Assembly (NCBI GenBank): GCA_028284935.1
Contig: JANQQQ010000012.1
Coordinates: 372,001-436,000, forward strand
Length of the DNA: 64,000 bases
Reading direction: 5' to 3'
Source of the DNA: Croceivirga sp.
GTDB lineage: Bacteria > Bacteroidota > Bacteroidia > Flavobacteriales > Flavobacteriaceae
Positions 1 through 64,000 of the stretch are shown here, in pieces. The notes below the pieces were generated by a model. It searched no databases, was not told the DNA's origin, and saw only the letters and a program-made list of their open reading frames with translations. How positions within the stretch are numbered: position 1 is the first letter of the stretch; each line of letters begins with the position of its first letter. Both the position numbers and the translations under genes were made by a program.

Positions 1-1
1 T

Positions 2-244
2 GTAAATCGCCATCCTTCCATTCAAGTGTTGGGGCTGTCATTTTTGATCTTAATTGGCTTTATGTTGATCGCAGAAGCGGCCCACTTATCACACCTTGTT
101 GTCTTTGACAATGAAGTAGGCTCCATCCCTAAAGGCTATCTTTATTTTGCCATCGCCTTTTCCTTAATGGTGGAATTCTTTGATATGCGAATGATGCGCA
201 ATAAAAAGAGGAAAAGAGCTGCCGAGGAAGTAGTGAAAGACTAA
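2..244 (+). CDS. TerC-family integral membrane protein, C-terminal end (partial)
   Basis: The reading frame is open from base 2, so the 5' part of the gene lies outside the window; the GTG at 26 is internal, not a start. The visible 80 residues begin VNRHPSIQVLGLSF and hold two hydrophobic segments, with the typical TerC ending IPKGYLYFAIAFSLMVEFFD followed by a basic tail. TerC/Alx-family proteins are multi-span inner-membrane proteins linked to metal-ion (Mn, tellurite) handling. Family assignment rests on this C-terminal pattern only; the substrate cannot be told. It converges on the hydroxylase gene, with one base between the stop codons. Confidence 0.75.
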   Translation, partial: VNRHPSIQVLGLSFLILIGFMLIAEAAHLSHLVVFDNEVGSIPKGYLYFAIAFSLMVEFFDMRMMRNKKRKRAAEEVVKD

Positions 245-245
245 T

Positions 246-1205
246 TTAATTTGGCCGTTCAAAAGCAAGTCCAGGCTCTTTTTGCTTTTGTTTTTCAAAC
301 AGCGCTTGCTGTTGTTTGACAGTGAGGGTGCTCCCATCATGGCTCCATCCCGGAGGCCCAAAAATATACATGAGCTTGTGGGATAATTTGTCCACTTTTT
401 TTACATCCCTCCAAATGTCCTTGAACTCATGGGTCAAAATAACAATGGGATTATACGATTCAGGCGAGTGGATAACCCCATACTTCACATCGACTTTATT
501 GTCCAGTTCTTTCCAAGTACCAAAAACTTTATCAAAAATATTCAGTATTCCCCCGTGGTTTTTGTCCAAATATTCCACATTTTGGGAATGGTGCACTTGA
601 TGCATCGTGTGGGTATTTAAAATTTTCTCCAAAAATCCAAGTTTGGGTATATAGACGGAATGCAACTGAAATTGCCATAAAGCCTCAATCCCCAAGCAGA
701 CCAAAACCATTTCAGGTGGGAATCCCAATGCCGGCATCCACATGTAAAACAAAGGTTTATATAGAATAGTGAACCAACCGTTCCGTACTGCAGTCCCGAG
801 GTTAAAATTATCAGAGGAATGATGCACAATATGCGCTGCCCATAGAATGCGAATTTCATGATTGGCCCTATGGAACCAATAATAGGTAAAATCATCGGCA
901 AGCATGCAAAACAACCAAACATACCATTGATAGCCAAAAGATTCAAATCCCAGAAAGTTTCTTCTTACCCCCTCTTCGACCAATGGATTACAAAGCTCAT
1001 ATACTCCTTCAAAGAGCACAATCGCAAAGATTACCTTAAAAAGTGGTCCAAGAAGTGCTGAACCTACACCCATAAAGCCACTGGCAGCCAAGTCCTTCCA
1101 GTCGTACAAATGCTCATCGCCATGTGTTTTACTATAGGTCAATTCCAGTAAAATAAAAGCAATAAATGCAGGCACGCCATAGACTAGCGGGTTGGTAAAA
1201 TCCAT
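246..1205 (-). CDS. Sterol desaturase / fatty acid hydroxylase superfamily membrane protein
   Basis: 319 residues. The three histidine clusters of the di-iron membrane hydroxylases are present: HxxxH at H112-H116, HxxHH at H125-H129 and HxxHH at H202-H206, with further histidines at H182, H199 and H217. Hydrophobic segments flank them (about residues 7-25, 45-70, 92-110 and 140-175). The family inserts O2-derived hydroxyl groups or double bonds into sterols or fatty acyl and lipid chains at the inner membrane; the actual substrate is unknown. The C-terminal 60 residues are charged and probably cytoplasmic. The gene starts with ATG at 1205, about 60 bases after the parC stop in the direction of transcription, so it may be read through from parE-parC. 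Confidence 0.85.
   Translation of the reverse strand: MDFTNPLVYGVPAFIAFILLELTYSKTHGDEHLYDWKDLAASGFMGVGSALLGPLFKVIFAIVLFEGVYELCNPLVEEGVRRNFLGFESFGYQWYVWLFCMLADDFTYYWFHRANHEIRILWAAHIVHHSSDNFNLGTAVRNGWFTILYKPLFYMWMPALGFPPEMVLVCLGIEALWQFQLHSVYIPKLGFLEKILNTHTMHQVHHSQNVEYLDKNHGGILNIFDKVFGTWKELDNKVDVKYGVIHSPESYNPIVILTHEFKDIWRDVKKVDKLSHKLMYIFGPPGWSHDGSTLTVKQQQALFEKQKQKEPGLAFERPN
260..295 (+). terminator. Hairpin plus T-run, likely terminator of the TerC gene
   Basis: CAAAAGCAA (260-268) pairs perfectly with TTGCTTTTG (282-290) around a 13-base loop and is followed by TTTTT on the + strand. It lies inside the 3' end of the convergent hydroxylase gene, so the same bases encode that protein's KQKQKEPG tail. 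The fit is good for a + strand intrinsic terminator, but coding constraint could also explain the repeat. Confidence 0.5.
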
Positions 1206-1265
1206 AAATCTTTGATTAATTTTTCAAGGCAACTTTTAAAGAGGGTAAGATAAGGTTTAAAAAGT

Positions 1266-3896
1266 TTAAAACAAGGTCGGTTGGTCAGATTCGTCTTTTT
1301 CCGGAGAGGAATCAACTTCATTGGTGGTAAGGGGCTCTTCATCCACCACCTCAATCTCAGCCACGGGTTGTTCTTCCGGTTCCGTGTAAGGCAAAGGGTC
1401 CAAGGCATTGATGTTCCTAACTTTTAATGAAGTAACTTGATTGCCCAATGCCTTTATCCCTTTGATGGCAATAAAATTTTCCACGTCTATATGCTCGTTG
1501 GGTTTTTGGTCCTTCCCACGTTGTTTTGCAAATTCTATCTCCACCACGGGCCGCCAATCCGTTGACATCAACTCCAACTGCGATTTTGGATGCTCGGTAA
1601 TGATCAACTCTTCCTTGTTCGGGTTTTCAATCAAAAAACGTTTGGTGTAATAGCGTTCTTTTTCGCCTTCATAGTATATCACAGAAATGGGTTTCTTGGG
1701 GTTCCACTTCTCCAACACAATCATATCATCATCAAAACGTGTGTTCAAATCGGGCAGAATGGTCTTGACAACACCCCTTTGGTTGGCCACTAACAACATA
1801 TCCTCTGCCCTGAACTCTCCCAGCAACTCCCCACGTTCATCTACATTCAATCGTTGGACCACCTCATCAAACCATATTTTTCTTGGCTTTAAGGTTGAAA
1901 GGCCTTTTTCTTTTAATTCAACACGTTTGACCGGGTATTTGGTGACAATATTTCCTTTGGACGCCCTCCCTTTTATGAGTACATCGGCGAAATCCAAATC
2001 CCATTTCAGCTTCTTTATACTTCCTGACTGCCTTAGATGCACTGTAATTACTTCGGCTTCCCCATTGGGATTGGCACTGAAATAAAGGACATCCGAACTG
2101 GTTTTGCCATTGGTGAGGTCGTACATTTTGTCCCTGGTGATACTCGTGACATTGAATCTTTTGATGTAACTGGCCCCTCCACGACCGTCCTTGTAAATTA
2201 AATTGTAGGTTGTTCTTTTATCCTTCTTTTTGAACACCGCAACATGGATGATATTCTTGTCCACAAAGGTTTTTGAATCGACTTTGGTAACCATCATCCC
2301 CCCTTTTTTGGTGAAGACGATGATATCGTCTATATCACTACAGTCGGTAACATATTCATCTTTTCGTAAGGAGGTACCCACAAAGCCTTCCTCCCGATTC
2401 ACATATAGCTTGGTATTGCGGATGACCACCTTGGTGGCTTCAATATCATCGAATATGCGAATCTCCGACTGACGCTCCCGCCCTTTGCCGTACTTCTTTT
2501 TAAGCTCTTTGAAGTAATCAATTGCAAAGTCAATTAAGTGGTCCAAATGATTTTTGGTCTCGGCAATTTTATCCTCCAAACTTTCGATATGCTGCTTCGC
2601 TTTGTCCAAATCAAACTTGGAAATACGTTTGATTCGTATTTCGGTAAGCCTGGTAATGTCCTCAACAGTAACCGCGCGCTTCAGGTTTTTCGTATGGGGC
2701 TTCAAGCCCTTGTCAATAGCAGAGATTACTCCTTCCCAGGTCTCTTCCTCCTCAATATCGCGATAGATACGGTTTTCTATAAAAATGCGCTCCAAGCAAG
2801 AAAAATGCCATTGTTCTTCCAGTTCATTGAGTTGAATTTCCAATTCTTGCTTAAGCAAATCCACCGTATTGTCAGTAGAACGCTTCAACACCTCGCTGAC
2901 CCCTAGAAAAATTGGCTTATTGTCTTCGATAATGCAACAAAGCGGTGAAATGGAAGACTCACAAGCGGTAAAAGCGTAAAGCGCATCAATGGTCTTGTCC
3001 GGTGAAATACCACTGGGGATGTGCACCAGAATTTCCACTTCGGCAGCCGTGTTATCCTCAATCTTCTTTACTTTAATCTTTCCCTTATCATTGGCCTTTA
3101 AAATGGAATCGATTAGACTGGAGGTGTTGGTGCCAAATGGTATTTCCTTAATGACCAGCGTATTCTTGTTTAAGCTCTCCACTTTGGCCCTCACTCTGAT
3201 CTTACCGCCCCGTAACCCGTCATTATAATTGGTGACATCGATAATTCCAGCAGTGGGAAAATCTGGGAATAACTTAAATCGCTGTCCTTTTAAATGTTTG
3301 ATGGAGGCATCAATCAATTCATTGAAATTATGGGGCATTATTTTTGTGGACAGCCCCACGGCAATCCCCTCTGCCCCCTGCGCCAAAAGCAAGGGAAACT
3401 TTACGGGGAGATTGACCGGTTCTTTTTTTCTACCATCATAAGAAAGCTGCCATTCCGTGATTTTTGGACTGAAAACCACATCCAGGGCAAACTTGGAGAG
3501 TCGTGCCTCTATATAACGCGAGGCTGCAGCACTGTCCCCGGTAAGGATGTTGCCCCAATTCCCTTGGGTATCAATAAGCAGGTCCTTCTGCCCTATTTGT
3601 ACCATGGCGTCACCGATACTGGCGTCGCCATGCGGATGGTATTGCATGGTATGGCCCACCACATTGGCTACCTTGTTGTATCGTCCATCGTCCAGTTCCT
3701 TTAAGGAATGCATGATACGACGTTGCACAGGCTTAAAACCATCTTCCACAGCAGGCACTGCCCGTTCCAGAATGACATAGGAGGCATAATCCAAAAACCA
3801 ATCCTTGTACATTCCCGTAACCCTGGTAAGCGAATCGCCTTCGTGGTGTTCGTTATTGGATAAGTGTTCTTCGTTCAATTCTCCGTTCTCTTCCAT
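1266..3896 (-). CDS. parC: DNA topoisomerase IV subunit A
   Basis: 876 residues. The N-terminal winged-helix/tower region carries the catalytic tyrosine Y128 preceded by R127 (AAASRYIEARLS). A coiled-coil tower (about 400-470) is followed by a C-terminal DNA-wrapping region with degenerate blades and an acidic tail after about residue 820. With ParE it forms the A2B2 enzyme that decatenates daughter chromosomes by ATP-driven double-strand passage. It begins 19 bases after the parE stop, so the two form an operon. The pairing and the absence of a clear GyrA-box (QRRGG[KR]G) favour ParC over GyrA. Confidence 0.93.
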   Translation of the reverse strand: MEENGELNEEHLSNNEHHEGDSLTRVTGMYKDWFLDYASYVILERAVPAVEDGFKPVQRRIMHSLKELDDGRYNKVANVVGHTMQYHPHGDASIGDAMVQIGQKDLLIDTQGNWGNILTGDSAAASRYIEARLSKFALDVVFSPKITEWQLSYDGRKKEPVNLPVKFPLLLAQGAEGIAVGLSTKIMPHNFNELIDASIKHLKGQRFKLFPDFPTAGIIDVTNYNDGLRGGKIRVRAKVESLNKNTLVIKEIPFGTNTSSLIDSILKANDKGKIKVKKIEDNTAAEVEILVHIPSGISPDKTIDALYAFTACESSISPLCCIIEDNKPIFLGVSEVLKRSTDNTVDLLKQELEIQLNELEEQWHFSCLERIFIENRIYRDIEEEETWEGVISAIDKGLKPHTKNLKRAVTVEDITRLTEIRIKRISKFDLDKAKQHIESLEDKIAETKNHLDHLIDFAIDYFKELKKKYGKGRERQSEIRIFDDIEATKVVIRNTKLYVNREEGFVGTSLRKDEYVTDCSDIDDIIVFTKKGGMMVTKVDSKTFVDKNIIHVAVFKKKDKRTTYNLIYKDGRGGASYIKRFNVTSITRDKMYDLTNGKTSSDVLYFSANPNGEAEVITVHLRQSGSIKKLKWDLDFADVLIKGRASKGNIVTKYPVKRVELKEKGLSTLKPRKIWFDEVVQRLNVDERGELLGEFRAEDMLLVANQRGVVKTILPDLNTRFDDDMIVLEKWNPKKPISVIYYEGEKERYYTKRFLIENPNKEELIITEHPKSQLELMSTDWRPVVEIEFAKQRGKDQKPNEHIDVENFIAIKGIKALGNQVTSLKVRNINALDPLPYTEPEEQPVAEIEVVDEEPLTTNEVDSSPEKDESDQPTLF

Positions 3897-3915
3897 TGGA
3901 ATCTTATCGACTGAT

Positions 3916-5772
3916 TTACAATTGGTTTTCCTCTAACAAATCAAGTTCTACTTTTAAATTGTTGATGATGAATTTTTGTCGGTCAGGTGTGTTTTTACCC
4001 ATATAGAATTGGAGCAACTGATCAATGGACATGGCCTTGTCCAACATGACCGGCTCCAACCTGATGTCATCACCAATAAAATGTTTGAACTCATCGGGGG
4101 AAATTTCACCCAGCCCTTTAAATCGTGTAATTTCGGGTTTTCCCGAAAGTTTTTCAATAGCGGTCCTTCGTTCCTCTTCTGAATAACAATAAATGGTTTC
4201 TTTTTTATTGCGGACCCTGAACAGTGGCGTTTGAAGAATATAGAGGTGGTTTTCCTTAATTAATTCCGGAAAGAATTGCAGGAAAAAAGTAATTAACAGC
4301 AAGCGAATGTGCATGCCATCAACATCGGCATCCGTGGCGATCACAATATTATTGTAACGAAGATCCTCCAAAGAATCCTCAATGTTCAAGGCCGCCTGCA
4401 ACAGATTGAATTCCTCGTTTTCATAGACGATCTTTTTGGACATCCCATAAGAATTCAAAGGCTTGCCCCGCAGGCTGAAAACCGCTTGTGTATTGACATC
4501 CCTGGATTTGGTAATGGAACCGGAGGCCGAATCCCCTTCCGTAATAAATAGGGTGGTCTCCAATCGGCGGTCCTTTTTTAAATCCCCCAAATGGATTCTA
4601 CAGTCCCGTAATTTTTTGTTGTGCAAACTGGCTTTTTTGGCCCGTTCCCTCGCCAACTTCCGGATACCTGAAAGCTCTTTTCGCTCCTTTTCCGCTTGCT
4701 GTATTTTACGTAGGATGGCCTCCTTGACCTCTTGGTTCTTATGAAGAAAGTTATCCAAGTACCGTCCCACAAAATCATTGATATAGGTCCTCACCGTTGG
4801 CAGACCCCCTCCCATGTCCGTAGAGCCCAGTTTGGTTTTTGTCTGACTTTCAAAAACGGGCTCCATCACTTTTATGGAAATGGCTGAAATGATGGACTTT
4901 CGAACATCTGAGGCATCAAAGTTCTTACCGTAATGATCGCGAATCGTTTTCACAATGGCCTCACGAAACGCAGCTTGGTGCGTACCTCCTTGGGTGGTAT
5001 GCTGCCCATTCACAAACGAATGGTACTCTTCACTATATTGGGTCTTACTATGGGTCATAGCGACCTCAATATCATTGCCCTTTAAGTGGATAATGGGATA
5101 AAGAAAGTCCTCCTGATTGTTATTGTCCTCCAAAAGGTCTTTCAACCCATTTTCAGAGTGGTACTTTTCCCCATTGAATACAATGGTCAACCCAGGATTG
5201 AGGTATACATAGTTCTTGAGCATGCGTTCCACATACTCATTCCGGTATTTGAACTTTTTAAAAATGGTTTCGTCCGGCACAAAACTGACCAAGGTCCCCC
5301 GTCTTCTGGAAGAGTCCGCGAGCACCTCATTGACTAGATTTCCCGTGTTGAATTCGGCGGTTTTGGATTGTCCATCCCTAGTGGACTCTACTTTGAAGTA
5401 GGTGGAAAGTGCATTTACGGCCTTGGTTCCCACCCCATTCAATCCCACGGATTTTTTGAACGCGCGGGTGTCGTATTTTCCCCCTGTATTCATTTTGGAA
5501 ACAACGTCGACCACCTTGCCCAAGGGTATACCGCGGCCATAATCGCGTACTTTTACCTCATTTCCCTTGATGGCAATTTCAATGGTTTTGCCCGCGCCCA
5601 TAACAAACTCATCAATACAGTTATCAATAACTTCCTTGAGCAATATGTAAATGCCGTCGTCTGCCGAAGAACCATCGCCCAGTTTACCGATATACATTCC
5701 GGGGCGCATCCGAATATGCTCCTTCCAATCCAGGGAGCGAATGTTCTCTTCGGTATATTGGGTTTGTGCCAT
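3916..5772 (-). CDS. parE: DNA topoisomerase IV subunit B (ATPase)
   Basis: 618 residues, close to the usual ParE length and lacking the long GyrB insert. GHKL ATPase domain: catalytic E47 and N51 in [10 protein letters not shown]77 region RDYGRGIP, and the [15 protein letters not shown] lid; QTK loop at Q310-K312 in the transducer domain. TOPRIM domain begins near 405 with TEGDSASG (E412) and continues to [14 protein letters not shown] binding and hydrolysis here drive strand passage by ParC. First gene of the parE-parC operon; start ATG at 5772 gives the standard N-terminus with RMRPGMYIG. Confidence 0.95.
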
Positions 5773-5872
5773 TAGAAATGGGATTATCCTGACTAATATA
5801 AAGTTTCAGCTCAGAAATCAAAATGTAGGTCTAGGAAAGTAATCAACAATAAAAGGGGGGAATTGTTGATAG

Positions 5873-7435
5873 CTATTGGGCGCAATTACCCGAAACTATT
5901 TCCTCTGGTGTTGGATTAAATGCATTACCAGCAATATTGTTTTCGATATCAGGATTTAATTCCAACAAGGTCCTAAGTGCACAAAAATCATTTAAGCTTT
6001 CATTGCCTCCCAACTCAATACTTGAACAAGAAGTTAGACCCTCTAAGCCATCCAGGTTTGCAAGTATTTCATTATTAACCACTCTCATTGAACCATTTAT
6101 GGTAGTGAGGTTTGACAATCCCTCAAAATTCTGTAGGGCGTTCATACCACTACCAATCCAAAAATCACCAACTTCTTCAAGAGAACGAAAATTATTAAAG
6201 TCGCTGATTGGCGCAAAACTTATGGTAATACCGTCCTCCATGATTTGGACTTGATTAAATGCATCAAGAACAAGTAGTTTTGGGTTATTTGTCAATCGAA
6301 TACCGCCAAAACTCTGCAAGGAGTTAAAACCTCTAATCTCTTCAAGCACTGGAGAATTGTTAACAACAACCCCTCCAGAAAACAATTCCAATTTATCAAA
6401 GCCGACAATACTCACTAAACCACCGTTATCCAAAACAGAAAATGTATTTTCAATTTCCCGCACCTCATGGAAAGAATCTATGGTAAAAGCGCCTTCATTG
6501 TCTTCTATGATCAAACGATTCATTTTTTGTAAATTAGAAAACCCACCGATAAACCCTACCCCTTCGTTCTGAGCAAAAACGAAACTCTCCATTTCCGTGA
6601 TTTTGTTAAATGTATCTACTAACTCCAAATGTTTGTTCCCAACAATTTGTATGAACTCCACTTCTTCAAGGGCATCAAATTGATTAATTACCGACAAGTT
6701 TTCGTTGTTCATAATTCCCAACCATCCCGTAATTCTCGAAAGATTGCTCAAGGCACTTATGTCTTCTAAACGAACGTTTTCCGACAGACGTGCTACTCCA
6801 TCTACTTCCAAGAGATTTTCAAGGCCGTCCAAATCCCTTAGGTCCTGGTTGGCATTAATCCACAATTCCCCCACTTTTCGGATTGATGAAAGAGGACCCA
6901 AACTTCCTATTCTTGAAAGATCTGAAAAGTTTCCCCCGCAAAATAACCGACCGGTTATCTCGGTATATCCCATCTCTCCAAAATCATTTACATCTTGCTG
7001 CGTAAATAATGATACATCCCCTTCAAAAATTCGTTGCTCTTCTTCAGTCGGTAGGGTTGTAAACTCCAGTTGATTGCCATAGGCAATACCTTCACTATTT
7101 CTAGCATAACTTCTAACGTAAAACTTGGAGTCAGATTCCAAGTTGGTCAATGTAATCTCAAAACTTCCTACTCCGCTTCCCGAAGCCAATTTATCATCCG
7201 CAATAGTCGGGTTCTCATTGGCATCCCAAACCACACCCCGCTCAATAATCACAGCACCTCCATTATCATCAATATTGGCAGTTATAGTGGCAGCGTTTTG
7301 TTGAATAGCACTAACGGAAACCGTAGTGAGTCCTGGTAGGCTGATAGTAACTTCCTCCATTTCCTCAGGGGAATCAGAACTGGAACAGCCCATCAATAAA
7401 AACAAGGTAGCCAAGTAAAGTAGGTGATGTTTCAT
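5873..7435 (-). CDS. Lipoprotein with fibronectin-like domain and receptor L-domain-like leucine-rich repeats
   Basis: 520 residues. A type II signal peptide ends LLMGC (lipid-modified C17) followed by SSSDS, a +2/+3 context compatible with outer-membrane or surface export in Bacteroidetes. Residues about 35-130 resemble the FN3-like module common in this phylum (VSAIQQNAATITANI, then RGVVWDANENP). Residues about 150-500 are a chain of about 24-residue leucine/isoleucine/asparagine-rich repeats of the receptor L-domain type (DLDGLENLLEV, ALSNLSRITGW, GLSNLTTING), each predicting a short beta strand. Probably a surface binding or adhesion protein; no enzyme motif was seen. It stands alone between parE and the EamA transporter gene. 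The C-terminal 40 residues (CALRTLLELNP) may cap the solenoid. Confidence 0.7.
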   Translation of the reverse strand: MKHHLLYLATLFLLMGCSSSDSPEEMEEVTISLPGLTTVSVSAIQQNAATITANIDDNGGAVIIERGVVWDANENPTIADDKLASGSGVGSFEITLTNLESDSKFYVRSYARNSEGIAYGNQLEFTTLPTEEEQRIFEGDVSLFTQQDVNDFGEMGYTEITGRLFCGGNFSDLSRIGSLGPLSSIRKVGELWINANQDLRDLDGLENLLEVDGVARLSENVRLEDISALSNLSRITGWLGIMNNENLSVINQFDALEEVEFIQIVGNKHLELVDTFNKITEMESFVFAQNEGVGFIGGFSNLQKMNRLIIEDNEGAFTIDSFHEVREIENTFSVLDNGGLVSIVGFDKLELFSGGVVVNNSPVLEEIRGFNSLQSFGGIRLTNNPKLLVLDAFNQVQIMEDGITISFAPISDFNNFRSLEEVGDFWIGSGMNALQNFEGLSNLTTINGSMRVVNNEILANLDGLEGLTSCSSIELGGNESLNDFCALRTLLELNPDIENNIAGNAFNPTPEEIVSGNCAQ

Positions 7436-7526
7436 TTGTAAGAGTTAGGCATTTGATTCCCAAATATAGTTCTACCAATATTCTGAAAAAAGGGTTTTCG
7501 ACGAAAAACAGAACAATGGGATGGTG

Positions 7527-8438
7527 CTACACCTTTTTCCTTGATTTCCTTTTTAAGGATAAATAGGTAACCCCTCCAATAACCACAAACATCCCTAAGA
7601 GTTGTATGTAACTCAATTGCTCGCCAAGAAAAACATAGGCCAAAATGATGGTGGATACGGGACCCAAACTGCCCAAAATGGAAAAATTGGACGCTCCCAG
7701 TCTTTTAATGGATTCGGAGACTAGAAATGAGGGGATCAAAGTAGAAATAATGGCCATTAGAATACCATATACATACACCTCAAGCGGAAAGTTCCATAAA
7801 TTCCAATCACCGTTAAAGCTATAATGCAGTATGACACAAATTGTTGATACGATCATGGCATAACAGGTAAATCGAAGTACGCCATACTTGGGAATTAACC
7901 AACCACTGCCCACCAGATAGGAGGCATAGGTAATGGCACTTAAAAGTACCAGAAAACCGCCCCAAAGTGTCTTATTTCCAGCAAAGTCCACTTCGCTCCA
8001 AAAGGTAATGAGCACACCAATATAGGTAATGCCAATGGCAATGGCCTGTGGTCGGGAAATCCTTTCCTTAAAAAGCACAAAACCCAAAACCACCACTATG
8101 GTAGGGTACACAAATAAAATGATGCGTTCCAATCCTGCCTTGATATAGTTCAATCCCAGAAAATCAAAGTAGCTGGCCATATAATACCCAAGCACACCGA
8201 AAAGAACAATCCAAAGCATGTCCGTCTGGGTGGGTACCTGCTTCTTTTTTCCTTGAATAAACAAAAGAATGATGATGTAAAAAGGAACAGAGAAAAGCAT
8301 CCTAAAAAGCAGTAACTCCAAGGTGTCCACTTCATAGCGATATGCCAATTTTACCAAAACGGCTTTGGTTGAGAAGAGAATCACCCCCAAAATGCCCAAT
8401 GTAATTCCGAGGGAACGGTATTGTTTTTTAACACCCAT
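7527..8438 (-). CDS. EamA/DMT-superfamily membrane transporter
   Basis: 303 residues made of about ten hydrophobic helices arranged as two EamA repeats (about 10-145 and 155-295), ending in a basic tail (LKRKSRKKV), the topology of drug/metabolite transporters. Motifs of the family include ILGVILFSTKAVLVKLAY at the start and the helix-10 pattern LGEQLSYIQLLGMFVVIGG. These carriers move metabolites such as amino acids or nucleosides across the inner membrane; no substrate can be inferred. It lies 67 bases downstream of ychF in the same direction and might be cotranscribed with it. Confidence 0.85.
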   Translation of the reverse strand: MGVKKQYRSLGITLGILGVILFSTKAVLVKLAYRYEVDTLELLLFRMLFSVPFYIIILLFIQGKKKQVPTQTDMLWIVLFGVLGYYMASYFDFLGLNYIKAGLERIILFVYPTIVVVLGFVLFKERISRPQAIAIGITYIGVLITFWSEVDFAGNKTLWGGFLVLLSAITYASYLVGSGWLIPKYGVLRFTCYAMIVSTICVILHYSFNGDWNLWNFPLEVYVYGILMAIISTLIPSFLVSESIKRLGASNFSILGSLGPVSTIILAYVFLGEQLSYIQLLGMFVVIGGVTYLSLKRKSRKKV

Positions 8439-8505
8439 TTCCCAAAGCTATCCATTACGCTTTTGGAAAAGTTACCGTCTTTACTGAAATTATGATATTC
8501 AGGGG

Positions 8506-9600
8506 CTAGACGTTAAATCTAAAGTGCATCACATCACCGTCTTGCACCACATATTCCTTCCCCTCCACACGAATTTTGCCCGCCTCTTTGACTTTGGTCT
8601 CGCTTTCATAGGTCACGTAATCATCATAGGAAATCACCTCTGCTCGAATGAAACCCTTTTCAAAATCGGTATGGATAACCCCGGCCGCTTGGGGTGCCGT
8701 AGCGCCTTTCTTAATGGTCCAAGCCCTTACTTCCTTCTCCCCTGCGGTAAAGTAGGTCTCTAAATTTAAAAGTCGATAAGCGCCCCGTATCAATTTGCCT
8801 GACCCAGGTTCGGTGAGCCCTAAATCTTCCAAGAACATCTGGCGCTCCTCAAAAGTTTCCAGTTCCGTGATGTCCGCTTCTGTGCCCACCGCCAGAAAAA
8901 TGACCTCGGCATTTTCATTTTTTACCGCTTCCCTCACTTTCTCCACATAGGCATTGCCTTCAACGGCAGCGGCCTCATCCACGTTACAGACGTACATCAC
9001 TGGTTTGTCCGTAATCAGTTGCAAGGGTTTCACATATTCTAGGTAAGCCTCATCGGACACCTTTATGGCCCGAACCGATTGGCCTGATTCCAATCCTTCC
9101 TTTAGGGCATTGAGGGTTTCTGCCTCCTTTTGTGCTTCTTTATTTCCAGTCTTTGCCGCCCTTTTAACTCTATCCAGCTTCTTTTCCACACTCTCTAAAT
9201 CCCTCAACTGAAGCTCCATGTCAATGGTTTCTTTGTCACGTATGGGGTCAACGGAACCATCAACGTGCACCACATTTTCGTTGTCAAAACATCGCAGCAC
9301 ATGCAGTATGGCATCGGTCTCACGAATATTGCCCAAAAATTGATTACCCAGCCCCTCGCCTTTACTGGCACCTTTTACCAACCCTGCAATATCAACAATT
9401 TCAACCGTAGCCGGGATGACTTGTTGCGGATTGACCAATTCTTCCAATTTTTCCAATCTTCTATCCGGAACATTCACCACTCCAATATTAGGTTCAATAG
9501 TGCAAAAGGGAAAATTGGCACTTTGCGCTTTTGCATTGGAAAGACAATTGAACAGTGTTGATTTACCAACATTGGGAAGCCCGACGATACCCGCTTTCAT
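8506..9600 (-). CDS. ychF: Redox-regulated ATPase YchF (Obg-family P-loop protein)
   Basis: 364 residues, the full family length. G1 P-loop GLPNVGKST at residues 7-15, switch [23 protein letters not shown], and NVDE in place of the NKxD specificity motif, which is the change that makes YchF/OLA1 prefer ATP. A helical insert of about residues 128-200 and a C-terminal TGS domain ([18 protein letters not shown]) follow. YchF binds ribosomes and links ATP hydrolysis to stress and redox responses. A TAnnTTTG element lies just upstream. Confidence 0.96.
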
Positions 9601-9618
9601 AGCTAAAATTTAAGGCTG

Positions 9619-9626
9619 CAAATATA
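9619..9626 (-). promoter_or_regulatory. -7 element of the ychF promoter
   Basis: Read on the minus strand the bases are TATATTTG, an exact match to the Bacteroidetes -7 consensus TAnnTTTG, 18 bases before the ychF ATG. No clear TTG -33 element lies at the usual distance, so activity may be modest. Confidence 0.5.
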
Positions 9627-9647
9627 GTATGAAGTTTTAAAGAAAAA

Positions 9648-9776
9648 TTAGAAGCCGCTTATTAAGTTAAAAGCAAAAAGTACTATGATGGTGAGTACCC
9701 CCAAGATGGCCAAAGCGGATAAAAGGCAGCCTACCTTCATCCAAATTCCCGAATATTCCTTTTCTTTTTCAGACAT
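9648..9776 (-). CDS. Small single-span membrane protein (42 residues)
   Basis: An ATG at 9776 opens a 42-codon frame ending in TAA at 9648. The product starts MSEKEKEYSGIWMKVGC and continues with an uninterrupted hydrophobic stretch of about 25 residues (from LLSALAILG to LISGF), so it reads as a charged cytoplasmic N-terminus plus one transmembrane helix. It sits upstream of ychF on the same strand, with 47 bases between its stop and the ychF start; the ychF -7 element lies in that gap. No family is recognised. The alternation of a clean charged head and hydrophobic tail argues for a real gene, but its size keeps confidence moderate. Confidence 0.55.
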   Translation of the reverse strand: MSEKEKEYSGIWMKVGCLLSALAILGVLTIIVLFAFNLISGF

Positions 9777-9842
9777 TCAGCCAAGATAGGGCATCCCATT
9801 TCGGAGACCAAGAAACCTTATGGTTTTTGGTATATTTAAGAC

Positions 9843-10619
9843 GTGTCAAAAATTGTACTTCAAGGTTTTTTGTATGATGAAAAATCCTCCTTTAAAAAAG
9901 GACCTGCCTTAGCTCCTCCTATGATTCGTGAGGCCTATCATTCGGAATCTTCAAATTATTTTGCGGAGGATGGAATGGAAGTTCTTCCAAGCCACTTTGA
10001 GGATATGGGGGATTTTACCATTCAAGATTATTTTGACATTGAATCAATTACAAAAGAACATCTCAAAAAAGGATTGCCGATTTTGACATTGGGCGGTGAC
10101 CATTCCATTACCTATCCCATTTTAAAGGCATTACATCAAAAGCATGGTCAATTGTCCATACTCCATATTGATGCCCACAGCGACCTTTATGGTGACTTTG
10201 AAGGCGACCCCTTTTCCCACGCCTGTCCTTTCCATAATATTTTAAGGGAAGGTATTTCTTCCAATGTAACCCAAGTGGGCATCCGCACACTTAATCATGA
10301 ACAACGAACCCATGCAGTAAAGTATGGAGTCCACATTTGCGAAATGAAGGATTTTGAAAAATTCAACATGCCCAATTATGAGCGACCCATTTATCTATCA
10401 TTGGATATTGATGCCCTAGATCCGGCTTTTGCTCCAGGGGTGTCACACCATGAGCCCGGTGGATTCACCACTAGACAAGTGCTAAAAATAATTCAGGATA
10501 TTCCCGTTCCCATTCTAGGGGCAGATATTGTGGAATATAATCCAAACAGGGATATTAATGGAATGACGGCAATGGTCTGCGCCAAACTGTTTAAGGAAAT
10601 TGTGGTCAAGATGCTTTAA
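9843..10619 (+). CDS. Ureohydrolase family protein (agmatinase/arginase/formimidoylglutamase type)
   Basis: 258 residues starting with GTG at 9843; no in-frame ATG lies at a suitable place. All six ligands of the binuclear Mn site are present: H87 (GGDHS), D110, H112 and D114 (DAHSD), D188 and D190 (SLDIDALDPAFAPG). The enzyme hydrolyses a guanidino or formimino group (agmatine, arginine or formiminoglutamate). The short N-terminus and the SHHEPGG motif (residues 201-207) in the substrate region favour the agmatinase branch, but this cannot be settled by eye. It is a single gene whose stop abuts that of the convergent ferredoxin gene. Confidence 0.88.
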   Translation: MSKIVLQGFLYDEKSSFKKGPALAPPMIREAYHSESSNYFAEDGMEVLPSHFEDMGDFTIQDYFDIESITKEHLKKGLPILTLGGDHSITYPILKALHQKHGQLSILHIDAHSDLYGDFEGDPFSHACPFHNILREGISSNVTQVGIRTLNHEQRTHAVKYGVHICEMKDFEKFNMPNYERPIYLSLDIDALDPAFAPGVSHHEPGGFTTRQVLKIIQDIPVPILGADIVEYNPNRDINGMTAMVCAKLFKEIVVKML

Positions 10620-10973
10620 TCAACCATCAGGGTGCATGAACTTTTGCTTACCCAACAATTCTTCCTCGGTCTCTACCCTATCCTCATCGGGTACACAGCA
10701 ATCCACGGGACAAACCGCCGCACACTGAGGTTCCTCATGGAAGCCCATGCATTCCGTACATTTGTCCGGAGATATGTAATAAATCTCGTCGCTTATGGGT
10801 TCTTGTACTTCATCTGCGTTGACGGCCTTGCCATCGGGTAATACAACATTTCCCGTAAGTGAAGTTCCGTCACTATAACGCCATTCATCGGCGCCTTCGT
10901 AGATTGCGGTATTGGGGCACTCTGGTTCACAAGCGCCACAATTGATGCATTCATCAGTTATGATAATGGCCAT
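10620..10973 (-). CDS. Ferredoxin with two [4Fe-4S] cluster motifs
   Basis: 117 residues, very acidic. The first motif is CxxCxxCxxxCP at C9, C12, C15 and C19. The second is the stretched CxxC-x8-CxxxC form at C72, C75, C84 and C88, with C92/C93 next to it, typical of Alv-type or YfhL-like dicluster ferredoxins with an insert. It is a soluble electron carrier. It is divergent from the acyl-CoA reductase gene (70 bases between starts), and this pairing is often seen in Flavobacteria, which suggests but does not prove a shared redox role. Confidence 0.92.
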
Positions 10974-11004
10974 GACAATTCCTTTTTCAATGCGTAATTT
11001 TACA

Positions 11005-11035
11005 CAAAATTAAACCCTAGAACGCTAGTCTACAA
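11005..11035 (-). promoter_or_regulatory. Promoter of the ferredoxin gene (TTG-N20-TAATTTTG)
   Basis: On the minus strand a TTG (11033-11035) is followed after 20 bases by TAATTTTG (11005-11012), an exact TAnnTTTG -7 box. The predicted transcript start is near 11000, about 25 bases before the ferredoxin ATG. Confidence 0.6.
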
Positions 11036-11043
11036 ATTTCCGC

Positions 11044-12090
11044 ATGGCTTATCCTGAACATTTAGAGGCTTTTATTCAACTGGGCGCGTTATTTAACCAA
11101 TTTTATGAAAGTGATACTATTGAAAATGACCGCTGGTCGTCCGAGTTGGACGATATTCTAAGAAAGGCGGAGCAACAAAATAGTTGGTATACCCGGGATA
11201 ATCTCTTACATGCATTATCCCATTGGAGCAAGCAGTTGCAGGAATCTCAAATAAAGGACTGGCAAAGTGCTTATCAAAACAAGGTGCCCCCTTCTTCAAA
11301 GACAGTGGCCATCATCATGGCCGGCAATATTCCTCTGGTAGGTTTTCACGATTTTTTATGTGTGCTTTTTACGGGTCACAACGTACTGGTCAAATTATCC
11401 TCGAACGATTCCATGATACTTCCTTTTGTAAAAAAATTTCTGGTGCATCATGATGCTTCCCTAGAAAACAAAATAACATTCACCGAAGGAAAACTGACCG
11501 ATTTTAATGCCGTTATTGCCACCGGGAGCAACAATACCAGCAGGTATTTTGAATATTACTTTGGAAAATATCCAAGTATCATACGAAAAAACAGAAATTC
11601 AGTCGCCATACTCTCCGGCAATGAAAGCAGGGAGCAACTGGAAAATCTGGGGGAGGATATTTTTAGATATTTTGGATTGGGGTGCCGAAGTGTCTCTAAA
11701 TTGTTTGTCCCAAAAAACTATGCCTTTGATGCCTTCTTCCAAGCCATTTTTAAGTGGAAGCAGCTTTTGGAACACCATAAATATGTAAATAACTACGACT
11801 ACAACAAAGCCGTCTATTTGATGTCCGAACTACAGATTTTGGACAATGGCTTCCTCATACTAAAGGAAGATTCAAATTTTGCATCGCCTATAGCCACCTT
11901 ATTTTTTGAATACTATACCAATAGTCAGGTCCTGAAAGAAAGGCTACTTGAAGAAGCTAAAAACATTCAGTGCATTGTTTCCAATGGATTTGTTGAAAAT
12001 GAAATTCCATTTGGGCAAACGCAAACTCCTACTTTAATGGACTATGCCGATGGTGTGGACACTGTGGAATTTCTGATGGCCCTTAAATAA
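11044..12090 (+). CDS. Acyl-CoA reductase (LuxC-like)
   Basis: 348 residues. An aldehyde-dehydrogenase-like fold is indicated by the cofactor-binding segment TVAIIMAGNIPLVGFHD (about 87-103) and the nucleophile C214 in GLGCRSVSKLFVP. LuxC-type enzymes form an acyl-enzyme thioester and reduce it with NAD(P)H to a fatty aldehyde. No luxD or luxE partner is near, so bioluminescence is not implied; fatty aldehyde or wax-type lipid metabolism is possible. It precedes serC by 80 bases and is divergent from the ferredoxin gene. Confidence 0.85.
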   Translation: MAYPEHLEAFIQLGALFNQFYESDTIENDRWSSELDDILRKAEQQNSWYTRDNLLHALSHWSKQLQESQIKDWQSAYQNKVPPSSKTVAIIMAGNIPLVGFHDFLCVLFTGHNVLVKLSSNDSMILPFVKKFLVHHDASLENKITFTEGKLTDFNAVIATGSNNTSRYFEYYFGKYPSIIRKNRNSVAILSGNESREQLENLGEDIFRYFGLGCRSVSKLFVPKNYAFDAFFQAIFKWKQLLEHHKYVNNYDYNKAVYLMSELQILDNGFLILKEDSNFASPIATLFFEYYTNSQVLKERLLEEAKNIQCIVSNGFVENEIPFGQTQTPTLMDYADGVDTVEFLMALK

Positions 12091-12170
12091 TTCCGGCACC
12101 CTTTCAATCCATAAAATTTTCAGACCTTTGCCCGCAAATTAATCTACCCCAGGTTCTAACAATTGAATGA

Positions 12171-13235
12171 ATGAAAAAACACAATTTTAGCGCTGGTCCC
12201 TGCATCCTGCCCGATTCCGTTATGAAGAAAGCTGCGGAAGCCGTGATTGAACTTGATGGCAGTGGGCTATCACTTATAGAGATTTCCCATAGAAGTGCGG
12301 CATTTGTGCAAATCATGGAAAATGCACGTACATTGGCTTTGGAATTATTGGGATTGGATGGCAAGGGATACCAAGCCTTGTTCCTTCAAGGTGGTGCCAG
12401 TTCCCAGTTTCTAAACGTCGCCTATAACCTATTGGAAACAAAGGCAGGTTATATAAATACAGGGACATGGAGTTTAAAAGCAATAAAGGAGGCCAAGTTA
12501 TTTGGGGAAATTGTGGAAGTGGCTTCTTCCCAAGAGGATAACTTTAACTATATCCCAAAAGGATATTCCATCCCTACCGACTTGGATTATTTACATCTTA
12601 CCTCCAACAATACCATTTTTGGGACACAGATTAAGGAATTTCCGACAACGGATGTTCCGTTGGTATGTGATATGAGCTCTGACATTTTTTCCCGTCGGCT
12701 TGATTTTTCAATGTTCGATATCATCTACGCCGGGGCACAGAAAAATATGGGTCCTGCGGGAACCACATTGGTAGTGGTTAAGGAAGATTTGCTCGGAAAG
12801 GTATCCAGAAAAATTCCATCCATGTTGGATTATAAGGTTCATATTGGAAAGGATAGTATGTTCAATACGCCACCTGTATTTGCTGTGTATGTGTCCATGC
12901 TTACCATGCAATGGCTAAAGGATTTAGGGGGTATTGCCGCTATAGAGGAAGTGAATGAAAAAAAGGCGAATCTTATTTACTCAGAGATTGAACTCAACCC
13001 CGTATTCTCTGGTTTTGCGGCTAAAGAGGACCGTTCCAACATGAATGCCACTTTTAATATCACGGATGATACCTTAAAGGAGACCTTTGATGAAATGTGC
13101 AAGGAAGCAGGAATCAATGGAATCAACGGCCACCGTTCCGTTGGGGGCTATCGTGCTTCCATGTACAACGCACTTCCCCTTGAGAGTGTTGGTGTTTTGG
13201 TAGACATAATGAGTGAATTGGAACGAAAAGGATAG
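12171..13235 (+). CDS. serC: Phosphoserine aminotransferase
   Basis: 354 residues. The class V aminotransferase fold shows N-terminal KHNFSAGPCILP, the phosphate-binding LQGGASSQF, and the PLP lysine K191 in GAQKNMGPAGTT. The C-terminal GHRSVGGYRASMYNA is typical of SerC. It converts 3-phosphohydroxypyruvate and glutamate to phosphoserine and 2-oxoglutarate, the second step of serine synthesis. The TAG stop is followed directly by the ATG of serA, so the two are translated as a pair. Confidence 0.96.
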   Translation: MKKHNFSAGPCILPDSVMKKAAEAVIELDGSGLSLIEISHRSAAFVQIMENARTLALELLGLDGKGYQALFLQGGASSQFLNVAYNLLETKAGYINTGTWSLKAIKEAKLFGEIVEVASSQEDNFNYIPKGYSIPTDLDYLHLTSNNTIFGTQIKEFPTTDVPLVCDMSSDIFSRRLDFSMFDIIYAGAQKNMGPAGTTLVVVKEDLLGKVSRKIPSMLDYKVHIGKDSMFNTPPVFAVYVSMLTMQWLKDLGGIAAIEEVNEKKANLIYSEIELNPVFSGFAAKEDRSNMNATFNITDDTLKETFDEMCKEAGINGINGHRSVGGYRASMYNALPLESVGVLVDIMSELERKG

Positions 13236-14189
13236 ATGATGAACATACTTGCTAATGATGGTATTTCCCAGTTGGGTAAGGAAAAATTGGAGAATGCCGG
13301 TTTTAAAGTTATCGCAACCAAGGTTGCTCAGGAACAATTGGTCAATTTTATCAATGAACATGAAATCTCAGCTTTAGTGGTTCGCAGTGCCACCCTAGTT
13401 GACAAAAAACTTATCGAGGAATGTAAGGGATTAAAATTGATAGGAAGGGGCGGTGTTGGCTTGGATAACATTGATGTGGACTATGCCAAAGCCAAGAATA
13501 TTCATGTAATCAATACCCCGGCAGCTTCCTCGGAATCCGTGGCAGAGTTGGTCATGGGGCATCTTCTAAACGGCGTGCGTTTTTTGGCCGATGCCAATAG
13601 AAATATGCCTTTGGAAGGGGACAGTAATTTTAAGAAGTTAAAAAAGTCGTACCAAGGGGGTGTTGAGCTGAAAGGGAAAACCTTAGGTATCATTGGATTT
13701 GGAAGGATTGGACAAGCGGTTGCCGAAAGGGCCATTGGAATGGGTATGGCGGTAGTCTTTCATGACTATCATCCCGAGGAAAGGGAACTCATCATGGATT
13801 TCTTTGACGGCCAGAAAGTGTCTTTTAAACTTTCAGGGGTCTCCATGGATGAACTATTACAGCAATCGGACTTTATTTCCATCCACGTGCCCCAAACCAA
13901 CGGTTATGTTATTGGTGCTTCAGAAATTGCAAAAATGAAACCCGGAGTAGGTGTCATTAATGCTGCCCGAGGGGGAGTTCTGGACGAGGTTGCCTTGGTG
14001 GATGCCCTGAATAAGGGCAAGGTTTCCTTTGCCGGTTTGGACGTTTTTGAATCGGAACCCTCTCCGGAAATAAAGATTCTGATGCACCCAAAAATATCGT
14101 TATCCCCCCATGTAGGGGGCTCCACTGTGGAAGCACAAGACCGAATTGGATTGGAACTTGCGGAGCAAATCATCTCCATTTTGGATTAA
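13236..14189 (+). CDS. serA: D-3-phosphoglycerate dehydrogenase (short form, no ACT domain)
   Basis: 317 residues. The D-2-hydroxyacid dehydrogenase fold has the Rossmann motif GFGRIG at 154-159, catalytic arginine in NAARGGVLDE, and catalytic histidine in LSPHVGGST. It oxidises 3-phosphoglycerate to 3-phosphohydroxypyruvate with NAD+, feeding SerC. The protein ends after the substrate domain, so the C-terminal ACT/serine-feedback domain of long SerA is absent and serine inhibition would need another route. The start may be the first or second ATG (13236 or 13239). The direct abutment to serC supports the assignment over other hydroxyacid dehydrogenases. Confidence 0.92.
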   Translation: MMNILANDGISQLGKEKLENAGFKVIATKVAQEQLVNFINEHEISALVVRSATLVDKKLIEECKGLKLIGRGGVGLDNIDVDYAKAKNIHVINTPAASSESVAELVMGHLLNGVRFLADANRNMPLEGDSNFKKLKKSYQGGVELKGKTLGIIGFGRIGQAVAERAIGMGMAVVFHDYHPEERELIMDFFDGQKVSFKLSGVSMDELLQQSDFISIHVPQTNGYVIGASEIAKMKPGVGVINAARGGVLDEVALVDALNKGKVSFAGLDVFESEPSPEIKILMHPKISLSPHVGGSTVEAQDRIGLELAEQIISILD

Positions 14190-14217
14190 TCACAATTTAT
14201 TAAAGTGAATTACAAGC

Positions 14218-14225
14218 TAGTTTTG
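14218..14225 (+). promoter_or_regulatory. -7 element upstream of the DUF937 gene
   Basis: TAGTTTTG matches TAnnTTTG exactly, 32 bases before the ATG at 14258. No TTG was found 17-23 bases upstream, so this is a partial promoter match. Confidence 0.45.
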
Positions 14226-14257
14226 TACATTACCGCTTTATTCTAAACACTAAGAAA

Positions 14258-14899
14258 ATGTCAGGATTATTAGATTTAATCAATAGCCCTATGGGCAAAC
14301 AGATTATTAGCGGTGTAGCTGGCCAGACCAATCAGTCCGAGAGTAAAACCGCTGATGTACTTTCCATGGCCATGCCTATTTTGATGGGTGCCATGAACCG
14401 TAACGCTTCTACACCGGAAGGGGCCCAGGGCCTTATGAATGCCCTGTCCTCCAAACATGATGGAAGTATTTTGGACAATCTGGGAGGATTGTTCAGTGGC
14501 GGCGTGGATAAAGCGGTGATGGACGATGGTGCCGGGATTTTAGGTCATATATTAGGCAATAAACAACCCCAAGTGGAAACCGCACTGAGCAGCAAATCCG
14601 GATTGGATGCTGGCTCCATTTCACAAATTCTAAAGGTGGCGGCCCCTATACTGCTTGGATTCTTGGGAAAACAAAGTCGACAGCAAAACGTTTCAAGTCC
14701 CGATGCACTGTCTGGATTATTGGGTGGCCTCATGGGTGGCGGTGGATCGGCCAACCAACAACAATCCTTGATAGAATCCCTTTTGGACAGCGATGGAGAT
14801 GGCAGCTACCTAGATGATTTAGCCGGTATGGTACTGAACAGTGGCGGCCAAAAGAAAGGTGGCCTTGGAGGATTGCTTGGCGGTCTTTTCGGGAAATAA
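14258..14899 (+). CDS. DUF937 domain-containing protein
   Basis: 213 residues, rich in Gly, Leu, Ser and Asn, with no signal peptide. The N-terminal MSGLLDLINSPMGKQII and the repeated helical segments with ADVLSMAMPILMGAMNRNA are typical of DUF937. A second similar repeat lies at about 110-150 (SISQILKVAAPILLGFLGKQ). Near the C-terminus DSDGDGSYLDD looks like a calcium-type loop, then the protein ends in Gly-Leu-Gly repeats. Function is unknown. It is followed by a strong terminator. Confidence 0.85.
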   Translation: MSGLLDLINSPMGKQIISGVAGQTNQSESKTADVLSMAMPILMGAMNRNASTPEGAQGLMNALSSKHDGSILDNLGGLFSGGVDKAVMDDGAGILGHILGNKQPQVETALSSKSGLDAGSISQILKVAAPILLGFLGKQSRQQNVSSPDALSGLLGGLMGGGGSANQQQSLIESLLDSDGDGSYLDDLAGMVLNSGGQKKGGLGGLLGGLFGK

Positions 14900-14923
14900 G
14901 TTTGAACATACTGTATATGGAAC

Positions 14924-14952
14924 AACCATTTGGCAAGCCAAATGGTTTTTTT
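14924..14952 (+). terminator. Intrinsic terminator after the DUF937 gene
   Basis: AACCATTTGG and CCAAATGGTT pair over 10 bases around a CAAG loop (14924-14947), followed by a run of seven T. Both stem and T-run are strong. Confidence 0.85.
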
Positions 14953-14988
14953 ATATGACAAAGTCAAGGTATACCCTATTTTTGAAAT

Positions 14989-15504
14989 ATGGAACGCATA
15001 AAAAAGCGATGGGAAATCACCAAGGAATGGCAACTGCTATTCCCTGTTCTTGGCACGCTCATGGTCGTTGCAACCGCTTACTTGATTACGAGGAGGTTGC
15101 TACACGGTTATGAATTGAACAATACCGCTTGGGAGTGGCCATTTACCGTATTCCTCACAACTGCAGGGGGGTATCTGATCCTCAAGATCTGCTTTTGGTG
15201 TTTTAAGAAGTTGGAAAACAAATGGAAAGTGGGACATAAATGGGAAATGATCGCCATTTTTATCGTCTTTGCCATAACCGGAAGCGTTTCTGCAAAACTG
15301 GCGGAACCCCTGACCCATTGGATAGGTATTGAAAAGGAAACCTCAAATCCCTGGTTGTATTGGCCCGTTCGCATTGTCGTCATATTACCTATCTACCAGG
15401 TTATTCTCGTCATCATCGGATGGTTCTTTGGCCAATTTACCTTCTTTTGGGGCTTTTCAAAGAAAATGCTGGCGCGCATGGGATTGGGATTTCTTTTTAA
15501 ATAG
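14989..15504 (+). CDS. Small multi-span membrane protein (possibly DUF6787 family)
   Basis: 171 residues with four clear hydrophobic segments at about 14-36, 47-69, 84-104 and 124-155, a basic N-terminus (MERIKKRWEITKEWQ) and many aromatic residues next to the membrane (WKVGHKWEM, GWFFGQFTFFWGF). This resembles an uncharacterised flavobacterial membrane family that I recall as DUF6787; the label is tentative. No catalytic motif is visible. It stands alone after a terminator and upstream of the His-rich gene. Confidence 0.6.
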   Translation: MERIKKRWEITKEWQLLFPVLGTLMVVATAYLITRRLLHGYELNNTAWEWPFTVFLTTAGGYLILKICFWCFKKLENKWKVGHKWEMIAIFIVFAITGSVSAKLAEPLTHWIGIEKETSNPWLYWPVRIVVILPIYQVILVIIGWFFGQFTFFWGFSKKMLARMGLGFLFK

Positions 15505-15555
15505 ATTGAATAAAAATTAATTGCTTTTTAACACTAATTTTTTCCGCAAAAAAGC

Positions 15556-15563
15556 TAGCTTTG
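15556..15563 (+). promoter_or_regulatory. -7 element directly before the His-rich gene
   Basis: TAGCTTTG matches TAnnTTTG exactly and ends 6 bases before the ATG at 15570. Transcription would start at about the A of the ATG, so the mRNA may be leaderless. No TTG was found at the usual -33 distance. Confidence 0.45.
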
Positions 15564-15569
15564 CCGCTT

Positions 15570-15956
15570 ATGGCCGTGAGAAAATTAACGTATTCCTTTA
15601 TTCTTCTGGCCTTGATCGTCTTCAAGGTTTTTGCTACCGGTATACATCTCCATCTACATCATAAACATGGGCACGGCTCTTATCAACACTTTGGCCTTCA
15701 TCATAGCAACTGCGGACATGAACATCATCATGAAAATGATAATGATAAGGGGCATGATGATGAAGATGATTGCAAGCTTTGTGAAAACGCAATGTTTGTC
15801 TTTAATGCTGAGTTTTCCCTAGACACAGCTTTACACTTGGTAAAAACTATTGATGTAGTCGAATTTCATCAACCAAAAGACGACTATACTAGTGTACTTT
15901 TAACCTTTTTTCTAAATCGTGGTCGTTTTGTAAGACCCCCACCTCCCCTCTCCTAG
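15570..15956 (+). CDS. Histidine-rich exported small protein, likely metal binding
   Basis: 128 residues from the ATG at 15570; the in-frame TTG nine bases earlier would fall inside the -7 element and is unlikely. A hydrophobic N-terminal segment (LTYSFILLALIVFKVFATG) works as a signal peptide or anchor. Residues about 25-65 are packed with histidine (HLHLHHKHGHG, GHEHHHENDNDKGH) and acidic residues and end in a CxxC (DDCKLCENA). The C-terminus ends in a proline run. This layout (signal, His/Asp-rich stretch, CxLC) is typical of periplasmic metal-binding proteins encoded before metal-transporting TonB receptors, and here a TonB receptor follows within 80 bases. Binding of zinc or copper is an inference. 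Confidence 0.7.
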   Translation: MAVRKLTYSFILLALIVFKVFATGIHLHLHHKHGHGSYQHFGLHHSNCGHEHHHENDNDKGHDDEDDCKLCENAMFVFNAEFSLDTALHLVKTIDVVEFHQPKDDYTSVLLTFFLNRGRFVRPPPPLS

Positions 15957-16036
15957 TCAGGGATGTAACTCTACCTGCAGCTATCCTATTATAGTTGGTG
16001 GGTTTTCACTTATTAGCAAATTAAAATCAAAATTCA

Positions 16037-18457
16037 ATGAAGCTCAAGCTTCTTGTGCTATATATTTTATTGGGCAGCTCACTATGGGTAAGTGCTCAAA
16101 GTGTTTCCTGTATCTATTCGGTTAGTGGAAAGGTATTGGATATGGATACCAACGAGCCCGTACCCAACGCCGTTGTTCAAGTGGATGGCGTAGAAAAATA
16201 TACCACTACCGATTTCAATGGAAATTTCAAAATTGACGGGTTATGTTCAGAAACGAATACGTTGATTTTTTCAAGCATCGGCTATGCCGATTCCAGGGAG
16301 GAACATGACCATGGTGCAGATTTCCGTTTTTATTTGAAGCAGGAAGTTACGGGCTTGGAAGAAGTGACCATTGAAGCTGAACGTGCCAAGCAAAAAGGCA
16401 CAAAAACCATTGCCCAGGTCACTGTAGGTAAAACCGAAATTGCCAACAATTCCACACAATCCTTGGCTGCTGTTTTATCCAAACAACAAGGGGTAACCTT
16501 TATTTCAACGGGAAATAATGTTCAGTTACCCGTCATTCACGGTCTCTATGGCAATAGGATTTTGGTGCTCAATAACAGCCTAAAACATGGTTTTCAGAAT
16601 TGGGGTACCGATCATGCCCCGGAGATTGACATTACTTCCGCCAATAGCATTACGGTAATAAAAGGAGCCGCTGGGGTGCGCTACGGCCCTGAAGCCTTGG
16701 GAGGTGCCATTGTTGTTGAGCCAAACCCTTTACTGCTCAACAATCCACTCAATGGTAAACTTGGAACGGGGTATGAAACCAATGGTCGTGGGTACAATGC
16801 TAACTTCAAAATAGAACAGGGGACGGAAAATTGGAGTTATTATGCAAACGGTAAATATATAAGGGTTGGTGATAGACAAGCACCAAATTACAATCTAACC
16901 AATACCGGAAAGGAAGAAAGTGCCTTCGGTTTAGGTGCCTTATACCATTTGGATAAATGGGATTTTAAGGTGCATTACAGTTTTGTAGATCAGAATTTGG
17001 CCGTGCTGCGAGCATCATTCGTCAGCAGTCCGGAAGCCATTAGAAGAGCCTTCAATGCGGAGACCCCTGAGCCTGCCAATTCCCTCTCCTATTCCATCAA
17101 TCCTCCCAATCAAGCCACCCAACATCACTTAGGAAAGGCCGAAATAAATTGGTGGTATTCGGAAACTGGAAAGCTTACCCTAATTGGAGGGGTACAATTG
17201 AACAAAAGGGATGAGTTTGATGTACGCAGAAATTCAGAACTACCTATAATTGATTTGGATTTACTTACGTATGATTATCAATTGGAATGGAAGCATCCAA
17301 AATGGAAAGGTCTGGACGGTTTGATAGGGGTGCAATACTTTAGTCAAAATAACGACAATAATCCCGGTACACAGACCACCCCATTTATTCCCAATTACAA
17401 TACGGATCGGTTCAGTGCTTTTGCGGTAGAAAGTTTGGATTTTGGGAAAAATACCCTCGAAGCAGGCATCCGTTTTGATTTTGAGACCAATGATGTCCGG
17501 GGGCGGGAGACCAATCAAGATATTTTTAGGGACAACTATAGCTTTACCAATTTTACGGCCTCCTTGGGTTACGTACGGCAACTATCCGAGAACAGTATCT
17601 TTAGGTCCAACCTAGGATCTGCTTGGCGCACTCCCAATGTAGCCGAGCTTTTCAGCTTTGGACAGGAAGGTTTCCGCTTAATCTATGGTATGCTTAGGTA
17701 TACAGAGACAGATGGTCCCATACCCATTGATACAAGTGAGGTAACACTTTTGGAAGAAAGCGATGTGGAACCGGAACGAGGTGTTAAATTCATCAATGAA
17801 CTTGAAATCAATAAAAATGGAAATTCACATAACCTAACCGTCTATTCCCATTATATTGAGAACTTCATCTTTGATCGACCCATAGGGGTTTCAGGAACAA
17901 TCAGGGGTCCAACCACTGCTTTCATTTACAATCAGGTGGATGCCTTGTTCTTGGGTATGGATTACAGTTGGAGAAGAGCATGGACAAAACAAATTTCAGG
18001 AACCTTTGGAATTAATTATTTATGGTCAAGAAATATTGGGGATAATGAACCTTTGATCAACCAACCTCCTATTTCCACCAGTTATGAATTGCAATGGGAC
18101 CAAGGAAAATGGTGGGTATTTGATTCCTCAAAATGGTCCATTCGTCCCAGCTATACCTTTGAGCAATTTCAGGCCCCGCGAACGGTCACCATTGGAAGTC
18201 TGATCGACGGAACTTCATTGTTAACTCCTGATGCCGAAATTTTTGATTTTACCGATCCTCCCGAAGGTTATTTTCTACTGGACCTATCCTGGAATTTGAG
18301 TTGGAACAACCTTAGTGCCGGAATCAGGGTACAAAACCTTTTGAACACGAGCTATCGGGATTACCTGAACGAGTTGCGATATTTTGCTGATGAACCCGGC
18401 AGGAACCTCATTTTTTCGTTGAACTACCAATTTAAATCCAAAAAAGCTATGAAATAA
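16037..18457 (+). CDS. TonB-dependent outer-membrane receptor, probably for a metal
   Basis: 806 residues. Signal peptide MKLKLLVLYILLGSSLWVSA; residues about 25-105 form a carboxypeptidase-regulatory-like domain (VSGKVLDMDTNEPVPNAVV); the plug domain follows (about 120-235, with SITVIKGAAGVRYGPEALGGAI); the rest is a beta-barrel ending in an aromatic residue (ILFSLNYQF region). Such receptors import iron chelates, cobalamin, glycans or metals using TonB energy. The His-rich neighbour upstream and the acidic lipoprotein downstream, with a zinc-type operator between, favour zinc or another divalent metal. The substrate is not proven by the sequence. Confidence 0.88.
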   Translation: MKLKLLVLYILLGSSLWVSAQSVSCIYSVSGKVLDMDTNEPVPNAVVQVDGVEKYTTTDFNGNFKIDGLCSETNTLIFSSIGYADSREEHDHGADFRFYLKQEVTGLEEVTIEAERAKQKGTKTIAQVTVGKTEIANNSTQSLAAVLSKQQGVTFISTGNNVQLPVIHGLYGNRILVLNNSLKHGFQNWGTDHAPEIDITSANSITVIKGAAGVRYGPEALGGAIVVEPNPLLLNNPLNGKLGTGYETNGRGYNANFKIEQGTENWSYYANGKYIRVGDRQAPNYNLTNTGKEESAFGLGALYHLDKWDFKVHYSFVDQNLAVLRASFVSSPEAIRRAFNAETPEPANSLSYSINPPNQATQHHLGKAEINWWYSETGKLTLIGGVQLNKRDEFDVRRNSELPIIDLDLLTYDYQLEWKHPKWKGLDGLIGVQYFSQNNDNNPGTQTTPFIPNYNTDRFSAFAVESLDFGKNTLEAGIRFDFETNDVRGRETNQDIFRDNYSFTNFTASLGYVRQLSENSIFRSNLGSAWRTPNVAELFSFGQEGFRLIYGMLRYTETDGPIPIDTSEVTLLEESDVEPERGVKFINELEINKNGNSHNLTVYSHYIENFIFDRPIGVSGTIRGPTTAFIYNQVDALFLGMDYSWRRAWTKQISGTFGINYLWSRNIGDNEPLINQPPISTSYELQWDQGKWWVFDSSKWSIRPSYTFEQFQAPRTVTIGSLIDGTSLLTPDAEIFDFTDPPEGYFLLDLSWNLSWNNLSAGIRVQNLLNTSYRDYLNELRYFADEPGRNLIFSLNYQFKSKKAMK

Positions 18458-18474
18458 ACAAAAAACCTAAATGT

Positions 18475-18495
18475 AAATGCAACTCAGTTGCAAAA
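18475..18495. promoter_or_regulatory. Zur-type operator, copy 1
   Basis: The core TGCAACTCAGTTGCA (18478-18492) is a perfect odd-centred palindrome identical to the core of the copy at 39128-39148; the flanks match on the left (AAA) but not on the right. It lies between the TonB receptor and the lipoprotein gene. A weak -7 (TACCTTTA, 18522-18529) follows. The arrangement relative to the promoter differs from the other two copies. Confidence 0.7.
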
Positions 18496-18584
18496 ACTGC
18501 CCCAAATCAAAAATTCAAAAGTACCTTTACAGGAATTTATTAAACTAAAAACAAGTACAATTTTAAACCCTTAAAAAAGAAAAG

Positions 18585-19211
18585 ATGAAAACGATTGAAC
18601 TATTTAAAAATTTACGTTTACTGGCCCTTTTGTTTGGCGCCATCACAATAGTAAGTTGTAGTGATGATGATGACGCCGCTCCAGAAGAGGAAAATGAACT
18701 GGAAGTCATCACCAACGTTTCCTTGGTATTTACCAACACGGCCGATGCTACCGATGTGGTAACCGTTTCCGCTGTTGATCCGGATGGGGAAGGGATTCAG
18801 GGATTGCAGGAAGATAACACGGCCATTACCTTAAGCTTAAACGCGACCTACCGCCTATCCTTTGTCATTTTGAATGCTTTGGATCTGGATGATGTAGAGG
18901 ATATTGGGGAGGAAATCGAAGAAGAGGATGATGAACACCAATTTTTCTTTAGCTTCACTCAGGACGCTTTTGTCAACCCAACTGGGGATGGGAATGTAGA
19001 TACGGCTTCGGACCCTATCAACTATGAAGATGAAGACGATAACGGTAATCCTTTGGGCCTATCCACAACATGGACTACTGGGGCAACCCCCGTGGCGGGT
19101 GGTAACTTCACTGCTAGGTTGCAACACCAACCTGATGTGAAGACAGCGACCTCAGGTGCCAATGATGGTGATACTGATTTTAACCTATCCTTTGTGTTGA
19201 ACATTCAGTAA
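18585..19211 (+). CDS. Acidic lipoprotein of the 'type 1 periplasmic binding fold' family
   Basis: 208 residues. Signal peptide with lipobox IVSC (about C24) followed by SDDDD. The body is very acidic: DLDDVEDIGEEIEEEDDEHQFFF at about 105-127, then NYEDEDDNGNPLG. The pattern of TYRLSFVILNA, the E/D-rich segment ending EHQFFF, a small DGNPLG turn and a C-terminal HQPDVKT...DTDFNLSFVLNI matches a lipoprotein family commonly encoded beside TonB-dependent receptors in Bacteroidetes, where it is usually labelled 'type 1 periplasmic binding fold superfamily protein'. Likely a surface or periplasmic partner of the receptor that binds its cargo. It is preceded by a Zur-type operator and followed by a terminator, so it can be an independent transcript. 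Confidence 0.75.
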   Translation: MKTIELFKNLRLLALLFGAITIVSCSDDDDAAPEEENELEVITNVSLVFTNTADATDVVTVSAVDPDGEGIQGLQEDNTAITLSLNATYRLSFVILNALDLDDVEDIGEEIEEEDDEHQFFFSFTQDAFVNPTGDGNVDTASDPINYEDEDDNGNPLGLSTTWTTGATPVAGGNFTARLQHQPDVKTATSGANDGDTDFNLSFVLNIQ

Positions 19212-19231
19212 AATCCAATCGAATATGCTTG

Positions 19232-19275
19232 AACTCCCGCGCTGCTTTAATCAATCAGAGTGGGAGTTTTTTTTT
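19232..19275 (+). terminator. Intrinsic terminator after the acidic lipoprotein gene
   Basis: AACTCCC (19232-19238) pairs with GGGAGTT (19262-19268), with a possible inner CTG/CAG pairing, followed by nine or more T. It separates the receptor-lipoprotein genes from the ABC operon. Confidence 0.75.
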
Positions 19276-19333
19276 TAATCCTTATGGCATATATGAATTG
19301 GCCTTCTTAACGAAACACACGAACCGAGAATAG

Positions 19334-20050
19334 ATGATTACGACCAAAGACCTTACAAAAACATATGGTGGGCAAATTGCGCTTGACCATCTCAACCTTA
19401 ATGTAAAAGCAGGTGAAATCTACTGCCTTTTAGGGGCTAACGGAGCCGGAAAAACAACAGCGATAAACTTACTCTTGGGTTTTATTGAGCCCACTTCGGG
19501 AAGTGCATTCATTAACCAGCTTGAGGTGCATAAAAATCCAAAAGCCACCAAACACTTCTTGGCGTACATCCCGGAAAACCTAATGCTCTACCCTAGTTTG
19601 ACCGCGGTTGAAAATTTGGATTACTTTTCTGGAATCGCAGGAAAGAAATTATCCTCAGCAGCTTTAAAGGATGTTCTGGAAGAATCCGGATTACAACCGG
19701 ATGCTTTTGACAAAAGAATTTCAACCTTTTCCAAAGGGATGCGTCAAAAGGTGGGCATCGCCATTGCACTGGCAAAAGATGCCAAAGTACTCCTATTGGA
19801 TGAACCCACGTCTGGTTTGGACCCCCAAGCCAGTAACGAATTTGGAATAGTATTGCAAAAACTGAAGACGAAAGGCGTGGCCACCTTAATGGCTACCCAT
19901 GATCTATTTCGCGCCAAAGAAATAGGTACCCATGTTGGGATTATGAAAGACGGACAGCTCAAACAAGAATTTGTGGTTGAAAAAATCACTCTTAGTGAAC
20001 TTGAAAAGTGCTATCTGGATACCATGAAATACGAAAAAGAATCGGTATGA
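19334..20050 (+). CDS. ABC transporter ATP-binding protein (ABC-2 / NosF-like exporter type)
   Basis: 238 residues. Walker A GANGAGKTT (about 36-44), signature FSKGMRQK, Walker B VLLLDEP, D-loop and the H-loop THD are all present, so it should hydrolyse ATP. The sequence type (CCMA-like, short, with GLDPQASNEF) is that of ATPases paired with DUF3526/ABC-2 permeases. The stop overlaps the start of the first permease gene (ATGA), so the two are translationally coupled. First gene of a four-gene operon ending with the DUF5916 protein at 25113. Confidence 0.92.
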   Translation: MITTKDLTKTYGGQIALDHLNLNVKAGEIYCLLGANGAGKTTAINLLLGFIEPTSGSAFINQLEVHKNPKATKHFLAYIPENLMLYPSLTAVENLDYFSGIAGKKLSSAALKDVLEESGLQPDAFDKRISTFSKGMRQKVGIAIALAKDAKVLLLDEPTSGLDPQASNEFGIVLQKLKTKGVATLMATHDLFRAKEIGTHVGIMKDGQLKQEFVVEKITLSELEKCYLDTMKYEKESV

Positions 20051-21453
20051 TTTCAAAGACATTCAGTAAGGAAACCAAGGAATTGCTTAGAGAGGGCAGG
20101 GTCCTTATTTCGCTGATTATCGTAATCCTCCTTTTGGCAGTTGCCGTGTTCATTAGTGCACGACAATATCAAAACATCAATGAGCAATATAAAGTTGCAC
20201 AGCAAACGGAAAGAGCCAATTGGGACAATCAAGGTGCTAAAAACCCGCATTCTGCCGCGCACTATGGCACCTATGCGTTCAAACCAAAATACCCACTCTC
20301 CTTACTGGACCAAGGCGTGGATAAGTATACGGGAACTTCCATCTTTTTGGAAGCACATGCCCGTAATGAAGCGCAATTTAGTGCCGCAGCTGACCAAACC
20401 GGCTTAGCTCGTTTCGGGGATTTGACTCCCGATTTTATATTGCTATTTATCATCCCCTTACTCATTATTCTGTTGGGCTTTAATACGTTTACAAAGGAAC
20501 GGGAAATGGGTACGCTTACCCTATTAAAAAGTCAAGGTATTTCTTCCTTCAGGTGGATTTGGGGCAAATGGCTGGCGCTTTTCACCCCAATTTTCTCAAT
20601 CACCTTTGTTTTGTTCCTTATTGCGGGCTTGGTGCTGTCAAATCTTAAGGACTTTGGGGTTTTTAATTGGAGCACATTGGTTACTATGTTTCTTGTATAT
20701 ATGGTGTTCTATGCGGTGTTTATCAATATGGTCTTACTCATTTCCGCAAAGGCAAAAAAATCAGGAATCGCATTGGTAATTGGTTTGAGTGTCTGGATTA
20801 TTGCTTGTCTGGTTGCACCAAAGATGGCCACAAATTTTGCGCAAGCAAGGCATCCTTATCCTACAGCCCAAGAGTTTGCCGAAGCGGTACAAATGGATAA
20901 AGAAAAAGGATTGGACGGTCATAATCCATGGGGTGAGGAAGCACAGCAACTGGAGCGAGAGGTTTTGGCGGAATACGGCGTTGATAGTTTGAGTCAATTA
21001 CCCTTCAACTTTGATGGCTACATTATGCAGAAAGGGGAGGAACATCAAGCCGAAGTGTATTTTAAGCATTACAATCATCTAAAAACACAATATGGAAAAC
21101 AGACCCAGGTGTATCAAACACTGGCGGTTATGTCCCCTTTTCTACCTACCCGCTTTTTGAGCATGTCACTGGCAAATACGGATTACGGAACCCATTGGCA
21201 TTTCAACGACGCTGCAGAAAAATACCGAATCGCCGCTCAAAAGCTCTTAAACGATCACTTTGCCGAAAATTCGGAATACGGTGATTGGGATTGGAAGGCA
21301 GATGCCAACTACTGGCAGGAATTGCCTTCTTTTGAGTATGAACCACCCAGTTTATCCAGTACACTTTCTAAAAATACGTCTAATGTTGTCTTACTGGGCG
21401 GTTGGTTGGTATTGTCTTTTGGAATGCTGTTTTTGACCGTCAAAATTAAATAG
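20047..21453 (+). CDS. ABC-2 transporter permease, DUF3526-type (first)
   Basis: 468 residues from the ATG at 20047, which overlaps the ATPase stop. One membrane helix near the N-terminus (about 17-38) is followed by a large extracytoplasmic loop, then a five-helix bundle (about 130-275) with the ABC-2 motif NTFTKEREMGTLTLLKSQG, a second large loop and a final helix. This is the architecture of DUF3526 permeases in NosY-like exporters. Substrate unknown. It likely forms a heterodimer with the next gene product. Confidence 0.85.
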   Translation: MISKTFSKETKELLREGRVLISLIIVILLLAVAVFISARQYQNINEQYKVAQQTERANWDNQGAKNPHSAAHYGTYAFKPKYPLSLLDQGVDKYTGTSIFLEAHARNEAQFSAAADQTGLARFGDLTPDFILLFIIPLLIILLGFNTFTKEREMGTLTLLKSQGISSFRWIWGKWLALFTPIFSITFVLFLIAGLVLSNLKDFGVFNWSTLVTMFLVYMVFYAVFINMVLLISAKAKKSGIALVIGLSVWIIACLVAPKMATNFAQARHPYPTAQEFAEAVQMDKEKGLDGHNPWGEEAQQLEREVLAEYGVDSLSQLPFNFDGYIMQKGEEHQAEVYFKHYNHLKTQYGKQTQVYQTLAVMSPFLPTRFLSMSLANTDYGTHWHFNDAAEKYRIAAQKLLNDHFAENSEYGDWDWKADANYWQELPSFEYEPPSLSSTLSKNTSNVVLLGGWLVLSFGMLFLTVKIK

Positions 21454-21455
21454 TC

Positions 21456-22886
21456 ATGTTCAAATACAATTTTAAATATGAATTAAAACAACTGTTGCGC
21501 AGCCGGTGGATACAACTGATGAGCGCACTGTTGCTGCTACTGTTTGGTTTTGCCACCTACAACGGCTTGCAGAAAGTGGAAGAGCGCAATGCGGCTATTA
21601 CAACTGCACAGGACAAAGCCCGTGAAAATGATAAAATAATGGTGAAGCTTTTAGACAGTCTGGACCGCGAGCTGGAGGTTTCCATTCCATCCTGGCGCCA
21701 CCCTACAAATCCGATGGTGATTGGCAACAGCTATCCCCGAGTTGCGGCAATGCCCGCCGAGACGTTTGCCTTTGTTGCCACTGGACAGAGTGATATGTTT
21801 ACCCACTATAAAAAACCTGAGGTATATGGTTTTTCCTTTATAGAGGATTTTACCGAAATGACCAGTCCCGTGCAATTGCTGTTTGGCAGTTTTGATTTGG
21901 CATTTGTGATTGTCTATTTACTCCCATTGCTCATCATTGCTTTTAGCTATAACGTGCTTTCTGCTGAGCGGGAAAGTGGTTCGTTGCGCCTACTGGGCGC
22001 ACAGCCCATACGAATAGAAACGTGGGTGTTACAAAAGTTGGGGTTGCGATTTTTATGGCTCTCCGTACTCGTCATTTTGACTTTGCTTATGGTTTTTCTG
22101 GCTTTGGGTATCCCTCCGCTCAATAAAATGAAGGCGTTTTTAGGGTTAATCTCTATGGTGCTTGCTTATGCCCTTTTTTGGTTTGCCCTGGCTTTTTTGA
22201 TCAACCTTTGGGTGGGTCGTTCGGCCAAAAATGCCATGTCACTCTTAGGACTTTGGATTGTATTTGTCCTTTTGGTACCCTCTGTCATCAATCAAATGGG
22301 AAGTACCTTATATCCACTGCCATCCCGCGCATTAATGATAAATGAGATGCGTGGCACACAAGCGGATGTTCTTAAAAATGTGGATGAAATATTGGATAAT
22401 TTTCTTAGAGATCACCCGGAGTATGCCGTAAATGACACCACTTTACAACGCAACTATTGGCATAGTTTTATGGTGGCACAAAAGGTGATCCGGGAAGAGC
22501 TACAACCCGTTTTGGACAATCATGACCAGCAATTACGGAAACAGCAGGACTGGGTAACACAGTTCAAATGGCTTTCTCCCGCAGTGGTCACACAGGAAGC
22601 GCTTAATCAAATGGCAGGTACTTCTTCCCAGGACTATGAAAATTATAGGCAACAGGTGCTCGATTTTTCCCATGAATGGCGTAATCATTTTGTTCCGATG
22701 GTATATAATAATACCGTGTTCTCCAAGGAGGACATTGAAAATTTACCACATTTTGAATATCAACCGCTAAAAGGGACATTCACAGGTGCATTGTTTACCG
22801 TTCTGGGACTTTCCCTTTTTGTATATCTAGCTGGGATTTTGGCGTATCAAAAAAAATCAAGGGACATCATTCTGAAAACTGAGTAG
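21456..22886 (+). CDS. ABC-2 transporter permease, DUF3526-type (second)
   Basis: 476 residues, starting two bases after the previous stop. It has the same topology and shared motifs as its neighbour (VLSAERESGSLRLLGAQP matching KEREMGTLTLLKSQG), so the two are paralogues from a duplication. N-terminal helix about 18-38, extracytoplasmic loop to about 140, helices about 145-285, second loop, last helix about 445-465. Confidence 0.85.
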   Translation: MFKYNFKYELKQLLRSRWIQLMSALLLLLFGFATYNGLQKVEERNAAITTAQDKARENDKIMVKLLDSLDRELEVSIPSWRHPTNPMVIGNSYPRVAAMPAETFAFVATGQSDMFTHYKKPEVYGFSFIEDFTEMTSPVQLLFGSFDLAFVIVYLLPLLIIAFSYNVLSAERESGSLRLLGAQPIRIETWVLQKLGLRFLWLSVLVILTLLMVFLALGIPPLNKMKAFLGLISMVLAYALFWFALAFLINLWVGRSAKNAMSLLGLWIVFVLLVPSVINQMGSTLYPLPSRALMINEMRGTQADVLKNVDEILDNFLRDHPEYAVNDTTLQRNYWHSFMVAQKVIREELQPVLDNHDQQLRKQQDWVTQFKWLSPAVVTQEALNQMAGTSSQDYENYRQQVLDFSHEWRNHFVPMVYNNTVFSKEDIENLPHFEYQPLKGTFTGALFTVLGLSLFVYLAGILAYQKKSRDIILKTE

Positions 22887-22887
22887 T

Positions 22888-25113
22888 ATGCTTAAATCTC
22901 AAATGAAAGTTTTTGGTGTTTGCATATTGGTTTCGAGATGTATTCTACTTAGTGCCCAACAAGACGAAACCGATAATTTCCCCCCCCCTGAAGTCCCCGT
23001 AAGAATAACAGCTTTCCAAGCCAAAGGCACCATTGCTGTTGATGGTCGATTGGATGAACCCGACTGGAATCTTGTAGAACCGGTTACGGATTTCTTCAGG
23101 CAGGAACCCGTTCAAGGTGGATTCATTAAAAATCCTACTGAAGTTCGCATTTTATATGACGACAAAAACATTTACTTCGGAGTTTTTGCCAGGGATTCCA
23201 TGGGTAAAAAGGGGGTTCGAATGCAGGATTTGAGTCGGGATTTCAATGGTCTTGAAAACGATGTTTTCGGGATTCAAATCGATGCCCAAAACACCAAACA
23301 ATATGCCGTTTCCTTTCAAACCACCCCCTATGGGAATCAACAAGATGTTCAAAATTTTAATGATGCTAATAGGGATGAGGATTGGAATGCTTTATGGCGG
23401 GTTCGAACGCAGCGAACGGACGAAGGGTACTATGCAGAATTCGCCATTCCCTTTAAATCCATCCGTTATGACAAGCCTGTGGCCGGTCTTCCCGTGGAAT
23501 GGGGCATTACTTTTTTCCGATTGGCACGCAAGGACTATGAGAAAACAGTATTTCCGGCCATACCGCAGTCGTTTTCAGAGAATCGGATGATCTATGCTGC
23601 CAAGCTTACAGGTCTGAAGGTGCCACCCCCTTCCGCCAATATTCGTATAGAACCTTATGCCCTTTACCAATATGATGAAAACAAGGAGGGAAGTGTTTTG
23701 GTCGACAAATTGAATAATCCCAAGGTGGGCGGAGACGTTAAATGGGCCATTAGCCCTAATGCGGTTTTGGATTTGACCATTAATACCGATTTTGCACAAG
23801 CAGATGTCGATCAGGCGGTGAACAACTTGGAACGATTCAACATTTTTTTTCCTGAACGACGGCAGTTCTTTTTGGAAAATTCCGGTATTTGGGCAGGAGG
23901 GGGTAATTCCCAGGTGCGTCCGTTTTTCAGTCGTACCATAGGACTATCAAATGCCTTCAATGCCGCCCCTGCCCCATTGGATGCCGGTGTTCGATTTACC
24001 GACCGTGATGAAAAACGAACCCTTGCCGCTCTAGCTGTCCGCCAACGTAAAACTGATGATAGTCCGGGTGCTACTTTTGGAGTGGCCCGATACACCAAAA
24101 ACTATGGCAAGGAAAGCAATATTGGGGCCATGGTAACCTATCGCAGGGACGATTCATTTACCGACTTAAGCCCAGAAAGTCAAAACAATACCACGATTTC
24201 CATGGATGGCCTTATTCGACCAAAAAGTGAATGGACGACAACTTACCTATTATCGGCCTCATTTGACAGCGAAACCAGTGAAAACGGATATGCAGGCCGC
24301 TTTTTTAGCGGATTTACGACCAATAACTATTATTTGGGTTATTTGAACTTCTTCGTGAGTGAAGATTACAATCCTGACATGGGCTTTGTACAGCAGAAAG
24401 ACGTAATGCACCACAGTCCTGGAGGCTATGCTATTTTGCGTCCCAAGAAATTACCCTTTGTTCGTCGCTGGGATCCTGGGGTCTTCTTTAATTACTTTCA
24501 TGATTTTGAGGATTTTGGGAGTTTCCAGCAATCCAATCTCTACATTTTTCCCATTTATACCTGGTTTAAGGACAATAGTTTTTTAGAGGCATCTTTTCGG
24601 CCTACCTGGCAGAACATCAATTTTGATTTTGCTCCCCTAGGCCTAGAAATTGAAGAAGGCCGATACAGCTATACGCGCTATACTCTTCGCTATAATTCCG
24701 ATCGGTCAAAAAAGTTTTCAGGTTCCATTAGATTTGACTTCGGGAATTTTTACAATGGGATTCGGAATTCAGTAACGGCTGGATTAAGGTACGCCCCCGT
24801 ACCCCACATCGCAATGAATATCGACTACGAAAACAATAACATCAATGATGTGGGAATACTTTCAGAAGATTTGAATACCGATTTGTACACCGGAAGTTTG
24901 CGTTTGGCATTGAATCCAAGGGTCCAGCTGTCCACTTTTTACCAATACAATAGTTTTGATGAACAAGGGCGATGGAACATTCGATTTAGCTGGGAGTATA
25001 TGCCCCTTTCGTTTATCTATATCGTTTTCAACGATACCCAAACAGACCTGTTTGATCCCGTACAACGCACTACCCAAACCATCAGCAAGATTACTTTTTT
25101 AAAACAGTTTTGA
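22888..25113 (+). CDS. DUF5916 outer-membrane barrel protein with N-terminal CBM9-like domain
   Basis: 741 residues; the start is ATG at 22888 or 22903 (the latter gives a cleaner signal peptide ending LLSAQ). Residues about 35-235 form a CBM9-like domain (IAVDGRLDEPDWN, RILYDDKNIYFGVFARD, YYAEFAIPFKSIRY). The rest is the DUF5916 region: NPKVGGDVKWAISPNAVLDL, NTDFAQADVDQAVNNLERF, FFPERRQFFLENSG, then a beta-barrel ending in a terminal Phe. Function is unknown; in Bacteroidetes such proteins are thought to be outer-membrane proteins. Cotranscription with the ABC exporter suggests a joined export or envelope role, which is inference. Its stop is four bases from the convergent NlpC gene. Confidence 0.85.
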   Translation: MLKSQMKVFGVCILVSRCILLSAQQDETDNFPPPEVPVRITAFQAKGTIAVDGRLDEPDWNLVEPVTDFFRQEPVQGGFIKNPTEVRILYDDKNIYFGVFARDSMGKKGVRMQDLSRDFNGLENDVFGIQIDAQNTKQYAVSFQTTPYGNQQDVQNFNDANRDEDWNALWRVRTQRTDEGYYAEFAIPFKSIRYDKPVAGLPVEWGITFFRLARKDYEKTVFPAIPQSFSENRMIYAAKLTGLKVPPPSANIRIEPYALYQYDENKEGSVLVDKLNNPKVGGDVKWAISPNAVLDLTINTDFAQADVDQAVNNLERFNIFFPERRQFFLENSGIWAGGGNSQVRPFFSRTIGLSNAFNAAPAPLDAGVRFTDRDEKRTLAALAVRQRKTDDSPGATFGVARYTKNYGKESNIGAMVTYRRDDSFTDLSPESQNNTTISMDGLIRPKSEWTTTYLLSASFDSETSENGYAGRFFSGFTTNNYYLGYLNFFVSEDYNPDMGFVQQKDVMHHSPGGYAILRPKKLPFVRRWDPGVFFNYFHDFEDFGSFQQSNLYIFPIYTWFKDNSFLEASFRPTWQNINFDFAPLGLEIEEGRYSYTRYTLRYNSDRSKKFSGSIRFDFGNFYNGIRNSVTAGLRYAPVPHIAMNIDYENNNINDVGILSEDLNTDLYTGSLRLALNPRVQLSTFYQYNSFDEQGRWNIRFSWEYMPLSFIYIVFNDTQTDLFDPVQRTTQTISKITFLKQF

Positions 25114-25117
25114 ACGC

Positions 25118-26530
25118 CTATTCCCCCAAAAAATTGGTCATGGCATACATCTCTTCCAATAAGGGGACTGTAATACCTTCATTCCCTTCCCCGGCCATTA
25201 CAGAAGTAATTACCGCTTCCCCAATGATATGCCTTCCCTTTAGTGAGCCATCTTCTTCTTGATGGATGCCTTCAATGGGATAATCCTTAAGAAAATCAGC
25301 CAATTGTTCATTCCCATAGGAGGTTTTCAATCCCCAAATAGCATGGAATATCAATGGTTCTCCGTTTGAAGCGTTGCCCACATAGAACATATTATGTCCT
25401 TTTTTCCGCAGAATGGTCCGGAACGGGATTCCCTTGTCCTTAATGAATTGCATCTTTTCCTGGATGTTACCTGTCAATTCATAGTGTTGCCCAATTTCAA
25501 TCTGATCCTTGGAATCTCGAGGTAACCAAATTTTATAAGTGGCCATCATATCCCGAATCATGGAGGAACAATCCCGATTTTCCAGGTTTCCTCCCCAACC
25601 ATACGGCCTACCGATTAGATTGGATACCAAATCTTTAAGTAGCTTTTCATTAAACGCAACACTATCAAAAGCAACTAGGTCTTTGGCCACTTCTGCCTTT
25701 AGAATTTTGGCATTTTGGTTTTCATCCGCGTTTACATAGAAAGCCAATACGTTTTGAGGAGCATTGATTTCCTCAAAGGGTAAAACCATCCCCATTTTAG
25801 CATTTAGCGCATAGTTTGAAGTGGGATTCCCCAAATGGACATTGTCAGACAAGGGCATGGCATAGTTTCCGGTTCGCCACTCCTTCATAAAATCTTCTGA
25901 AACCACCGCCAAATCGTGCACGGTAACCCATCCTTTATAATAGGGGCTAATTACATAACACCATTGTCTATCAATGGATAGATGAAGGAGCTGTAAAGGG
26001 GTGTTTGCCCAAAGGTTCGTCTCTTGAAAGTAATCAAAGGGGAAGCCCTCCCCTGCTTTTGAATAGGTATCAAAACCAGGTCTGTTTGATGGTATCCGTC
26101 TCAGATTGGTATGGGCAACTACGATTCCCTTTTTCAAAAAATTGGGGAAAGTATCAGCATTGATATTATTTACTATTTCATCCCTTTGCTCTTTGCTATG
26201 TGGCTTTTTGTTTTCCCCATACCATTCATTGTCATTTTGGTAGCTGGTCAAATAAGCAAGTTCCTTTCCAGGAAAAGTACCTAGAGTGGAAAGCAGTTCT
26301 TTTGCTTTGGAGCTCCAAGGAACAAAGAAATTGGTAATAAACTCCTTTTGGGTTGAGTCAGGAATATGCACTTCTTGTTTAGGGTATTCCAAATCTTCCG
26401 TGGAATATGTTTCAATCTCAATTTTGGGCACTTCCTTTTTAGGGTGATTGCAGTTCAATAAAAATAGGGGTGCCACTAAAATTAAGGTAAGTCTAGCCCA
26501 AGGTATATTTCTTGTACACATCGGTTTCAC
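25118..26530 (-). CDS. SH3/NlpC-P60 family lipoprotein, probable cell-wall peptidase
   Basis: 470 residues. A signal peptide ends in LLNC (C27), so it is probably lipidated. Residues about 130-235 look like a bacterial SH3 region (VVAHTNLRRIPSNRPGF, YKGWVTVHDLAVVSEDF). The catalytic NlpC/P60 domain starts near 315: IGRPYGWGGNLENRDCSSMIRD with the nucleophilic Cys, and a histidine in IFHAIWG. Such enzymes cut gamma-D-glutamyl-diamino acid bonds in peptidoglycan peptides. It is adjacent (three bases) to the penicillin acylase family gene, so the two are probably cotranscribed from 28897. Confidence 0.85.
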   Translation of the reverse strand: MKPMCTRNIPWARLTLILVAPLFLLNCNHPKKEVPKIEIETYSTEDLEYPKQEVHIPDSTQKEFITNFFVPWSSKAKELLSTLGTFPGKELAYLTSYQNDNEWYGENKKPHSKEQRDEIVNNINADTFPNFLKKGIVVAHTNLRRIPSNRPGFDTYSKAGEGFPFDYFQETNLWANTPLQLLHLSIDRQWCYVISPYYKGWVTVHDLAVVSEDFMKEWRTGNYAMPLSDNVHLGNPTSNYALNAKMGMVLPFEEINAPQNVLAFYVNADENQNAKILKAEVAKDLVAFDSVAFNEKLLKDLVSNLIGRPYGWGGNLENRDCSSMIRDMMATYKIWLPRDSKDQIEIGQHYELTGNIQEKMQFIKDKGIPFRTILRKKGHNMFYVGNASNGEPLIFHAIWGLKTSYGNEQLADFLKDYPIEGIHQEEDGSLKGRHIIGEAVITSVMAGEGNEGITVPLLEEMYAMTNFLGE

Positions 26531-26533
26531 ATT

Positions 26534-28897
26534 TTATTTCAGGATAAGCTCATGTTGGGCGTGCTCCATAATCTTTTCCTCAGAAATCCAATAAGGTATC
26601 CACTCACCGGTTTTCCATTGCTCCAATTGCGATTTGTAATAGGGATGGAATATTCGAGCTGCGCTTCCGCCGGAAACCACCCCCATGATCTTTTCACTAT
26701 CATTCATATCCGCTACCATACGAAATGAACTGAACCAACTGGTGTCATACTTATGTTCCCTATTTTTTACTGATCCAGCTCGATTCAAAGTTTGGTTGGA
26801 ACCTTGTTTAGGAAGCAGTTCCGCTCCCAACAGCTTACTGCCAAACCCACTTTGTTTTATGGGACTGTAGAAGTAAACGGTATTCAAGTTGCCCCATTTC
26901 CAATCCTTCTGATTTGAACCCAGTTTTTCGGTCAGAATTTCTTTGGTTCGTAGGCCGGAAGCTACCACCAAATCAGATAAGGTCTCCTTTTGGGGCGTCC
27001 CAATATTATCAATAAAATGGTGGCCCGTTAGCATTAGACTGTCGAGGCGTTGGTTCCAGTAGTAGACATTTTCCCAGTACATCTTCTCCAACTCGTCAGG
27101 CAGTTCATCATCGAGTATTAGAAAGAGTAATTCGTTGTAAAGCACATTGTAAACGGCGGCACCCACTTCTTTAATTTCATCTTCCCTGTTCCACTCCTCC
27201 AAAATGGTTGCAATATCCTTGGTCTCTTCATTCTTTTCCAAAAACGAAACAAAAATGGGCACGAGTTTTTCCGCCTGCATATTCTTTACGTCAAAAATGA
27301 GTTCCCATAGGTCGTCCGCCTCAAAGGTCTTGGTGGTATCAAATACTTCCTTCAGTCGCTCATAGCGATAGAACGGTGAAAAATGACCGGAATAATAGTA
27401 GGGGTAATCATCGGGGCGTGTATCATGGTTGGCGGTTCCCACCCAGCCCCTTTCCGGATTAACCATATGTGGCATTTCATTTTTGGAAATGAACCCATTC
27501 CAAGTAGTACCATATCCTACCGGTTTAGGCAGTTGACCGTTTTTATCGGAACGTATGGGTACCAATCCCGTGGCTTGATGGGCAATATTGCCCTCCACAT
27601 CCGCCATCACAAAATTGAAGAACATATTATCCATATTATACAAGGTCTCTCGCATTTCCAAAGCACTTTTTGATTCCAGTAATCGGTGAAACCCAACAGA
27701 ACTGCTTTTAGTTTCGGCCAAAGACCACCGAAAGCTCACAACATCATCTGTTTGAATATTGTAAATAGGAAAATCAGAAATGATAGGGCCCCTTTGCGTA
27801 GTACGAATGTTGAGTTCAACATCGGCACTGTCCTTGACCGTGATGATTTCCTTTCGCACTTGAAAGGGAACTTCGGTACTATCTTGGATATAGAATTCGC
27901 CATCCGTTTCTTCCAAAAAAAGGTCCTGGCTATCCCCATAGGCATTGGTTATGCCAAAAGCAACGTATTCATTACGACCTGAAATTAACCCTGGAATTCC
28001 GGGGGTGGCAATACCCACAGCTTTAAAATCAGGACATATCAATCCCACAGGATAAAATGTTCCTGGCAATACCCTGGCATCTATGTGGGGATCGTTTGCT
28101 AATATAGGTTTCCCTGATTTGGATTTTTGACCAGAAATCGCCCAATTGTTGGAACCTAATTTGGGATACGGAAGCAAGGGGCTTGGCATTTCTGAAAATG
28201 CTATCTTTTTCGCTGGCGTAGTCTCCAACCTTGGTAAGGAATCCAATGAAAAATCCAAAGGCTTGCTTCTGTCCAAATTCACAGCAAGCGGAAGAAGTTC
28301 AGTTGCTTCAGTCATTTGGGATGCCAGATTAAGACTTAAAATCTCGTCGTTCAAATTCTGGCTGTGAAATAACCCAACAAAATGGGTTACCGAGACAATG
28401 TCAATCGGCTTTAATGGCGTAGGTTCGATGCCCAACAATCCCAATTCCAATGGAAATTCATCTTTGCCCACCCTAAGATATTCGTTAAAGCCTTCGCAAT
28501 ACCAATGCAACACCTGTTTGGTTTCCTCATCCAGATATTGAAATTGGCGCTCGGCATTTCCGTAAACGTTCAAGACCCTCATGTCAATGTCCGATGATAG
28601 CATGGAAGTACCTAGAATTGCAGCTGCTTCACCCTTAATGATGGCCCGGTAAAATTCAATTGGAAACAAGCGGTCTTGGGCACTAATAAATCCTTGTCCA
28701 CGAAAGACATCCGCCTTGCTTTTCCCAATGACATAGGCAATACCATGTGCATCGCGCATAATTTTAATGGGATACTCATTGACCGTTATTTCAAAACTGC
28801 CATCCCGTTTAAAATTATTGCTGTTTCTTATCCATAAAAAACCAACCACAAAAAGGATGAGCAAAATAGCTAAGAATAGTAATAGGCGTCTTTTCAT
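26534..28897 (-). CDS. Penicillin acylase family protein (Ntn hydrolase)
   Basis: 787 residues with an N-terminal membrane/signal segment (residues 4-22). The auto-processing site is at G248-S249 (LGSNNWAISG): Ser249 would become the N-terminal nucleophile of the beta chain after self-cleavage. Family motifs follow: ANDPHIDARVLPGTFYPVGL, GIPGLISGRNEYVAFGITNA and a downstream AGSVKNREHKYDTSWFSSFR. Members hydrolyse amide bonds of acylated compounds (penicillins, acyl-homoserine lactones and others); the substrate here is unknown. It precedes the NlpC/P60 gene on the same strand. Confidence 0.9.
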   Translation of the reverse strand: MKRRLLLFLAILLILFVVGFLWIRNSNNFKRDGSFEITVNEYPIKIMRDAHGIAYVIGKSKADVFRGQGFISAQDRLFPIEFYRAIIKGEAAAILGTSMLSSDIDMRVLNVYGNAERQFQYLDEETKQVLHWYCEGFNEYLRVGKDEFPLELGLLGIEPTPLKPIDIVSVTHFVGLFHSQNLNDEILSLNLASQMTEATELLPLAVNLDRSKPLDFSLDSLPRLETTPAKKIAFSEMPSPLLPYPKLGSNNWAISGQKSKSGKPILANDPHIDARVLPGTFYPVGLICPDFKAVGIATPGIPGLISGRNEYVAFGITNAYGDSQDLFLEETDGEFYIQDSTEVPFQVRKEIITVKDSADVELNIRTTQRGPIISDFPIYNIQTDDVVSFRWSLAETKSSSVGFHRLLESKSALEMRETLYNMDNMFFNFVMADVEGNIAHQATGLVPIRSDKNGQLPKPVGYGTTWNGFISKNEMPHMVNPERGWVGTANHDTRPDDYPYYYSGHFSPFYRYERLKEVFDTTKTFEADDLWELIFDVKNMQAEKLVPIFVSFLEKNEETKDIATILEEWNREDEIKEVGAAVYNVLYNELLFLILDDELPDELEKMYWENVYYWNQRLDSLMLTGHHFIDNIGTPQKETLSDLVVASGLRTKEILTEKLGSNQKDWKWGNLNTVYFYSPIKQSGFGSKLLGAELLPKQGSNQTLNRAGSVKNREHKYDTSWFSSFRMVADMNDSEKIMGVVSGGSAARIFHPYYKSQLEQWKTGEWIPYWISEEKIMEHAQHELILK

Positions 28898-28936
28898 AAA
28901 TAATGTACCGTATCAGAAATTAGAAGCAATGTACAA

Positions 28937-31900
28937 TCACTTTTTACCTACTGAAATTTGAGGAATGTTTTTTGTCTTTTCGTTAATTCCCCCAATATCA
29001 GTGCTGATGATTTGGTTGAGGGTGCGATTGGCATCCGCAACTTCTCCCCTCAATTGCTGTAACCTTGATAACTGTGGTTGGGTAGGTGTAGCCCATGCGC
29101 CATTTACAGCGCGCATCAAGGATCGAATCTCTTCACGCAATCGAGGTCGTTGCCTGTAGGTCATGGAGGGTGGAGGCCTTTTCAAAATATCATCCTGCAA
29201 GGCCGAAATCTTTTTCATGGCCCCCTCAATAGCATCGGACAGAGCCTCATCAAGTGCTTGGTTTTGTTTCAGTTTTTTCTTCAACTCCTGTAATTGGGTC
29301 TTGTAGGTGTTGGTGGTATTGATCATTATGTTGGTCTGCGACAACAATTCCCGGAGATCCAATAGCAATTGTGTTTTGGAGGTATAAACCTCTTCGCTTA
29401 AGTTCATTCGAGGATCGCCGCGTACTTCAATTGATGTTTCTGACACGGTTCCATTGACCTTGAGACGTGCCGTATAGGCTCCAGGGGAAACGTAGGGATG
29501 CATTTGCCCTGAAAAGAAACCGCCTCCGGAGGCTCCTTCCATTTTCGTTGCAGCTTCATGGCCCAAATCCCAAACGATTCGATTTACTCCTGCCCTAGCT
29601 GTGGTATCTTTTAATGTTCTGATAACGCTTCCTTTGTTATCAAGAATTTCAACAACGGCGGTGCTATTTTCTCCTTCAGCTAAAAAGTAGTTGATATTGG
29701 CCCCATACTCCGGATTTTTGGCCCTGTAATGACGATCGCCCAAATTCTCAATCCGCCAGAACATGTGCCAGAGTGTAGCCTTTCGTACAGGAAATAGATG
29801 GGTGGATTTACCTTTGGTGTCCCCTATTTCCCGAAGCGGTCGAATATCATCCAATATCCAGGCGCCTCTGCCATGGGTACCTACGATTAGATCATGGTCC
29901 CTTTTCTGGATTCGAAGATCCCGAACTGAAACATTGGGAAGATTGTTATTGATTTTGGTCCAAGATTGCCCTTTATCCCAACTTGCAAAGATGCCATGTT
30001 CCATTCCTGCAAACAGCACATTTGGATTTATGGGATCCTGTCGTACTACTTTCACATAATCGTCCTGTGGTAGGCCATTACTTATTTTCGTCCATGTTTT
30101 GCCATAATCTCCTGTCATAAAGACATAAGGCCTAAAATCATCCATTCTGTGCTGATCTACGGTTACAAAAGCAGTTCCAGCATCGTGTTCCGAAGCATGT
30201 ATTTTTGCCACCCAAGCAAATTCTGGCAATCCCTTGATTCGGTCATTGAGTTTGGTCCATGTAGCTCCCCCATCCCTAGTTATTTGCACATTGCCATCGT
30301 CAGTTCCCACCCAAATGACCCCCTTTTCAACCGGAGACTCATCAATGTACAATATGGAACAATGAAATTCGGCAGCGGTATTGTCTTGGTAAATTTCGCC
30401 TCCCGAAGTACGTTGCTTTGATTTGTCATTGGTCGTTAGGTCAGGACTGATTTCTTCCCATGAGTTCCCTCTATCCGTGGATTTAAAAACTACATTTCCC
30501 CCAAAATAAACGGTATTTGGGTCGTGCGGGGAAATGACAATAGGAGAATCCCAATTGAATCGATATTTATGATTTTCTATGGCATCTCCTGCCGATCCAA
30601 TGATTTTAGGATAGGGATGAATGTTCCGAACATTGCCATAGCGGGAATCCACATGAAAGATGACACCTCCCTGTAAATTGGCATAAACCTCATGTTCACT
30701 GCCCGGTATAGGCACGGCATAGTAACCGTCACCGTAAGCAAGCCCCTTCCAATGCCGTTTCAATATACCGGCTGAATACAATGAATTACTCGGGCCCACC
30801 CATGTTCCGTTATCCTGTAACCCTCCGTAAACATTGTATGGGTCTTTGTTATCAATGAAAATTTGATAGAACTGCGATAATTCCACATTATTAATGATCT
30901 CCCAATTATCGCCACCGTCGTAGGATATTTGATAGCCACCGTCGCTACCATTTAAGATATAGTCCGAATTCGTGGGGTCTATCCAAAGGGCTTGGTGATC
31001 ACCATGTACCGTCGTGGCAATGCGCTCCCAATTGTTCCCACCATCCACAGATCGACTAAGCCTACCGGAAATGGAAAAGAGAATATCTGGATTGTTGGGG
31101 TCCACCCTGACATCACTATAGTAAAATGGACGAAAATTAATATTGGGGTCATCGTTGACCATAACCCAATGATCCCCGCGATCCTCAGACCGAAACGCCG
31201 TACCTCCCCCTTGAAACTCGGTCATCAAGTAAATAATATTGGGGTTGCTTTGCGCAATGTGTATTCCAGGTCTGGCCATTGGGGTCTCAGGTAAACCGTT
31301 CATTATTTTTTTCCAAGTTTCCCCTCCGTCCATAGTTCGATAGACTGCCGTTTCCTTACCTCCATCATCAAAACGCCAAGGCTTCCTTCGAAACGTCCAC
31401 ATACCCGCGTACATGATACGGGGGTTACTTCGGTCCATGGCAATATCAGAACAGCCAGTATCCTCATCAATGTACAGTATTTTCTTCCAATTTTTGCCTC
31501 CATCGGTGGTTTTGAAAACCCCTCTTTCAGGATTGGCTCCCCATTCCTTGCCCAATGCGCATACACAGGCAACATCAGGATTGTTGGGGTCAACCACAAT
31601 GCGTTTAATCCGTTCTGTTTTTTTTAGCCCAAGGTGCGTCCAGTTCTGACCGGCATCAACAGAACGATAAACGCCCCAACCATAGCCAACACTATTTCTG
31701 GGATCTCCTTCTCCCGTACCGACCCAGAGTACGTTGTGATCGGAAGGTGAAATGGTCAAGGCTCCAATGGAGTACGCACGTTGACCCTCAAATATTGGAG
31801 TGAAGTTGACTCCCCCGTTTGTAGTCTTAAAGATTCCGCCATCGGCGCCGGATACATAAAAAGTACTCGGATCTCCAGGAATCCCGTCAATATCAGTTAC

Positions 31901-32038
31901 CCTACCCCCCATATTGGCTGGACCAATAGCCCTCCACTTGTAAGATTTCAAGGCATCAGCATAGTTGTTGTTTTGGGAAAACCCAAGGTTCGCACAGAGG
32001 AATACCCATAGCAATAGGCGTAAATCAGTGTGTTTCAT
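28937..32038 (-). CDS. Secreted VPS10/sortilin-like BNR-repeat protein
   Basis: 1033 residues. Signal peptide ends near residue 21 (LLLWVFLCANLGFSQ). From about 35 to 690 there are many Asp-box (BNR) repeats of the form TTDGGKNW, SVDAGQNW, STDRGNSW, TRDGGATW, indicating a double beta-propeller. About 740-820 may be an immunoglobulin-like part (TAVVEILDNKGSVIRTLKDT), followed by a helical C-terminus. The family is usually labelled glycosyl hydrolase or VPS10 domain-containing; enzymatic activity is not shown by the motifs. It is divergent from a paralogue at 32186-35338. Confidence 0.85.
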   Translation of the reverse strand: MKHTDLRLLLWVFLCANLGFSQNNNYADALKSYKWRAIGPANMGGRVTDIDGIPGDPSTFYVSGADGGIFKTTNGGVNFTPIFEGQRAYSIGALTISPSDHNVLWVGTGEGDPRNSVGYGWGVYRSVDAGQNWTHLGLKKTERIKRIVVDPNNPDVACVCALGKEWGANPERGVFKTTDGGKNWKKILYIDEDTGCSDIAMDRSNPRIMYAGMWTFRRKPWRFDDGGKETAVYRTMDGGETWKKIMNGLPETPMARPGIHIAQSNPNIIYLMTEFQGGGTAFRSEDRGDHWVMVNDDPNINFRPFYYSDVRVDPNNPDILFSISGRLSRSVDGGNNWERIATTVHGDHQALWIDPTNSDYILNGSDGGYQISYDGGDNWEIINNVELSQFYQIFIDNKDPYNVYGGLQDNGTWVGPSNSLYSAGILKRHWKGLAYGDGYYAVPIPGSEHEVYANLQGGVIFHVDSRYGNVRNIHPYPKIIGSAGDAIENHKYRFNWDSPIVISPHDPNTVYFGGNVVFKSTDRGNSWEEISPDLTTNDKSKQRTSGGEIYQDNTAAEFHCSILYIDESPVEKGVIWVGTDDGNVQITRDGGATWTKLNDRIKGLPEFAWVAKIHASEHDAGTAFVTVDQHRMDDFRPYVFMTGDYGKTWTKISNGLPQDDYVKVVRQDPINPNVLFAGMEHGIFASWDKGQSWTKINNNLPNVSVRDLRIQKRDHDLIVGTHGRGAWILDDIRPLREIGDTKGKSTHLFPVRKATLWHMFWRIENLGDRHYRAKNPEYGANINYFLAEGENSTAVVEILDNKGSVIRTLKDTTARAGVNRIVWDLGHEAATKMEGASGGGFFSGQMHPYVSPGAYTARLKVNGTVSETSIEVRGDPRMNLSEEVYTSKTQLLLDLRELLSQTNIMINTTNTYKTQLQELKKKLKQNQALDEALSDAIEGAMKKISALQDDILKRPPPSMTYRQRPRLREEIRSLMRAVNGAWATPTQPQLSRLQQLRGEVADANRTLNQIISTDIGGINEKTKNIPQISVGKK

Positions 32039-32185
32039 AGTAGTGATGATTGGTTATTAGCTATCAAAGGATATGGTTTACAAATTAACCAAAATCCATC
32101 TAATAAAGAAGGGAATCAATACTAGTTTGGTTTTATGAAATTGATGATAAAAATAGTTACATTTAGTACCCTAACGATATCACTC

Positions 32186-35100
32186 ATGAAGTCACTTTTA
32201 TTACTCCCATTACTCCTATTTTTTATTCTACCCACTGGGGATGTGCATGCCCAACGAAAAAAGAACAAAAGTGTAAACACAGTAACCTATTCCCAGTCCT
32301 TGTACAATTCCATGCAATGGCGCTTAGTGGGTCCTTTTCGTGGGGGTCGCGCTGGTACGGCAACAGGTGTACTGAACAATCCCAACCTATACTACATGGG
32401 AACTGCTGGCGGGGGCGTATGGAAAACCACGGATGCAGGGAATACCTGGGGCTGCATTTCGGATGGTTACTTTGGGGGTTCCATTGGTGCGGTTGCCGTC
32501 TCTGAATCCGACCCTAATGTCATTTATGTCGGTGAAGGGGAACAAACGCTGCGGGGTAATGTTTCATCAGGAAATGGTATTTGGAAAAGCCTTGATGCTG
32601 GAGAAACATGGAAATTCATGGGACTTGAGGGTTCCGAGCATATTTCAAGAATTCGTATTCACCCTACCAATCCTGATTTGGTTTACGTTGCAGCCATTGG
32701 CAATCTGTGGAAGCCCAATGAAACCCGTGGGGTATATCGTTCCAAGGACGGAGGTAAGACTTGGGACAAGATTCTCTATGAAAGTGATAAAGCAGGGGCT
32801 GGAGATTTGATCCTCGATCCCAATAACCCCAGGATCATTTATGCCGCCACCTGGGAGATGAAGCGAAACGGCTATCGGATGGATAGTGGAGGTCCTGATA
32901 GCAAATTGTATAAAAGTACGGATGGAGGGGATACATGGACCGATATTTCCAAGTATAAAGGGCTTCCCGACGGGGTCTGGGGCATTGTAGGTATTGCCGT
33001 CTCCCCAGTGGATTCCAACCGAATTTGGACCATTATTGAAGCTGAAAATGGAGGAGTCTTTCGGTCGGATGATGCGGGAAAGACTTGGGAAAAGGTCAAT
33101 GCGGATCGCGCTTTGCTCCAACGGGCTTGGTACTACTGCCGAATTTATGCGGATACCCAGAACAAGGATAAAGTCTATGTGATGAACGTTAGTTATGGGG
33201 TATCCACTGATGGTGGGAAAACATTCAAACTAAAGAATGCCCCTCATGGCGACCATCACGATTTATGGATCGATCCCAACAACAACAATAGAATGGTTAT
33301 TGCGGATGACGGTGGAGCACAAGTTTCCAATGATGGGGGAGAAAATTGGACGACCTACCATAACCAACCTACGGCACAGTTTTATCGGGTAACCACGGAC
33401 AATGCCTTCCCCTATCGTATCTATGGAGCACAACAGGACAATAGTACTGTTAGAATCTATCATCGAACTTCAGGTTCAAGCATTACGGAGGGGGATTGGG
33501 AACCCTCAGCCGGTGGGGAAAGTGCCCATCTGGCTCCTGATCCAAAAAACAACGACATTGTATATGGCGGAACGTTTAAAGGCTATATGATGCGACAGGA
33601 CCATTCCGTGGACCAAACCCGTTCCGTTAATATCTGGCCGGACAACCCCGCAGGTTCAGGGGCCGAAGTCATGAAATACCGCTTCAACTGGAATTTCCCG
33701 GTCAAATTCAGTATTCATGATGACAACAAACTGTACGCCGGATCCAACTATTTACATGTTACGACCAACGAGGGGCAAACTTGGAAGACCATTTCCCCCG
33801 ATCTTACCCGTGGATTGCCCGAGACCATCAAATCCTCCGGGGGTCCCATTACACAAGACAACACAGGGGCAGAGTTCTACTCCAACCTTTTTGCCATTAA
33901 TGAATCCCCTTTGGAGGAAGGAGTGATTTGGGTAGGTAGTGATGACGGACTAATACATATCTCAAGGGATAATGGACAAAACTGGGACAACATCACGCCC
34001 CCGGAAAGCATGAGCCCTAAACTGAACATGATCAATTGCATTGACCCTAGTCCATTTCGGAAAGGGACGGCCTATGTTGCCGCCACTTCCTATAAGTTTG
34101 GGGATTACACCCCATACCTCTACAAAACCATCGATTACGGTAAAAGTTGGAAGGTGATTACCAAGGGTATTAAGGGCAATCATTACACTAGGGCCATTCG
34201 TTCTGATAAGGTGCGTGAAGGTTTACTATATGCAGGAACGGAATGGGGCATGTATGTATCCTTTGATGATGGCGCCAGTTGGTCACCCTTTCAATTGAAC
34301 TTGCCCATTACCTCAATTCGTGACCTGCATGTACGGGACAATGATTTGATTGCAGCGACGCATGGACGCAGTTTTTGGATGATTGATGATCTTACTCCCC
34401 TACACCAACTTTCACAAGAGGTAGCCAATGCCAATTTTTATTTATATAAACCGGACAAGGCCTACCGAATGCAACAAGGCGGTGGATGGGGTAGACCCAA
34501 CATGAAATTGGTTGGGGAAAATCATCCCAACGGAGCTATTATAAATTATTATGTAAGGAACCTCCAGGAAACGGATACCGTCTCCATTGAAATCCTGGAA
34601 ATGAATGGTACATTAATTCAAAAGTTCTCCAACGTCGCGAAGGTGGACAAATTGAATCCCAGTGCCGACAAACCTTTAAAAATAAAGTCTGGAGGGAACC
34701 GATTAATTTGGAATATGCGTTACCCAGGATTTAAGACCTTTAAAGGTATGGTGTTTTATTCCTCTCCAAATCGCGGTCCAAAAGCCGTTCCAGGGGATTA
34801 TATGATTCGGATGAACTACAATGGTCAGACTTCTGAACAAGTTCTGCGTATAGCTAAAGATCCCAGACTTCCCAATACCCAAAGTGATTACCAAAAACAG
34901 TTTGACTTTTTGATAGCCGTCCGAGATCAGGTAAGTAAGGCGAACAGCGCCATCACTGATATACGAACAATTAAAAAGGATTTGGACTATCTCAACGGGA
35001 AAAAGACCTTGAAAAAGGACATGAAGGATATGATATCGGAATTCGAATCCAAATTGAAAGTGATTGAAAATAATATTCATATGACCAAAAACCAGAGTTA

Positions 35101-35338
35101 TCAAGATCCCCTGAACTATGGTATTCGGATCAATAACCGCTTGGCCTTCTTGATGGCGGACTCCCAACGTGGGGATTATCCACCAACCGATCAGGCACAA
35201 GAATTCTTTGCTGAAGTTACCAAGGAGTTGGATGTTGAAATCAATGCCCTAAATCGTTTGATGGATAACTATGTTTCTAAAATCAATGGACGGGTAGCCG
35301 ATAATAATATGGAAATGATTTCTTTGGAACGTGAATAA
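32186..35338 (+). CDS. Secreted VPS10/sortilin-like BNR-repeat protein, paralogue of the preceding gene
   Basis: 1050 residues from the ATG at 32186, which gives a normal signal peptide (MKSLLLLPLLLFFILPTGDVHA). An upstream in-frame ATG at 32135 would add 17 residues and a second hydrophobic stretch. The product repeats the architecture of the divergent neighbour: WRLVGPFRGGRAG, Asp-box motifs TTDAGNTW, SLDAGETW, SKDGGKTW, STDGGDTW, HGRSFWMIDDL at the end of the propellers, then a beta domain (VSIEILEMNGTLIQKFS) and a helical tail. Probably periplasmic or cell-surface. The two look like an old duplication. Confidence 0.85.
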   Translation: MKSLLLLPLLLFFILPTGDVHAQRKKNKSVNTVTYSQSLYNSMQWRLVGPFRGGRAGTATGVLNNPNLYYMGTAGGGVWKTTDAGNTWGCISDGYFGGSIGAVAVSESDPNVIYVGEGEQTLRGNVSSGNGIWKSLDAGETWKFMGLEGSEHISRIRIHPTNPDLVYVAAIGNLWKPNETRGVYRSKDGGKTWDKILYESDKAGAGDLILDPNNPRIIYAATWEMKRNGYRMDSGGPDSKLYKSTDGGDTWTDISKYKGLPDGVWGIVGIAVSPVDSNRIWTIIEAENGGVFRSDDAGKTWEKVNADRALLQRAWYYCRIYADTQNKDKVYVMNVSYGVSTDGGKTFKLKNAPHGDHHDLWIDPNNNNRMVIADDGGAQVSNDGGENWTTYHNQPTAQFYRVTTDNAFPYRIYGAQQDNSTVRIYHRTSGSSITEGDWEPSAGGESAHLAPDPKNNDIVYGGTFKGYMMRQDHSVDQTRSVNIWPDNPAGSGAEVMKYRFNWNFPVKFSIHDDNKLYAGSNYLHVTTNEGQTWKTISPDLTRGLPETIKSSGGPITQDNTGAEFYSNLFAINESPLEEGVIWVGSDDGLIHISRDNGQNWDNITPPESMSPKLNMINCIDPSPFRKGTAYVAATSYKFGDYTPYLYKTIDYGKSWKVITKGIKGNHYTRAIRSDKVREGLLYAGTEWGMYVSFDDGASWSPFQLNLPITSIRDLHVRDNDLIAATHGRSFWMIDDLTPLHQLSQEVANANFYLYKPDKAYRMQQGGGWGRPNMKLVGENHPNGAIINYYVRNLQETDTVSIEILEMNGTLIQKFSNVAKVDKLNPSADKPLKIKSGGNRLIWNMRYPGFKTFKGMVFYSSPNRGPKAVPGDYMIRMNYNGQTSEQVLRIAKDPRLPNTQSDYQKQFDFLIAVRDQVSKANSAITDIRTIKKDLDYLNGKKTLKKDMKDMISEFESKLKVIENNIHMTKNQSYQDPLNYGIRINNRLAFLMADSQRGDYPPTDQAQEFFAEVTKELDVEINALNRLMDNYVSKINGRVADNNMEMISLERE

Positions 35339-35362
35339 CCCCATTGGTCTAGCCAGGAATTG

Positions 35363-35998
35363 ATGATGATAGGATATGATAACGTTTTTAGAAGAGTTAA
35401 AAAGCCTGATTCTTTCAAAATAAAACCAAGGGCAACGTTTGGCAATTCCCATAAAAAAAGTGGTTTGGCGCTACGAACCATCCTTTTGTTAGTACCACTT
35501 TGTGTGATATCCCAGAGTGTTTCGTTGAAGAAAATTGAATCAAAACGATTTAAACGTTTGTATCAACTGAACGATTCCGTCTATCGTTCGGAACAGCCGA
35601 GTAAAAAGGGGTTTGAGGAATTAAAAGAATTGGGAATCAAAACCGCTATTACATTCCGAAGAAATAAGGACGATAGTAAAAAGGCCAAGGGAACTGGGAT
35701 TGAGTTGATTCACATGCCCTTAAAAACCTCAGAACTTAACGGAAAGGACCTGATTGCCGCCCTTAAAGCCATCAATAATGCAGAAAAACCTGTTTTGGTT
35801 CATTGCTGGCACGGATCGGATCGAACGGGAGCCATCATGGCGACTTATCGCATAGTTATGGAAAATTGGTCAAAGGAAGAAGCCATAAAAGAGCTACGTC
35901 GACCAGAGTTGGGCTATCACGAAAATTGGTACCCTAATGTGGTTGATCTCCTTTCCAATCTTGATTCCTCAGTTCTAAGGAAAGAATTGGGCATTTAG
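35363..35998 (+). CDS. Cysteine-based phosphatase of the dual-specificity/tyrosine phosphatase fold
   Basis: About 211 residues; the start is uncertain (ATG at 35363 or 35366, TTG at 35360). A hydrophobic segment at about 40-52 (ALRTILLLVPLCVISQSVS) may be an internal signal or anchor after an unusually long basic N-terminus. The P-loop HCWHGSDRTGA carries the Cx5R catalytic motif. The preceding YRSEQPSKKGFEELKELGIKTAI matches the family of bacterial dual-specificity-like phosphatases found after BNR proteins. It removes phosphate from an unknown substrate, probably outside the cytoplasm. It starts 25 bases after the BNR gene and may be cotranscribed with it. Confidence 0.8.
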   Translation: MMIGYDNVFRRVKKPDSFKIKPRATFGNSHKKSGLALRTILLLVPLCVISQSVSLKKIESKRFKRLYQLNDSVYRSEQPSKKGFEELKELGIKTAITFRRNKDDSKKAKGTGIELIHMPLKTSELNGKDLIAALKAINNAEKPVLVHCWHGSDRTGAIMATYRIVMENWSKEEAIKELRRPELGYHENWYPNVVDLLSNLDSSVLRKELGI

Positions 35999-36032
35999 TT
36001 GAATTTAGCATTTTAAAAGATTAAAGTTGAAT

Positions 36033-37730
36033 ATGAAAAGATTAGTTTATCACACATTTTTCCTTCTGTTGATTTTCCAACTTTCTATGGGTCAAGACCG
36101 TATCACCGGTGAGTCCTTTGCGACCCGATCCGTGGTACTGGGCCAAAATGGTATGGTGGCCACAAGTCATCCTTTGGCTACCCAAATTGGGCTCGATATG
36201 CTCAAGAACGGCGGTAATGCCATCGATGCGGCCATTGCTGCCAATGCTGCATTGGGTTTGATGGAACCCACAGGTTGCGGTATTGGAGGGGATTTATTTG
36301 CCATAGTTTGGGATGGAAAAACAAAAAAATTGTATGGTCTAAACGCCAGTGGTCGCTCCCCACAGAAACTAACCTTGGAATATTTTGAAAAGGAAGGGAT
36401 GGAAAAAATACCCTCACATGGCCCATTGCCTGTAAGTGTTCCCGGGGCAGTGGATGGATGGTTTGAGCTCCATGGCAAATTTGGGTCCAAGCCCATGACA
36501 GATATATTGGCACCAGCAATCGATTATGCAGAAAAAGGCTTTCCGTTGACCGAGCTTATTGCCTGGTATATGCAACGTACCGTACCCTTCTTCGAATCAA
36601 AGGGATTTCCCAATATTGAGGATACTTATAAAGCACAAAATGGTGGGAAATTACCGAACGAGGGAGAAATCTATAAAAATCCCTATTTGGCGAACACCTA
36701 TAAAAAAATCGCTGAAGGCGGGCGTGACGCGTTTTATAAAGGGGATATTGCAAAGACTATTGGCAAGTTTATCAAGGAACAGGGTGGTTTCCTTTCTGCA
36801 AAGGACCTAGCGGCCCATACCTCAGAATGGGTAGAACCGGTTTCCATTAATTATCGAGGTTATGACGTTTGGGAACTGCCCCCTAATGGACAGGGCATCG
36901 CGGCATTGCAAATGCTTAAAATCTTGGAAGGCTATGATTTTTCAAATATTACATTTGGGAGTCCAGAACATCTGCACCTGTTCACAGAAGCCAAAAAACT
37001 GGCCTTCGAGGACCGTGCCAAATACTACGCCGATATGGACTTCTTTGATGTTCCTGTCGGAGAACTATTATCTGATGGCTATGCTGCAGAAAGACGTCAA
37101 CTCATCGGCGAACGTGCAGGGACATATACAGCAGGGGAAATCTCCGCTGGGGAAACCATATATATGACGGTTGCCGATGGTGATGGTACCATGATATCCT
37201 TAATCCAAAGCAATTACCGAGGGATGGGTTCGGGTATGGCTCCACCTAAACTAGGCTTTATGCTTCAAGATCGAGGGGAATTATTCAGTTTAAAACGCGG
37301 ACAGGCCAACACGTTCGAACCAGGCAAGCGTCCTTTCCATACCATCATTCCCGCCTTTATGACCAAGGATGGAAAGCCATACCTGAGTTTTGGGGTAATG
37401 GGCGGGGATTTTCAACCCATGGGCCACACCCAAATTGTGATGAACCTCATCGATTTTGGAATGAATATACAAGAGGCGGGTGACGCCCCACGTTGGGACC
37501 ATACGGGTGGAGCAAGCCCAATGGGTAGAACCACAGAAAATACCGGACTGATACGGACGGAATCGGGTATCCCCTACTCCACCATTCGCGGCCTAATGGA
37601 TAAAGGGCATCGCATAGGAACGGCAAGAGGAATTTATGGAGGCTATCAAGCCATTCTGTGGGATGATAAAAACAACGTCTACCATGGGGCATCGGAAAGT
37701 CGTAAAGATGGGCAGGCGGCTGGGTATTAG
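36033..37730 (+). CDS. ggt: Gamma-glutamyltransferase (glutathione hydrolase), periplasmic
   Basis: 565 residues from the ATG at 36033, with signal peptide MKRLVYHTFFLLLIFQLSMG. The proenzyme is cleaved before a threonine; T375 in GETIYMTVADGDG fits this nucleophile position. The large-subunit motifs GGNAIDAAIAANAALGLMEP and GCGIGGDLFAIVWDG and the small-subunit motif GSGMAPPKLGFMLQDRG, with GVMGGDFQPMGHTQI later, are typical of the family. It hydrolyses or transfers gamma-glutamyl groups from glutathione and similar peptides. It forms a likely transcription unit with the phosphatase gene before it. Confidence 0.92.
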   Translation: MKRLVYHTFFLLLIFQLSMGQDRITGESFATRSVVLGQNGMVATSHPLATQIGLDMLKNGGNAIDAAIAANAALGLMEPTGCGIGGDLFAIVWDGKTKKLYGLNASGRSPQKLTLEYFEKEGMEKIPSHGPLPVSVPGAVDGWFELHGKFGSKPMTDILAPAIDYAEKGFPLTELIAWYMQRTVPFFESKGFPNIEDTYKAQNGGKLPNEGEIYKNPYLANTYKKIAEGGRDAFYKGDIAKTIGKFIKEQGGFLSAKDLAAHTSEWVEPVSINYRGYDVWELPPNGQGIAALQMLKILEGYDFSNITFGSPEHLHLFTEAKKLAFEDRAKYYADMDFFDVPVGELLSDGYAAERRQLIGERAGTYTAGEISAGETIYMTVADGDGTMISLIQSNYRGMGSGMAPPKLGFMLQDRGELFSLKRGQANTFEPGKRPFHTIIPAFMTKDGKPYLSFGVMGGDFQPMGHTQIVMNLIDFGMNIQEAGDAPRWDHTGGASPMGRTTENTGLIRTESGIPYSTIRGLMDKGHRIGTARGIYGGYQAILWDDKNNVYHGASESRKDGQAAGY

Positions 37731-37758
37731 AATAAGACTACTCTACAATTTTGCACGT

Positions 37759-37779
37759 ACCACAAAAGTGGTCATTTTT
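37759..37779 (+). terminator. Weak hairpin with T-run after the gamma-glutamyltransferase gene
   Basis: ACCAC-AAAA-GTGGT (37759-37772) is followed by CATTTTTC. The stem is only five pairs and the site overlaps the end of the convergent VCBS gene, so it is a weak candidate. Confidence 0.35.
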
Positions 37780-38998
37780 CTATGGTTTCTTTTTTAATTC
37801 CAAAAAGTAAAAAATCCTGTGATCCACGATTACTTAGAAAAAGGTCTTTCATACCATCTCCATTTAGGTCCATAAAGTCAATATCAAAACCCCTACCCCC
37901 AATATCTTCTGGAATGATTTGATCAATTATTTCAGTGAACCTCCCTTTTCCATCGTTTAGATATATACTGAACGGAGTAATGCCCCCAAATCGTTGTCCA
38001 TTGGTATTACCTGTCATAATATCCACATCCCCATCATTATCGATATCCAAAAAAGCTACCCCAAAACAACGGTTATCGTCTTTGGGCAAATGGGTGCCGG
38101 TGATATCTGAAAAGAAACCATGGCCATCATTTAAAAGCAATCGGTTTTGCCGTAGCGCTCCTTCAACAAAGGCCTGAACGTTTCCAAATAAAATATCCAG
38201 GTCGCCATCCCCATCAATATCGGATACAACTACTTCCCTAGTTTCTTCCGGTTCAGTTCTATAAGGCAGTCGGTTTGAGGATTCATCCTTATAAAACCCA
38301 TTTCCATCATTGATCAATACCCTATTGGCATCTTCGTTACCCATCAATAGATCCTCATCACCATCATTGTCGATATCTGCCAAGGTCACGTCTTGTGTTA
38401 CATCACTAAATTCCCCTAATCGACTTGTGGTTTCGTCCTTAAAAAATCCTTTGCCATCATTGATTAACAGGTTGTTTTGTCCGTTGTTTCCAATTATAAT
38501 ATCAGGAGCACTATCATTATTAACATCAATGACAACCACGGAATTGGAAGTGCCAGAAACTGGAATTCTGTTCCCGCCGTCCGTAAAAGTGCCATCTCCA
38601 TTGTTAAGATACAGTTCGTTGGTCCTGTCATCTTCACTAACGATAATAATATCCAAATCTCCATCCAAATCAAAGTCGGCAATCCCAATATCTTCACTAT
38701 CATGGTCTACCTGTGGTATGCGCAAGCTACTTTCATTTGCAAATTTTCCTTTTCCATCATTGATTAGCAGGATATTGGGTCTGTGTTCGTTGGCAATCAA
38801 AATATCCAAATCCCCATCTTGATCAAAATCGGCAACCCCAGCATCCATAGACAGTTGTTGTAAGTCTTTGTACGGCAAATTTGTTGTAGTGACATCCTTG
38901 TAAAAATACTGGGAACTATCGCTATCATTTTCAGATTTTTGACCATTAACAACATTCAATAGACCAATGGTCACAAATAATGCAACTAATTTTTTCAT
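37772..38998 (-). CDS. Secreted VCBS/FG-GAP repeat protein
   Basis: 408 residues. Signal peptide MKKLVALFVTIGLLNVVNG. The mature part is six or seven repeats of the form VADFDQDGDLDILIANE followed by LLINDGKGKF, each with a DxDxDGDxD calcium-binding loop, forming an integrin-alpha-like beta-propeller. Probably an extracellular adhesion or binding protein stabilised by calcium. The repeated DNA (ATCCAAATCCCCATC-like units on the + strand) is a result of these loops. It stands alone; it is divergent from the CobW gene. Confidence 0.85.
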   Translation of the reverse strand: MKKLVALFVTIGLLNVVNGQKSENDSDSSQYFYKDVTTTNLPYKDLQQLSMDAGVADFDQDGDLDILIANEHRPNILLINDGKGKFANESSLRIPQVDHDSEDIGIADFDLDGDLDIIIVSEDDRTNELYLNNGDGTFTDGGNRIPVSGTSNSVVVIDVNNDSAPDIIIGNNGQNNLLINDGKGFFKDETTSRLGEFSDVTQDVTLADIDNDGDEDLLMGNEDANRVLINDGNGFYKDESSNRLPYRTEPEETREVVVSDIDGDGDLDILFGNVQAFVEGALRQNRLLLNDGHGFFSDITGTHLPKDDNRCFGVAFLDIDNDGDVDIMTGNTNGQRFGGITPFSIYLNDGKGRFTEIIDQIIPEDIGGRGFDIDFMDLNGDGMKDLFLSNRGSQDFLLFGIKKETIEK

Positions 38999-39126
38999 TC
39001 TTTTAAGGAGAATAGGTTCAATGCTAATTTAAAGCATTTAAACACCTTCATTGACGGTAAAGATAAATTGGATTTTGATTTAAAGAAGCCCTTGAATACT
39101 GTTTAGGGTAAATCGTATTTTGAAAG

Positions 39127-39149
39127 TAAATGCAACTCAGTTGCATTTA
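39127..39149. promoter_or_regulatory. Zur-type operator, copy 2, over the -33 element of the CobW promoter
   Basis: A 23-base perfect palindrome centred on base 39138 with core TGCAACTCAGTTGCA. The right arm contains the TTG (39141-39143) used as the -33 element of the downstream promoter, so a bound repressor would block RNA polymerase. COG0523 GTPases are classical Zur targets, which fits an operator for the Fur-family regulator at 46567-46980. Confidence 0.85.
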
Positions 39150-39170
39150 AACCATAATGTCGTATTTTTG
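39141..39170 (+). promoter_or_regulatory. Promoter of the CobW-family GTPase gene (TTG-N19-TATTTTTG)
   Basis: TTG at 39141-39143, 19 bases, then TATTTTTG at 39163-39170, an exact match to the Bacteroidetes consensus. The predicted transcript start is near 39176, 52 bases before the ATG. Confidence 0.8.
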
Positions 39171-39227
39171 AACTGATTTTTTAGGGAAATAATTCCTGGT
39201 GTTTAAATAGCAATCAATCGTATTATC

Positions 39228-40448
39228 ATGCTAGAAAAGAAATTACCTGTAACGGTACTAAGCGGTTTCTTAGGAGCAGGGAAAACCACCCTCCTTAATC
39301 ATGTCCTTCATAACAAGGAAGGTATGAAAGTGGCCGTTATTGTCAACGACATGAGCGAGGTCAATGTAGACGCGGCCCTGGTACAAAGTGAAAACACCTT
39401 GTCCCGTACTGAAGAAAAACTGGTGGAGATGAGCAACGGATGTATTTGCTGTACACTAAGGGAAGACTTAATGATCGAGGTAGAACGGTTGGCAAAGGAA
39501 AACCGCTTTGATTATCTTCTCATTGAAAGCACAGGAATCAGCGAACCTATTCCCGTAGCACAGACCTTCTCTTTTGTGGATGAGGAAAACAACATTGATT
39601 TGTCCCGTTTTAGTTATGTGGATACCATGGTGACCGTGGTCGACGCCTTCAATTTCTTTAAGGATTTTGGCAGTCTTGAAACCCTAATGGATCGTGAACT
39701 CACTGATATGGAGGGGGACTATCGTACCATTGTCAACCTGCTCACGGATCAAATAGAATTTGCGAATGTGATTATTCTAAACAAAACGGACTTGGTGTCC
39801 AAGGATACTTTGAGCATGTTGCAGGCTGTAATAAAAAAGCTTAACCCCACTGCAGAGATTATCAATTCCGAGTTCAGCAAAGTAGACCCAAAATCCATCT
39901 TAAATACTGGTCTTTTTGATTACGAAGAAGCCGAACAAAGTGCTGGGTGGATTGAGGAATTAAAGAAGGAAGAACATACTCCGGAAACCGAGGAATATGG
40001 AATAAGCTCTTTTGTTTATCGAAGTAAAAAGCCCTTTGACCCTGAGCGTTTTTGGGAATTTGTACAGCAAAGGTTTCCCAATACCATTATCCGCAGCAAG
40101 GGGTTGTTTTGGATGGCTTCCCGACCTGAACAAGCCTTGATTTGGGGTCAAGCTGGCGGTTCCCTTAGAGCAGAAAGTGCTGGAGTTTGGTGGAGCAGTA
40201 TGTCCAAGCATCAAAGGGAAAATTATCTCGCTTATCTGGAAAACCAGGAACATATCGAGGCCGGCTGGGATACTACGTTTGGCGACCGAAAGAATGAAAT
40301 TGTTTTCATTGGCCAGGATATGGATGAACAAGGTATTCGTAAACAACTGGATGCCTGTCTTGCCACAGACAACGAAATTGAGTCCAACCTCTGGAGAAAC
40401 GGTTATATTGACGATTGGCCAGTAGAACGAGCCTATGCTTTGGAATAA
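39228..40448 (+). CDS. CobW/COG0523 G3E-family GTPase, probable zinc metallochaperone
   Basis: 406 residues. Walker [10 protein letters not shown] at 13-21, metal-binding CxCC at C72-C75 ([10 protein letters not shown]), ESTGISEP switch region and NKTDL guanine-specificity motif, then a C-terminal CobW_C domain from about 260 ([18 protein letters not shown]). Metal-bound G3E GTPases hand Zn or other metals to client enzymes during metal shortage. The strong Zur-type operator over its promoter supports zinc (ZigA/YciC-like). It is followed after 236 bases by a probable carbonic anhydrase gene, a possible client. Confidence 0.92.
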
Positions 40449-40684
40449 ATAAACTGGTTATTTGGGTAGGAAAGCCGTTGCTATCCGGCGATTGTTTATG
40501 AGTTGGACAAAAACCTCGTTGACCATCTTGGACAAAGTATGATATACGTATGCCTCAAGGGTACTGTTCCAAAGGGCGTTTACGGGTGGTTGTTTGTTCC
40601 TTTGCCTGAAACTTATGGATCGAATAGCTTATATTTATAGAGCTGAAAGTGACTTCAAGAATCCATAAATAGAAATAAGAAATT

Positions 40685-41398
40685 ATGTTACAACGCAAAT
40701 TTGATGAAATCGTAAAGGCAAATTTTCCAAAAGCCATGGACGCCAAGGATACTTCCATCCATTATTTAGGAAGGATGCAGATTGAACACAAAATTGACAT
40801 TTCCAAGGTGTTGATGGCCACATCAGTTTGTTCAGACGATATCAATGTTCCTTCCACCACTTTTTTTAATGTATTGTTCGGTCCTTTTATTATGGGCGGA
40901 TTAGGAGGATTGCCCTTTGCCGGACAAACGGGCATGACCGCGTTTGCACATCATATTCCAGATGGTGGGAGTGCCTTCATATTCTATGGGCCGCACATTG
41001 GAATTACTTTGGATGGCGATTTGGGCAAAATGTACCGCCCCCGTCAGGAGGATACCGGTAACTCTTGTGGAGCATTGATGTTGGCTTTGAGCAGGCTTCA
41101 GGACAGCAACTACAGACCCGTCCTTAGTGATGATGATTACCAACAAATGAAACTGGAAGAAAGCTTATTGCCGTATCGCGAAGACGTACTAAATAGTTCA
41201 AACCAGGCAAAAGCAATTACCGAGGCCACTTATGACATTATTGATAAAAAAATCCATGAACATATAAAGTCCTGCAAAGCGGAATTTCCTGTAGATAAAG
41301 TTACCCTCCTTGGTGGAATCATCATCAATACCGATTACGGACTAGACGATTATTTCGTAGCAAAAAACTTTGAAGTCATTGACTTAAAGACCTTTTAA
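40685..41398 (+). CDS. Probable LCIB-type beta-carbonic anhydrase
   Basis: 237 residues without signal peptide. The order of motifs matches the LCIB/C carbonic anhydrase family known from algae and bacteria: TSVCSDDIN (C49, D51/D52), FGPFIMGGLGGLPFAGQTG, AFAHHIPDGG (H89/H90), YGPHIGI and NSCGA (C128). Two cysteines and a histidine would hold Zn, as in beta-carbonic anhydrases. The reaction would be CO2 + H2O to bicarbonate. I recognised this from motifs alone; an alternative is an inactive relative. It has its own weak promoter (TATATTTA at 40630-40637) and a strong terminator. Confidence 0.72.
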   Translation: MLQRKFDEIVKANFPKAMDAKDTSIHYLGRMQIEHKIDISKVLMATSVCSDDINVPSTTFFNVLFGPFIMGGLGGLPFAGQTGMTAFAHHIPDGGSAFIFYGPHIGITLDGDLGKMYRPRQEDTGNSCGALMLALSRLQDSNYRPVLSDDDYQQMKLEESLLPYREDVLNSSNQAKAITEATYDIIDKKIHEHIKSCKAEFPVDKVTLLGGIIINTDYGLDDYFVAKNFEVIDLKTF

Positions 41399-41420
41399 CA
41401 CCTATTCAAAAGTGTATTGA

Positions 41421-41453
41421 AAAGCAGTGGAACCCTTATTCCGCTGCTTTTTT
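41421..41453 (+). terminator. Intrinsic terminator after the LCIB-like gene
   Basis: AGCAGTGGAA and TTCCGCTGCT pair over ten bases (one G-T pair) around a CCCTTA loop, followed by six T. Ends the CobW/LCIB transcription unit. Confidence 0.8.
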
Positions 41454-41531
41454 GCGATATATGGGGCAGTAAGAAAGGATATATAAAAAGCAAATAGTAG
41501 ATTTGGCATCGCCAAGACGGAATTATAGTCA

Positions 41532-42935
41532 ATGACCAAAGGAAATTCTAAAACCACATCGTTCTTTAACCGTATTCCGCATGCCATCACCATGCTCTTT
41601 GGCATTATCGTCCTAGTGAGCATCATGACCTATATTTTACCGGCTGGTACCTATGAGCGAATTTTGGTGGACGGGAGAAGCACTGTAGTACCCAATTCTT
41701 ACCAAATCATGGCTTCCTCCCCCATAGGAATATTGGATATGTTCAAAGCCATTCCACTGGGATTCAAAGCAGCAGTGGAAATCATTTTCATTGTTTTGGC
41801 CGGTGGAATCATGTTTGGTTTTATGGAAAAATCAAAAGCAGTTGAAAATGCCGTTGGTACATTGATCAAAAAATTGGGCCTGCAACGCAAAAACCTAATT
41901 ATCGTTATTATGACGTTTATTTATGGGCTGTTAGGGGTTGCCGTAGGTTATGAAAACAATATTGCCATGGTACCTATTGCAGCCGTGCTTAGCCTGGCTT
42001 TGGGCGGAGATTTGATTTTGGCAGCGGGTATTTCCGTAGGTGCCATGACCATTGGTTTTGGATTGTCCCCCATTAATCCCTACACGGTAGGTACCGGTCA
42101 CAAATTAGCGGAGCTTCCCATGTTTTCTGGAGCACCGTTGCGCAGCGCTTTGTGCTTTTTGGGATTGAGTGTTATGGCCTTTTACAACGTTAGCTACTTT
42201 AAAAAAATAGTATTGGACCCACAAAAAAGTCTAGCAAAGGGTCTGGATACTAAAGATCTAACCTTATCAAGACCCATACAAGACTATTCCCTACCTCCAA
42301 AAAATTGGCTGGTCATTGGTATTTTTATTTTGGGTTTGTTGGCCATTTTGTACGGAGTTTTCAATTTAAACTGGCACATCAATGAGCTTTCGGCGGTTTT
42401 TTTGATTATTGCCTTACTCTGCGGCTTGGTATCAAAAATGAGCGCCACAACCATGAGCGAAACAGTATTAAATGCTGTGGCCCTGGCTGCTCCAGGGGCA
42501 TTCATGGTAGGCTTTGCTACAACCATTAAAGTATTGATGGAAATGGGGAATATAGGAGATACCATTTCCTACCAGCTCTCCACCCTATTGGAGGGTTTGC
42601 CTTTATATGCTTCGGCTGTTTGTATGTCCATTTCACAATCGGTCATCAACTTTTTTATACCCTCTGGAAGTGGACAGGCATTAGCCACATTACCCGTAAT
42701 GCTTCCCTTGGGTGAATCGCTGGGTCTTACACGGCAAATCACTATTTTGGCCTTTCAAATAGGGGATGGACTCTCCAATCTCATGAATCCAACACTTGGA
42801 GGACTCATAGCTATGCTCAGTATGTGCCGAGTACCCATTGACCGTTGGATTCGCTTTATTTTTCCTGTTTTAATACTACTTCTCATCTTGGCATTTCTGG
42901 CCTTGATTGTAGCGGTAGCAACCAATTATAGTTAA
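41532..42935 (+). CDS. YfcC/C4-dicarboxylate carrier-like membrane transporter
   Basis: 467 residues with about 11-12 hydrophobic helices and a short basic N-terminus (MTKGNSKTTSFFNRIPHAITMLFG). Family motifs: LPAGTYER near residue 35, VGYENNIAMVPIAAVLSLALGGD, FGLSPINPYTVGTGH and FFIPSGSGQALATLPVMLPL. Proteins of this type (YfcC, AbgT-like/DcuC relatives) carry peptides, amino acids or dicarboxylates. Its stop is directly followed by the ATG of an ArgE-like deacylase, so a function in uptake of N-acylated amino acids or dipeptides is likely; this is inference. Confidence 0.88.
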   Translation: MTKGNSKTTSFFNRIPHAITMLFGIIVLVSIMTYILPAGTYERILVDGRSTVVPNSYQIMASSPIGILDMFKAIPLGFKAAVEIIFIVLAGGIMFGFMEKSKAVENAVGTLIKKLGLQRKNLIIVIMTFIYGLLGVAVGYENNIAMVPIAAVLSLALGGDLILAAGISVGAMTIGFGLSPINPYTVGTGHKLAELPMFSGAPLRSALCFLGLSVMAFYNVSYFKKIVLDPQKSLAKGLDTKDLTLSRPIQDYSLPPKNWLVIGIFILGLLAILYGVFNLNWHINELSAVFLIIALLCGLVSKMSATTMSETVLNAVALAAPGAFMVGFATTIKVLMEMGNIGDTISYQLSTLLEGLPLYASAVCMSISQSVINFFIPSGSGQALATLPVMLPLGESLGLTRQITILAFQIGDGLSNLMNPTLGGLIAMLSMCRVPIDRWIRFIFPVLILLLILAFLALIVAVATNYS

Positions 42936-44108
42936 ATGAATATGAACGTTGAGGAAGTATTGGCTAAACTCGTTTCATTTCCAGTTTTGGGTGGTGAAAG
43001 CAATTTAAGCATCCTTCATTGGATAAAGGAATATCTGGAGTCCCATGGAGTGCAAGTACATCTGGTTCCAAATGAAGAAGGCAATAAAGCCTCCCTTCAC
43101 TGCCGAATTGGACCTGCGGTAGATGGTGGGGTGATCCTATCCGGGCACATGGATGTGGTTCCTGTGGAAGGACAGGATTGGACTACGGACCCTTTTACGC
43201 TTACCGATAAAGGGGATGGCAGATTATACGGAAGGGGTTCCTGCGATATGAAGGGCTTTTTGGCCTGCTGTTTAGCCACCTTACCTGAAATGGTCAAAGC
43301 TGATTTAAAAAAACCGATGTATTTCGCCTTCACCTATGATGAGGAGGTGGGTTGCTTGGCTGCCCCGGAGTTAGCAAACACTATTCGCCACCATTATAAA
43401 GAAACCCCAAAATATGCCCTTATTGGAGAACCCTCGTTGATGGAACCCATTATCGGCCAAAAAGGAATATATATTTTGGAAACCTATGTCAACGGTTCCG
43501 CTGGACATAGCAGTCGTATCAAACAAGAGGTGAGCGCCATTCATGAAGCGATGCGTTTAATATTATGGCTGGAGAAGAAAATGGATTCGCTCATTGATGA
43601 AGGAAGACTTGACGAACGCTTTCATCCTCCCCACTCCTCCATTCACATTGGATTGGTCAATGGGGGCATTGCGCCTAATGTCATAGCGGACAAGGCATAT
43701 TTTTACTGGGATTTGCGAACGATTCCTATGGATGATATTCAAGGTATCGTTGATGAATTTGAAGCCCATTGCAGACAAAGGGAGTCTGCACTGCAGGATA
43801 TTTATCCGGAATTCTCCATTAAGACAATAGAAAACCACCCTCCGGTGCCCCATTTGGATACCAAAGCCGATGATGATGTCGTGGAATTGATCAAAAGGAT
43901 ATCGGGAAACTCAAAATGGGACACCGTTTCCTATGCTGCCGAAGCTGGGCAATTCGCCAATGAAGGTTTTCAATCGGCCATCTGTGGACCCGGTTCCATT
44001 GCCCAAGCGCATCGGGCCGATGAATTTATTGCCAAAGATCAGCTAGCTAAAGGTGTGGAGATGTTACAACGGCTTATCAAGGAGCTATCATCCAATCAAT
44101 TTGTTTAG
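42936..44108 (+). CDS. ArgE/DapE-like M20-family deacylase (acetylornithine deacetylase type)
   Basis: 390 residues. M20 dizinc motifs: SGHMDVVP (first His and following Asp), GRGSCDMKG (bridging Asp), TYDEEVG (catalytic Glu and metal Glu), IGEPS, and AHRADEF near the C-terminus (last His). A dimerisation domain spans about residues 180-290 (GSAGHSS). The enzyme removes an acyl group from an amino acid such as N-acetylornithine. Zero bases separate it from the YfcC transporter gene, so it may process a compound imported by that carrier rather than act in arginine synthesis. Confidence 0.88.
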   Translation: MNMNVEEVLAKLVSFPVLGGESNLSILHWIKEYLESHGVQVHLVPNEEGNKASLHCRIGPAVDGGVILSGHMDVVPVEGQDWTTDPFTLTDKGDGRLYGRGSCDMKGFLACCLATLPEMVKADLKKPMYFAFTYDEEVGCLAAPELANTIRHHYKETPKYALIGEPSLMEPIIGQKGIYILETYVNGSAGHSSRIKQEVSAIHEAMRLILWLEKKMDSLIDEGRLDERFHPPHSSIHIGLVNGGIAPNVIADKAYFYWDLRTIPMDDIQGIVDEFEAHCRQRESALQDIYPEFSIKTIENHPPVPHLDTKADDDVVELIKRISGNSKWDTVSYAAEAGQFANEGFQSAICGPGSIAQAHRADEFIAKDQLAKGVEMLQRLIKELSSNQFV

Positions 44109-44164
44109 TTCTGGATGCATCCAATGTTGTATCTTTAAAACCACTCAATTTTCAAACCAGAAAC

Positions 44165-45448
44165 ATGCGTAAATCCAACTCAAATTACCTCATTCTTTTG
44201 TTGTTCACGATTCTTATTGGTTCCTGCAAGGAAAAGTCCAACTCAACTGATTCCAAAACTGAAACCGAAGAGGAATTGGTTCAACGGGCGCTGGAAATTC
44301 ACAAGCGCGTACTCACTTTGGATACCCATGCAGATACGCCCCTCAGGATGATTGAACCGGGATTTGATATGGCAGAGCGCCATGACCCCAACGAGACAGG
44401 TTCAAAAGTGGATTATCCTCGAATGAAGGAAGGCGATTTGGATGCCATCTTTTTTGCTGCGTTCGTAGCTCAGGATATCAGGGATGATGACGGTAATAGC
44501 CGCGCAAAGACCCTTTGCCTTCAAATGATAGATTCCGTTATTGCTTCCACCGAAAGAAATTCCAACATCGTGGGACTCGCCTTAAATCCTGGCGATGCGT
44601 ATGCCCTAGAAAAGGAAGGCAAGCGAGCTATCTATATTGGCATAGAAAATGGATATCCCATTGGCAATGACCTATCCAACGTGGAGGAATATTTTAATAA
44701 AGGGGTACGATACATCACCTTGGTACATTCCTCGAACAATGACTTGGCGGATTCCGCCACCGATGAGAATGGCGCGGAACATGGTGGTATCAGTGAATTT
44801 GGTTCCAAAGTAGTGGGCGAGATGAATCGTTTGGGGATAATGGTCGACGTTTCCCATGGAAACGACAGCGTATTCTATGATGCCATTAAACTGTCCAAGG
44901 CCCCTATCATTGCAAGTCATTCCAATGCCCGGGCGGTTACGAAACACCAACGTAACATGACTGATGAGATGTTGCAACTCATGGCAGAAAATGGCGGTGT
45001 CGTACAATTGACCATGCTAGCAGATTATTTGAGGGAAGCCCCGCCCAATGCTGCTCGGGATTCGGCGGTTGCTGCCCTACGGGCCAATATGAAGCCCATT
45101 TCTGAAATGACCGATGAGGAGCGGTCAGCGCTTAGAACATCTTTCCAAGAATTGAATCAGAAATTTCCCAATCCACCGGCTACCGTGGAACATGTGGCGG
45201 ACCATATTGACCATATTGTAAAAGTTGCTGGAATCGACCATGTGGGTATCGGTTGCGATTTTGATGGGGGTGGCGGAATAGAGGGCGTTTTTGATGCCAG
45301 CGAAGTCATGAACATTACTATTGAGTTGGTACGTCGTGGTTATACGGAAGAACAGATTGAAAAAATATGGGGAGGCAATTTAATACGTGTCTTCAAGGAG
45401 GTACAGGCCATAGCTGATGAAATACAGGCCAAGGCTTCATCAACGTAA
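44165..45448 (+). CDS. Membrane dipeptidase (M19 family) lipoprotein
   Basis: 427 residues. Signal peptide with lipobox IGSC (C21). The M19 TIM-barrel motifs are LDTHADTPLRM (HxD Zn ligands), YIGIENGYP (bridging Glu), LVHSSNNDL, IASHSNARAV (His) and VGIGCDFDGGGGIEG (Asp). It hydrolyses dipeptides in the periplasm using two zinc ions. It follows the ArgE-like gene by 56 bases; together with the transporter the three genes could form a peptide or acyl-amino-acid scavenging set. Confidence 0.92.
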   Translation: MRKSNSNYLILLLFTILIGSCKEKSNSTDSKTETEEELVQRALEIHKRVLTLDTHADTPLRMIEPGFDMAERHDPNETGSKVDYPRMKEGDLDAIFFAAFVAQDIRDDDGNSRAKTLCLQMIDSVIASTERNSNIVGLALNPGDAYALEKEGKRAIYIGIENGYPIGNDLSNVEEYFNKGVRYITLVHSSNNDLADSATDENGAEHGGISEFGSKVVGEMNRLGIMVDVSHGNDSVFYDAIKLSKAPIIASHSNARAVTKHQRNMTDEMLQLMAENGGVVQLTMLADYLREAPPNAARDSAVAALRANMKPISEMTDEERSALRTSFQELNQKFPNPPATVEHVADHIDHIVKVAGIDHVGIGCDFDGGGGIEGVFDASEVMNITIELVRRGYTEEQIEKIWGGNLIRVFKEVQAIADEIQAKASST

Positions 45449-45460
45449 TGAGTAAAGGTT

Positions 45461-45970
45461 TTGCTTAAATCTTATTTGTTTATACTCGCTTTTGTTCTTT
45501 ATGGACATTCATTGGCCCACCCCTTACGATTATCGTTGTGTGAGATTGAATACTCTTCCAAAAGACAGTTACTCACCATCAACCTGAAGCTTTTTTTGAC
45601 GGATGTCAACGAGGCCATTGTATTTGACCCCTATAGCAAAGAATTGGCCTTTTGCCAACCCAACGAATCAGCAGAAGCCAATCAAATGCTTATGGAGTAT
45701 GTCAACCGTTTTTTCTTTGTAAAGGCCAATAAAAAAAAGGTAGATCTCAAAATTAAAAGTAAACGGCTCAGTGGTGAGGGGGAAAACACGGCACTGTGGG
45801 TATACTTTGAATATGAGCAGCCCGCACCTCTATCTTCCATGGAGATTAAAAATGCGGTTTTTACAGATTTGTTCTTTGATCAGAATAATATTGTTTATGT
45901 TCATTTGGATGGAGCATCCAAAAGCATGATGCTTAATAAGAAAACACCCAGTCACCAATTGAAGTTCTAA
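45461..45970 (+). CDS. DUF6702-like exported protein
   Basis: 169 residues starting with TTG at 45461: the frame is closed by a TGA at 45449-45451 and no ATG is available before residue 75, so the TTG start is forced if the signal peptide (MLKSYLFILAFVLYGHSLA) is real. The mature part begins HPLRLSLCEIEYSSKRQLLTINLKLFLTDVNEAI, a beta-rich pattern matching small periplasmic DUF6702 proteins. No enzyme motif. It is followed after one base by the HupE gene, a pairing common in Bacteroidetes that suggests joined function in metal transport or envelope biology. Confidence 0.7.
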   Translation: MLKSYLFILAFVLYGHSLAHPLRLSLCEIEYSSKRQLLTINLKLFLTDVNEAIVFDPYSKELAFCQPNESAEANQMLMEYVNRFFFVKANKKKVDLKIKSKRLSGEGENTALWVYFEYEQPAPLSSMEIKNAVFTDLFFDQNNIVYVHLDGASKSMMLNKKTPSHQLKF

Positions 45971-45971
45971 A

Positions 45972-46556
45972 ATGCATCCCTTTGAGTTTTACCTGAAATT
46001 GGGCTTTGAACACATTGCGGACATGGCCGCTTATGACCACATTCTTTTTTTGGTGGCCTTATGTGCCGTATATCGCATCGAGGAATGGAAAAAAATCCTC
46101 ATCTTGGTGACCGCTTTTACCATAGGTCATAGTATTACTTTGGTTTTGGTTTCCTTGGAACTTTTCTCCATTCCATCGAACATCATCAAGTTTTTGATTC
46201 CATTGACCATTTTTGTTACTGCTTTTCACAATGCATTGGGCTCTAACCAAGCACTAAAATCACTAAAAATGAAGCGGAACTACGCCATGGCTCTTTTCTT
46301 TGGAATGATTCATGGTATGGACTTCTCCAACTACTTTAAAGCCTTAATTATGGACCCCTCCGACATTGTAATTCCGTTGTTGGGGTTTAACATAGGAATT
46401 GAATTGGGGCAACTTTTAATTGTCTTTTTTATCGTGGGGATAGCGTTTCTATTCCTTAACATCTTGAAAGTAAAGCATCGGGAATGGAACCTTTTTATTT
46501 CAGGTGCTGCTGCGGGGATGTCCCTCATCTCCATGCTGGACAATGCATTTTGGTAA
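45972..46556 (+). CDS. HupE/UreJ-family membrane protein
   Basis: 194 residues with about six helices. The conserved N-terminal HIADMAAYDHILFLVALCAVY and TAFTIGHSITLVL, the HNALGS motif and FFGMIHGMDFSNYF are characteristic of HupE/UreJ, a family associated with nickel/cobalt or other metal transport and with hydrogenase or urease gene clusters. No hydrogenase or urease is visible here, so the metal is unknown; the neighbouring Zur-type operon suggests divalent metal. It converges with the Fur-family gene. Confidence 0.85.
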   Translation: MHPFEFYLKLGFEHIADMAAYDHILFLVALCAVYRIEEWKKILILVTAFTIGHSITLVLVSLELFSIPSNIIKFLIPLTIFVTAFHNALGSNQALKSLKMKRNYAMALFFGMIHGMDFSNYFKALIMDPSDIVIPLLGFNIGIELGQLLIVFFIVGIAFLFLNILKVKHREWNLFISGAAAGMSLISMLDNAFW

Positions 46557-46566
46557 GGAGGTTCTT

Positions 46567-46980
46567 CTAACAATCGGAACAAATGCCCTTGATGATGGTC
46601 TGAATGCCTTTGGCTTTAAAACCTTTTGGAAGGTTAATTTCTAAATCGGATGTCTGTTCAATGCAATATACCGTTTCGCATTGTTCACATACAAAATGGG
46701 CATGGTTCCCCTGATAATGGTCTACTTTACCAAAAGCATATTTTGCAGTGCCACTTTGGTCATTGATACGGTGGATAATTCCGGCATCTTCAAAAGTGGA
46801 TAAATTGCGATAAAGCGTAGATTTATCAACTTCCATTCCCATTCCTTCTTTTATATCAATGTAGGATTGTGCATGTTTGGCATTGATAAGGCAACCCAAA
46901 AGGGCGATACGCAATTTGGTTCTTTTCAGATTGTTTTCTCGAAAGACTTGATCTAAAGAAATCTGTTCCATAGCCCGCAT
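46567..46980 (-). CDS. Fur-family transcriptional regulator, probable Zur
   Basis: 137 residues (start at 46980 or the ATG at 46971). Winged helix DNA-binding half with recognition helix in DKSTLYRNLSTFEDAGII (about 52-69), then a dimerisation half with H88, H93, H95 and the structural-zinc cysteines C98/C101 (CEQC) and C134/C137 (CSDC). In the presence of the cofactor metal Fur-family proteins repress uptake genes. It is the last gene of a five-gene operon headed by the ABC ATPase, and the operon promoter carries a Zur-type palindrome, so it should autoregulate. Identification as Zur rather than Fur rests on its neighbours and on the operator, not on sequence alone. Confidence 0.85.
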   Translation of the reverse strand: MRAMEQISLDQVFRENNLKRTKLRIALLGCLINAKHAQSYIDIKEGMGMEVDKSTLYRNLSTFEDAGIIHRINDQSGTAKYAFGKVDHYQGNHAHFVCEQCETVYCIEQTSDLEINLPKGFKAKGIQTIIKGICSDC

Positions 46981-46983
46981 GAA

Positions 46984-47418
46984 TTAAATACCAAAGGCCT
47001 CAGCCTGCTCAATTAAATAATAACAGCGGGTGGGGTCATCCCGATTTAGACGAAGGATGCCAGTGACAGAAATTAAATCATCCATTTGAAAGGAATGCTT
47101 CCCCTTAAAAAGAATTTGTGAAATGGTTTCTGGCCCACCGTTACCACAAAAAAAGCATTCTGCCATAGGATTCTTGGAGAGCATATAAATGGACTGTGCC
47201 CCGTCCAAAACGATCAAAAACCCAATCAAGGAGATTTCCTTGCCTTCGAGTCGCTCCAGTGTATCGGAAAAATCCGCTTTTAAAAAACCAGGATACGTAG
47301 AGTCTTTACTGCCTTTTTTCCACGATATTCCGCTCTCAAAATCGGACCAATCCAATACGGCTTGAGCCTGAATTCCATAGGAAAGTAGCAGGCACATAAA
47401 GAATACTAGACTTTTCAT
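46984..47418 (-). CDS. DUF3299-like exported protein (copy 2)
   Basis: 144 residues with a signal peptide (MKSLVFFMCLLLSYGIQA). The mature protein is an OB-like beta-rich domain: LEGKEISLIGFLIVLD, then AECFFCGNGGPE, a CxxCG motif that may bind metal, and ISVTGILRLNRDDPTRCYYL. It is a tandem paralogue of the next gene upstream (shared CFFCG and LRLNRDD motifs). DUF3299 proteins occur in Zur-regulated zinc operons in gammaproteobacteria next to a FtsX-type ABC transporter, as here. The name is by motif resemblance. Confidence 0.65.
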   Translation of the reverse strand: MKSLVFFMCLLLSYGIQAQAVLDWSDFESGISWKKGSKDSTYPGFLKADFSDTLERLEGKEISLIGFLIVLDGAQSIYMLSKNPMAECFFCGNGGPETISQILFKGKHSFQMDDLISVTGILRLNRDDPTRCYYLIEQAEAFGI

Positions 47419-47419
47419 G

Positions 47420-47860
47420 TCAATTTACCAATTCACCCAAAGCACCATTCAAAATATAATTGCAATGATCTACATCATCCCTGTTCAATCTTAGCGTACC
47501 GGTGACTTCCACCACCTGATCGGTTCTAAACGATGGGGTTTTGGTAAAATTTACTTCTATGATACTTTCAGGACCGGCACCCCCACAAAAAAAGCAAGAA
47601 GCCATGGGGTTGGAGGAAATTAAAAAAACTTCTCCAGTACCAGCGATATCCAAGAAATATCCGATTACTTTAACCTTTTTACCGTGGTAGGTCTTGATTT
47701 TTTCACCAAAGGTGGGCATTAAAAAATGCACATCGTATTTCTCATTATACTCCGGTTTAAATTCAACATCGGCTAAATCATCCCAAGTCAATTTTGATTG
47801 CGAAAATAGGCTTTGGGCAATTACAAACATTAAGCACACTACTAACCATCTATGCATCAC
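47420..47860 (-). CDS. DUF3299-like exported protein (copy 1)
   Basis: 146 residues with a signal peptide (MMHRWLVVCLMFVIAQSLFS). Same domain as its neighbour: YHGKKVKVIGYFLDIAG, ASCFFCGGAGPES, VEVTGTLRLNRDDVDHCNYIL. The start overlaps the end of the permease gene by 11 bases and the stop is followed after one base by the second copy. Probably a periplasmic partner of the ABC transporter; the role in zinc delivery is inferred from the operon. Confidence 0.65.
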   Translation of the reverse strand: MMHRWLVVCLMFVIAQSLFSQSKLTWDDLADVEFKPEYNEKYDVHFLMPTFGEKIKTYHGKKVKVIGYFLDIAGTGEVFLISSNPMASCFFCGGAGPESIIEVNFTKTPSFRTDQVVEVTGTLRLNRDDVDHCNYILNGALGELVN

Positions 47861-49193
47861 CTAAGGTTTTTGAGATATTCAATTTAAATATGGATGTGGA
47901 AGCCAAAAATACTGCGATAATGGCAATAAGCAAAGTGGCGCCCAGCAAAAGCAACTCAACAAATTCCGGGCCATTAATTTGTAGCACATAGCCATACGCC
48001 GCTTCAATGTACTTTGAAACTAATATCAAGGCCAATCTGCCCAGTACCCATCCCAATAAGAAACCGATAAATGCCAAGAACAGTCCTTCAAATAATACCA
48101 AGAAGAGCAATTTACGGGTTCCCAGCCCATAGGTCCGCAACAACGCCAATTCCTGTCGTCGTTCGCGAATGGTTTTAAGTAGACTAATGAAAATACTAAA
48201 ACCAGAAACCAGTAGAATGGCCATCGCAATACCGTTCAATGTTTTCACTCCCGAACCCAATAGTCCCATGAGGCGCTGAATCTCAAAACCGGGAAGGGCG
48301 GCTTGCATATTGGTGTTCTCATTGATGAAACGTGGAAGCTGCACTAAGCCTATGGGATTTTTAAATTTTACCAAAAGGGACGTAATCTCTTTTTCTTCAT
48401 CATGGAGGTCATGTTCCTCTTCATGGTGATGTTCGTCATCGTCAGGAGTGTGGTCATGTTCCTTATCACCTTGGTCGTGATGGCGCTCATTTTCCTGAGT
48501 GTGGTCGTTCCCTTCCTCATTCCCTAGATTGCTTTCATCTTCCCGATGTTCTTCATCTCCATGTGTCCCGTCACCATGGTCATGGGCATCCCAAACACTT
48601 TTTAAATTGCAAATGAGCAATTGGTCGACTACGGTGCCAGAAGGCTCCAAAATGCCCACAATGGTATAAGGTTTATCGTCATGCGCTTCTCCACCAGCGG
48701 CAGCCAAGCCATGGGAACTGACGACCTTACCCCCAATTTTCAATCCTAACTTCAATGCAACGGCGCTTCCTGCCACCAGCTCAAAAGTAGTTTTGTACAA
48801 ACGCCCCTGTTGTAGAACGGCTTCATAGCGCTCAAAATAAGCAGGGTCGGTACCTAGAATTCGATATCCTCTGTAATTGTCACCATAGGAAACGGGTATC
48901 GCGGAATCTACAAAGGGGTGTTTTATTATTTGCTCAGCCTCATTTAACTTAATGTTGCCCGTAGGGGAATCGATGTGTAAGACAGAGGACAACACCAATT
49001 GCAACGGACTACCCTTTGCTCCCACTACCATATCAACCGGACTGATATTCTTATCCATTTGCCCATTCAATTGTTTGCTGAGCTGTAAAACAAAGGTAAC
49101 AAGTGAAACACTTAACACCAGAAGCAACAAACTCAAAACCATATTCAAAGGTTTTGATACCATATTTTTATAGGCAATAAACCCAAGTTTCAT
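47850..49193 (-). CDS. FtsX/MacB-type ABC permease with a histidine/acid-rich extracytoplasmic loop
   Basis: 447 residues. One helix at about 17-37, a large periplasmic MacB-like domain (about 40-320), then three helices (about 325-350, 375-400, 415-435), the FtsX topology. Within the periplasmic loop residues 202-268 contain 14 histidines and many Asp/Glu (DAHDHGDGTHGDEEH, HHDQGDKEHDHT, DDDEHHHEEEHD), a likely zinc-binding patch. The start overlaps the ATPase stop (ATGA). In P. aeruginosa a Zur-regulated operon (PA4063-PA4066) has the same mix of FtsX-type permease, ATPase and DUF3299 protein, so a role in zinc shortage is expected, though whether it moves zinc or another ligand is not known. 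Confidence 0.85.
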   Translation of the reverse strand: MKLGFIAYKNMVSKPLNMVLSLLLLVLSVSLVTFVLQLSKQLNGQMDKNISPVDMVVGAKGSPLQLVLSSVLHIDSPTGNIKLNEAEQIIKHPFVDSAIPVSYGDNYRGYRILGTDPAYFERYEAVLQQGRLYKTTFELVAGSAVALKLGLKIGGKVVSSHGLAAAGGEAHDDKPYTIVGILEPSGTVVDQLLICNLKSVWDAHDHGDGTHGDEEHREDESNLGNEEGNDHTQENERHHDQGDKEHDHTPDDDEHHHEEEHDLHDEEKEITSLLVKFKNPIGLVQLPRFINENTNMQAALPGFEIQRLMGLLGSGVKTLNGIAMAILLVSGFSIFISLLKTIRERRQELALLRTYGLGTRKLLFLVLFEGLFLAFIGFLLGWVLGRLALILVSKYIEAAYGYVLQINGPEFVELLLLGATLLIAIIAVFLASTSIFKLNISKTLGDA

Positions 49194-49816
49194 AGCACTA
49201 CCTGATTTTTAAAGTGTTCGGTTACTCGTTGATCATGGGTGATGATTACAAGACTACTACCACATAATTTAGCCTCTTCCTTTAATAGGCCCAAGACCCT
49301 TTCACAGTTTACATCATCCAAATTGGAAGTAGGTTCGTCGGCAAACACCACTTTAGGTTTGTGAATGAGTCCAAGGGCAATGGAAACACGTTGCTGCTGT
49401 CCTTGGCTCAACTGGGTCACTTTTTTCTTTAAGTGCGCTTTCAAGCCCAGACGTTCCGCGATGGCTTCCCTTCGCTCTTTGTCCTTTAGTTTGCTGGGAA
49501 AATACTGTCGTAATTGAAGATTCTCTTCCACATTTAAAGACTTCACAAAATGGTATCGTTGAAAAACAAGTCCAATATGTGACCCGCGAAATTTGTCCAA
49601 CGCTTTCCTATCCAATGAAGTAATTTCCGTATTGCCAATGAAAATGGTACCGCTCGATGCGGGTAAAATCCCTGAAAGTAAATGAAGCAAGGTAGTTTTA
49701 CCTACCCCTGAAGGTCCCAATACCGCTAAATGATCTTTGGCGCTTAAATCAATATTAGGGAAATCAAACGCCTCCCCGCCTGGATATTGAAAATGCAAAC
49801 CGTCCGTTTTAACCAT
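49190..49816 (-). CDS. ABC transporter ATP-binding protein of the FtsX/MacB type
   Basis: 208 residues. Walker A GPSGVGKTT (about 34-42), Q-loop, signature LSQGQQQR, Walker B KVVFADEPTSNLDD, H-loop ITHDQR. Short LolD/MacB-like ATPase. First gene of the operon with permease, two DUF3299-like genes and the Fur-family gene; transcription from 49828 would be leaderless or nearly so. It couples ATP hydrolysis to the permease at 47850-49193. Confidence 0.92.
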   Translation of the reverse strand: MVKTDGLHFQYPGGEAFDFPNIDLSAKDHLAVLGPSGVGKTTLLHLLSGILPASSGTIFIGNTEITSLDRKALDKFRGSHIGLVFQRYHFVKSLNVEENLQLRQYFPSKLKDKERREAIAERLGLKAHLKKKVTQLSQGQQQRVSIALGLIHKPKVVFADEPTSNLDDVNCERVLGLLKEEAKLCGSSLVIITHDQRVTEHFKNQVVL

Positions 49817-49820
49817 TTGG

Positions 49821-49828
49821 CAAAATTA
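49821..49828 (-). promoter_or_regulatory. -7 element of the ABC/DUF3299/Fur operon
   Basis: On the minus strand TAATTTTG, an exact TAnnTTTG match ending 4 bases before the ATG at 49816. A TTG (CAA at 49844-49846 on the + strand) lies 15 bases upstream inside the operator; the spacing is a little short. Confidence 0.6.
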
Positions 49829-49838
49829 ACAGAAATAG

Positions 49839-49859
49839 AAATGCAACTTAGTCGCATTT
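49839..49859. promoter_or_regulatory. Zur-type operator, copy 3, between the divergent ABC and MerC operons
   Basis: Twenty of 21 palindrome positions match the copy at 39128-39148: left arm AAATGCAACT, centre T, right arm AGTCGCATTT with one C for T. It lies between two divergent -7 elements, so it can control both operons at once. Confidence 0.85.
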
Positions 49860-49871
49860 AAAAATTTAACC

Positions 49872-49879
49872 TAATTTTG
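49872..49879 (+). promoter_or_regulatory. -7 element of the MerC-folE operon
   Basis: TAATTTTG, an exact TAnnTTTG match, 17 bases after a TCG at 49852-49854 inside the operator that stands in for the TTG. The predicted start near 49885 places the ATG at 49901 as the true start. Confidence 0.6.
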
Positions 49880-49900
49880 CATTCCATAAAAGCAAAATAC

Positions 49901-50293
49901 ATGAACACTTTCCGGTTAACTTCAAAATCCGATATCATTGGGAGTAGCGCAAGTTTCCTTTGCCTGATTCATTGCATTGCAACGCCCTTTTTGTTCGTTG
50001 CCCAGGCTGAAATCAGTGGACATGGGGAAGCCCACCCCATGTGGTGGGGGCTGTTGGATATCATCTTTTTGATTGTATCCTATTTTGCCGTTTGGTGGTC
50101 CAGTCAAACCACTACAAAATCTTGGATTCGTTCTGCCCTATGGATGAGTTGGATCGTTTTGGCCATCATCGTACTCAATGAGAAATTGGCTGTGGTTGAA
50201 TTACCGGAAGCCGCCATCTACTTGCCTGCAGTAAGCTTAATAATTCTGCACCTCTACAACCGAAAGTACTGTAATCATTGTATTGAGGAGTAG
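49901..50293 (+). CDS. MerC-domain membrane protein
   Basis: 130 residues from the ATG at 49901; the in-frame TTG at 49877 lies inside the -7 element and is rejected. Four hydrophobic helices, the first containing LCLIHCIATPFLF with the paired cysteines of MerC, and a C-terminal CNHC motif. MerC proteins take up Hg or other soft metals across the inner membrane; no mer genes are present and the operator is of Zur type, so zinc or another divalent metal is more likely. It is followed 36 bases later by folE. Confidence 0.8.
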   Translation: MNTFRLTSKSDIIGSSASFLCLIHCIATPFLFVAQAEISGHGEAHPMWWGLLDIIFLIVSYFAVWWSSQTTTKSWIRSALWMSWIVLAIIVLNEKLAVVELPEAAIYLPAVSLIILHLYNRKYCNHCIEE

Positions 50294-50329
50294 GTCCTGA
50301 AGCAGGCTACAATAACTAAAAAAAATTGC

Positions 50330-50998
50330 ATGTTAGATATTGAAAAAATTGAAGCCCTTGGGGATCAACATATCCCTACCTCTCAAGAAACTCCAATGCG
50401 GGAGGACGCTTTTGACATCTCAGATGCCGAAAAGATAACCATTATTCAACATCATTTTCAAAAGATAATGGAGACCCTCGGACTTGACTTGAACGATGAT
50501 AGCCTTTCAGGTACCCCCTATCGCTTTGCTAAAATGTACGTAAAGGAACTTTTTTATGGGTTAAATCCCGAAAACAGACCAAAACTATCCATATTCGAAA
50601 ACAAATATGGGTATCAAAAAATGTTGGTAGAGCAAGACATTACCATTGATTCCTCTTGTGAGCATCATTTTTTGCCGATTGTCGGACACGCCCATGTTGG
50701 CTATATTCCAAAGGAGAAGGTGGTGGGACTCTCCAAAATTAACCGTTTAGTGGATTATTATGCACATCGACCCCAAGTACAGGAACGGTTGTGCTTGCAA
50801 GTTTTAAATGATTTGCAGGCGACCCTAGAAACGGAGGATGTCATTGTAATCGTGCATGCTAAACATCTATGTGTTTCGTCAAGGGGGATAAAAGATAAAG
50901 ATAGCTTTACCACTACTGTGGAATATGGAGGAAAATTTAGGGTAGAAAACCTACGAAACGAGTTCTACGGGCTACTTAAGGGTAGTTTTAAGGGATAA
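50330..50998 (+). CDS. folE: GTP cyclohydrolase I (zinc-dependent type IA)
   Basis: 222 residues. The zinc ligands C110 and H113 (SSCEHHFLP) and C181 (HLCVSSRG) are present, with catalytic motifs VGHAHVGYIPKEKVVGLSKINRLVDYYAHRPQVQERL and SSRGIKDKDSFTTT. It turns GTP into dihydroneopterin triphosphate, the first step of folate and pterin synthesis. It is the second gene after the Zur-type operator. That is odd: zinc-poor cells usually switch to the zinc-independent type IB enzyme (folE2), whereas this is the zinc-requiring type. Confidence 0.93.
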   Translation: MLDIEKIEALGDQHIPTSQETPMREDAFDISDAEKITIIQHHFQKIMETLGLDLNDDSLSGTPYRFAKMYVKELFYGLNPENRPKLSIFENKYGYQKMLVEQDITIDSSCEHHFLPIVGHAHVGYIPKEKVVGLSKINRLVDYYAHRPQVQERLCLQVLNDLQATLETEDVIVIVHAKHLCVSSRGIKDKDSFTTTVEYGGKFRVENLRNEFYGLLKGSFKG

Positions 50999-51035
50999 TT
51001 GACCCGTCCATTTGGTGTTTGTATTGGGAAAAATG

Positions 51036-52379
51036 TCATTTGCGGGATGTGTATCGTAAATCTTGGGCCTCAATAGTTTTGGTCCATACCTCTTTTCCGT
51101 CTTTATCAAAAATGGTGATGTTGAGTACTCGCTGTGTTTGTGGTCCGCTCACCTTTAACAATCCAAAATTGTGTTCACCGAATAGTGTTTCTTCCAATCT
51201 GTACTGGTTCAATTCTTCATTATTGGGGTAGGCTCCGGCCGTAAGGGAGGAACAGGTCAAATCATAGATGGGATATACATCCCTACTTTCCTGCATCCGA
51301 CTTAGGCCGGTATGATGCCGATCTCCATCGAGAAAAACAACTCCTTCTATTCTTGCTTCGCGAATCTTATCCAGCAGATAGCGTTGCTCTTTTGGAAAAG
51401 TAGCATAATTCTCGTGCATGGCTTCTGTGCTTAACACCTGTCCGCCAATACACACAAACTTAAAGGGTGATTCACTGGAAGCCATGGCATTGATCAGCCA
51501 ATCTATTTGTTTTTTCCCCAACATCTCACGATCGGTGGCAAAGTTGTTATTGGAAGTTCGATAATATCGATTGTCCAAAAGAAAAAAATGCAGATCGGCC
51601 CATTGAAAGGAACCTGTAATTCCCCCCTCTTCAATGACATCATAATTGGGATTTCCCCAAAAAAGTTTAAATATTTCCGATGCTGTGCGCTTCAACCAAA
51701 AACTTCCATCAGAATCATTTGGTCCATAGTCATGATCGTCCCAAATGGCATAGTGGTGCGTTGAAGCCAATAAGGGTTGTAATTGGGGTAATGAACGCGT
51801 ATGGGTATAGCGATGTAAGAACCCTGCTCTTGAATTCCAATCGGGCTCCCGTAAATAGGTATTATCACCTAACCAAAGCATAAAATCAGGATGCTTTTGA
51901 TGTATCGATTCAAAAATCTCGAAATCGCTTCCATAGGGTTCTCCCGGACGATCAAAACGCTCCTCATTTACATAATTGCAACTTCCAACCACAAAATTCA
52001 CTTCCGGCGGATCCTCTCGCCATTGCCATAAGGTTTGCGATTGAAACTCCATGGGATAATCCCTTTCTACCTTAACACCATCCACAAATACTTCATAAGC
52101 ATATTTTTTTCCGGGTAAGACATGATTGGCAACGAGCTTTGCAACAAATCCATTGTTGGAATTGGTACTGGTCGTCTCAGTTTTATAGCGCTTTTCGGGA
52201 TCTTCCCTATCAAAGTATTCAAAATGAACCTTAGTGGCATCCATAGTTTGTACCCATAGTAAAACCTCTCTCATTGTGGAATACCCAACCATTGGTCCTG
52301 ATTGGATTTGGTCTTGCGCCACCATAAAACTGATACTTAAAACCCAAAAGGAAAATATGTACAGTGTTTTATTTTTCAT
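51036..52379 (-). CDS. PhoD-like metallophosphatase (alkaline phosphatase D family)
   Basis: 447 residues. Signal peptide ends near MVAQ. An N-terminal beta domain (YSTMREVLLWVQTMDATKVHFEYF) is followed by the metallophosphatase domain with NFVVGSCNY, FMLWLGDNTYLRE, AIWDDHDYGPNDSDG, FFLLDNRYYR, FVCIGGQVL and VVFLDGDRHHTG, which contain the expected metal ligands. The enzyme splits phosphomono- or diesters in the periplasm using Ca/Fe. Single gene, convergent with folE (37 bases between stops). Confidence 0.88.
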   Translation of the reverse strand: MKNKTLYIFSFWVLSISFMVAQDQIQSGPMVGYSTMREVLLWVQTMDATKVHFEYFDREDPEKRYKTETTSTNSNNGFVAKLVANHVLPGKKYAYEVFVDGVKVERDYPMEFQSQTLWQWREDPPEVNFVVGSCNYVNEERFDRPGEPYGSDFEIFESIHQKHPDFMLWLGDNTYLREPDWNSRAGFLHRYTHTRSLPQLQPLLASTHHYAIWDDHDYGPNDSDGSFWLKRTASEIFKLFWGNPNYDVIEEGGITGSFQWADLHFFLLDNRYYRTSNNNFATDREMLGKKQIDWLINAMASSESPFKFVCIGGQVLSTEAMHENYATFPKEQRYLLDKIREARIEGVVFLDGDRHHTGLSRMQESRDVYPIYDLTCSSLTAGAYPNNEELNQYRLEETLFGEHNFGLLKVSGPQTQRVLNITIFDKDGKEVWTKTIEAQDLRYTSRK

Positions 52380-52500
52380 CGTATTGGAATTTCACAACTG
52401 CTTGTTGCTTTAAGGGAGAAAATTAAAAAGTAATTGCTTAAAAAGAAGGCTTCGAAGGTAACGAATGTGTTATTTTTTGGTGTGAATTGGGTAAGCTACC

Positions 52501-52797
52501 TTATCCTATCATCTGTTTGGCCTTTTTTCCCGATAACAAATAGGTATAGACCCACATAATGGTGAAGGTAGGGATAACATCCAGTCCAGGTACCAGTTCT
52601 TCGATAAAGGTGACGATTCCAGCGGCCTGCCCTATTTTCCCCTTATACATCCGGGTCATCAACCAACCGGCCAAAGGTGCCCATATCACATCCAGCAAAT
52701 CCCCCAATCCAGGAATTAATAAAGAAGACATGCCAATGGCATCAAAAAGTAATCCCAATAAAAGGTTACGAACACGCTTGTCGGTTTTCTTGGACAT
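52501..52797 (-). CDS. DUF4112 domain-containing membrane protein
   Basis: 98 residues from the ATG at 52797 (MSKKTDKRVRNLLLGLLFDAIGMSSLLIPGLGDLLD); an upstream in-frame start at 52848 adds a poorly supported hydrophobic stretch and overlaps a TACTTTG promoter-like element. Two or three hydrophobic segments and the pattern LIPGLGDLLDVIWAPLAGWLM, EELVPGLDVIPTFTIMW define DUF4112. Function unknown. Confidence 0.8.
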   Translation of the reverse strand: MSKKTDKRVRNLLLGLLFDAIGMSSLLIPGLGDLLDVIWAPLAGWLMTRMYKGKIGQAAGIVTFIEELVPGLDVIPTFTIMWVYTYLLSGKKAKQMIG

Positions 52798-52871
52798 ATT
52801 GGAAAAATAGTAAAAAACCGCTGAAAAAGCTATATTAACATTTTGCAAAGTACAGGGCGTTTGGGGCCCGA

Positions 52872-53435
52872 TTATCCTTTAACGGTATTCAATTTATCGG
52901 CAAAATAGGTCTGTAGTTTCTTAAGCTTTGGGTTGATTATAAATTGACAATAGGGCTGTAACTTATTGTCATTGTAATAATTATGATGGTCCTCTTCTGC
53001 CAAATAAAAGGTTCCCGCCTCTGAAACTGCTGTTACGATGGGATTGGGGAACACCTGTTCTTTTTGCAATAACCTAATATACTGGTCAGTAATTTCCTTT
53101 TGCCCTTCATTGGTATAAAAGACCTCGCTTCGGTACTGGGTGCCCACATCGTTTCCTTGCCTGTTCAAAGTAGTGGGGTCATGGGTAGCAAAAAACACCT
53201 CTAAAAGTTCCTGAAAACTAATAATAGTCGGGTCAAACTCTATTTTGATTCCTTCAGCGTGCCCCGTTCTCCCGGAACAAACCTCGCGATAGGCCGGGTT
53301 TTTGATATGTCCCCCTATATATCCAGGAAGCACGCTATGCACTCCATTGAGTCGTTGAAATACGGCCTCAGTGCACCAAAAACAGCCATTGGCAAAAATG
53401 GCCACTTCTATGTTGTCTTGATTTTGTTTATTCAT
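52872..53435 (-). CDS. msrA: Peptide-methionine (S)-S-oxide reductase
   Basis: 187 residues. The catalytic motif GCFWCTEAVF has nucleophile C18 and C21; GYIGGHIKNPAYREVCSGRTGHAEGIKIEFD and DVGTQYRSEVFY follow. It reduces methionine-S-sulfoxide in proteins, restoring damaged methionine. Length and motifs are typical of MsrA without a fused MsrB. Stand-alone gene. Confidence 0.96.
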   Translation of the reverse strand: MNKQNQDNIEVAIFANGCFWCTEAVFQRLNGVHSVLPGYIGGHIKNPAYREVCSGRTGHAEGIKIEFDPTIISFQELLEVFFATHDPTTLNRQGNDVGTQYRSEVFYTNEGQKEITDQYIRLLQKEQVFPNPIVTAVSEAGTFYLAEEDHHNYYNDNKLQPYCQFIINPKLKKLQTYFADKLNTVKG

Positions 53436-53587
53436 ATAATGTAAAAGTTGAACATTTTATTCAGTTATGCAATAGTGGCATTGCTTTTAACTTTTGATTA
53501 ATAGTCGTTGAAATTAGGGGAACCTTATTGATGCTTTTGTTGTCATCTCAATTGGTAATGCGTACTTTCACGTCGAAGAAAAATGGC

Positions 53588-54247
53588 ATGATACAAGCCA
53601 AAAATATTCATAAATCATACGGGACCCTAGAGGTGCTAAAAGGTGTTGACCTTTTCATTGAAAAGGGGGAAGTAGTTTCCATTGTAGGAGCCTCAGGAGC
53701 AGGAAAAACGACTTTGCTACAAATTTTGGGCACCTTGGATATGGCTACAAATAAAAAAGATAGCTTGGTTGAAATCAATGGTACCAATGTCAACCAACTT
53801 AATGATAAGGATTTGGCCCGATTTAGGAATGAACATATTGGTTTTATTTTTCAATTTCACCAATTGCTCCCAGAATTCACGGCCTTGGAGAATGTGTGCA
53901 TCCCTGCATTCATCAAAAAGACCAATAGAAAGGAAGCGGAAAAACGGGCAAAGGAACTTTTGGGTTTTTTGGGATTGGAAGCAAGACACCAGCATAAGCC
54001 CAATGCTTTATCGGGCGGAGAACAACAACGGGTAGCCGTGGCCCGGTCTTTGATCAATAATCCATCCATTGTTTTAGCCGATGAACCCAGTGGGAATTTG
54101 GATTCTGAAAGTGCTGACAATCTTCACCATCTTTTTTTTAAGCTTCGCGAGGAGTTTGGACAAACCTTTGTCATTGTTACCCACAACCAAGAACTGGCCA
54201 ATATGGCAGATAGAAAATTGACCATGGTCGATGGTGTAATCGTGTAG
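53588..54247 (+). CDS. LolD-like ABC transporter ATP-binding protein
   Basis: 219 residues from the ATG at 53588; in-frame starts from 53528 add 20 unlike residues. Walker [11 protein letters not shown]-loop [10 protein letters not shown], signature LSGGEQQR, Walker [14 protein letters not shown]-loop VTHNQEL. It matches the LolD family, which energises the LolCE complex to release lipoproteins from the inner membrane; the permease is not encoded next to it. Ten bases separate it from the TIGR02757 gene. Confidence 0.9.
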
Positions 54248-54257
54248 TTCCCTCCCA

Positions 54258-55022
54258 ATGACCAAAGCCGAGCTTAAAGAATTTTTGGACGAAAAGGCGG
54301 AATTCTATGAAAGTCCGTCATTCTTGGAGTCGGACCCCATTCAAATCCCACATCATTTTTCAAAAAAAGAGGACATTGAAATCGCTGCTTTTCTAACGGC
54401 AACCATTGCATGGGGTAACAGAAGGAGCATTATCAACAATGCCACCCGGTTAATGGCCTTAATGGATAATGCCCCATATGATTTCGTTACAAGTCACGGA
54501 GATAAAGATCTGATTCCGCTTGAAAATTTTGTACACCGGACCTTTAATGGGGAAGACCTCATGGTATTTATTAAAGGACTTCAGAATATTTATTTGAACC
54601 GCGGTGGTCTGGAGCAGGTTTTTACAAAATTTCAAGAAAAAAGCACCTTACAACCGGCCATTACCAAATTAAAGGGGCTGTTTTTTGAAATCGAGCATCA
54701 AAGAAGGACACAGAAACACATTTCCAACCCGACCAACGGCTCTGCAGCTAAACGGATGAATATGTTTTTGCGCTGGATGGTAAGGCCCAATGATAAAAAG
54801 GTGGACTTTGGGCTTTGGAAATCCATATCCCCTCATAAGCTCTCTTGTCCTTTGGACGTACATTCCGGAAATGTAGCTCGAAAACTCCAACTGTTACAAC
54901 GAAAGCAAAATGATGCCAAAGCCCTTGTTGAACTGGATAAAAACCTTCGAAGATTAGATAGTAATGACCCGGTCAAGTACGACTTTGCCCTTTTTGGCCT
55001 CGGGGTTTTTGAGCGGTTTTAG
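54258..55022 (+). CDS. TIGR02757/DUF2400 family protein
   Basis: 254 residues. Conserved pattern: PIQIPHHFSKKEDIEIAAFLTATIAWGNRRSIINNATRLM near the N-terminus, GSAAKRMNMFLRWMVRPNDKKVDFGLWK and PLDVHSGNVARKL in the C-terminal half. The family resembles HhH-GPD DNA glycosylase folds, but its reaction is not known. Probably cotranscribed with the LolD-like gene. Confidence 0.85.
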   Translation: MTKAELKEFLDEKAEFYESPSFLESDPIQIPHHFSKKEDIEIAAFLTATIAWGNRRSIINNATRLMALMDNAPYDFVTSHGDKDLIPLENFVHRTFNGEDLMVFIKGLQNIYLNRGGLEQVFTKFQEKSTLQPAITKLKGLFFEIEHQRRTQKHISNPTNGSAAKRMNMFLRWMVRPNDKKVDFGLWKSISPHKLSCPLDVHSGNVARKLQLLQRKQNDAKALVELDKNLRRLDSNDPVKYDFALFGLGVFERF

Positions 55023-55217
55023 AAATCGGAACATAACAAGGTCCATTTCTTAAATTATTTCAGGAAACGACGGTTTTAAGGTATCCAATCCATTGCCCAA
55101 TGAAATTTGAAAAGGATAGTGGGGCGTGTAATAGTTTCAAAATACCGACCTACATGGCTCCCGGTTCAAACGTGCAATATCAGATGGCCCAATTTGAACT
55201 CCCGGCTTCATTCCAAC

Positions 55218-55229
55218 TGATTCAAATCA
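55218..55229 (+). promoter_or_regulatory. CRP/FNR-type box with -7 element 35 bases on (TGATTCAAATCA)
   Basis: TGAT-TCAA-ATCA. The exact -7 element TACTTTTG starts at 55253, 35 bases after the box start, so the box centre is about -42 from the predicted transcript start (about 55266). This is class II CRP/FNR activation geometry. It controls the gene at 55277, whose leader would be about 10 bases. Confidence 0.75.
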
Positions 55230-55276
55230 TTATATAGTCCTAAGCCACTACCTACTTTTGAATTCAATTCTTTAAC

Positions 55277-56068
55277 ATGGCGGCAATTATCACCACTAGC
55301 TTATTTGTTGCAATTTTTGCCCTGTTTTATGGTCACTATCATTTTTACCATTCTGTTGAAAAAGACAAAGACCAACTTTTTAATAAGAACGGTAATACGG
55401 AAAGACCAGTTGTACAGCAAGATTTAAGGGATTTGCCCCAACTTTTGGTGGACTACTTAAAGAAAGTCGGTGTTGAAGGAATATGTAGTGACTGTCATCT
55501 AACCTTTAAACAGCGGGGTCGAATACGAAAAAATGCCAGTAGCAAATGGATGGATTTTTCCGCAAAACAGTTGATGTCCGCAGTACCGATAGGTTTTATC
55601 TGGGCAGCCAAATCCTTCCCATTGTTCGTCAAGGATAGATCCATTATGGGAATTGGGGAAACCAATGTTTCCCTATTCGGACTGCTGTCCATAGGAAAAA
55701 AGCAATCCCATAAAATCCATGAGAGCGCCCTCAATAGGTGTTTGGCTGAGCTTCCCTTGTACCCCATAGCCTTTTTGAACAAGGCCATTACATGGAAAGT
55801 TTTGAATGAAAATTCGTTAAAAGCAAACCTAATCGTTGACAATACAAAAGCGAAAGGTGTTTTCTACTTTAACGAGAATGGCTTGATAGAACGTTTTGAG
55901 TCAGAACGCTACCGTGGAGAAGTTTTGGATGAATTTGTAGGGAAATTTGGAGATTATGAAGTCCTCTCAGATTTATACGTACCTACAAAGATGAAGGCCC
56001 TATGGAAATTGAAGGAAGGCGATTTTGAATATTTTAATTGCGAAATCATGGATTATAGGATAGACTGA
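55277..56068 (+). CDS. DUF6544-like protein of unknown function
   Basis: 263 residues. An N-terminal hydrophobic segment (AAIITTSLFVAIFALFYGHYHF) probably anchors it in the membrane. It continues with LPQLLVDYLKKVGV, a CSDC pair (VEGICSDCHLTFKQRG), KWMDFSAKQLMSAVPIGFIWAAKS and LAELPLYPIAFLNKAITWKV; the latter layout resembles the DUF6544 family. Function unknown. It is the first gene of the stress cluster, has its own CRP/FNR-type promoter and converges with the 70-residue gene at 56081. Confidence 0.6.
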   Translation: MAAIITTSLFVAIFALFYGHYHFYHSVEKDKDQLFNKNGNTERPVVQQDLRDLPQLLVDYLKKVGVEGICSDCHLTFKQRGRIRKNASSKWMDFSAKQLMSAVPIGFIWAAKSFPLFVKDRSIMGIGETNVSLFGLLSIGKKQSHKIHESALNRCLAELPLYPIAFLNKAITWKVLNENSLKANLIVDNTKAKGVFYFNENGLIERFESERYRGEVLDEFVGKFGDYEVLSDLYVPTKMKALWKLKEGDFEYFNCEIMDYRID

Positions 56069-56080
56069 CTTCGAACAGAA

Positions 56081-56293
56081 CTAGAGATAACAATATTTGA
56101 ATCCTATTTTGTCCATCTCGGTTATTGCACTATCCAAATCTCGAAAAGACCCGTAATCAAATCCAAATGTTTTGCTGCCCAAATCAATCTGGACATTTTG
56201 GATAAATCCTATCGAATTGAACCGTTCAATTATTTCTTTCTGGGTAAGGGAACAGTCTTCCAAGTTTAAAACCCTAAAATAAATACGTAGCAT
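56081..56293 (-). CDS. Small protein with ferredoxin-like (beta-alpha-beta) fold pattern
   Basis: 70 residues: MLRIYFRVLNLEDCSLTQ, then an amphipathic helix (KEIIERFNSIGF), strands (IQNVQIDLGSKTFGFDYG) and a second helix (DLDSAITEMDKIGF), matching a small beta-alpha-beta-beta-alpha fold like HMA or ACT-type domains. The paired CxxC of HMA proteins is absent. Unknown family. A CRP/FNR-type box upstream in the matching orientation supports it as a real gene. Confidence 0.6.
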   Translation of the reverse strand: MLRIYFRVLNLEDCSLTQKEIIERFNSIGFIQNVQIDLGSKTFGFDYGSFRDLDSAITEMDKIGFKYCYL

Positions 56294-56353
56294 TGCTGTG
56301 GCATTCTAAAATTTTCAAGTACTAATGTTAACTACCCCGGTCCGCATTAGAAA

Positions 56354-56365
56354 TGATTTGAATCA
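56354..56365 (-). promoter_or_regulatory. CRP/FNR-type box (TGATTTGAATCA), probably serving the 70-residue gene
   Basis: Identical in sequence to the box at 56514. Read on the minus strand a weak -7 candidate (TAACATTA) begins 35 bases from the box start, at 56330-56323, and the ATG is at 56293. No matching -7 is present on the + strand. Confidence 0.55.
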
Positions 56366-56513
56366 ATTTGAATTAGATAATTCTAAAAAACAGAGTTAAC
56401 AAAACTGCCCAGGATAAAATTTATTGGTTAGTATTATTTGTTTGAGTTGAACTTCTTCAAAAGAAAAGTTCATGCTACACATGAATTTGTGTGTCGCGAA
56501 AATGCTTTCTTCA

Positions 56514-56525
56514 TGATTTGAATCA
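56514..56525 (+). promoter_or_regulatory. CRP/FNR-type box with exact -7 element 35 bases on (TGATTTGAATCA)
   Basis: The box is followed by TAATTTTG at 56549-56556, an exact -7 match starting 35 bases after the box start, and the ATG of the universal stress gene at 56576. Same geometry as the box at 55218. Confidence 0.8.
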
Positions 56526-56575
56526 TTTTAACACATGTATGTTGATCGTAATTTTGTTTTATTAAATGGAATGCC

Positions 56576-57454
56576 ATGAAAACAATACTCTACGCAACGG
56601 ATTGTTCGCCGAATTCGGGATTGGCATTGAAATATGCCTACCGCTTGAGTTCCAATATGAAAGCCAAGTTACACGTGCTTCATGTTTATGAACTTGAAGC
56701 TTTTGTGACGGCAACCGTTAGAAGGCACAGCCAGTTGGAACTCAATTTTGCAGAAGAGCAGCGTCTGCTACTCGAGGAATACTGTGAAAAGCAGTTGGAA
56801 CACGAACACACCAAAAGTGATGTGGAACTGATTGTCGATGAAAGCAGCTCCATAACCAAAAGTATTTTGAACGCTTCCAATAGGATTGATGCTGATTTGG
56901 TAGTTGTTGGCATCAAGAATTACCAGTCGCTAAGGAGCTATTTTTCTGAGAATATAGCCAACAAGTTGCTTTACATGATTGAAGTTCCTTTGCTATTGTT
57001 GCCTCCCGAAGTGTATTTTCATGGGTTGTCCACCTTGGTGTATGCAACGGATTTTGAAAAGGCCGATATATTGGCCATAAAGGAATTGGTAGCATTTGCG
57101 AAACCATATGGAGCGTTGATAAAAGTTGTTCATGTTCCAAGAAAAAAGGAAACCCATGTTGAAAGAAAAATGAACACCTTTGAGAGAGAGGTTAGGGAAT
57201 CTTTCTTTTATCCAGAATTGGTCTTCTGTAACAAAGTATCCGAAGATGTTGAAACAGGGATCAAACAGTGTATTAAGGAAGAGTTGCCAGAAATGCTGGT
57301 GATGTTGGAACGCGGGCATGGTTTTTGGCTCGATCGGCTTTTCCAGAAAGACATGGTGGAAGTCATGGAAGGCGAGGTATCCATTCCGTTGTTGGTTTAT
57401 AACAAAAAAAACAAGCACCTGAGTATAACCGAAGAGGTATATAGTGCTTCTTGA
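56576..57454 (+). CDS. Two-domain universal stress protein
   Basis: 292 residues, two UspA-like domains (about 1-145 and 146-280). The first begins MKTILYATDCSPNSGLALKYAYRL and ends DADLVVVGIKNYQSLRSYFSENIANKLLYMIEVPLLLLPPE; the second begins LVYATDFEKADILAIKELVAFAKP. The usual ATP-binding run Gly-x2-Gly-x9-Gly-Ser/Thr is not preserved in either domain (VVGIKNYQSLRSYFSEN; LERGHGFWLDRLFQKD), so it may belong to the non-ATP-binding type or use a different ligand. Universal stress proteins support survival under hypoxia, starvation and stress. Driven by a CRP/FNR-type promoter. Confidence 0.88.
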   Translation: MKTILYATDCSPNSGLALKYAYRLSSNMKAKLHVLHVYELEAFVTATVRRHSQLELNFAEEQRLLLEEYCEKQLEHEHTKSDVELIVDESSSITKSILNASNRIDADLVVVGIKNYQSLRSYFSENIANKLLYMIEVPLLLLPPEVYFHGLSTLVYATDFEKADILAIKELVAFAKPYGALIKVVHVPRKKETHVERKMNTFEREVRESFFYPELVFCNKVSEDVETGIKQCIKEELPEMLVMLERGHGFWLDRLFQKDMVEVMEGEVSIPLLVYNKKNKHLSITEEVYSAS

Positions 57455-57740
57455 ATTGTGAAGGTCTAATCCATGTACATTTTTACTTAGACGGCTTTGT
57501 CATAGGCATGTAGTCAAAATCTTTGATGTAATTGGCAAAGCCACTGTTTTACATGAAATTAGGAAAACATGATTTCTTCAATCTTCAATTTTTGATGTCC
57601 CAAAAGGTTCAATTATCTCACTGGATTCCATCATTGGCTTATTGGTTTACTCCCTATTTCCAAATCATGGACAATGATGCTTAATTTTCATGGAAGTATC
57701 TTCAAAAAAAACAGTTCGAATACATTTTACATTTTCGCCA

Positions 57741-59162
57741 TTACAGCATGGTAGTTGGGGTCACATATTCTGAGATATCAAATTTGCCAGAGGCCTTCAT
57801 GTCCTTAAAGCCCCCTTTTACATCAATAAGGTTTTCATAACCTATGGCCCTAAGAATGGAGATAAAAACCATGGAACGGTACCCACTCCTGCAATGCACA
57901 TAATAAATCTTTCTCTTATCGATTTCGGAAAGCTTGTCTTTATAATAATCCAAGGGCAGGTTAATGGCATGCAGCACATGCTCAGTATTGTACTCACTTT
58001 CTCTTCTCACGTCCAATATATCCACATGTTTTTCTTCCATGATGGAAGCCAGTTTTTCAGGACGAACCGACTTTACGGTATACAGTTGGTTGCCGTTGTT
58101 TTCCCAAGCTTTTACACCTCCTTTTAAATATCCTAGGGCATTGTCAAATCCTATCCTTGCCAAACGCGTGGCCACTTCTTCCTCCTTACCTTCTTCAGCC
58201 ACAATCAGTATGGGGGTTTTTACATCCACTATCGTGGTGCCCACCCAATTGGCGAAGCTTCCATCCAGTCCAATGTTGTAGGAATTGGGAATATAGCCCC
58301 AAGCAAATTTTTGGGCATCCCTGGTGTCCAGGATAATGGCATTGGTTTCTTCTAAAGCGGTAGCGAACGCCGTTGCACTCAAAGGGTTCGTGCCTTTCCG
58401 TATCACATCATCTATTTTTTCATACCCTTGGATGTTCAACAGCACATTTTGTGGAAAATATCCTGGAGGTGGTGTTAAACCGGTTAAAATTCGGTCAATG
58501 AATTCCTTTTTGGTCAATGTGGAATCTAACGCATAATTCGTCTTTTTTTGATTACCAAGCGTATCCGTAGTTTCGTTGCTCATCATCTTGCCACAGGCAC
58601 TTCCCGCTCCATGCCCAGGGTAAACGATAACATCATCGGGCAAGGGTATTATTTTATGCCGTAAGGAATCAAAAAGGTGTCCCGCCAATTTTTCCTGGGT
58701 CAGTTCGGCAATTACTTTCTGCGCCAAATCGGGTCGGCCCACATCTCCAATGAATAAAGTGTCTCCTGAAAACAACGAAGTCTCCTTTCCGTTTTCATCC
58801 AATAAAAGATAGCAACTGCTTTCCATGGTATGCCCAGGAGTATGGAGAAGTCTAATAACTACATTCCCTAATTTGAACTCTTGGCCATCTTTGGCAGAAA
58901 TAAAATCAAATCCTGTCTCCATTTCCGTTGGTCCGTAAATGATTTTTGCCCCTGTTTTTTTGGCCAAGTCCATATGTCCGGAGACAAAATCCGCATGAAA
59001 ATGGGTCTCAAAAACGTATTTGATCTTGGCATTGCGTTCTTTGGCCATTTCAATGTACGGCGCAACTTCACGCAGGGGGTCTATAATGGCAGCCTCACCA
59101 TTACTCTCGATATAATAGGCCCCATGGGCCAAGCACCCTGTATAGATTTGTTCTACTCTCAT
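57741..59162 (-). CDS. MBL-fold persulfide dioxygenase-like protein with two rhodanese domains
   Basis: 473 residues. Metallo-beta-lactamase domain (1-235): THFHADFVSGH with H54, H56, D58 and H63, then LLHTPGHTMES and LFSGDTLFIGDVGRPDL, the pattern of ETHE1/CstB-type persulfide dioxygenases. Rhodanese 1 (about 265-360) has ILIVAEEGKEEE where the active-site loop should be, without cysteine, so it is inactive. Rhodanese 2 (about 370-460) has the active cysteine C424 in YVHCRSGYRS. It would oxidise glutathione or protein persulfides to sulfite and transfer sulfur. It reads away from the stress cluster but has a CRP/FNR-type box upstream (59257-59268). Confidence 0.88.
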   Translation of the reverse strand: MRVEQIYTGCLAHGAYYIESNGEAAIIDPLREVAPYIEMAKERNAKIKYVFETHFHADFVSGHMDLAKKTGAKIIYGPTEMETGFDFISAKDGQEFKLGNVVIRLLHTPGHTMESSCYLLLDENGKETSLFSGDTLFIGDVGRPDLAQKVIAELTQEKLAGHLFDSLRHKIIPLPDDVIVYPGHGAGSACGKMMSNETTDTLGNQKKTNYALDSTLTKKEFIDRILTGLTPPPGYFPQNVLLNIQGYEKIDDVIRKGTNPLSATAFATALEETNAIILDTRDAQKFAWGYIPNSYNIGLDGSFANWVGTTIVDVKTPILIVAEEGKEEEVATRLARIGFDNALGYLKGGVKAWENNGNQLYTVKSVRPEKLASIMEEKHVDILDVRRESEYNTEHVLHAINLPLDYYKDKLSEIDKRKIYYVHCRSGYRSMVFISILRAIGYENLIDVKGGFKDMKASGKFDISEYVTPTTML

Positions 59163-59256
59163 CGTTCATGATTTAAATTGCCCTAAATAATTGAATACAC
59201 ATTTAGTATGCAGTAACAATGGTTACAAACCTCTTAAAGTCGTATTGAAAAAAAGA

Positions 59257-59268
59257 TGATATTCATCA
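59257..59268 (-). promoter_or_regulatory. CRP/FNR-type box (TGATATTCATCA) for the MBL-rhodanese gene
   Basis: Core TGAT-N4-ATCA. On the minus strand a -7-like GAGGTTTG (one mismatch to TAnnTTTG) begins 35 bases from the box start, at 59233-59226. The ATG is at 59162, giving a leader of about 58 bases. Confidence 0.6.
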
Positions 59269-59328
59269 GTAAAGTAAAAGTAAGAATATACCCAGTTGGC
59301 CTAGTAATCTCCCTTAATTGGACGAAAA

Positions 59329-59340
59329 TGACCTAGGTCA
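59329..59340 (+). promoter_or_regulatory. CRP/FNR-type box (TGACCTAGGTCA) for the HPF-like gene
   Basis: A perfect 12-base palindrome of the TGAC-N4-GTCA variant. A -7-like TACTTTCA begins exactly 35 bases after the box start (59364). The ATG is at 59387, so the leader is about 10 bases. Confidence 0.6.
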
Positions 59341-59386
59341 TGGCGTAGGTTTGATGCAGCTTCTACTTTCATCCAAAATCTATATT

Positions 59387-59713
59387 ATGACCATAGACAT
59401 TAAATATGAACACATACCAAAGAGTCAAGATTCATATGGTATTATGATGGACGGAATGGAGGAATTATCCAAGAAATACCCCTTTCTTCAAAGGGCCGAT
59501 GTGATATTCCATTTGGCGAGCGATTTTGGACAGATTCAGAGAAAGTGCACGATATGCCTCTATGTAAATAAAAAAATCCTTCATGCCTGGTCAATAAATG
59601 AAAGTCTTGAAAAGGCAGCTCAAGCGGCATTGGACAACGCGGGAGTTCAATTGGCTAAACAAAGACCGGCCAAGCGTAACAGCAATTATGAAGAAAATAT
59701 TAGTTCCTATTGA
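59387..59713 (+). CDS. HPF/RaiA-like ribosome-associated protein
   Basis: 108 residues from the ATG at 59387; an upstream in-frame start at 59318 would lie before the promoter. The pattern ADVIFHLAS, CTICLYVNKKILHAWSINESLEKAAQAALDNAGVQLAKQRPAK resembles the S30AE/HPF fold (alternating beta strands and helices, basic C-terminus), whose members bind the 30S subunit and hold ribosomes in an inactive state. The match is moderate. It overlaps the start of the broken usp gene by 26 bases and has its own CRP/FNR-type promoter. Confidence 0.6.
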   Translation: MTIDIKYEHIPKSQDSYGIMMDGMEELSKKYPFLQRADVIFHLASDFGQIQRKCTICLYVNKKILHAWSINESLEKAAQAALDNAGVQLAKQRPAKRNSNYEENISSY

Positions 59714-60521
59714 TTTTTCCGTGCATTCCAAAATGCCCTTGAAGTAGCCAGCATTTTGTCCAAGGGATTTGATGCACAACTTATTCTTTTCCATATGGTT
59801 GGAATTTCTGAATCCGTGCTATCAAAATCTGAGCTGGAGGAGCAAGAGGAGGCCAAATATTATCTGAAATTGGCAAGAAAGAGATTGTCCTCTTTTATTG
59901 ACCAGCCCTATCTTAAGGGTTTGACCATTACAACCGTCATTCAAAACCTAAAGGATTTTAGTGAAATTGCGGAAATGGCGAAAGAGAAGGAAGTGGATTT
60001 GATTGTTATGGAGTCTTATGGCGCAAGCAGTGTAACGTCTTTTTTTGTAGGTTCCAATACCGAAAAAGTGGTTCGTACCTCCACTATTCCGGTTCTGGTC
60101 ACAAAGGAAAGAAGGAGCTCTTTTAAAAATTGATCACATGTTACTCGCAACCGACCTTGAAAAAGAGGGCGCTGTAGCGTATCATAGGGTAGCTGACTTC
60201 GCAGAAAAAATGCAAGCAAAATTGACCTTGGTTTACATCAACACCATTGGCGCAACGTTTCGAAGTAATCCATAAATACTTGAAAAGGTAGAAACATTTC
60301 ACAAGACTATTGGAGCTAAAGTTCCTATTGAAATCTATAATGATTACTCTATAGAAGAAGGTATTTATAACTTTGCTCAAACCATGAATATTGATTTGGT
60401 AACCGTACTGACACACGGTAGAAAGGGCTTGGCACACTTTTTTTTGGGAAGTATAAGTGAGAGTTTGGTGAATACGGCAAAACTTCCAGTACTCACCTTA
60501 AAAATCCAATCAGTTGAATAG
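59688..60521 (+). pseudogene. Universal stress protein gene broken by two frameshifts and one stop
   Basis: The ATG at 59688 opens MKKILVPIDFSVHS, the standard UspA start. Reading stops soon after; restoring one A in the A-run at 59730-59733 continues as NALEVASILSKGFDAQLILFHM and so on to 60133. Removing one A from the A-run at 60125-60129 would join the first domain (VLVTKERRSSFK) to a second domain starting MLLATDLEKEG at 60138. An in-frame TAA at 60273 then interrupts the second domain, which otherwise continues ILEKVETFHKT to a stop at 60521. Taken together a normal two-domain protein of about 277 residues is disrupted three times. The intact flanking domain sequence suggests recent loss. 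Confidence 0.75.
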
Positions 60522-60917
60522 TAGAAGTTGTAGCTTTCCCAGTACGATAAGCTCTGATTTATTGCTCCCGGCAAAGGCCCCGGCAATAGAACGGGCAGTG
60601 GTCATGGTCAAGTTCTTTACCTCTTCATTGAACAACTTTTGGTAGTCATTAAAAAATTCTTCAAATGCTTCATAGCATTCTTCGCTATTCTTTTCATTTT
60701 CCAATAACCAATCGAAAACAGTCTCAATTTGAAAGGCGGCATCTGTACCGTACTCATCCACAATGTCATCAAGTTGCAACCAATGTTCACGTACTACCGC
60801 TTTTAAACGATCAATTTCCTTGATGTGAACACTATGATCTGCTATGGCCACTGCATAAAATAGCTTTCCCAAATTTTGATAGAATTCCTTACCTATTTTG
60901 TCCTTTGCATCTAACAT
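60510..60917 (-). CDS. TerB-like uncharacterised acidic helical protein
   Basis: 135 residues, all-helical prediction, acidic (EYGTDAAFQIETVFDWLLENEKNSEECYEAFEEFF). The segment GKLFYAVAIADHSVHIKEIDRLKAVVREHW resembles the DG-rich helix turn of TerB-like proteins, so a TerB-like fold is possible, but the match is limited. Function unknown. It has a CRP/FNR-type box upstream (60970-60981) and overlaps the end of the broken usp gene by 12 bases. Confidence 0.55.
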   Translation of the reverse strand: MLDAKDKIGKEFYQNLGKLFYAVAIADHSVHIKEIDRLKAVVREHWLQLDDIVDEYGTDAAFQIETVFDWLLENEKNSEECYEAFEEFFNDYQKLFNEEVKNLTMTTARSIAGAFAGSNKSELIVLGKLQLLLFN

Positions 60918-60969
60918 TTTCTTACCTTTTTAACAGGATTAATGTAGTAAGATGGATGCTTTCTTAATA

Positions 60970-60981
60970 TGACGGATGTCA
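60970..60981 (-). promoter_or_regulatory. CRP/FNR-type box (TGACGGATGTCA) between the TerB-like gene and the kinase gene
   Basis: TGAC-N4-GTCA. On the minus strand a -7-like TACATTAA begins exactly 35 bases from the box start (60946-60939), with the ATG at 60917. On the + strand the same box overlaps the -33 area of a -7-like TAACCTTG (60992-60999) before the kinase start at 61004, so it could activate one gene and repress the other. Confidence 0.6.
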
Positions 60982-61003
60982 TAAATATGCATAACCTTGA
61001 TGT

Positions 61004-62515
61004 ATGAAACTCTTCGAAGAAAATGACATTTTCAAAATATTATCAGAGGCTATATCTGAGGGAATTCTCATAGTAAATGATAAGCAACAGATTGTGGCCA
61101 GTAATTCGGTGGCCAATGAAATGTTTGGGTATTCCGATGAAGAGCTGAATGGGCAACCCCTAAACATCCTTTTGCCCAAAAACGCTACGGTGCTCCACAC
61201 TGATTATTTCATGGGATTCATGCGGAAAGGGGAGAAAAGAAGCATGGGGAAAGGACTGGATTTACGAGGAACTCAGAAGGATGGCAGTGAGTTTCCCTTG
61301 GAGATTGGCCTTAATCCCTTTAAGCTTCTACGCAAAAAATACGTGATGGCTTTGGTGGTGGACATCTCTGAAAGAAAAAAGGCCGAACAAATTATTGGGC
61401 ATTGGTTCAATATTTTTAACGAATCCTTGGATGAGATTTACGTTTTCGATGTGGAATCATTCACCTTTCTTAACGTTAACCGTGGTGCTCAGCTCAACCT
61501 AGGATATAGTATCGAGGAATTGGATGGAATGTCGGTTTTGGATATTAAACCCAAGCTGACCAACAAAAGTTTGGCTAGACTTTTAAGGCCTTTGCTTCAA
61601 AACAAAAAGGATAAGATAGAATTTGAGACCATACATCGGCGAAAGGATGGAACCAACTATCCAGTAGAGGTACACCTTCAATTATCACTATTGGATAAAA
61701 AACAAGTGGGTGTCGCCATAGTTTTGGACATTACCGAAAGAAAGAACTACACCGAAAAATTGGAACGGACCGTTGAGGAACGGACGGAACAGTTAAGTAG
61801 CGCCCTTAAAAAAGAAAAGAGCTTAAATGAATTGAAAACCAAGTTTCTTTCACTGGTTTCCCATGAATTCAAGACCCCCTTGTCGAGTATCCTAACGTCT
61901 ATAACACTTTTATCGAAATACACGGAAACCAATCAACAGGAAAAAAGAGACAAGCATATAGGTACCATTAAATCCAAGGTCAAATATCTTGATAATATAT
62001 TATCCGACTTTCTGTCGATAGAGCGATTGGAAACCGGGCAGGTACGATACAACACTACATCATTCCCCTTGAGCAAATTGATCAATGAAGTGGTTTATAG
62101 TGCCAATTCGTTGTTGAAGGAAGGTCAACGGATTGTATACCCACAGAATATTGACGATATCATGGTAACCTTTGACGAAAAGATATTGGCCTTATCCTTG
62201 ACCAATCTTTTACATAATGCCATCAAGTATTCTTCAGAAAACAGCACCATTGAGGTTGCTGTGGAATTGCAGGGGGATGCTCTTATCATAAATATATTTG
62301 ACGAAGGGATTGGAATACCTAAAGATGAACAGCCTTATGTCTTTGATCGTTATTTCAGGGCAAGCAATGTGCTAACGACCCAGGGCACGGGTATTGGACT
62401 CAATATTGCAAAACAGCACCTGATTAATTTAAATGCTGAAATATCCTTTGAAAGCAAAGAGGGAAAAGGTAGTACGTTTGCCTTAAAAATTCCCCACAAA
62501 ATCCAATCATCATGA
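61004..62515 (+). CDS. Soluble PAS-PAS sensor histidine kinase
   Basis: 503 residues, no membrane segment. PAS 1 at about 8-120 (IVASNSVANEMFGYSDEELNG), PAS 2 at about 125-240 (FLNVNRGAQLNLGYSIEELDG), a short coiled coil, HisKA with phospho-acceptor H287 in LVSHEFKTPLSS, and HATPase with N-box LTNLLHNAIKYSSEN, G1 IFDEGIGIP and G2 GTGIGLNIAK. It senses a cytoplasmic signal such as redox or oxygen, but no haem-binding residue can be pinned down by eye. It overlaps the next gene (ATGA), so the pair is translationally coupled. Confidence 0.92.
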   Translation: MKLFEENDIFKILSEAISEGILIVNDKQQIVASNSVANEMFGYSDEELNGQPLNILLPKNATVLHTDYFMGFMRKGEKRSMGKGLDLRGTQKDGSEFPLEIGLNPFKLLRKKYVMALVVDISERKKAEQIIGHWFNIFNESLDEIYVFDVESFTFLNVNRGAQLNLGYSIEELDGMSVLDIKPKLTNKSLARLLRPLLQNKKDKIEFETIHRRKDGTNYPVEVHLQLSLLDKKQVGVAIVLDITERKNYTEKLERTVEERTEQLSSALKKEKSLNELKTKFLSLVSHEFKTPLSSILTSITLLSKYTETNQQEKRDKHIGTIKSKVKYLDNILSDFLSIERLETGQVRYNTTSFPLSKLINEVVYSANSLLKEGQRIVYPQNIDDIMVTFDEKILALSLTNLLHNAIKYSSENSTIEVAVELQGDALIINIFDEGIGIPKDEQPYVFDRYFRASNVLTTQGTGIGLNIAKQHLINLNAEISFESKEGKGSTFALKIPHKIQSS

Positions 62516-63561
62516 AAAAAATATTATTGGTTGAAGATGATGCCTCGCTAAGGGAAAACATGGAGGAGCTACTGGATCTTTCCGGTTTTTTGGTGTCTTC
62601 CGCTTCCAATGGGCGGAAAGCCATTGAATTGGCAAAAAAAGAAATTCCCGATTTGGTATTATGTGATATTATGATGCCTGAAATGGATGGCTATACCGTG
62701 CTGGAAAACCTTTCTTCCCATAAGGAAACCTGCCATATCCCTTTTGTGTTTGTATCCGCCAAAACCGAACATCATGACGTAAGAAAGGGGATGAATCTTG
62801 GTGCCGACGATTATTTGACCAAGCCTTTTGAAGAAGAGGAATTATTGGATACCATCAACTCAAGGCTTAACAAGGCAGCTACGTTAAACAAAACCCTGTT
62901 GGAATGGCATTCCAACAAAGGAAAAGAAGAAAAAATCCGTACGTTGGAACAGTTGAAAAACTTTTTTGACGATTACGGCAAACCCTATTCCTTCAAGAAA
63001 GAAGAAGGTATTTACAATGAGGGTGATCACTCCAATATGGTCTATCTAATTACCAAGGGGGCCGTTAAATGTTATCGTCTTGATGAACAAGGCAAAGAAC
63101 TGATAACTTCCGTTTATGCCACCGATGAATTTCTAGGTTTTACCTCATTGATGGACCATATACCCCATCAAGAATTTGCAGTGGCCCTGGAGGACACGGA
63201 ACTTGCCGGAATTTCAAAATCGAAGTTGAAGAATATTTTGGAAGAAAACCAACATGTTTCCTTGGAGATATTGGAAGTAATGGCAGAAAGCCTTTCCGAA
63301 ATAAAGGAACAATTACTGCAGATGGCTTATAGTTCCGTGAGAAAACGTACAGCACATACCTTGTTGCAATTTTCACGGGCCATGGGAAACAAAAAGGGAC
63401 AACCTCTAAAAATTGCTAGAAGCGATTTGGCAGGGGCCGCAGGCGTGGCAACTGAAAGCCTTATCAGAACCCTGTCGGACTTTAAAAATGAAGGTCTGAT
63501 TTCCATTGAGAACAGGGATATTCATATTCTTGATTCAGAAACATTACAACAAATTGTTTAA
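62512..63561 (+). CDS. Response regulator fused to a CRP/FNR-type sensor and DNA-binding half
   Basis: 349 residues. REC domain (1-118): VEDD, phospho-acceptor D52 (CDIMMPEMDG), VSAK and K104. A linker is followed by a cNMP-binding-like beta-barrel (about 155-240; YNEGDHSNMVYLITKGAVKCYRL) and a Crp-type winged helix (about 275-345). The recognition helix ATESLIRTLSDFK keeps E315 and R319 of the E-xxx-R pattern that reads TGA half sites in CRP and FNR. No FNR-like iron-sulfur cysteine set is seen. It is the cognate partner of the preceding kinase and the best candidate to bind the TGA(T/C)-N4-(A/G)TCA boxes around it. Confidence 0.9.
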   Translation: MKKILLVEDDASLRENMEELLDLSGFLVSSASNGRKAIELAKKEIPDLVLCDIMMPEMDGYTVLENLSSHKETCHIPFVFVSAKTEHHDVRKGMNLGADDYLTKPFEEEELLDTINSRLNKAATLNKTLLEWHSNKGKEEKIRTLEQLKNFFDDYGKPYSFKKEEGIYNEGDHSNMVYLITKGAVKCYRLDEQGKELITSVYATDEFLGFTSLMDHIPHQEFAVALEDTELAGISKSKLKNILEENQHVSLEILEVMAESLSEIKEQLLQMAYSSVRKRTAHTLLQFSRAMGNKKGQPLKIARSDLAGAAGVATESLIRTLSDFKNEGLISIENRDIHILDSETLQQIV

Positions 63562-63564
63562 AAT

Positions 63565-63576
63565 TGATATTTATCA
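63565..63576 (+). promoter_or_regulatory. CRP/FNR-type box (TGATATTTATCA) for the last stress gene
   Basis: The -7-like TAATTTAG begins at 63600, exactly 35 bases after the box start, with the ATG at 63628. It lies four bases after the response regulator stop. Confidence 0.7.
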
Positions 63577-63627
63577 TTACAGGAGAAATTGGGACACCAT
63601 AATTTAGTGAGGTCATAGCTTTTTTTG

Positions 63628-64000
63628 ATGAAGAATATTTTAGTTCCTACAGACTTTTCGCAGAATTCCGAAAGAGCCTTGGAATATGCCCAATTTTTAT
63701 TTGCCTCTTTTGAGTGCAATTTTTACTTGTTACACGTTGATAGTTTTTTAAACGTTCAGGGCGAATCCTTTATCCCCATAAAAAAATCAAAAAGACCCAA
63801 CTACACCAAACCCACCAAGGAACTTTTACAAGATCTATTGAACCGTACCAAGGAAAATTCGGCTATCAAACAGCATTCGTTTTATGCCATTCATGAGTAC
63901 GGCTTTTTTATTGAATCCGTAAAAAAGCAATTGGAAGATCGAAAAATAGACCTTATTGCTATGGGTACCAAAGGAGTTTCCGGTCTTAGGGAAAAGGTGG
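63628..64000 (+). CDS. Universal stress protein (partial, runs off the window)
   Basis: 124 codons are visible from the ATG at 63628 and no stop is reached. The N-terminus MKNILVPTDFSQNSERALEYAQFLF is a standard UspA start, and LIAMGTKGVSGLREKV near the end matches the Gly-x2-Gly ATP-binding loop that the protein at 56576 lacks. Third usp gene of the cluster; its promoter carries a CRP/FNR-type box. Confidence 0.88.
   Translation, partial: MKNILVPTDFSQNSERALEYAQFLFASFECNFYLLHVDSFLNVQGESFIPIKKSKRPNYTKPTKELLQDLLNRTKENSAIKQHSFYAIHEYGFFIESVKKQLEDRKIDLIAMGTKGVSGLREKV

Follow-up and report, generated by a model that had tools for sequence, protein, structure and literature searches.

Between 55.2 and 63.6 kb of the window, which is the whole 64-kb stretch of DNA that was analysed, seven TGAYN4RTCA boxes are present upstream of genes, and the question raised by this locus is which protein reads them and which signal that protein follows. 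The sequence-only reading had proposed a local regulon under one activator, with a role for the fusion protein encoded in the window; comparison with related genomes supports a part for the fusion protein, whereas the single activator and the local scale have to be revised. The reading that we prefer, with a probability of about three in four, is that a FixL-like kinase drives a receiver-CRP activator (REC-CRP), which would use the boxes of FNR in a low-oxygen regulon.

Boxes and promoter geometry in the window

The TGAYN4RTCA pattern occurs 11 times in the window, against 4.91 expected, and 11 or more matches were found in 2 of 100 shuffles. Since the four remaining matches (31647, 45597, 47466 and 48427) are inside ORFs, the earlier remark that the intergenic parts of 1–55 kb carry no box holds. 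Read along the adjacent gene, six of the seven boxes have the TA of a −7 element beginning exactly 35 bases after the box start, as had been claimed. At this offset 34 of 42 consensus positions of the 8-base element are matched, and other offsets between 15 and 60 give at most 3/7 TA and at most 18/42 consensus matches. The binomial probability of the TA count is about 4e-7 for one offset and 2e-5 for 46 offsets. In a published study the TAnnTTTG element is placed at −12 to −5 of the transcript start (PMC9723704); this position and the fixed 23-nt gap between box and element together put the box centre at −41.5 from the predicted transcript starts, which bears out the proposed class II position. 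With their palindromic TGA-N6-TCA form, the seven boxes look like real class II sites of a CRP/FNR-type activator.

The genes behind these boxes are predicted targets, and the hypoxia-like character suggested for the set is supported. Box TGATTCAAATCA (55218..55229, plus strand), an exact match to the genome-wide pattern, has the −7 element TACTTTTG at 55253–55260 and lies upstream of a gene for a DUF6544 family protein (55277..56068, plus; protein family match). The box at 56354..56365 (minus), with element TAACATTA at 56323–56330, serves a divergent 70-aa ORF without Pfam match (56081..56293, minus). Box TGATTTGAATCA (56514..56525, plus), with TAATTTTG at 56549–56556, precedes a universal stress protein (usp) gene identified by protein family match (56576..57454, plus); the elements at 55253 and 56549 are indeed the perfect TAnnTTTG matches reported before. 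The known exception is the box at 59257..59268 (minus), where the element GAGGTTTG at 59226–59233 has GA in place of TA; its gene encodes a metallo-beta-lactamase (MBL)/rhodanese enzyme (57741..59162, minus; protein family match), of which a homologue in another genus (L145) has an exact box. Upstream of the gene for an HPF-like protein (59387..59713, plus; S30AE 22.2 bits, just below the Pfam cut-off of 23.7) lies box TGACCTAGGTCA (59329..59340, plus) with TACTTTCA at 59364–59371.

The remaining two boxes flank the regulatory genes. The box at 60970..60981 (minus), with TACATTAA at 60939–60946, belongs to the gene of a helical TerB-like protein (60510..60917, minus). Of 36 homologues of this protein 6 match PF05099, with a best E of 0.0028, and the predicted structure is a good model (mean pLDDT 85.6) that had no match in the PDB at E ≤ 0.001. 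The end of this box is also 22 nt ahead of the ATG of the kinase gene (61004..62515, plus), but no −7-like element was found at class II distance in the direction of the kinase-regulator operon, and the box fits the TerB-like gene. The kinase gene is followed by the REC-CRP gene (62512..63561, plus) and by box TGATATTTATCA (63565..63576, plus), with TAATTTAG at 63600–63607, upstream of a second usp gene (63628..63999, plus) that continues past the window end.

Reach of the motif in the genome and the family

A genome-wide scan of box and spacing, as proposed with the sequence-only reading, was run with the pattern CAAANNTAN{8,38}TGAYNNNNRTCA and gave 21 matches, 15 of them at gap 23. The six off-spacing matches (gaps 8, 17, 22, 28, 30 and 30) are all within stop-to-stop frames of 273–726 aa; of the 15 gap-23 sites, 13 are in no frame above 124 aa and two are in frames of 276 and 515 aa, and each of the 15 has a start codon 47–126 nt past the box start. 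Targets over the whole genome include hemN, cytochrome c, fnr and usp genes. Among 199 Flavobacteriaceae genomes, which represent 198 genera, 173 contain a total of 1413 motif sites, against 29 for the reversed-pattern control, summed by hand. The boxes look like part of a genome-wide low-oxygen gene set that related bacteria have in common.

These counts bear on two other explanations. A chance origin, with a degenerate motif read selectively, would fit the 12-mer taken alone, which is only about twofold over expectation in the window, but it is refuted by the offset-35 profile, the 15 of 21 matches at one gap and the family total compared with its reversed control, and is hardly credible. 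The clustering of seven boxes within 8.4 kb, with every match in 1–55 kb inside an ORF, agrees with a local regulon under one activator. This explanation is nevertheless contradicted and very improbable: the 15 exact sites are on four contigs of this genome, the 1413 sites occur throughout the family with hemN and cbb3 oxidase genes as core targets, and the box-bearing island itself extends beyond the window end.

The arrangement around the fusion gene is conserved. In 80 REC-CRP loci of relatives, 95 box-element pairs were found at gap 23, 11 at gap 24 and at most 3 at any other gap, and the reversed sequence of these loci gave none at gap 23. A divergent TerB-like homologue adjoins the kinase gene in 72 of the 80 loci, with a box in its promoter in all 72 and both box and TA in 71.

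The number of exact motifs per genome follows the regulators present. Among genomes at least 90% complete and at least 2.5 Mb in size, the mean is 1.09 with neither REC-CRP nor an FNR-like protein (n = 11), 6.38 with the FNR-like protein only (n = 52), 8.23 with REC-CRP only (n = 30) and 12.69 with both (n = 48). Ordinary least squares on 141 of the 199 genomes gave 1.09 + 7.14 R + 5.29 F − 0.84 RxF, so the contributions of REC-CRP (R) and the FNR-like protein (F) are roughly additive; a Poisson fit was made on 159 genomes. Nine genomes whose sole FNR match was weak (about 1e-32 to 1e-49) were kept apart from the classes, and the p-values for co-occurrence are too small because the genomes are related, even though nearly every one is from a different genus. 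At the thresholds used, some genomes have neither regulator yet contain motifs: G138 (99% complete) has 5, and G048 (82% complete) and G147 (73% complete) have 9 and 7.

Gap 23 accounts for 37 of 66 pairs in four REC-CRP-only genomes and 36 of 77 in three FNR-only genomes. A REC-CRP box different from the FNR box was considered and rejected, as the motif is alike in both genome classes: a position-by-position comparison of 38 with 54 sites gave p < 0.01 at one of 60 positions. Generality beyond the Flavobacteriaceae was not upheld either. A sample of the phylum shows that further families of the class also have REC-CRP. By a hand tally on REC-CRP presence alone, 20 of their genomes with it average 3.55 exact motifs and 8 without it 2.5, which is no clear excess, and the claim is thus limited to this family.

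Two candidate readers and a putative sensor kinase

Instead of one activator controlling all boxes, there are probably two switch proteins that read them, REC-CRP and an FNR-like protein, because the motif occurs in REC-CRP-only, FNR-only and both-type genomes. REC-CRP (349 aa) combines a receiver, a cNMP-binding-like domain and a Crp-type HTH. Its D52, K104, E315 and R319 are invariant in 30 of 30 sequences, the first two being the receiver Asp and Lys of two-component response regulators, and a kinase-like ORF adjoins the gene in all 30. The FNR-like protein (P0001, the C16 paralogue) has four conserved cysteines, a feature of Fe-S-type FNR: C6, C9, C55 and C108 are invariant in 30 distinct loci, as are E193 and R197. 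It scores 113.7 bits with the NCBIfam Fnr model, below the cut-off of 228, and its cysteine spacing differs from that of E. coli FNR. Both proteins carry the recognition helix A-T-E-S-x-I-R, and in six REC-CRP-only genomes that were examined the helix A-T-E-[ST]-L-I-R is on REC-CRP alone.

The kinase has two PAS domains, HisKA and HATPase. Among solved structures, its first PAS domain is closest to FixL (1d06, 6.9e-13) and DosP (2.8e-12), and 29 of 30 kinases retain the aligned His, which we take to be the heme ligand. The Arg of GxGR has a role in the distal pocket of FixL-type PAS domains; it is present in 26 of 30 kinases and replaced by Leu here, and MGxG[RSI] was matched in only 45 of 80 kinase loci. 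We propose that at low oxygen this kinase phosphorylates and thereby activates REC-CRP, which would bind the box at −41.5 and support transcription by sigma-A at TAnnTTTG. The FNR-like protein would read the same boxes, with hemN and the cbb3 oxidase as core targets of both.

If the FNR-like protein were the sole reader, REC-CRP would merely lie nearby and have other targets. FNR control of hemN and cbb3 genes is known in other bacteria, which favours this explanation, and the FNR-like gene adjoins a cbb3/nos cluster with many boxes, while the operon of two Crp/Fnr genes bears one. Furthermore, computation alone hardly tells CRP-family proteins with similar motifs apart (PMC8510549). However, all 80 REC-CRP loci examined in relatives have a box behind the REC-CRP gene and the helices nearly match, and because large, complete REC-CRP-only genomes are rich in the motif (8.23 against 1.09 with neither protein) we consider this explanation unlikely. 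The true reader could also be a third Crp/Fnr paralogue, present wherever REC-CRP or the FNR-like protein is. This genome has further Crp-family matches, and of the six REC-CRP-only genomes three have other E-x3-R helices, namely G130 (L230), G027 (L233 and the weakly matched L239) and G143 (the weakly matched L238). It is nonetheless improbable: no E-x3-R was found on other matched Crp-type HTH domains in G101, G118 and G160 (matches up to E 1e-3), the co-transcribed paralogue P0002 has the helix SQEYIIN, without the Arg, and the boxes are physically tightly linked to REC-CRP. It is possible, though still doubtful, that the wiring is right and the kinase senses NO, redox or light instead of oxygen. 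NO or CO can be ligands of heme-PAS domains, a LOV-type NCRFLQG motif was found in 1 of 30 aligned kinases and in 2 of 80 loci, and the Leu in GxGR would fit as well; against this stand the closest solved PAS domains, which are those of oxygen sensors, and the hemN-type and cbb3 core targets.

Comparison with known circuits and wider meaning

FNR and ANR regulons are known with a TGAT-N4-ATCA-like box, class II position and hemN/cbb3-type targets. The present system is alike in these points and in the four cysteines, but here the Fnr model is matched below cut-off and the box is shared by the FNR-like protein and a receiver fusion. In the rhizobial FixL-FixJ-FixK cascade, a separate LuxR-type FixJ transcribes fixK. 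The likeness lies in the heme-PAS-type kinase, the CRP/FNR-type activator and the cbb3 oxidase targets; the differences are the flavobacterial −7 promoter, the usp and TerB-like genes among the predicted targets, and the union of receiver and CRP-type activator in one protein, so that there is no separate FixJ or FxkR step. Mycobacterial DosR (DevR) is a LuxR-type regulator with a different box, unlike the circuit proposed here. Its dormancy regulon does resemble the present one in responding to hypoxia and in its usp genes, of which it has ten (PMC6127331). The Burkholderia low-oxygen-activated (lxa) locus is likewise an island, with six usp genes induced at low oxygen, and a FixK/Anr-type CRP regulator under FixLJ was proposed for it; it belongs to another phylum, and the available part of that report mentions no receiver-CRP fusion for lxa (PMC6127331). 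Dual control has been described in Rhizobium leguminosarum, where fixNOQP is under hFixL-FxkR-FixK as well as FnrN (PMC7888657). The NmpRSTU system of Myxococcus is also a heme-dependent kinase system whose regulator binds cbb3 oxidase and hemN promoters, but with a protoglobin sensor and an NtrC-like regulator instead of a CRP (PMC11841059).

A literature search found no described oxygen-control circuit for Flavobacteriaceae, and a phrase search for the REC-CRP architecture gave no match, Galperin's two reviews on the output domains of response regulators being outside that search. In Flavobacterium psychrophilum the cbb3 oxidase and heme-synthesis enzymes are strongly induced at oxygen limitation (PMC9723704). 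A point against the proposed circuit is that Crp/Fnr homologues in one Flavobacteriales genome were interpreted as MalR-like carbon sensors in a metatranscriptome study (PMC8510549). On balance, we lean slightly towards the view that part of the Flavobacteriaceae swapped its master low-oxygen regulator: genomes without the FNR-like protein would have kept the hemN and cbb3 boxes at −41.5 and read them with a receiver-CRP under a FixL-type kinase, and in genomes of both types Fe-S and heme-phosphorelay sensors would add targets to one box code. Regulators would then have been exchanged while the set of DNA sites stayed constant. The proposed oxygen circuit is testable, as it has an exact rule for its promoters, two types of regulator and targets conserved over many genera.

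Target lists were made for 4 of the 32 genomes with REC-CRP only and for 6 of the 68 with the FNR-like protein only, chosen for complete site listing, and hemN-type and cbb3 genes are predicted targets in both classes. Assigned starts fall outside 43–130 nt from the box start at 5 of 38 and 10 of 54 sites, respectively, several of these being ccoN with a longer leader; at least one outlying start, that of L164 (69 aa), may not belong to a gene. Targets of the usp type are found at 7 of 38 REC-CRP-only against 1 of 54 FNR-only sites (p 0.008), although by genome this is merely 3 of 4 against 1 of 6. In this small sample the usp, TerB-like and MBL-rhodanese genes seem to incline to the REC-CRP side, and a low-oxygen context is likely for all three.

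Spacing of the boxes in the window and in the genome

All seven TGAYN4RTCA boxes reported by the sequence-only reading are present (55218, 56354, 56514, 59257, 59329, 60970 and 63565), and, read in the direction of the neighbouring gene, six of them do have the TA at the reported offset of 35 bases from where the box begins. The case for these boxes rests on spacing, since the window has just a modest excess of the 12-mer itself (11 matches against 4.91 expected, the remaining four falling within ORFs): the eight-base element at offset 35 carries 34 of 42 consensus letters, and at the other offsets from 15 to 60 there are at most 18 of 42, with TA in no more than three of the seven boxes. Class II activation by CRP and FNR takes place from position -41.5. 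In Flavobacterium psychrophilum, mapping placed the sigma-A -7 element TAnnTTTG between -12 and -5 (accessible text of PMC9723704), which together with the fixed spacing puts the CRP/FNR-type box at -47 to -36; its centre, expected near -42, thus computes to -41.5. Following the HPF-like gene, at about 59688-60522, lies a broken usp gene: the frame is lost some 19 codons in, and its second half contains a stop codon. Intact usp genes occur elsewhere, and this copy may be a pseudogene or reflect an assembly error.

The regulon, proposed to be local, turned out to reach much further. When all 38 contigs of the genome (4.23 Mb) were scanned, as had been suggested, for the box followed by TAnnTTTG at any gap from 8 to 38, 15 of 21 pairs had a gap of exactly 23, the spacing of the window, and these fifteen exact sites are spread over four contigs. 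A start codon lies 47-126 nt past the box start at each of them; the six other pairs (gaps 8, 17, 22, 28, 30 and 30) are all located within stop-to-stop frames of 273-726 aa. Two exact sites are the window boxes 55218 and 56514 and a third lies just beyond the window end (436.0 kb), past which the run of usp-like genes, with further boxes, extends to about 441 kb of the contig. The genes behind exact sites include those for an OmpW-family protein, a Crp/Fnr pair, a cytochrome c, a thioredoxin-fold protein, an S30AE (ribosome-hibernation-type) protein, a decarboxylase and hemN, as well as usp genes at 56576 (Pfam) and at loci L010 and L019 (by eye). A second box cluster, at 190-223 kb of contig C16, holds ccoNO (cbb3) and nosZ, both over NCBIfam cut-offs, and hemN, with both Crp/Fnr genes at its edge. 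A nos cluster with a Sec-type NosZ is found at C16:204478-211754, and N2O reduction probably belongs to the regulon, since the cytochrome c gene heading this cluster has an exact box. On the window's contig, a box that separates a usp-like gene from a divergent ORF (C35:439712; L030:3712) is flanked on either side by a correctly spaced -7-like TA element, TACCTTCA and TACTTTGC.

Candidate regulators across the family

One full-length receiver-CRP fusion (REC-CRP; 62512-63561, + strand) is encoded in the genome; contig C16 adds an FNR-like protein, P0001, of which C6, C9, C55 and C108 are invariant in 30 distinct aligned loci. The recognition helix reads A-T-E-S-L-I-R in REC-CRP and A-T-E-S-A-I-R in the FNR-like protein, the E and R being invariant in both aligned sets. 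A second Crp/Fnr protein, P0002 (L027:9368-10051), is encoded upstream of the FNR-like gene and co-transcribed with it, with its own box ahead; its helix, SQEYIIN, differs and is without the usual Arg.

The sequence-only reading proposed one activator; across Flavobacteriaceae (199 genomes from 198 genera, assigned by named close relatives) the exact motif tracks both REC-CRP and the FNR-like protein, near-additively. It occurs 1413 times, in 173 genomes, against 29 times for the reversed pattern. REC-CRP (E<=1e-40) is present in 86 genomes and an FNR-like match (E<=1e-30) in 126, 117 of these clear. In genomes of at least 2.5 Mb that are at least 90% complete, mean motif numbers are 1.09 with neither regulator (n=11), 6.38 with FNR only (n=52), 8.23 with REC-CRP only (n=30) and 12.69 with both (n=48), giving a linear fit of 1.09 + 7.14 R + 5.29 F - 0.84 RxF (141 genomes, kinship ignored). 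When genome size is included in a Poisson model (159 genomes, kinship again ignored), the rate ratios are 2.32 (bootstrap 1.92-2.78) for REC-CRP and 1.81 (1.46-2.25) for FNR. The only other sampled genome of this genus has an FNR-like protein, no REC-CRP match and 4 motifs versus 15. Exceptions, with neither regulator at these thresholds, are G138 (99% complete, 5 motifs), G048 (82%, 9) and G147 (73%, 7). The rule is claimed for the family alone, because in other families of the class the mean number of exact motifs is 3.55 in 20 genomes with REC-CRP and 2.5 in 8 without it (FNR status left aside).

Sites in the two classes of genome are nearly alike: with 31 gaps possible, gap 23 accounts for 37 of 66 box/-7 pairs in four REC-CRP-only genomes and 36 of 77 in three FNR-only genomes, and 1 of 60 aligned positions differs at p<0.01 (four versus six genomes). 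A survey of Crp-type HTH matches (E<=1e-3) covered six REC-CRP-only genomes, and in every one of them A-T-E-[ST]-L-I-R was confined to REC-CRP. No other match carries E-x3-R in G101, G118 and G160; additional E-x3-R helices occur in G130 (L230), G027 (L233, L239) and G143 (L238), those of L238 and L239 scoring below the Pfam cut-off. Binding of the box by REC-CRP is given a probability of about 0.88, and the FNR-like protein is very likely, by a hair less so, to bind it as well. In some genomes the fusion seems to take the place of FNR.

Linked boxes and target genes

Boxes also accompany REC-CRP itself. In 555 kb around the gene on 80 named contigs, the best 80 of at least 541 REC-CRP relatives, there are 325 boxes versus 22 in the reversed sequence, and TAnnTTTG follows 95 times at gap 23, 11 times at gap 24, possibly a second allowed promoter geometry, and at most three times at every other gap. 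A box stands within 350 nt past the REC-CRP stop in all 80 loci; 45 of these are exact, 7 have just the TA and 28 have other elements. In 72 loci the examined flank contains a TerB-like homologue, whose promoter has a box in 72 of 72 and a correctly placed TA in 71, of which 3 have full TAnnTTTG; beyond TA the -7 element of this promoter departs from consensus almost throughout. The weaker-looking window sites 60970 and 63565 are therefore conserved, as boxes are kept at the TerB-like promoter and after REC-CRP. A usp homologue occurs in 79 of 80 loci, the best match having an upstream box in 75.

First genes after the exact motif were compared between four REC-CRP-only genomes (38 sites: Usp 7, MlaE 4, radical-SAM, HemN-type by eye, 4, COX1 3, NadA 2, MBL 1, S30AE 1) and six FNR-only genomes (54 sites: COX1 6, radical-SAM 6, cytochrome c 6, thioredoxin-fold 4, pyruvate-formate-lyase 3, phosphate acetyltransferase 3, S30AE 2, Usp 1). 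COX1 and radical-SAM genes recur in both, so the two classes of genome share the respiratory core. Usp genes tend toward the REC-CRP side (by site p 0.008, kinship ignored; 3/4 versus 1/6 genomes). MlaE is absent among the FNR-only target families listed (25 of 45), and the 54 FNR-only targets include no boxed TerB-like or MBL homologue; boxed homologues of the window MBL-rhodanese, TerB-like and usp proteins occur in the REC-CRP-only genome G130. In F. psychrophilum, oxygen limitation strongly induces the cbb3 oxidase and heme-synthesis enzymes, in a report whose main text mentions neither Crp nor FNR (PMC9723704).

Sensor kinase and proposed mechanism

The kinase gene (61004-62515, +) overlaps the start of REC-CRP and encodes two PAS domains, HisKA and HATPase, the first PAS domain matching the heme-PAS of FixL (1d06, E 6.9e-13) and DosP (2.8e-12). 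A kinase-like ORF adjoins REC-CRP in 30 of 30 loci examined, and 29 of these kinases keep the His aligned with the FixL/DosP heme ligand. Oxygen is the likely signal. In the most likely scheme, low oxygen would switch on the FixL-like kinase, which would phosphorylate D52 of REC-CRP; the REC-CRP dimer would then bind the box at -41.5 and, acting as a class II activator, touch RNA polymerase. The inferred parts of this scheme are binding, phosphotransfer, the heme and whether regulation is positive or negative. The FNR-like protein would act likewise on the box, with its own redox signal.

The same logic, built from separate parts, is found in rhizobia: in R. leguminosarum, fixNOQP receives input from both hFixL-FxkR-FixK and FnrN (accessible part of PMC7888657). 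Targets partly similar to those here are described, in the accessible parts of the reports, for the Burkholderia lxa locus (PMC6127331) and Myxococcus NmpRSTU (PMC11841059). Compared with these, the flavobacterial system differs in its fusion of receiver and CRP-type activator, in its fixed promoter geometry, and in having genomes where the fusion seems to replace FNR. No published description of such a circuit was found in the literature searched, most subscription papers and two response-regulator output reviews being beyond its reach.

Of the 30 kinases, 26 have the Arg of GxGR, and the window kinase has Leu there; among the kinases of the 80 named loci, 45 match MGxG[RSI] and 73 the His motif expression, and in six of the seven misses, inspected by eye, the His is at the same place. 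In the sole kinase of the 30 without His (L061, genome G175), a LOV-type NCRFLQG motif replaces the FixL-type PAS; this motif recurs in 2 of the 80 named-locus kinases. Its presence beside REC-CRP suggests light input to the same regulon at those loci.
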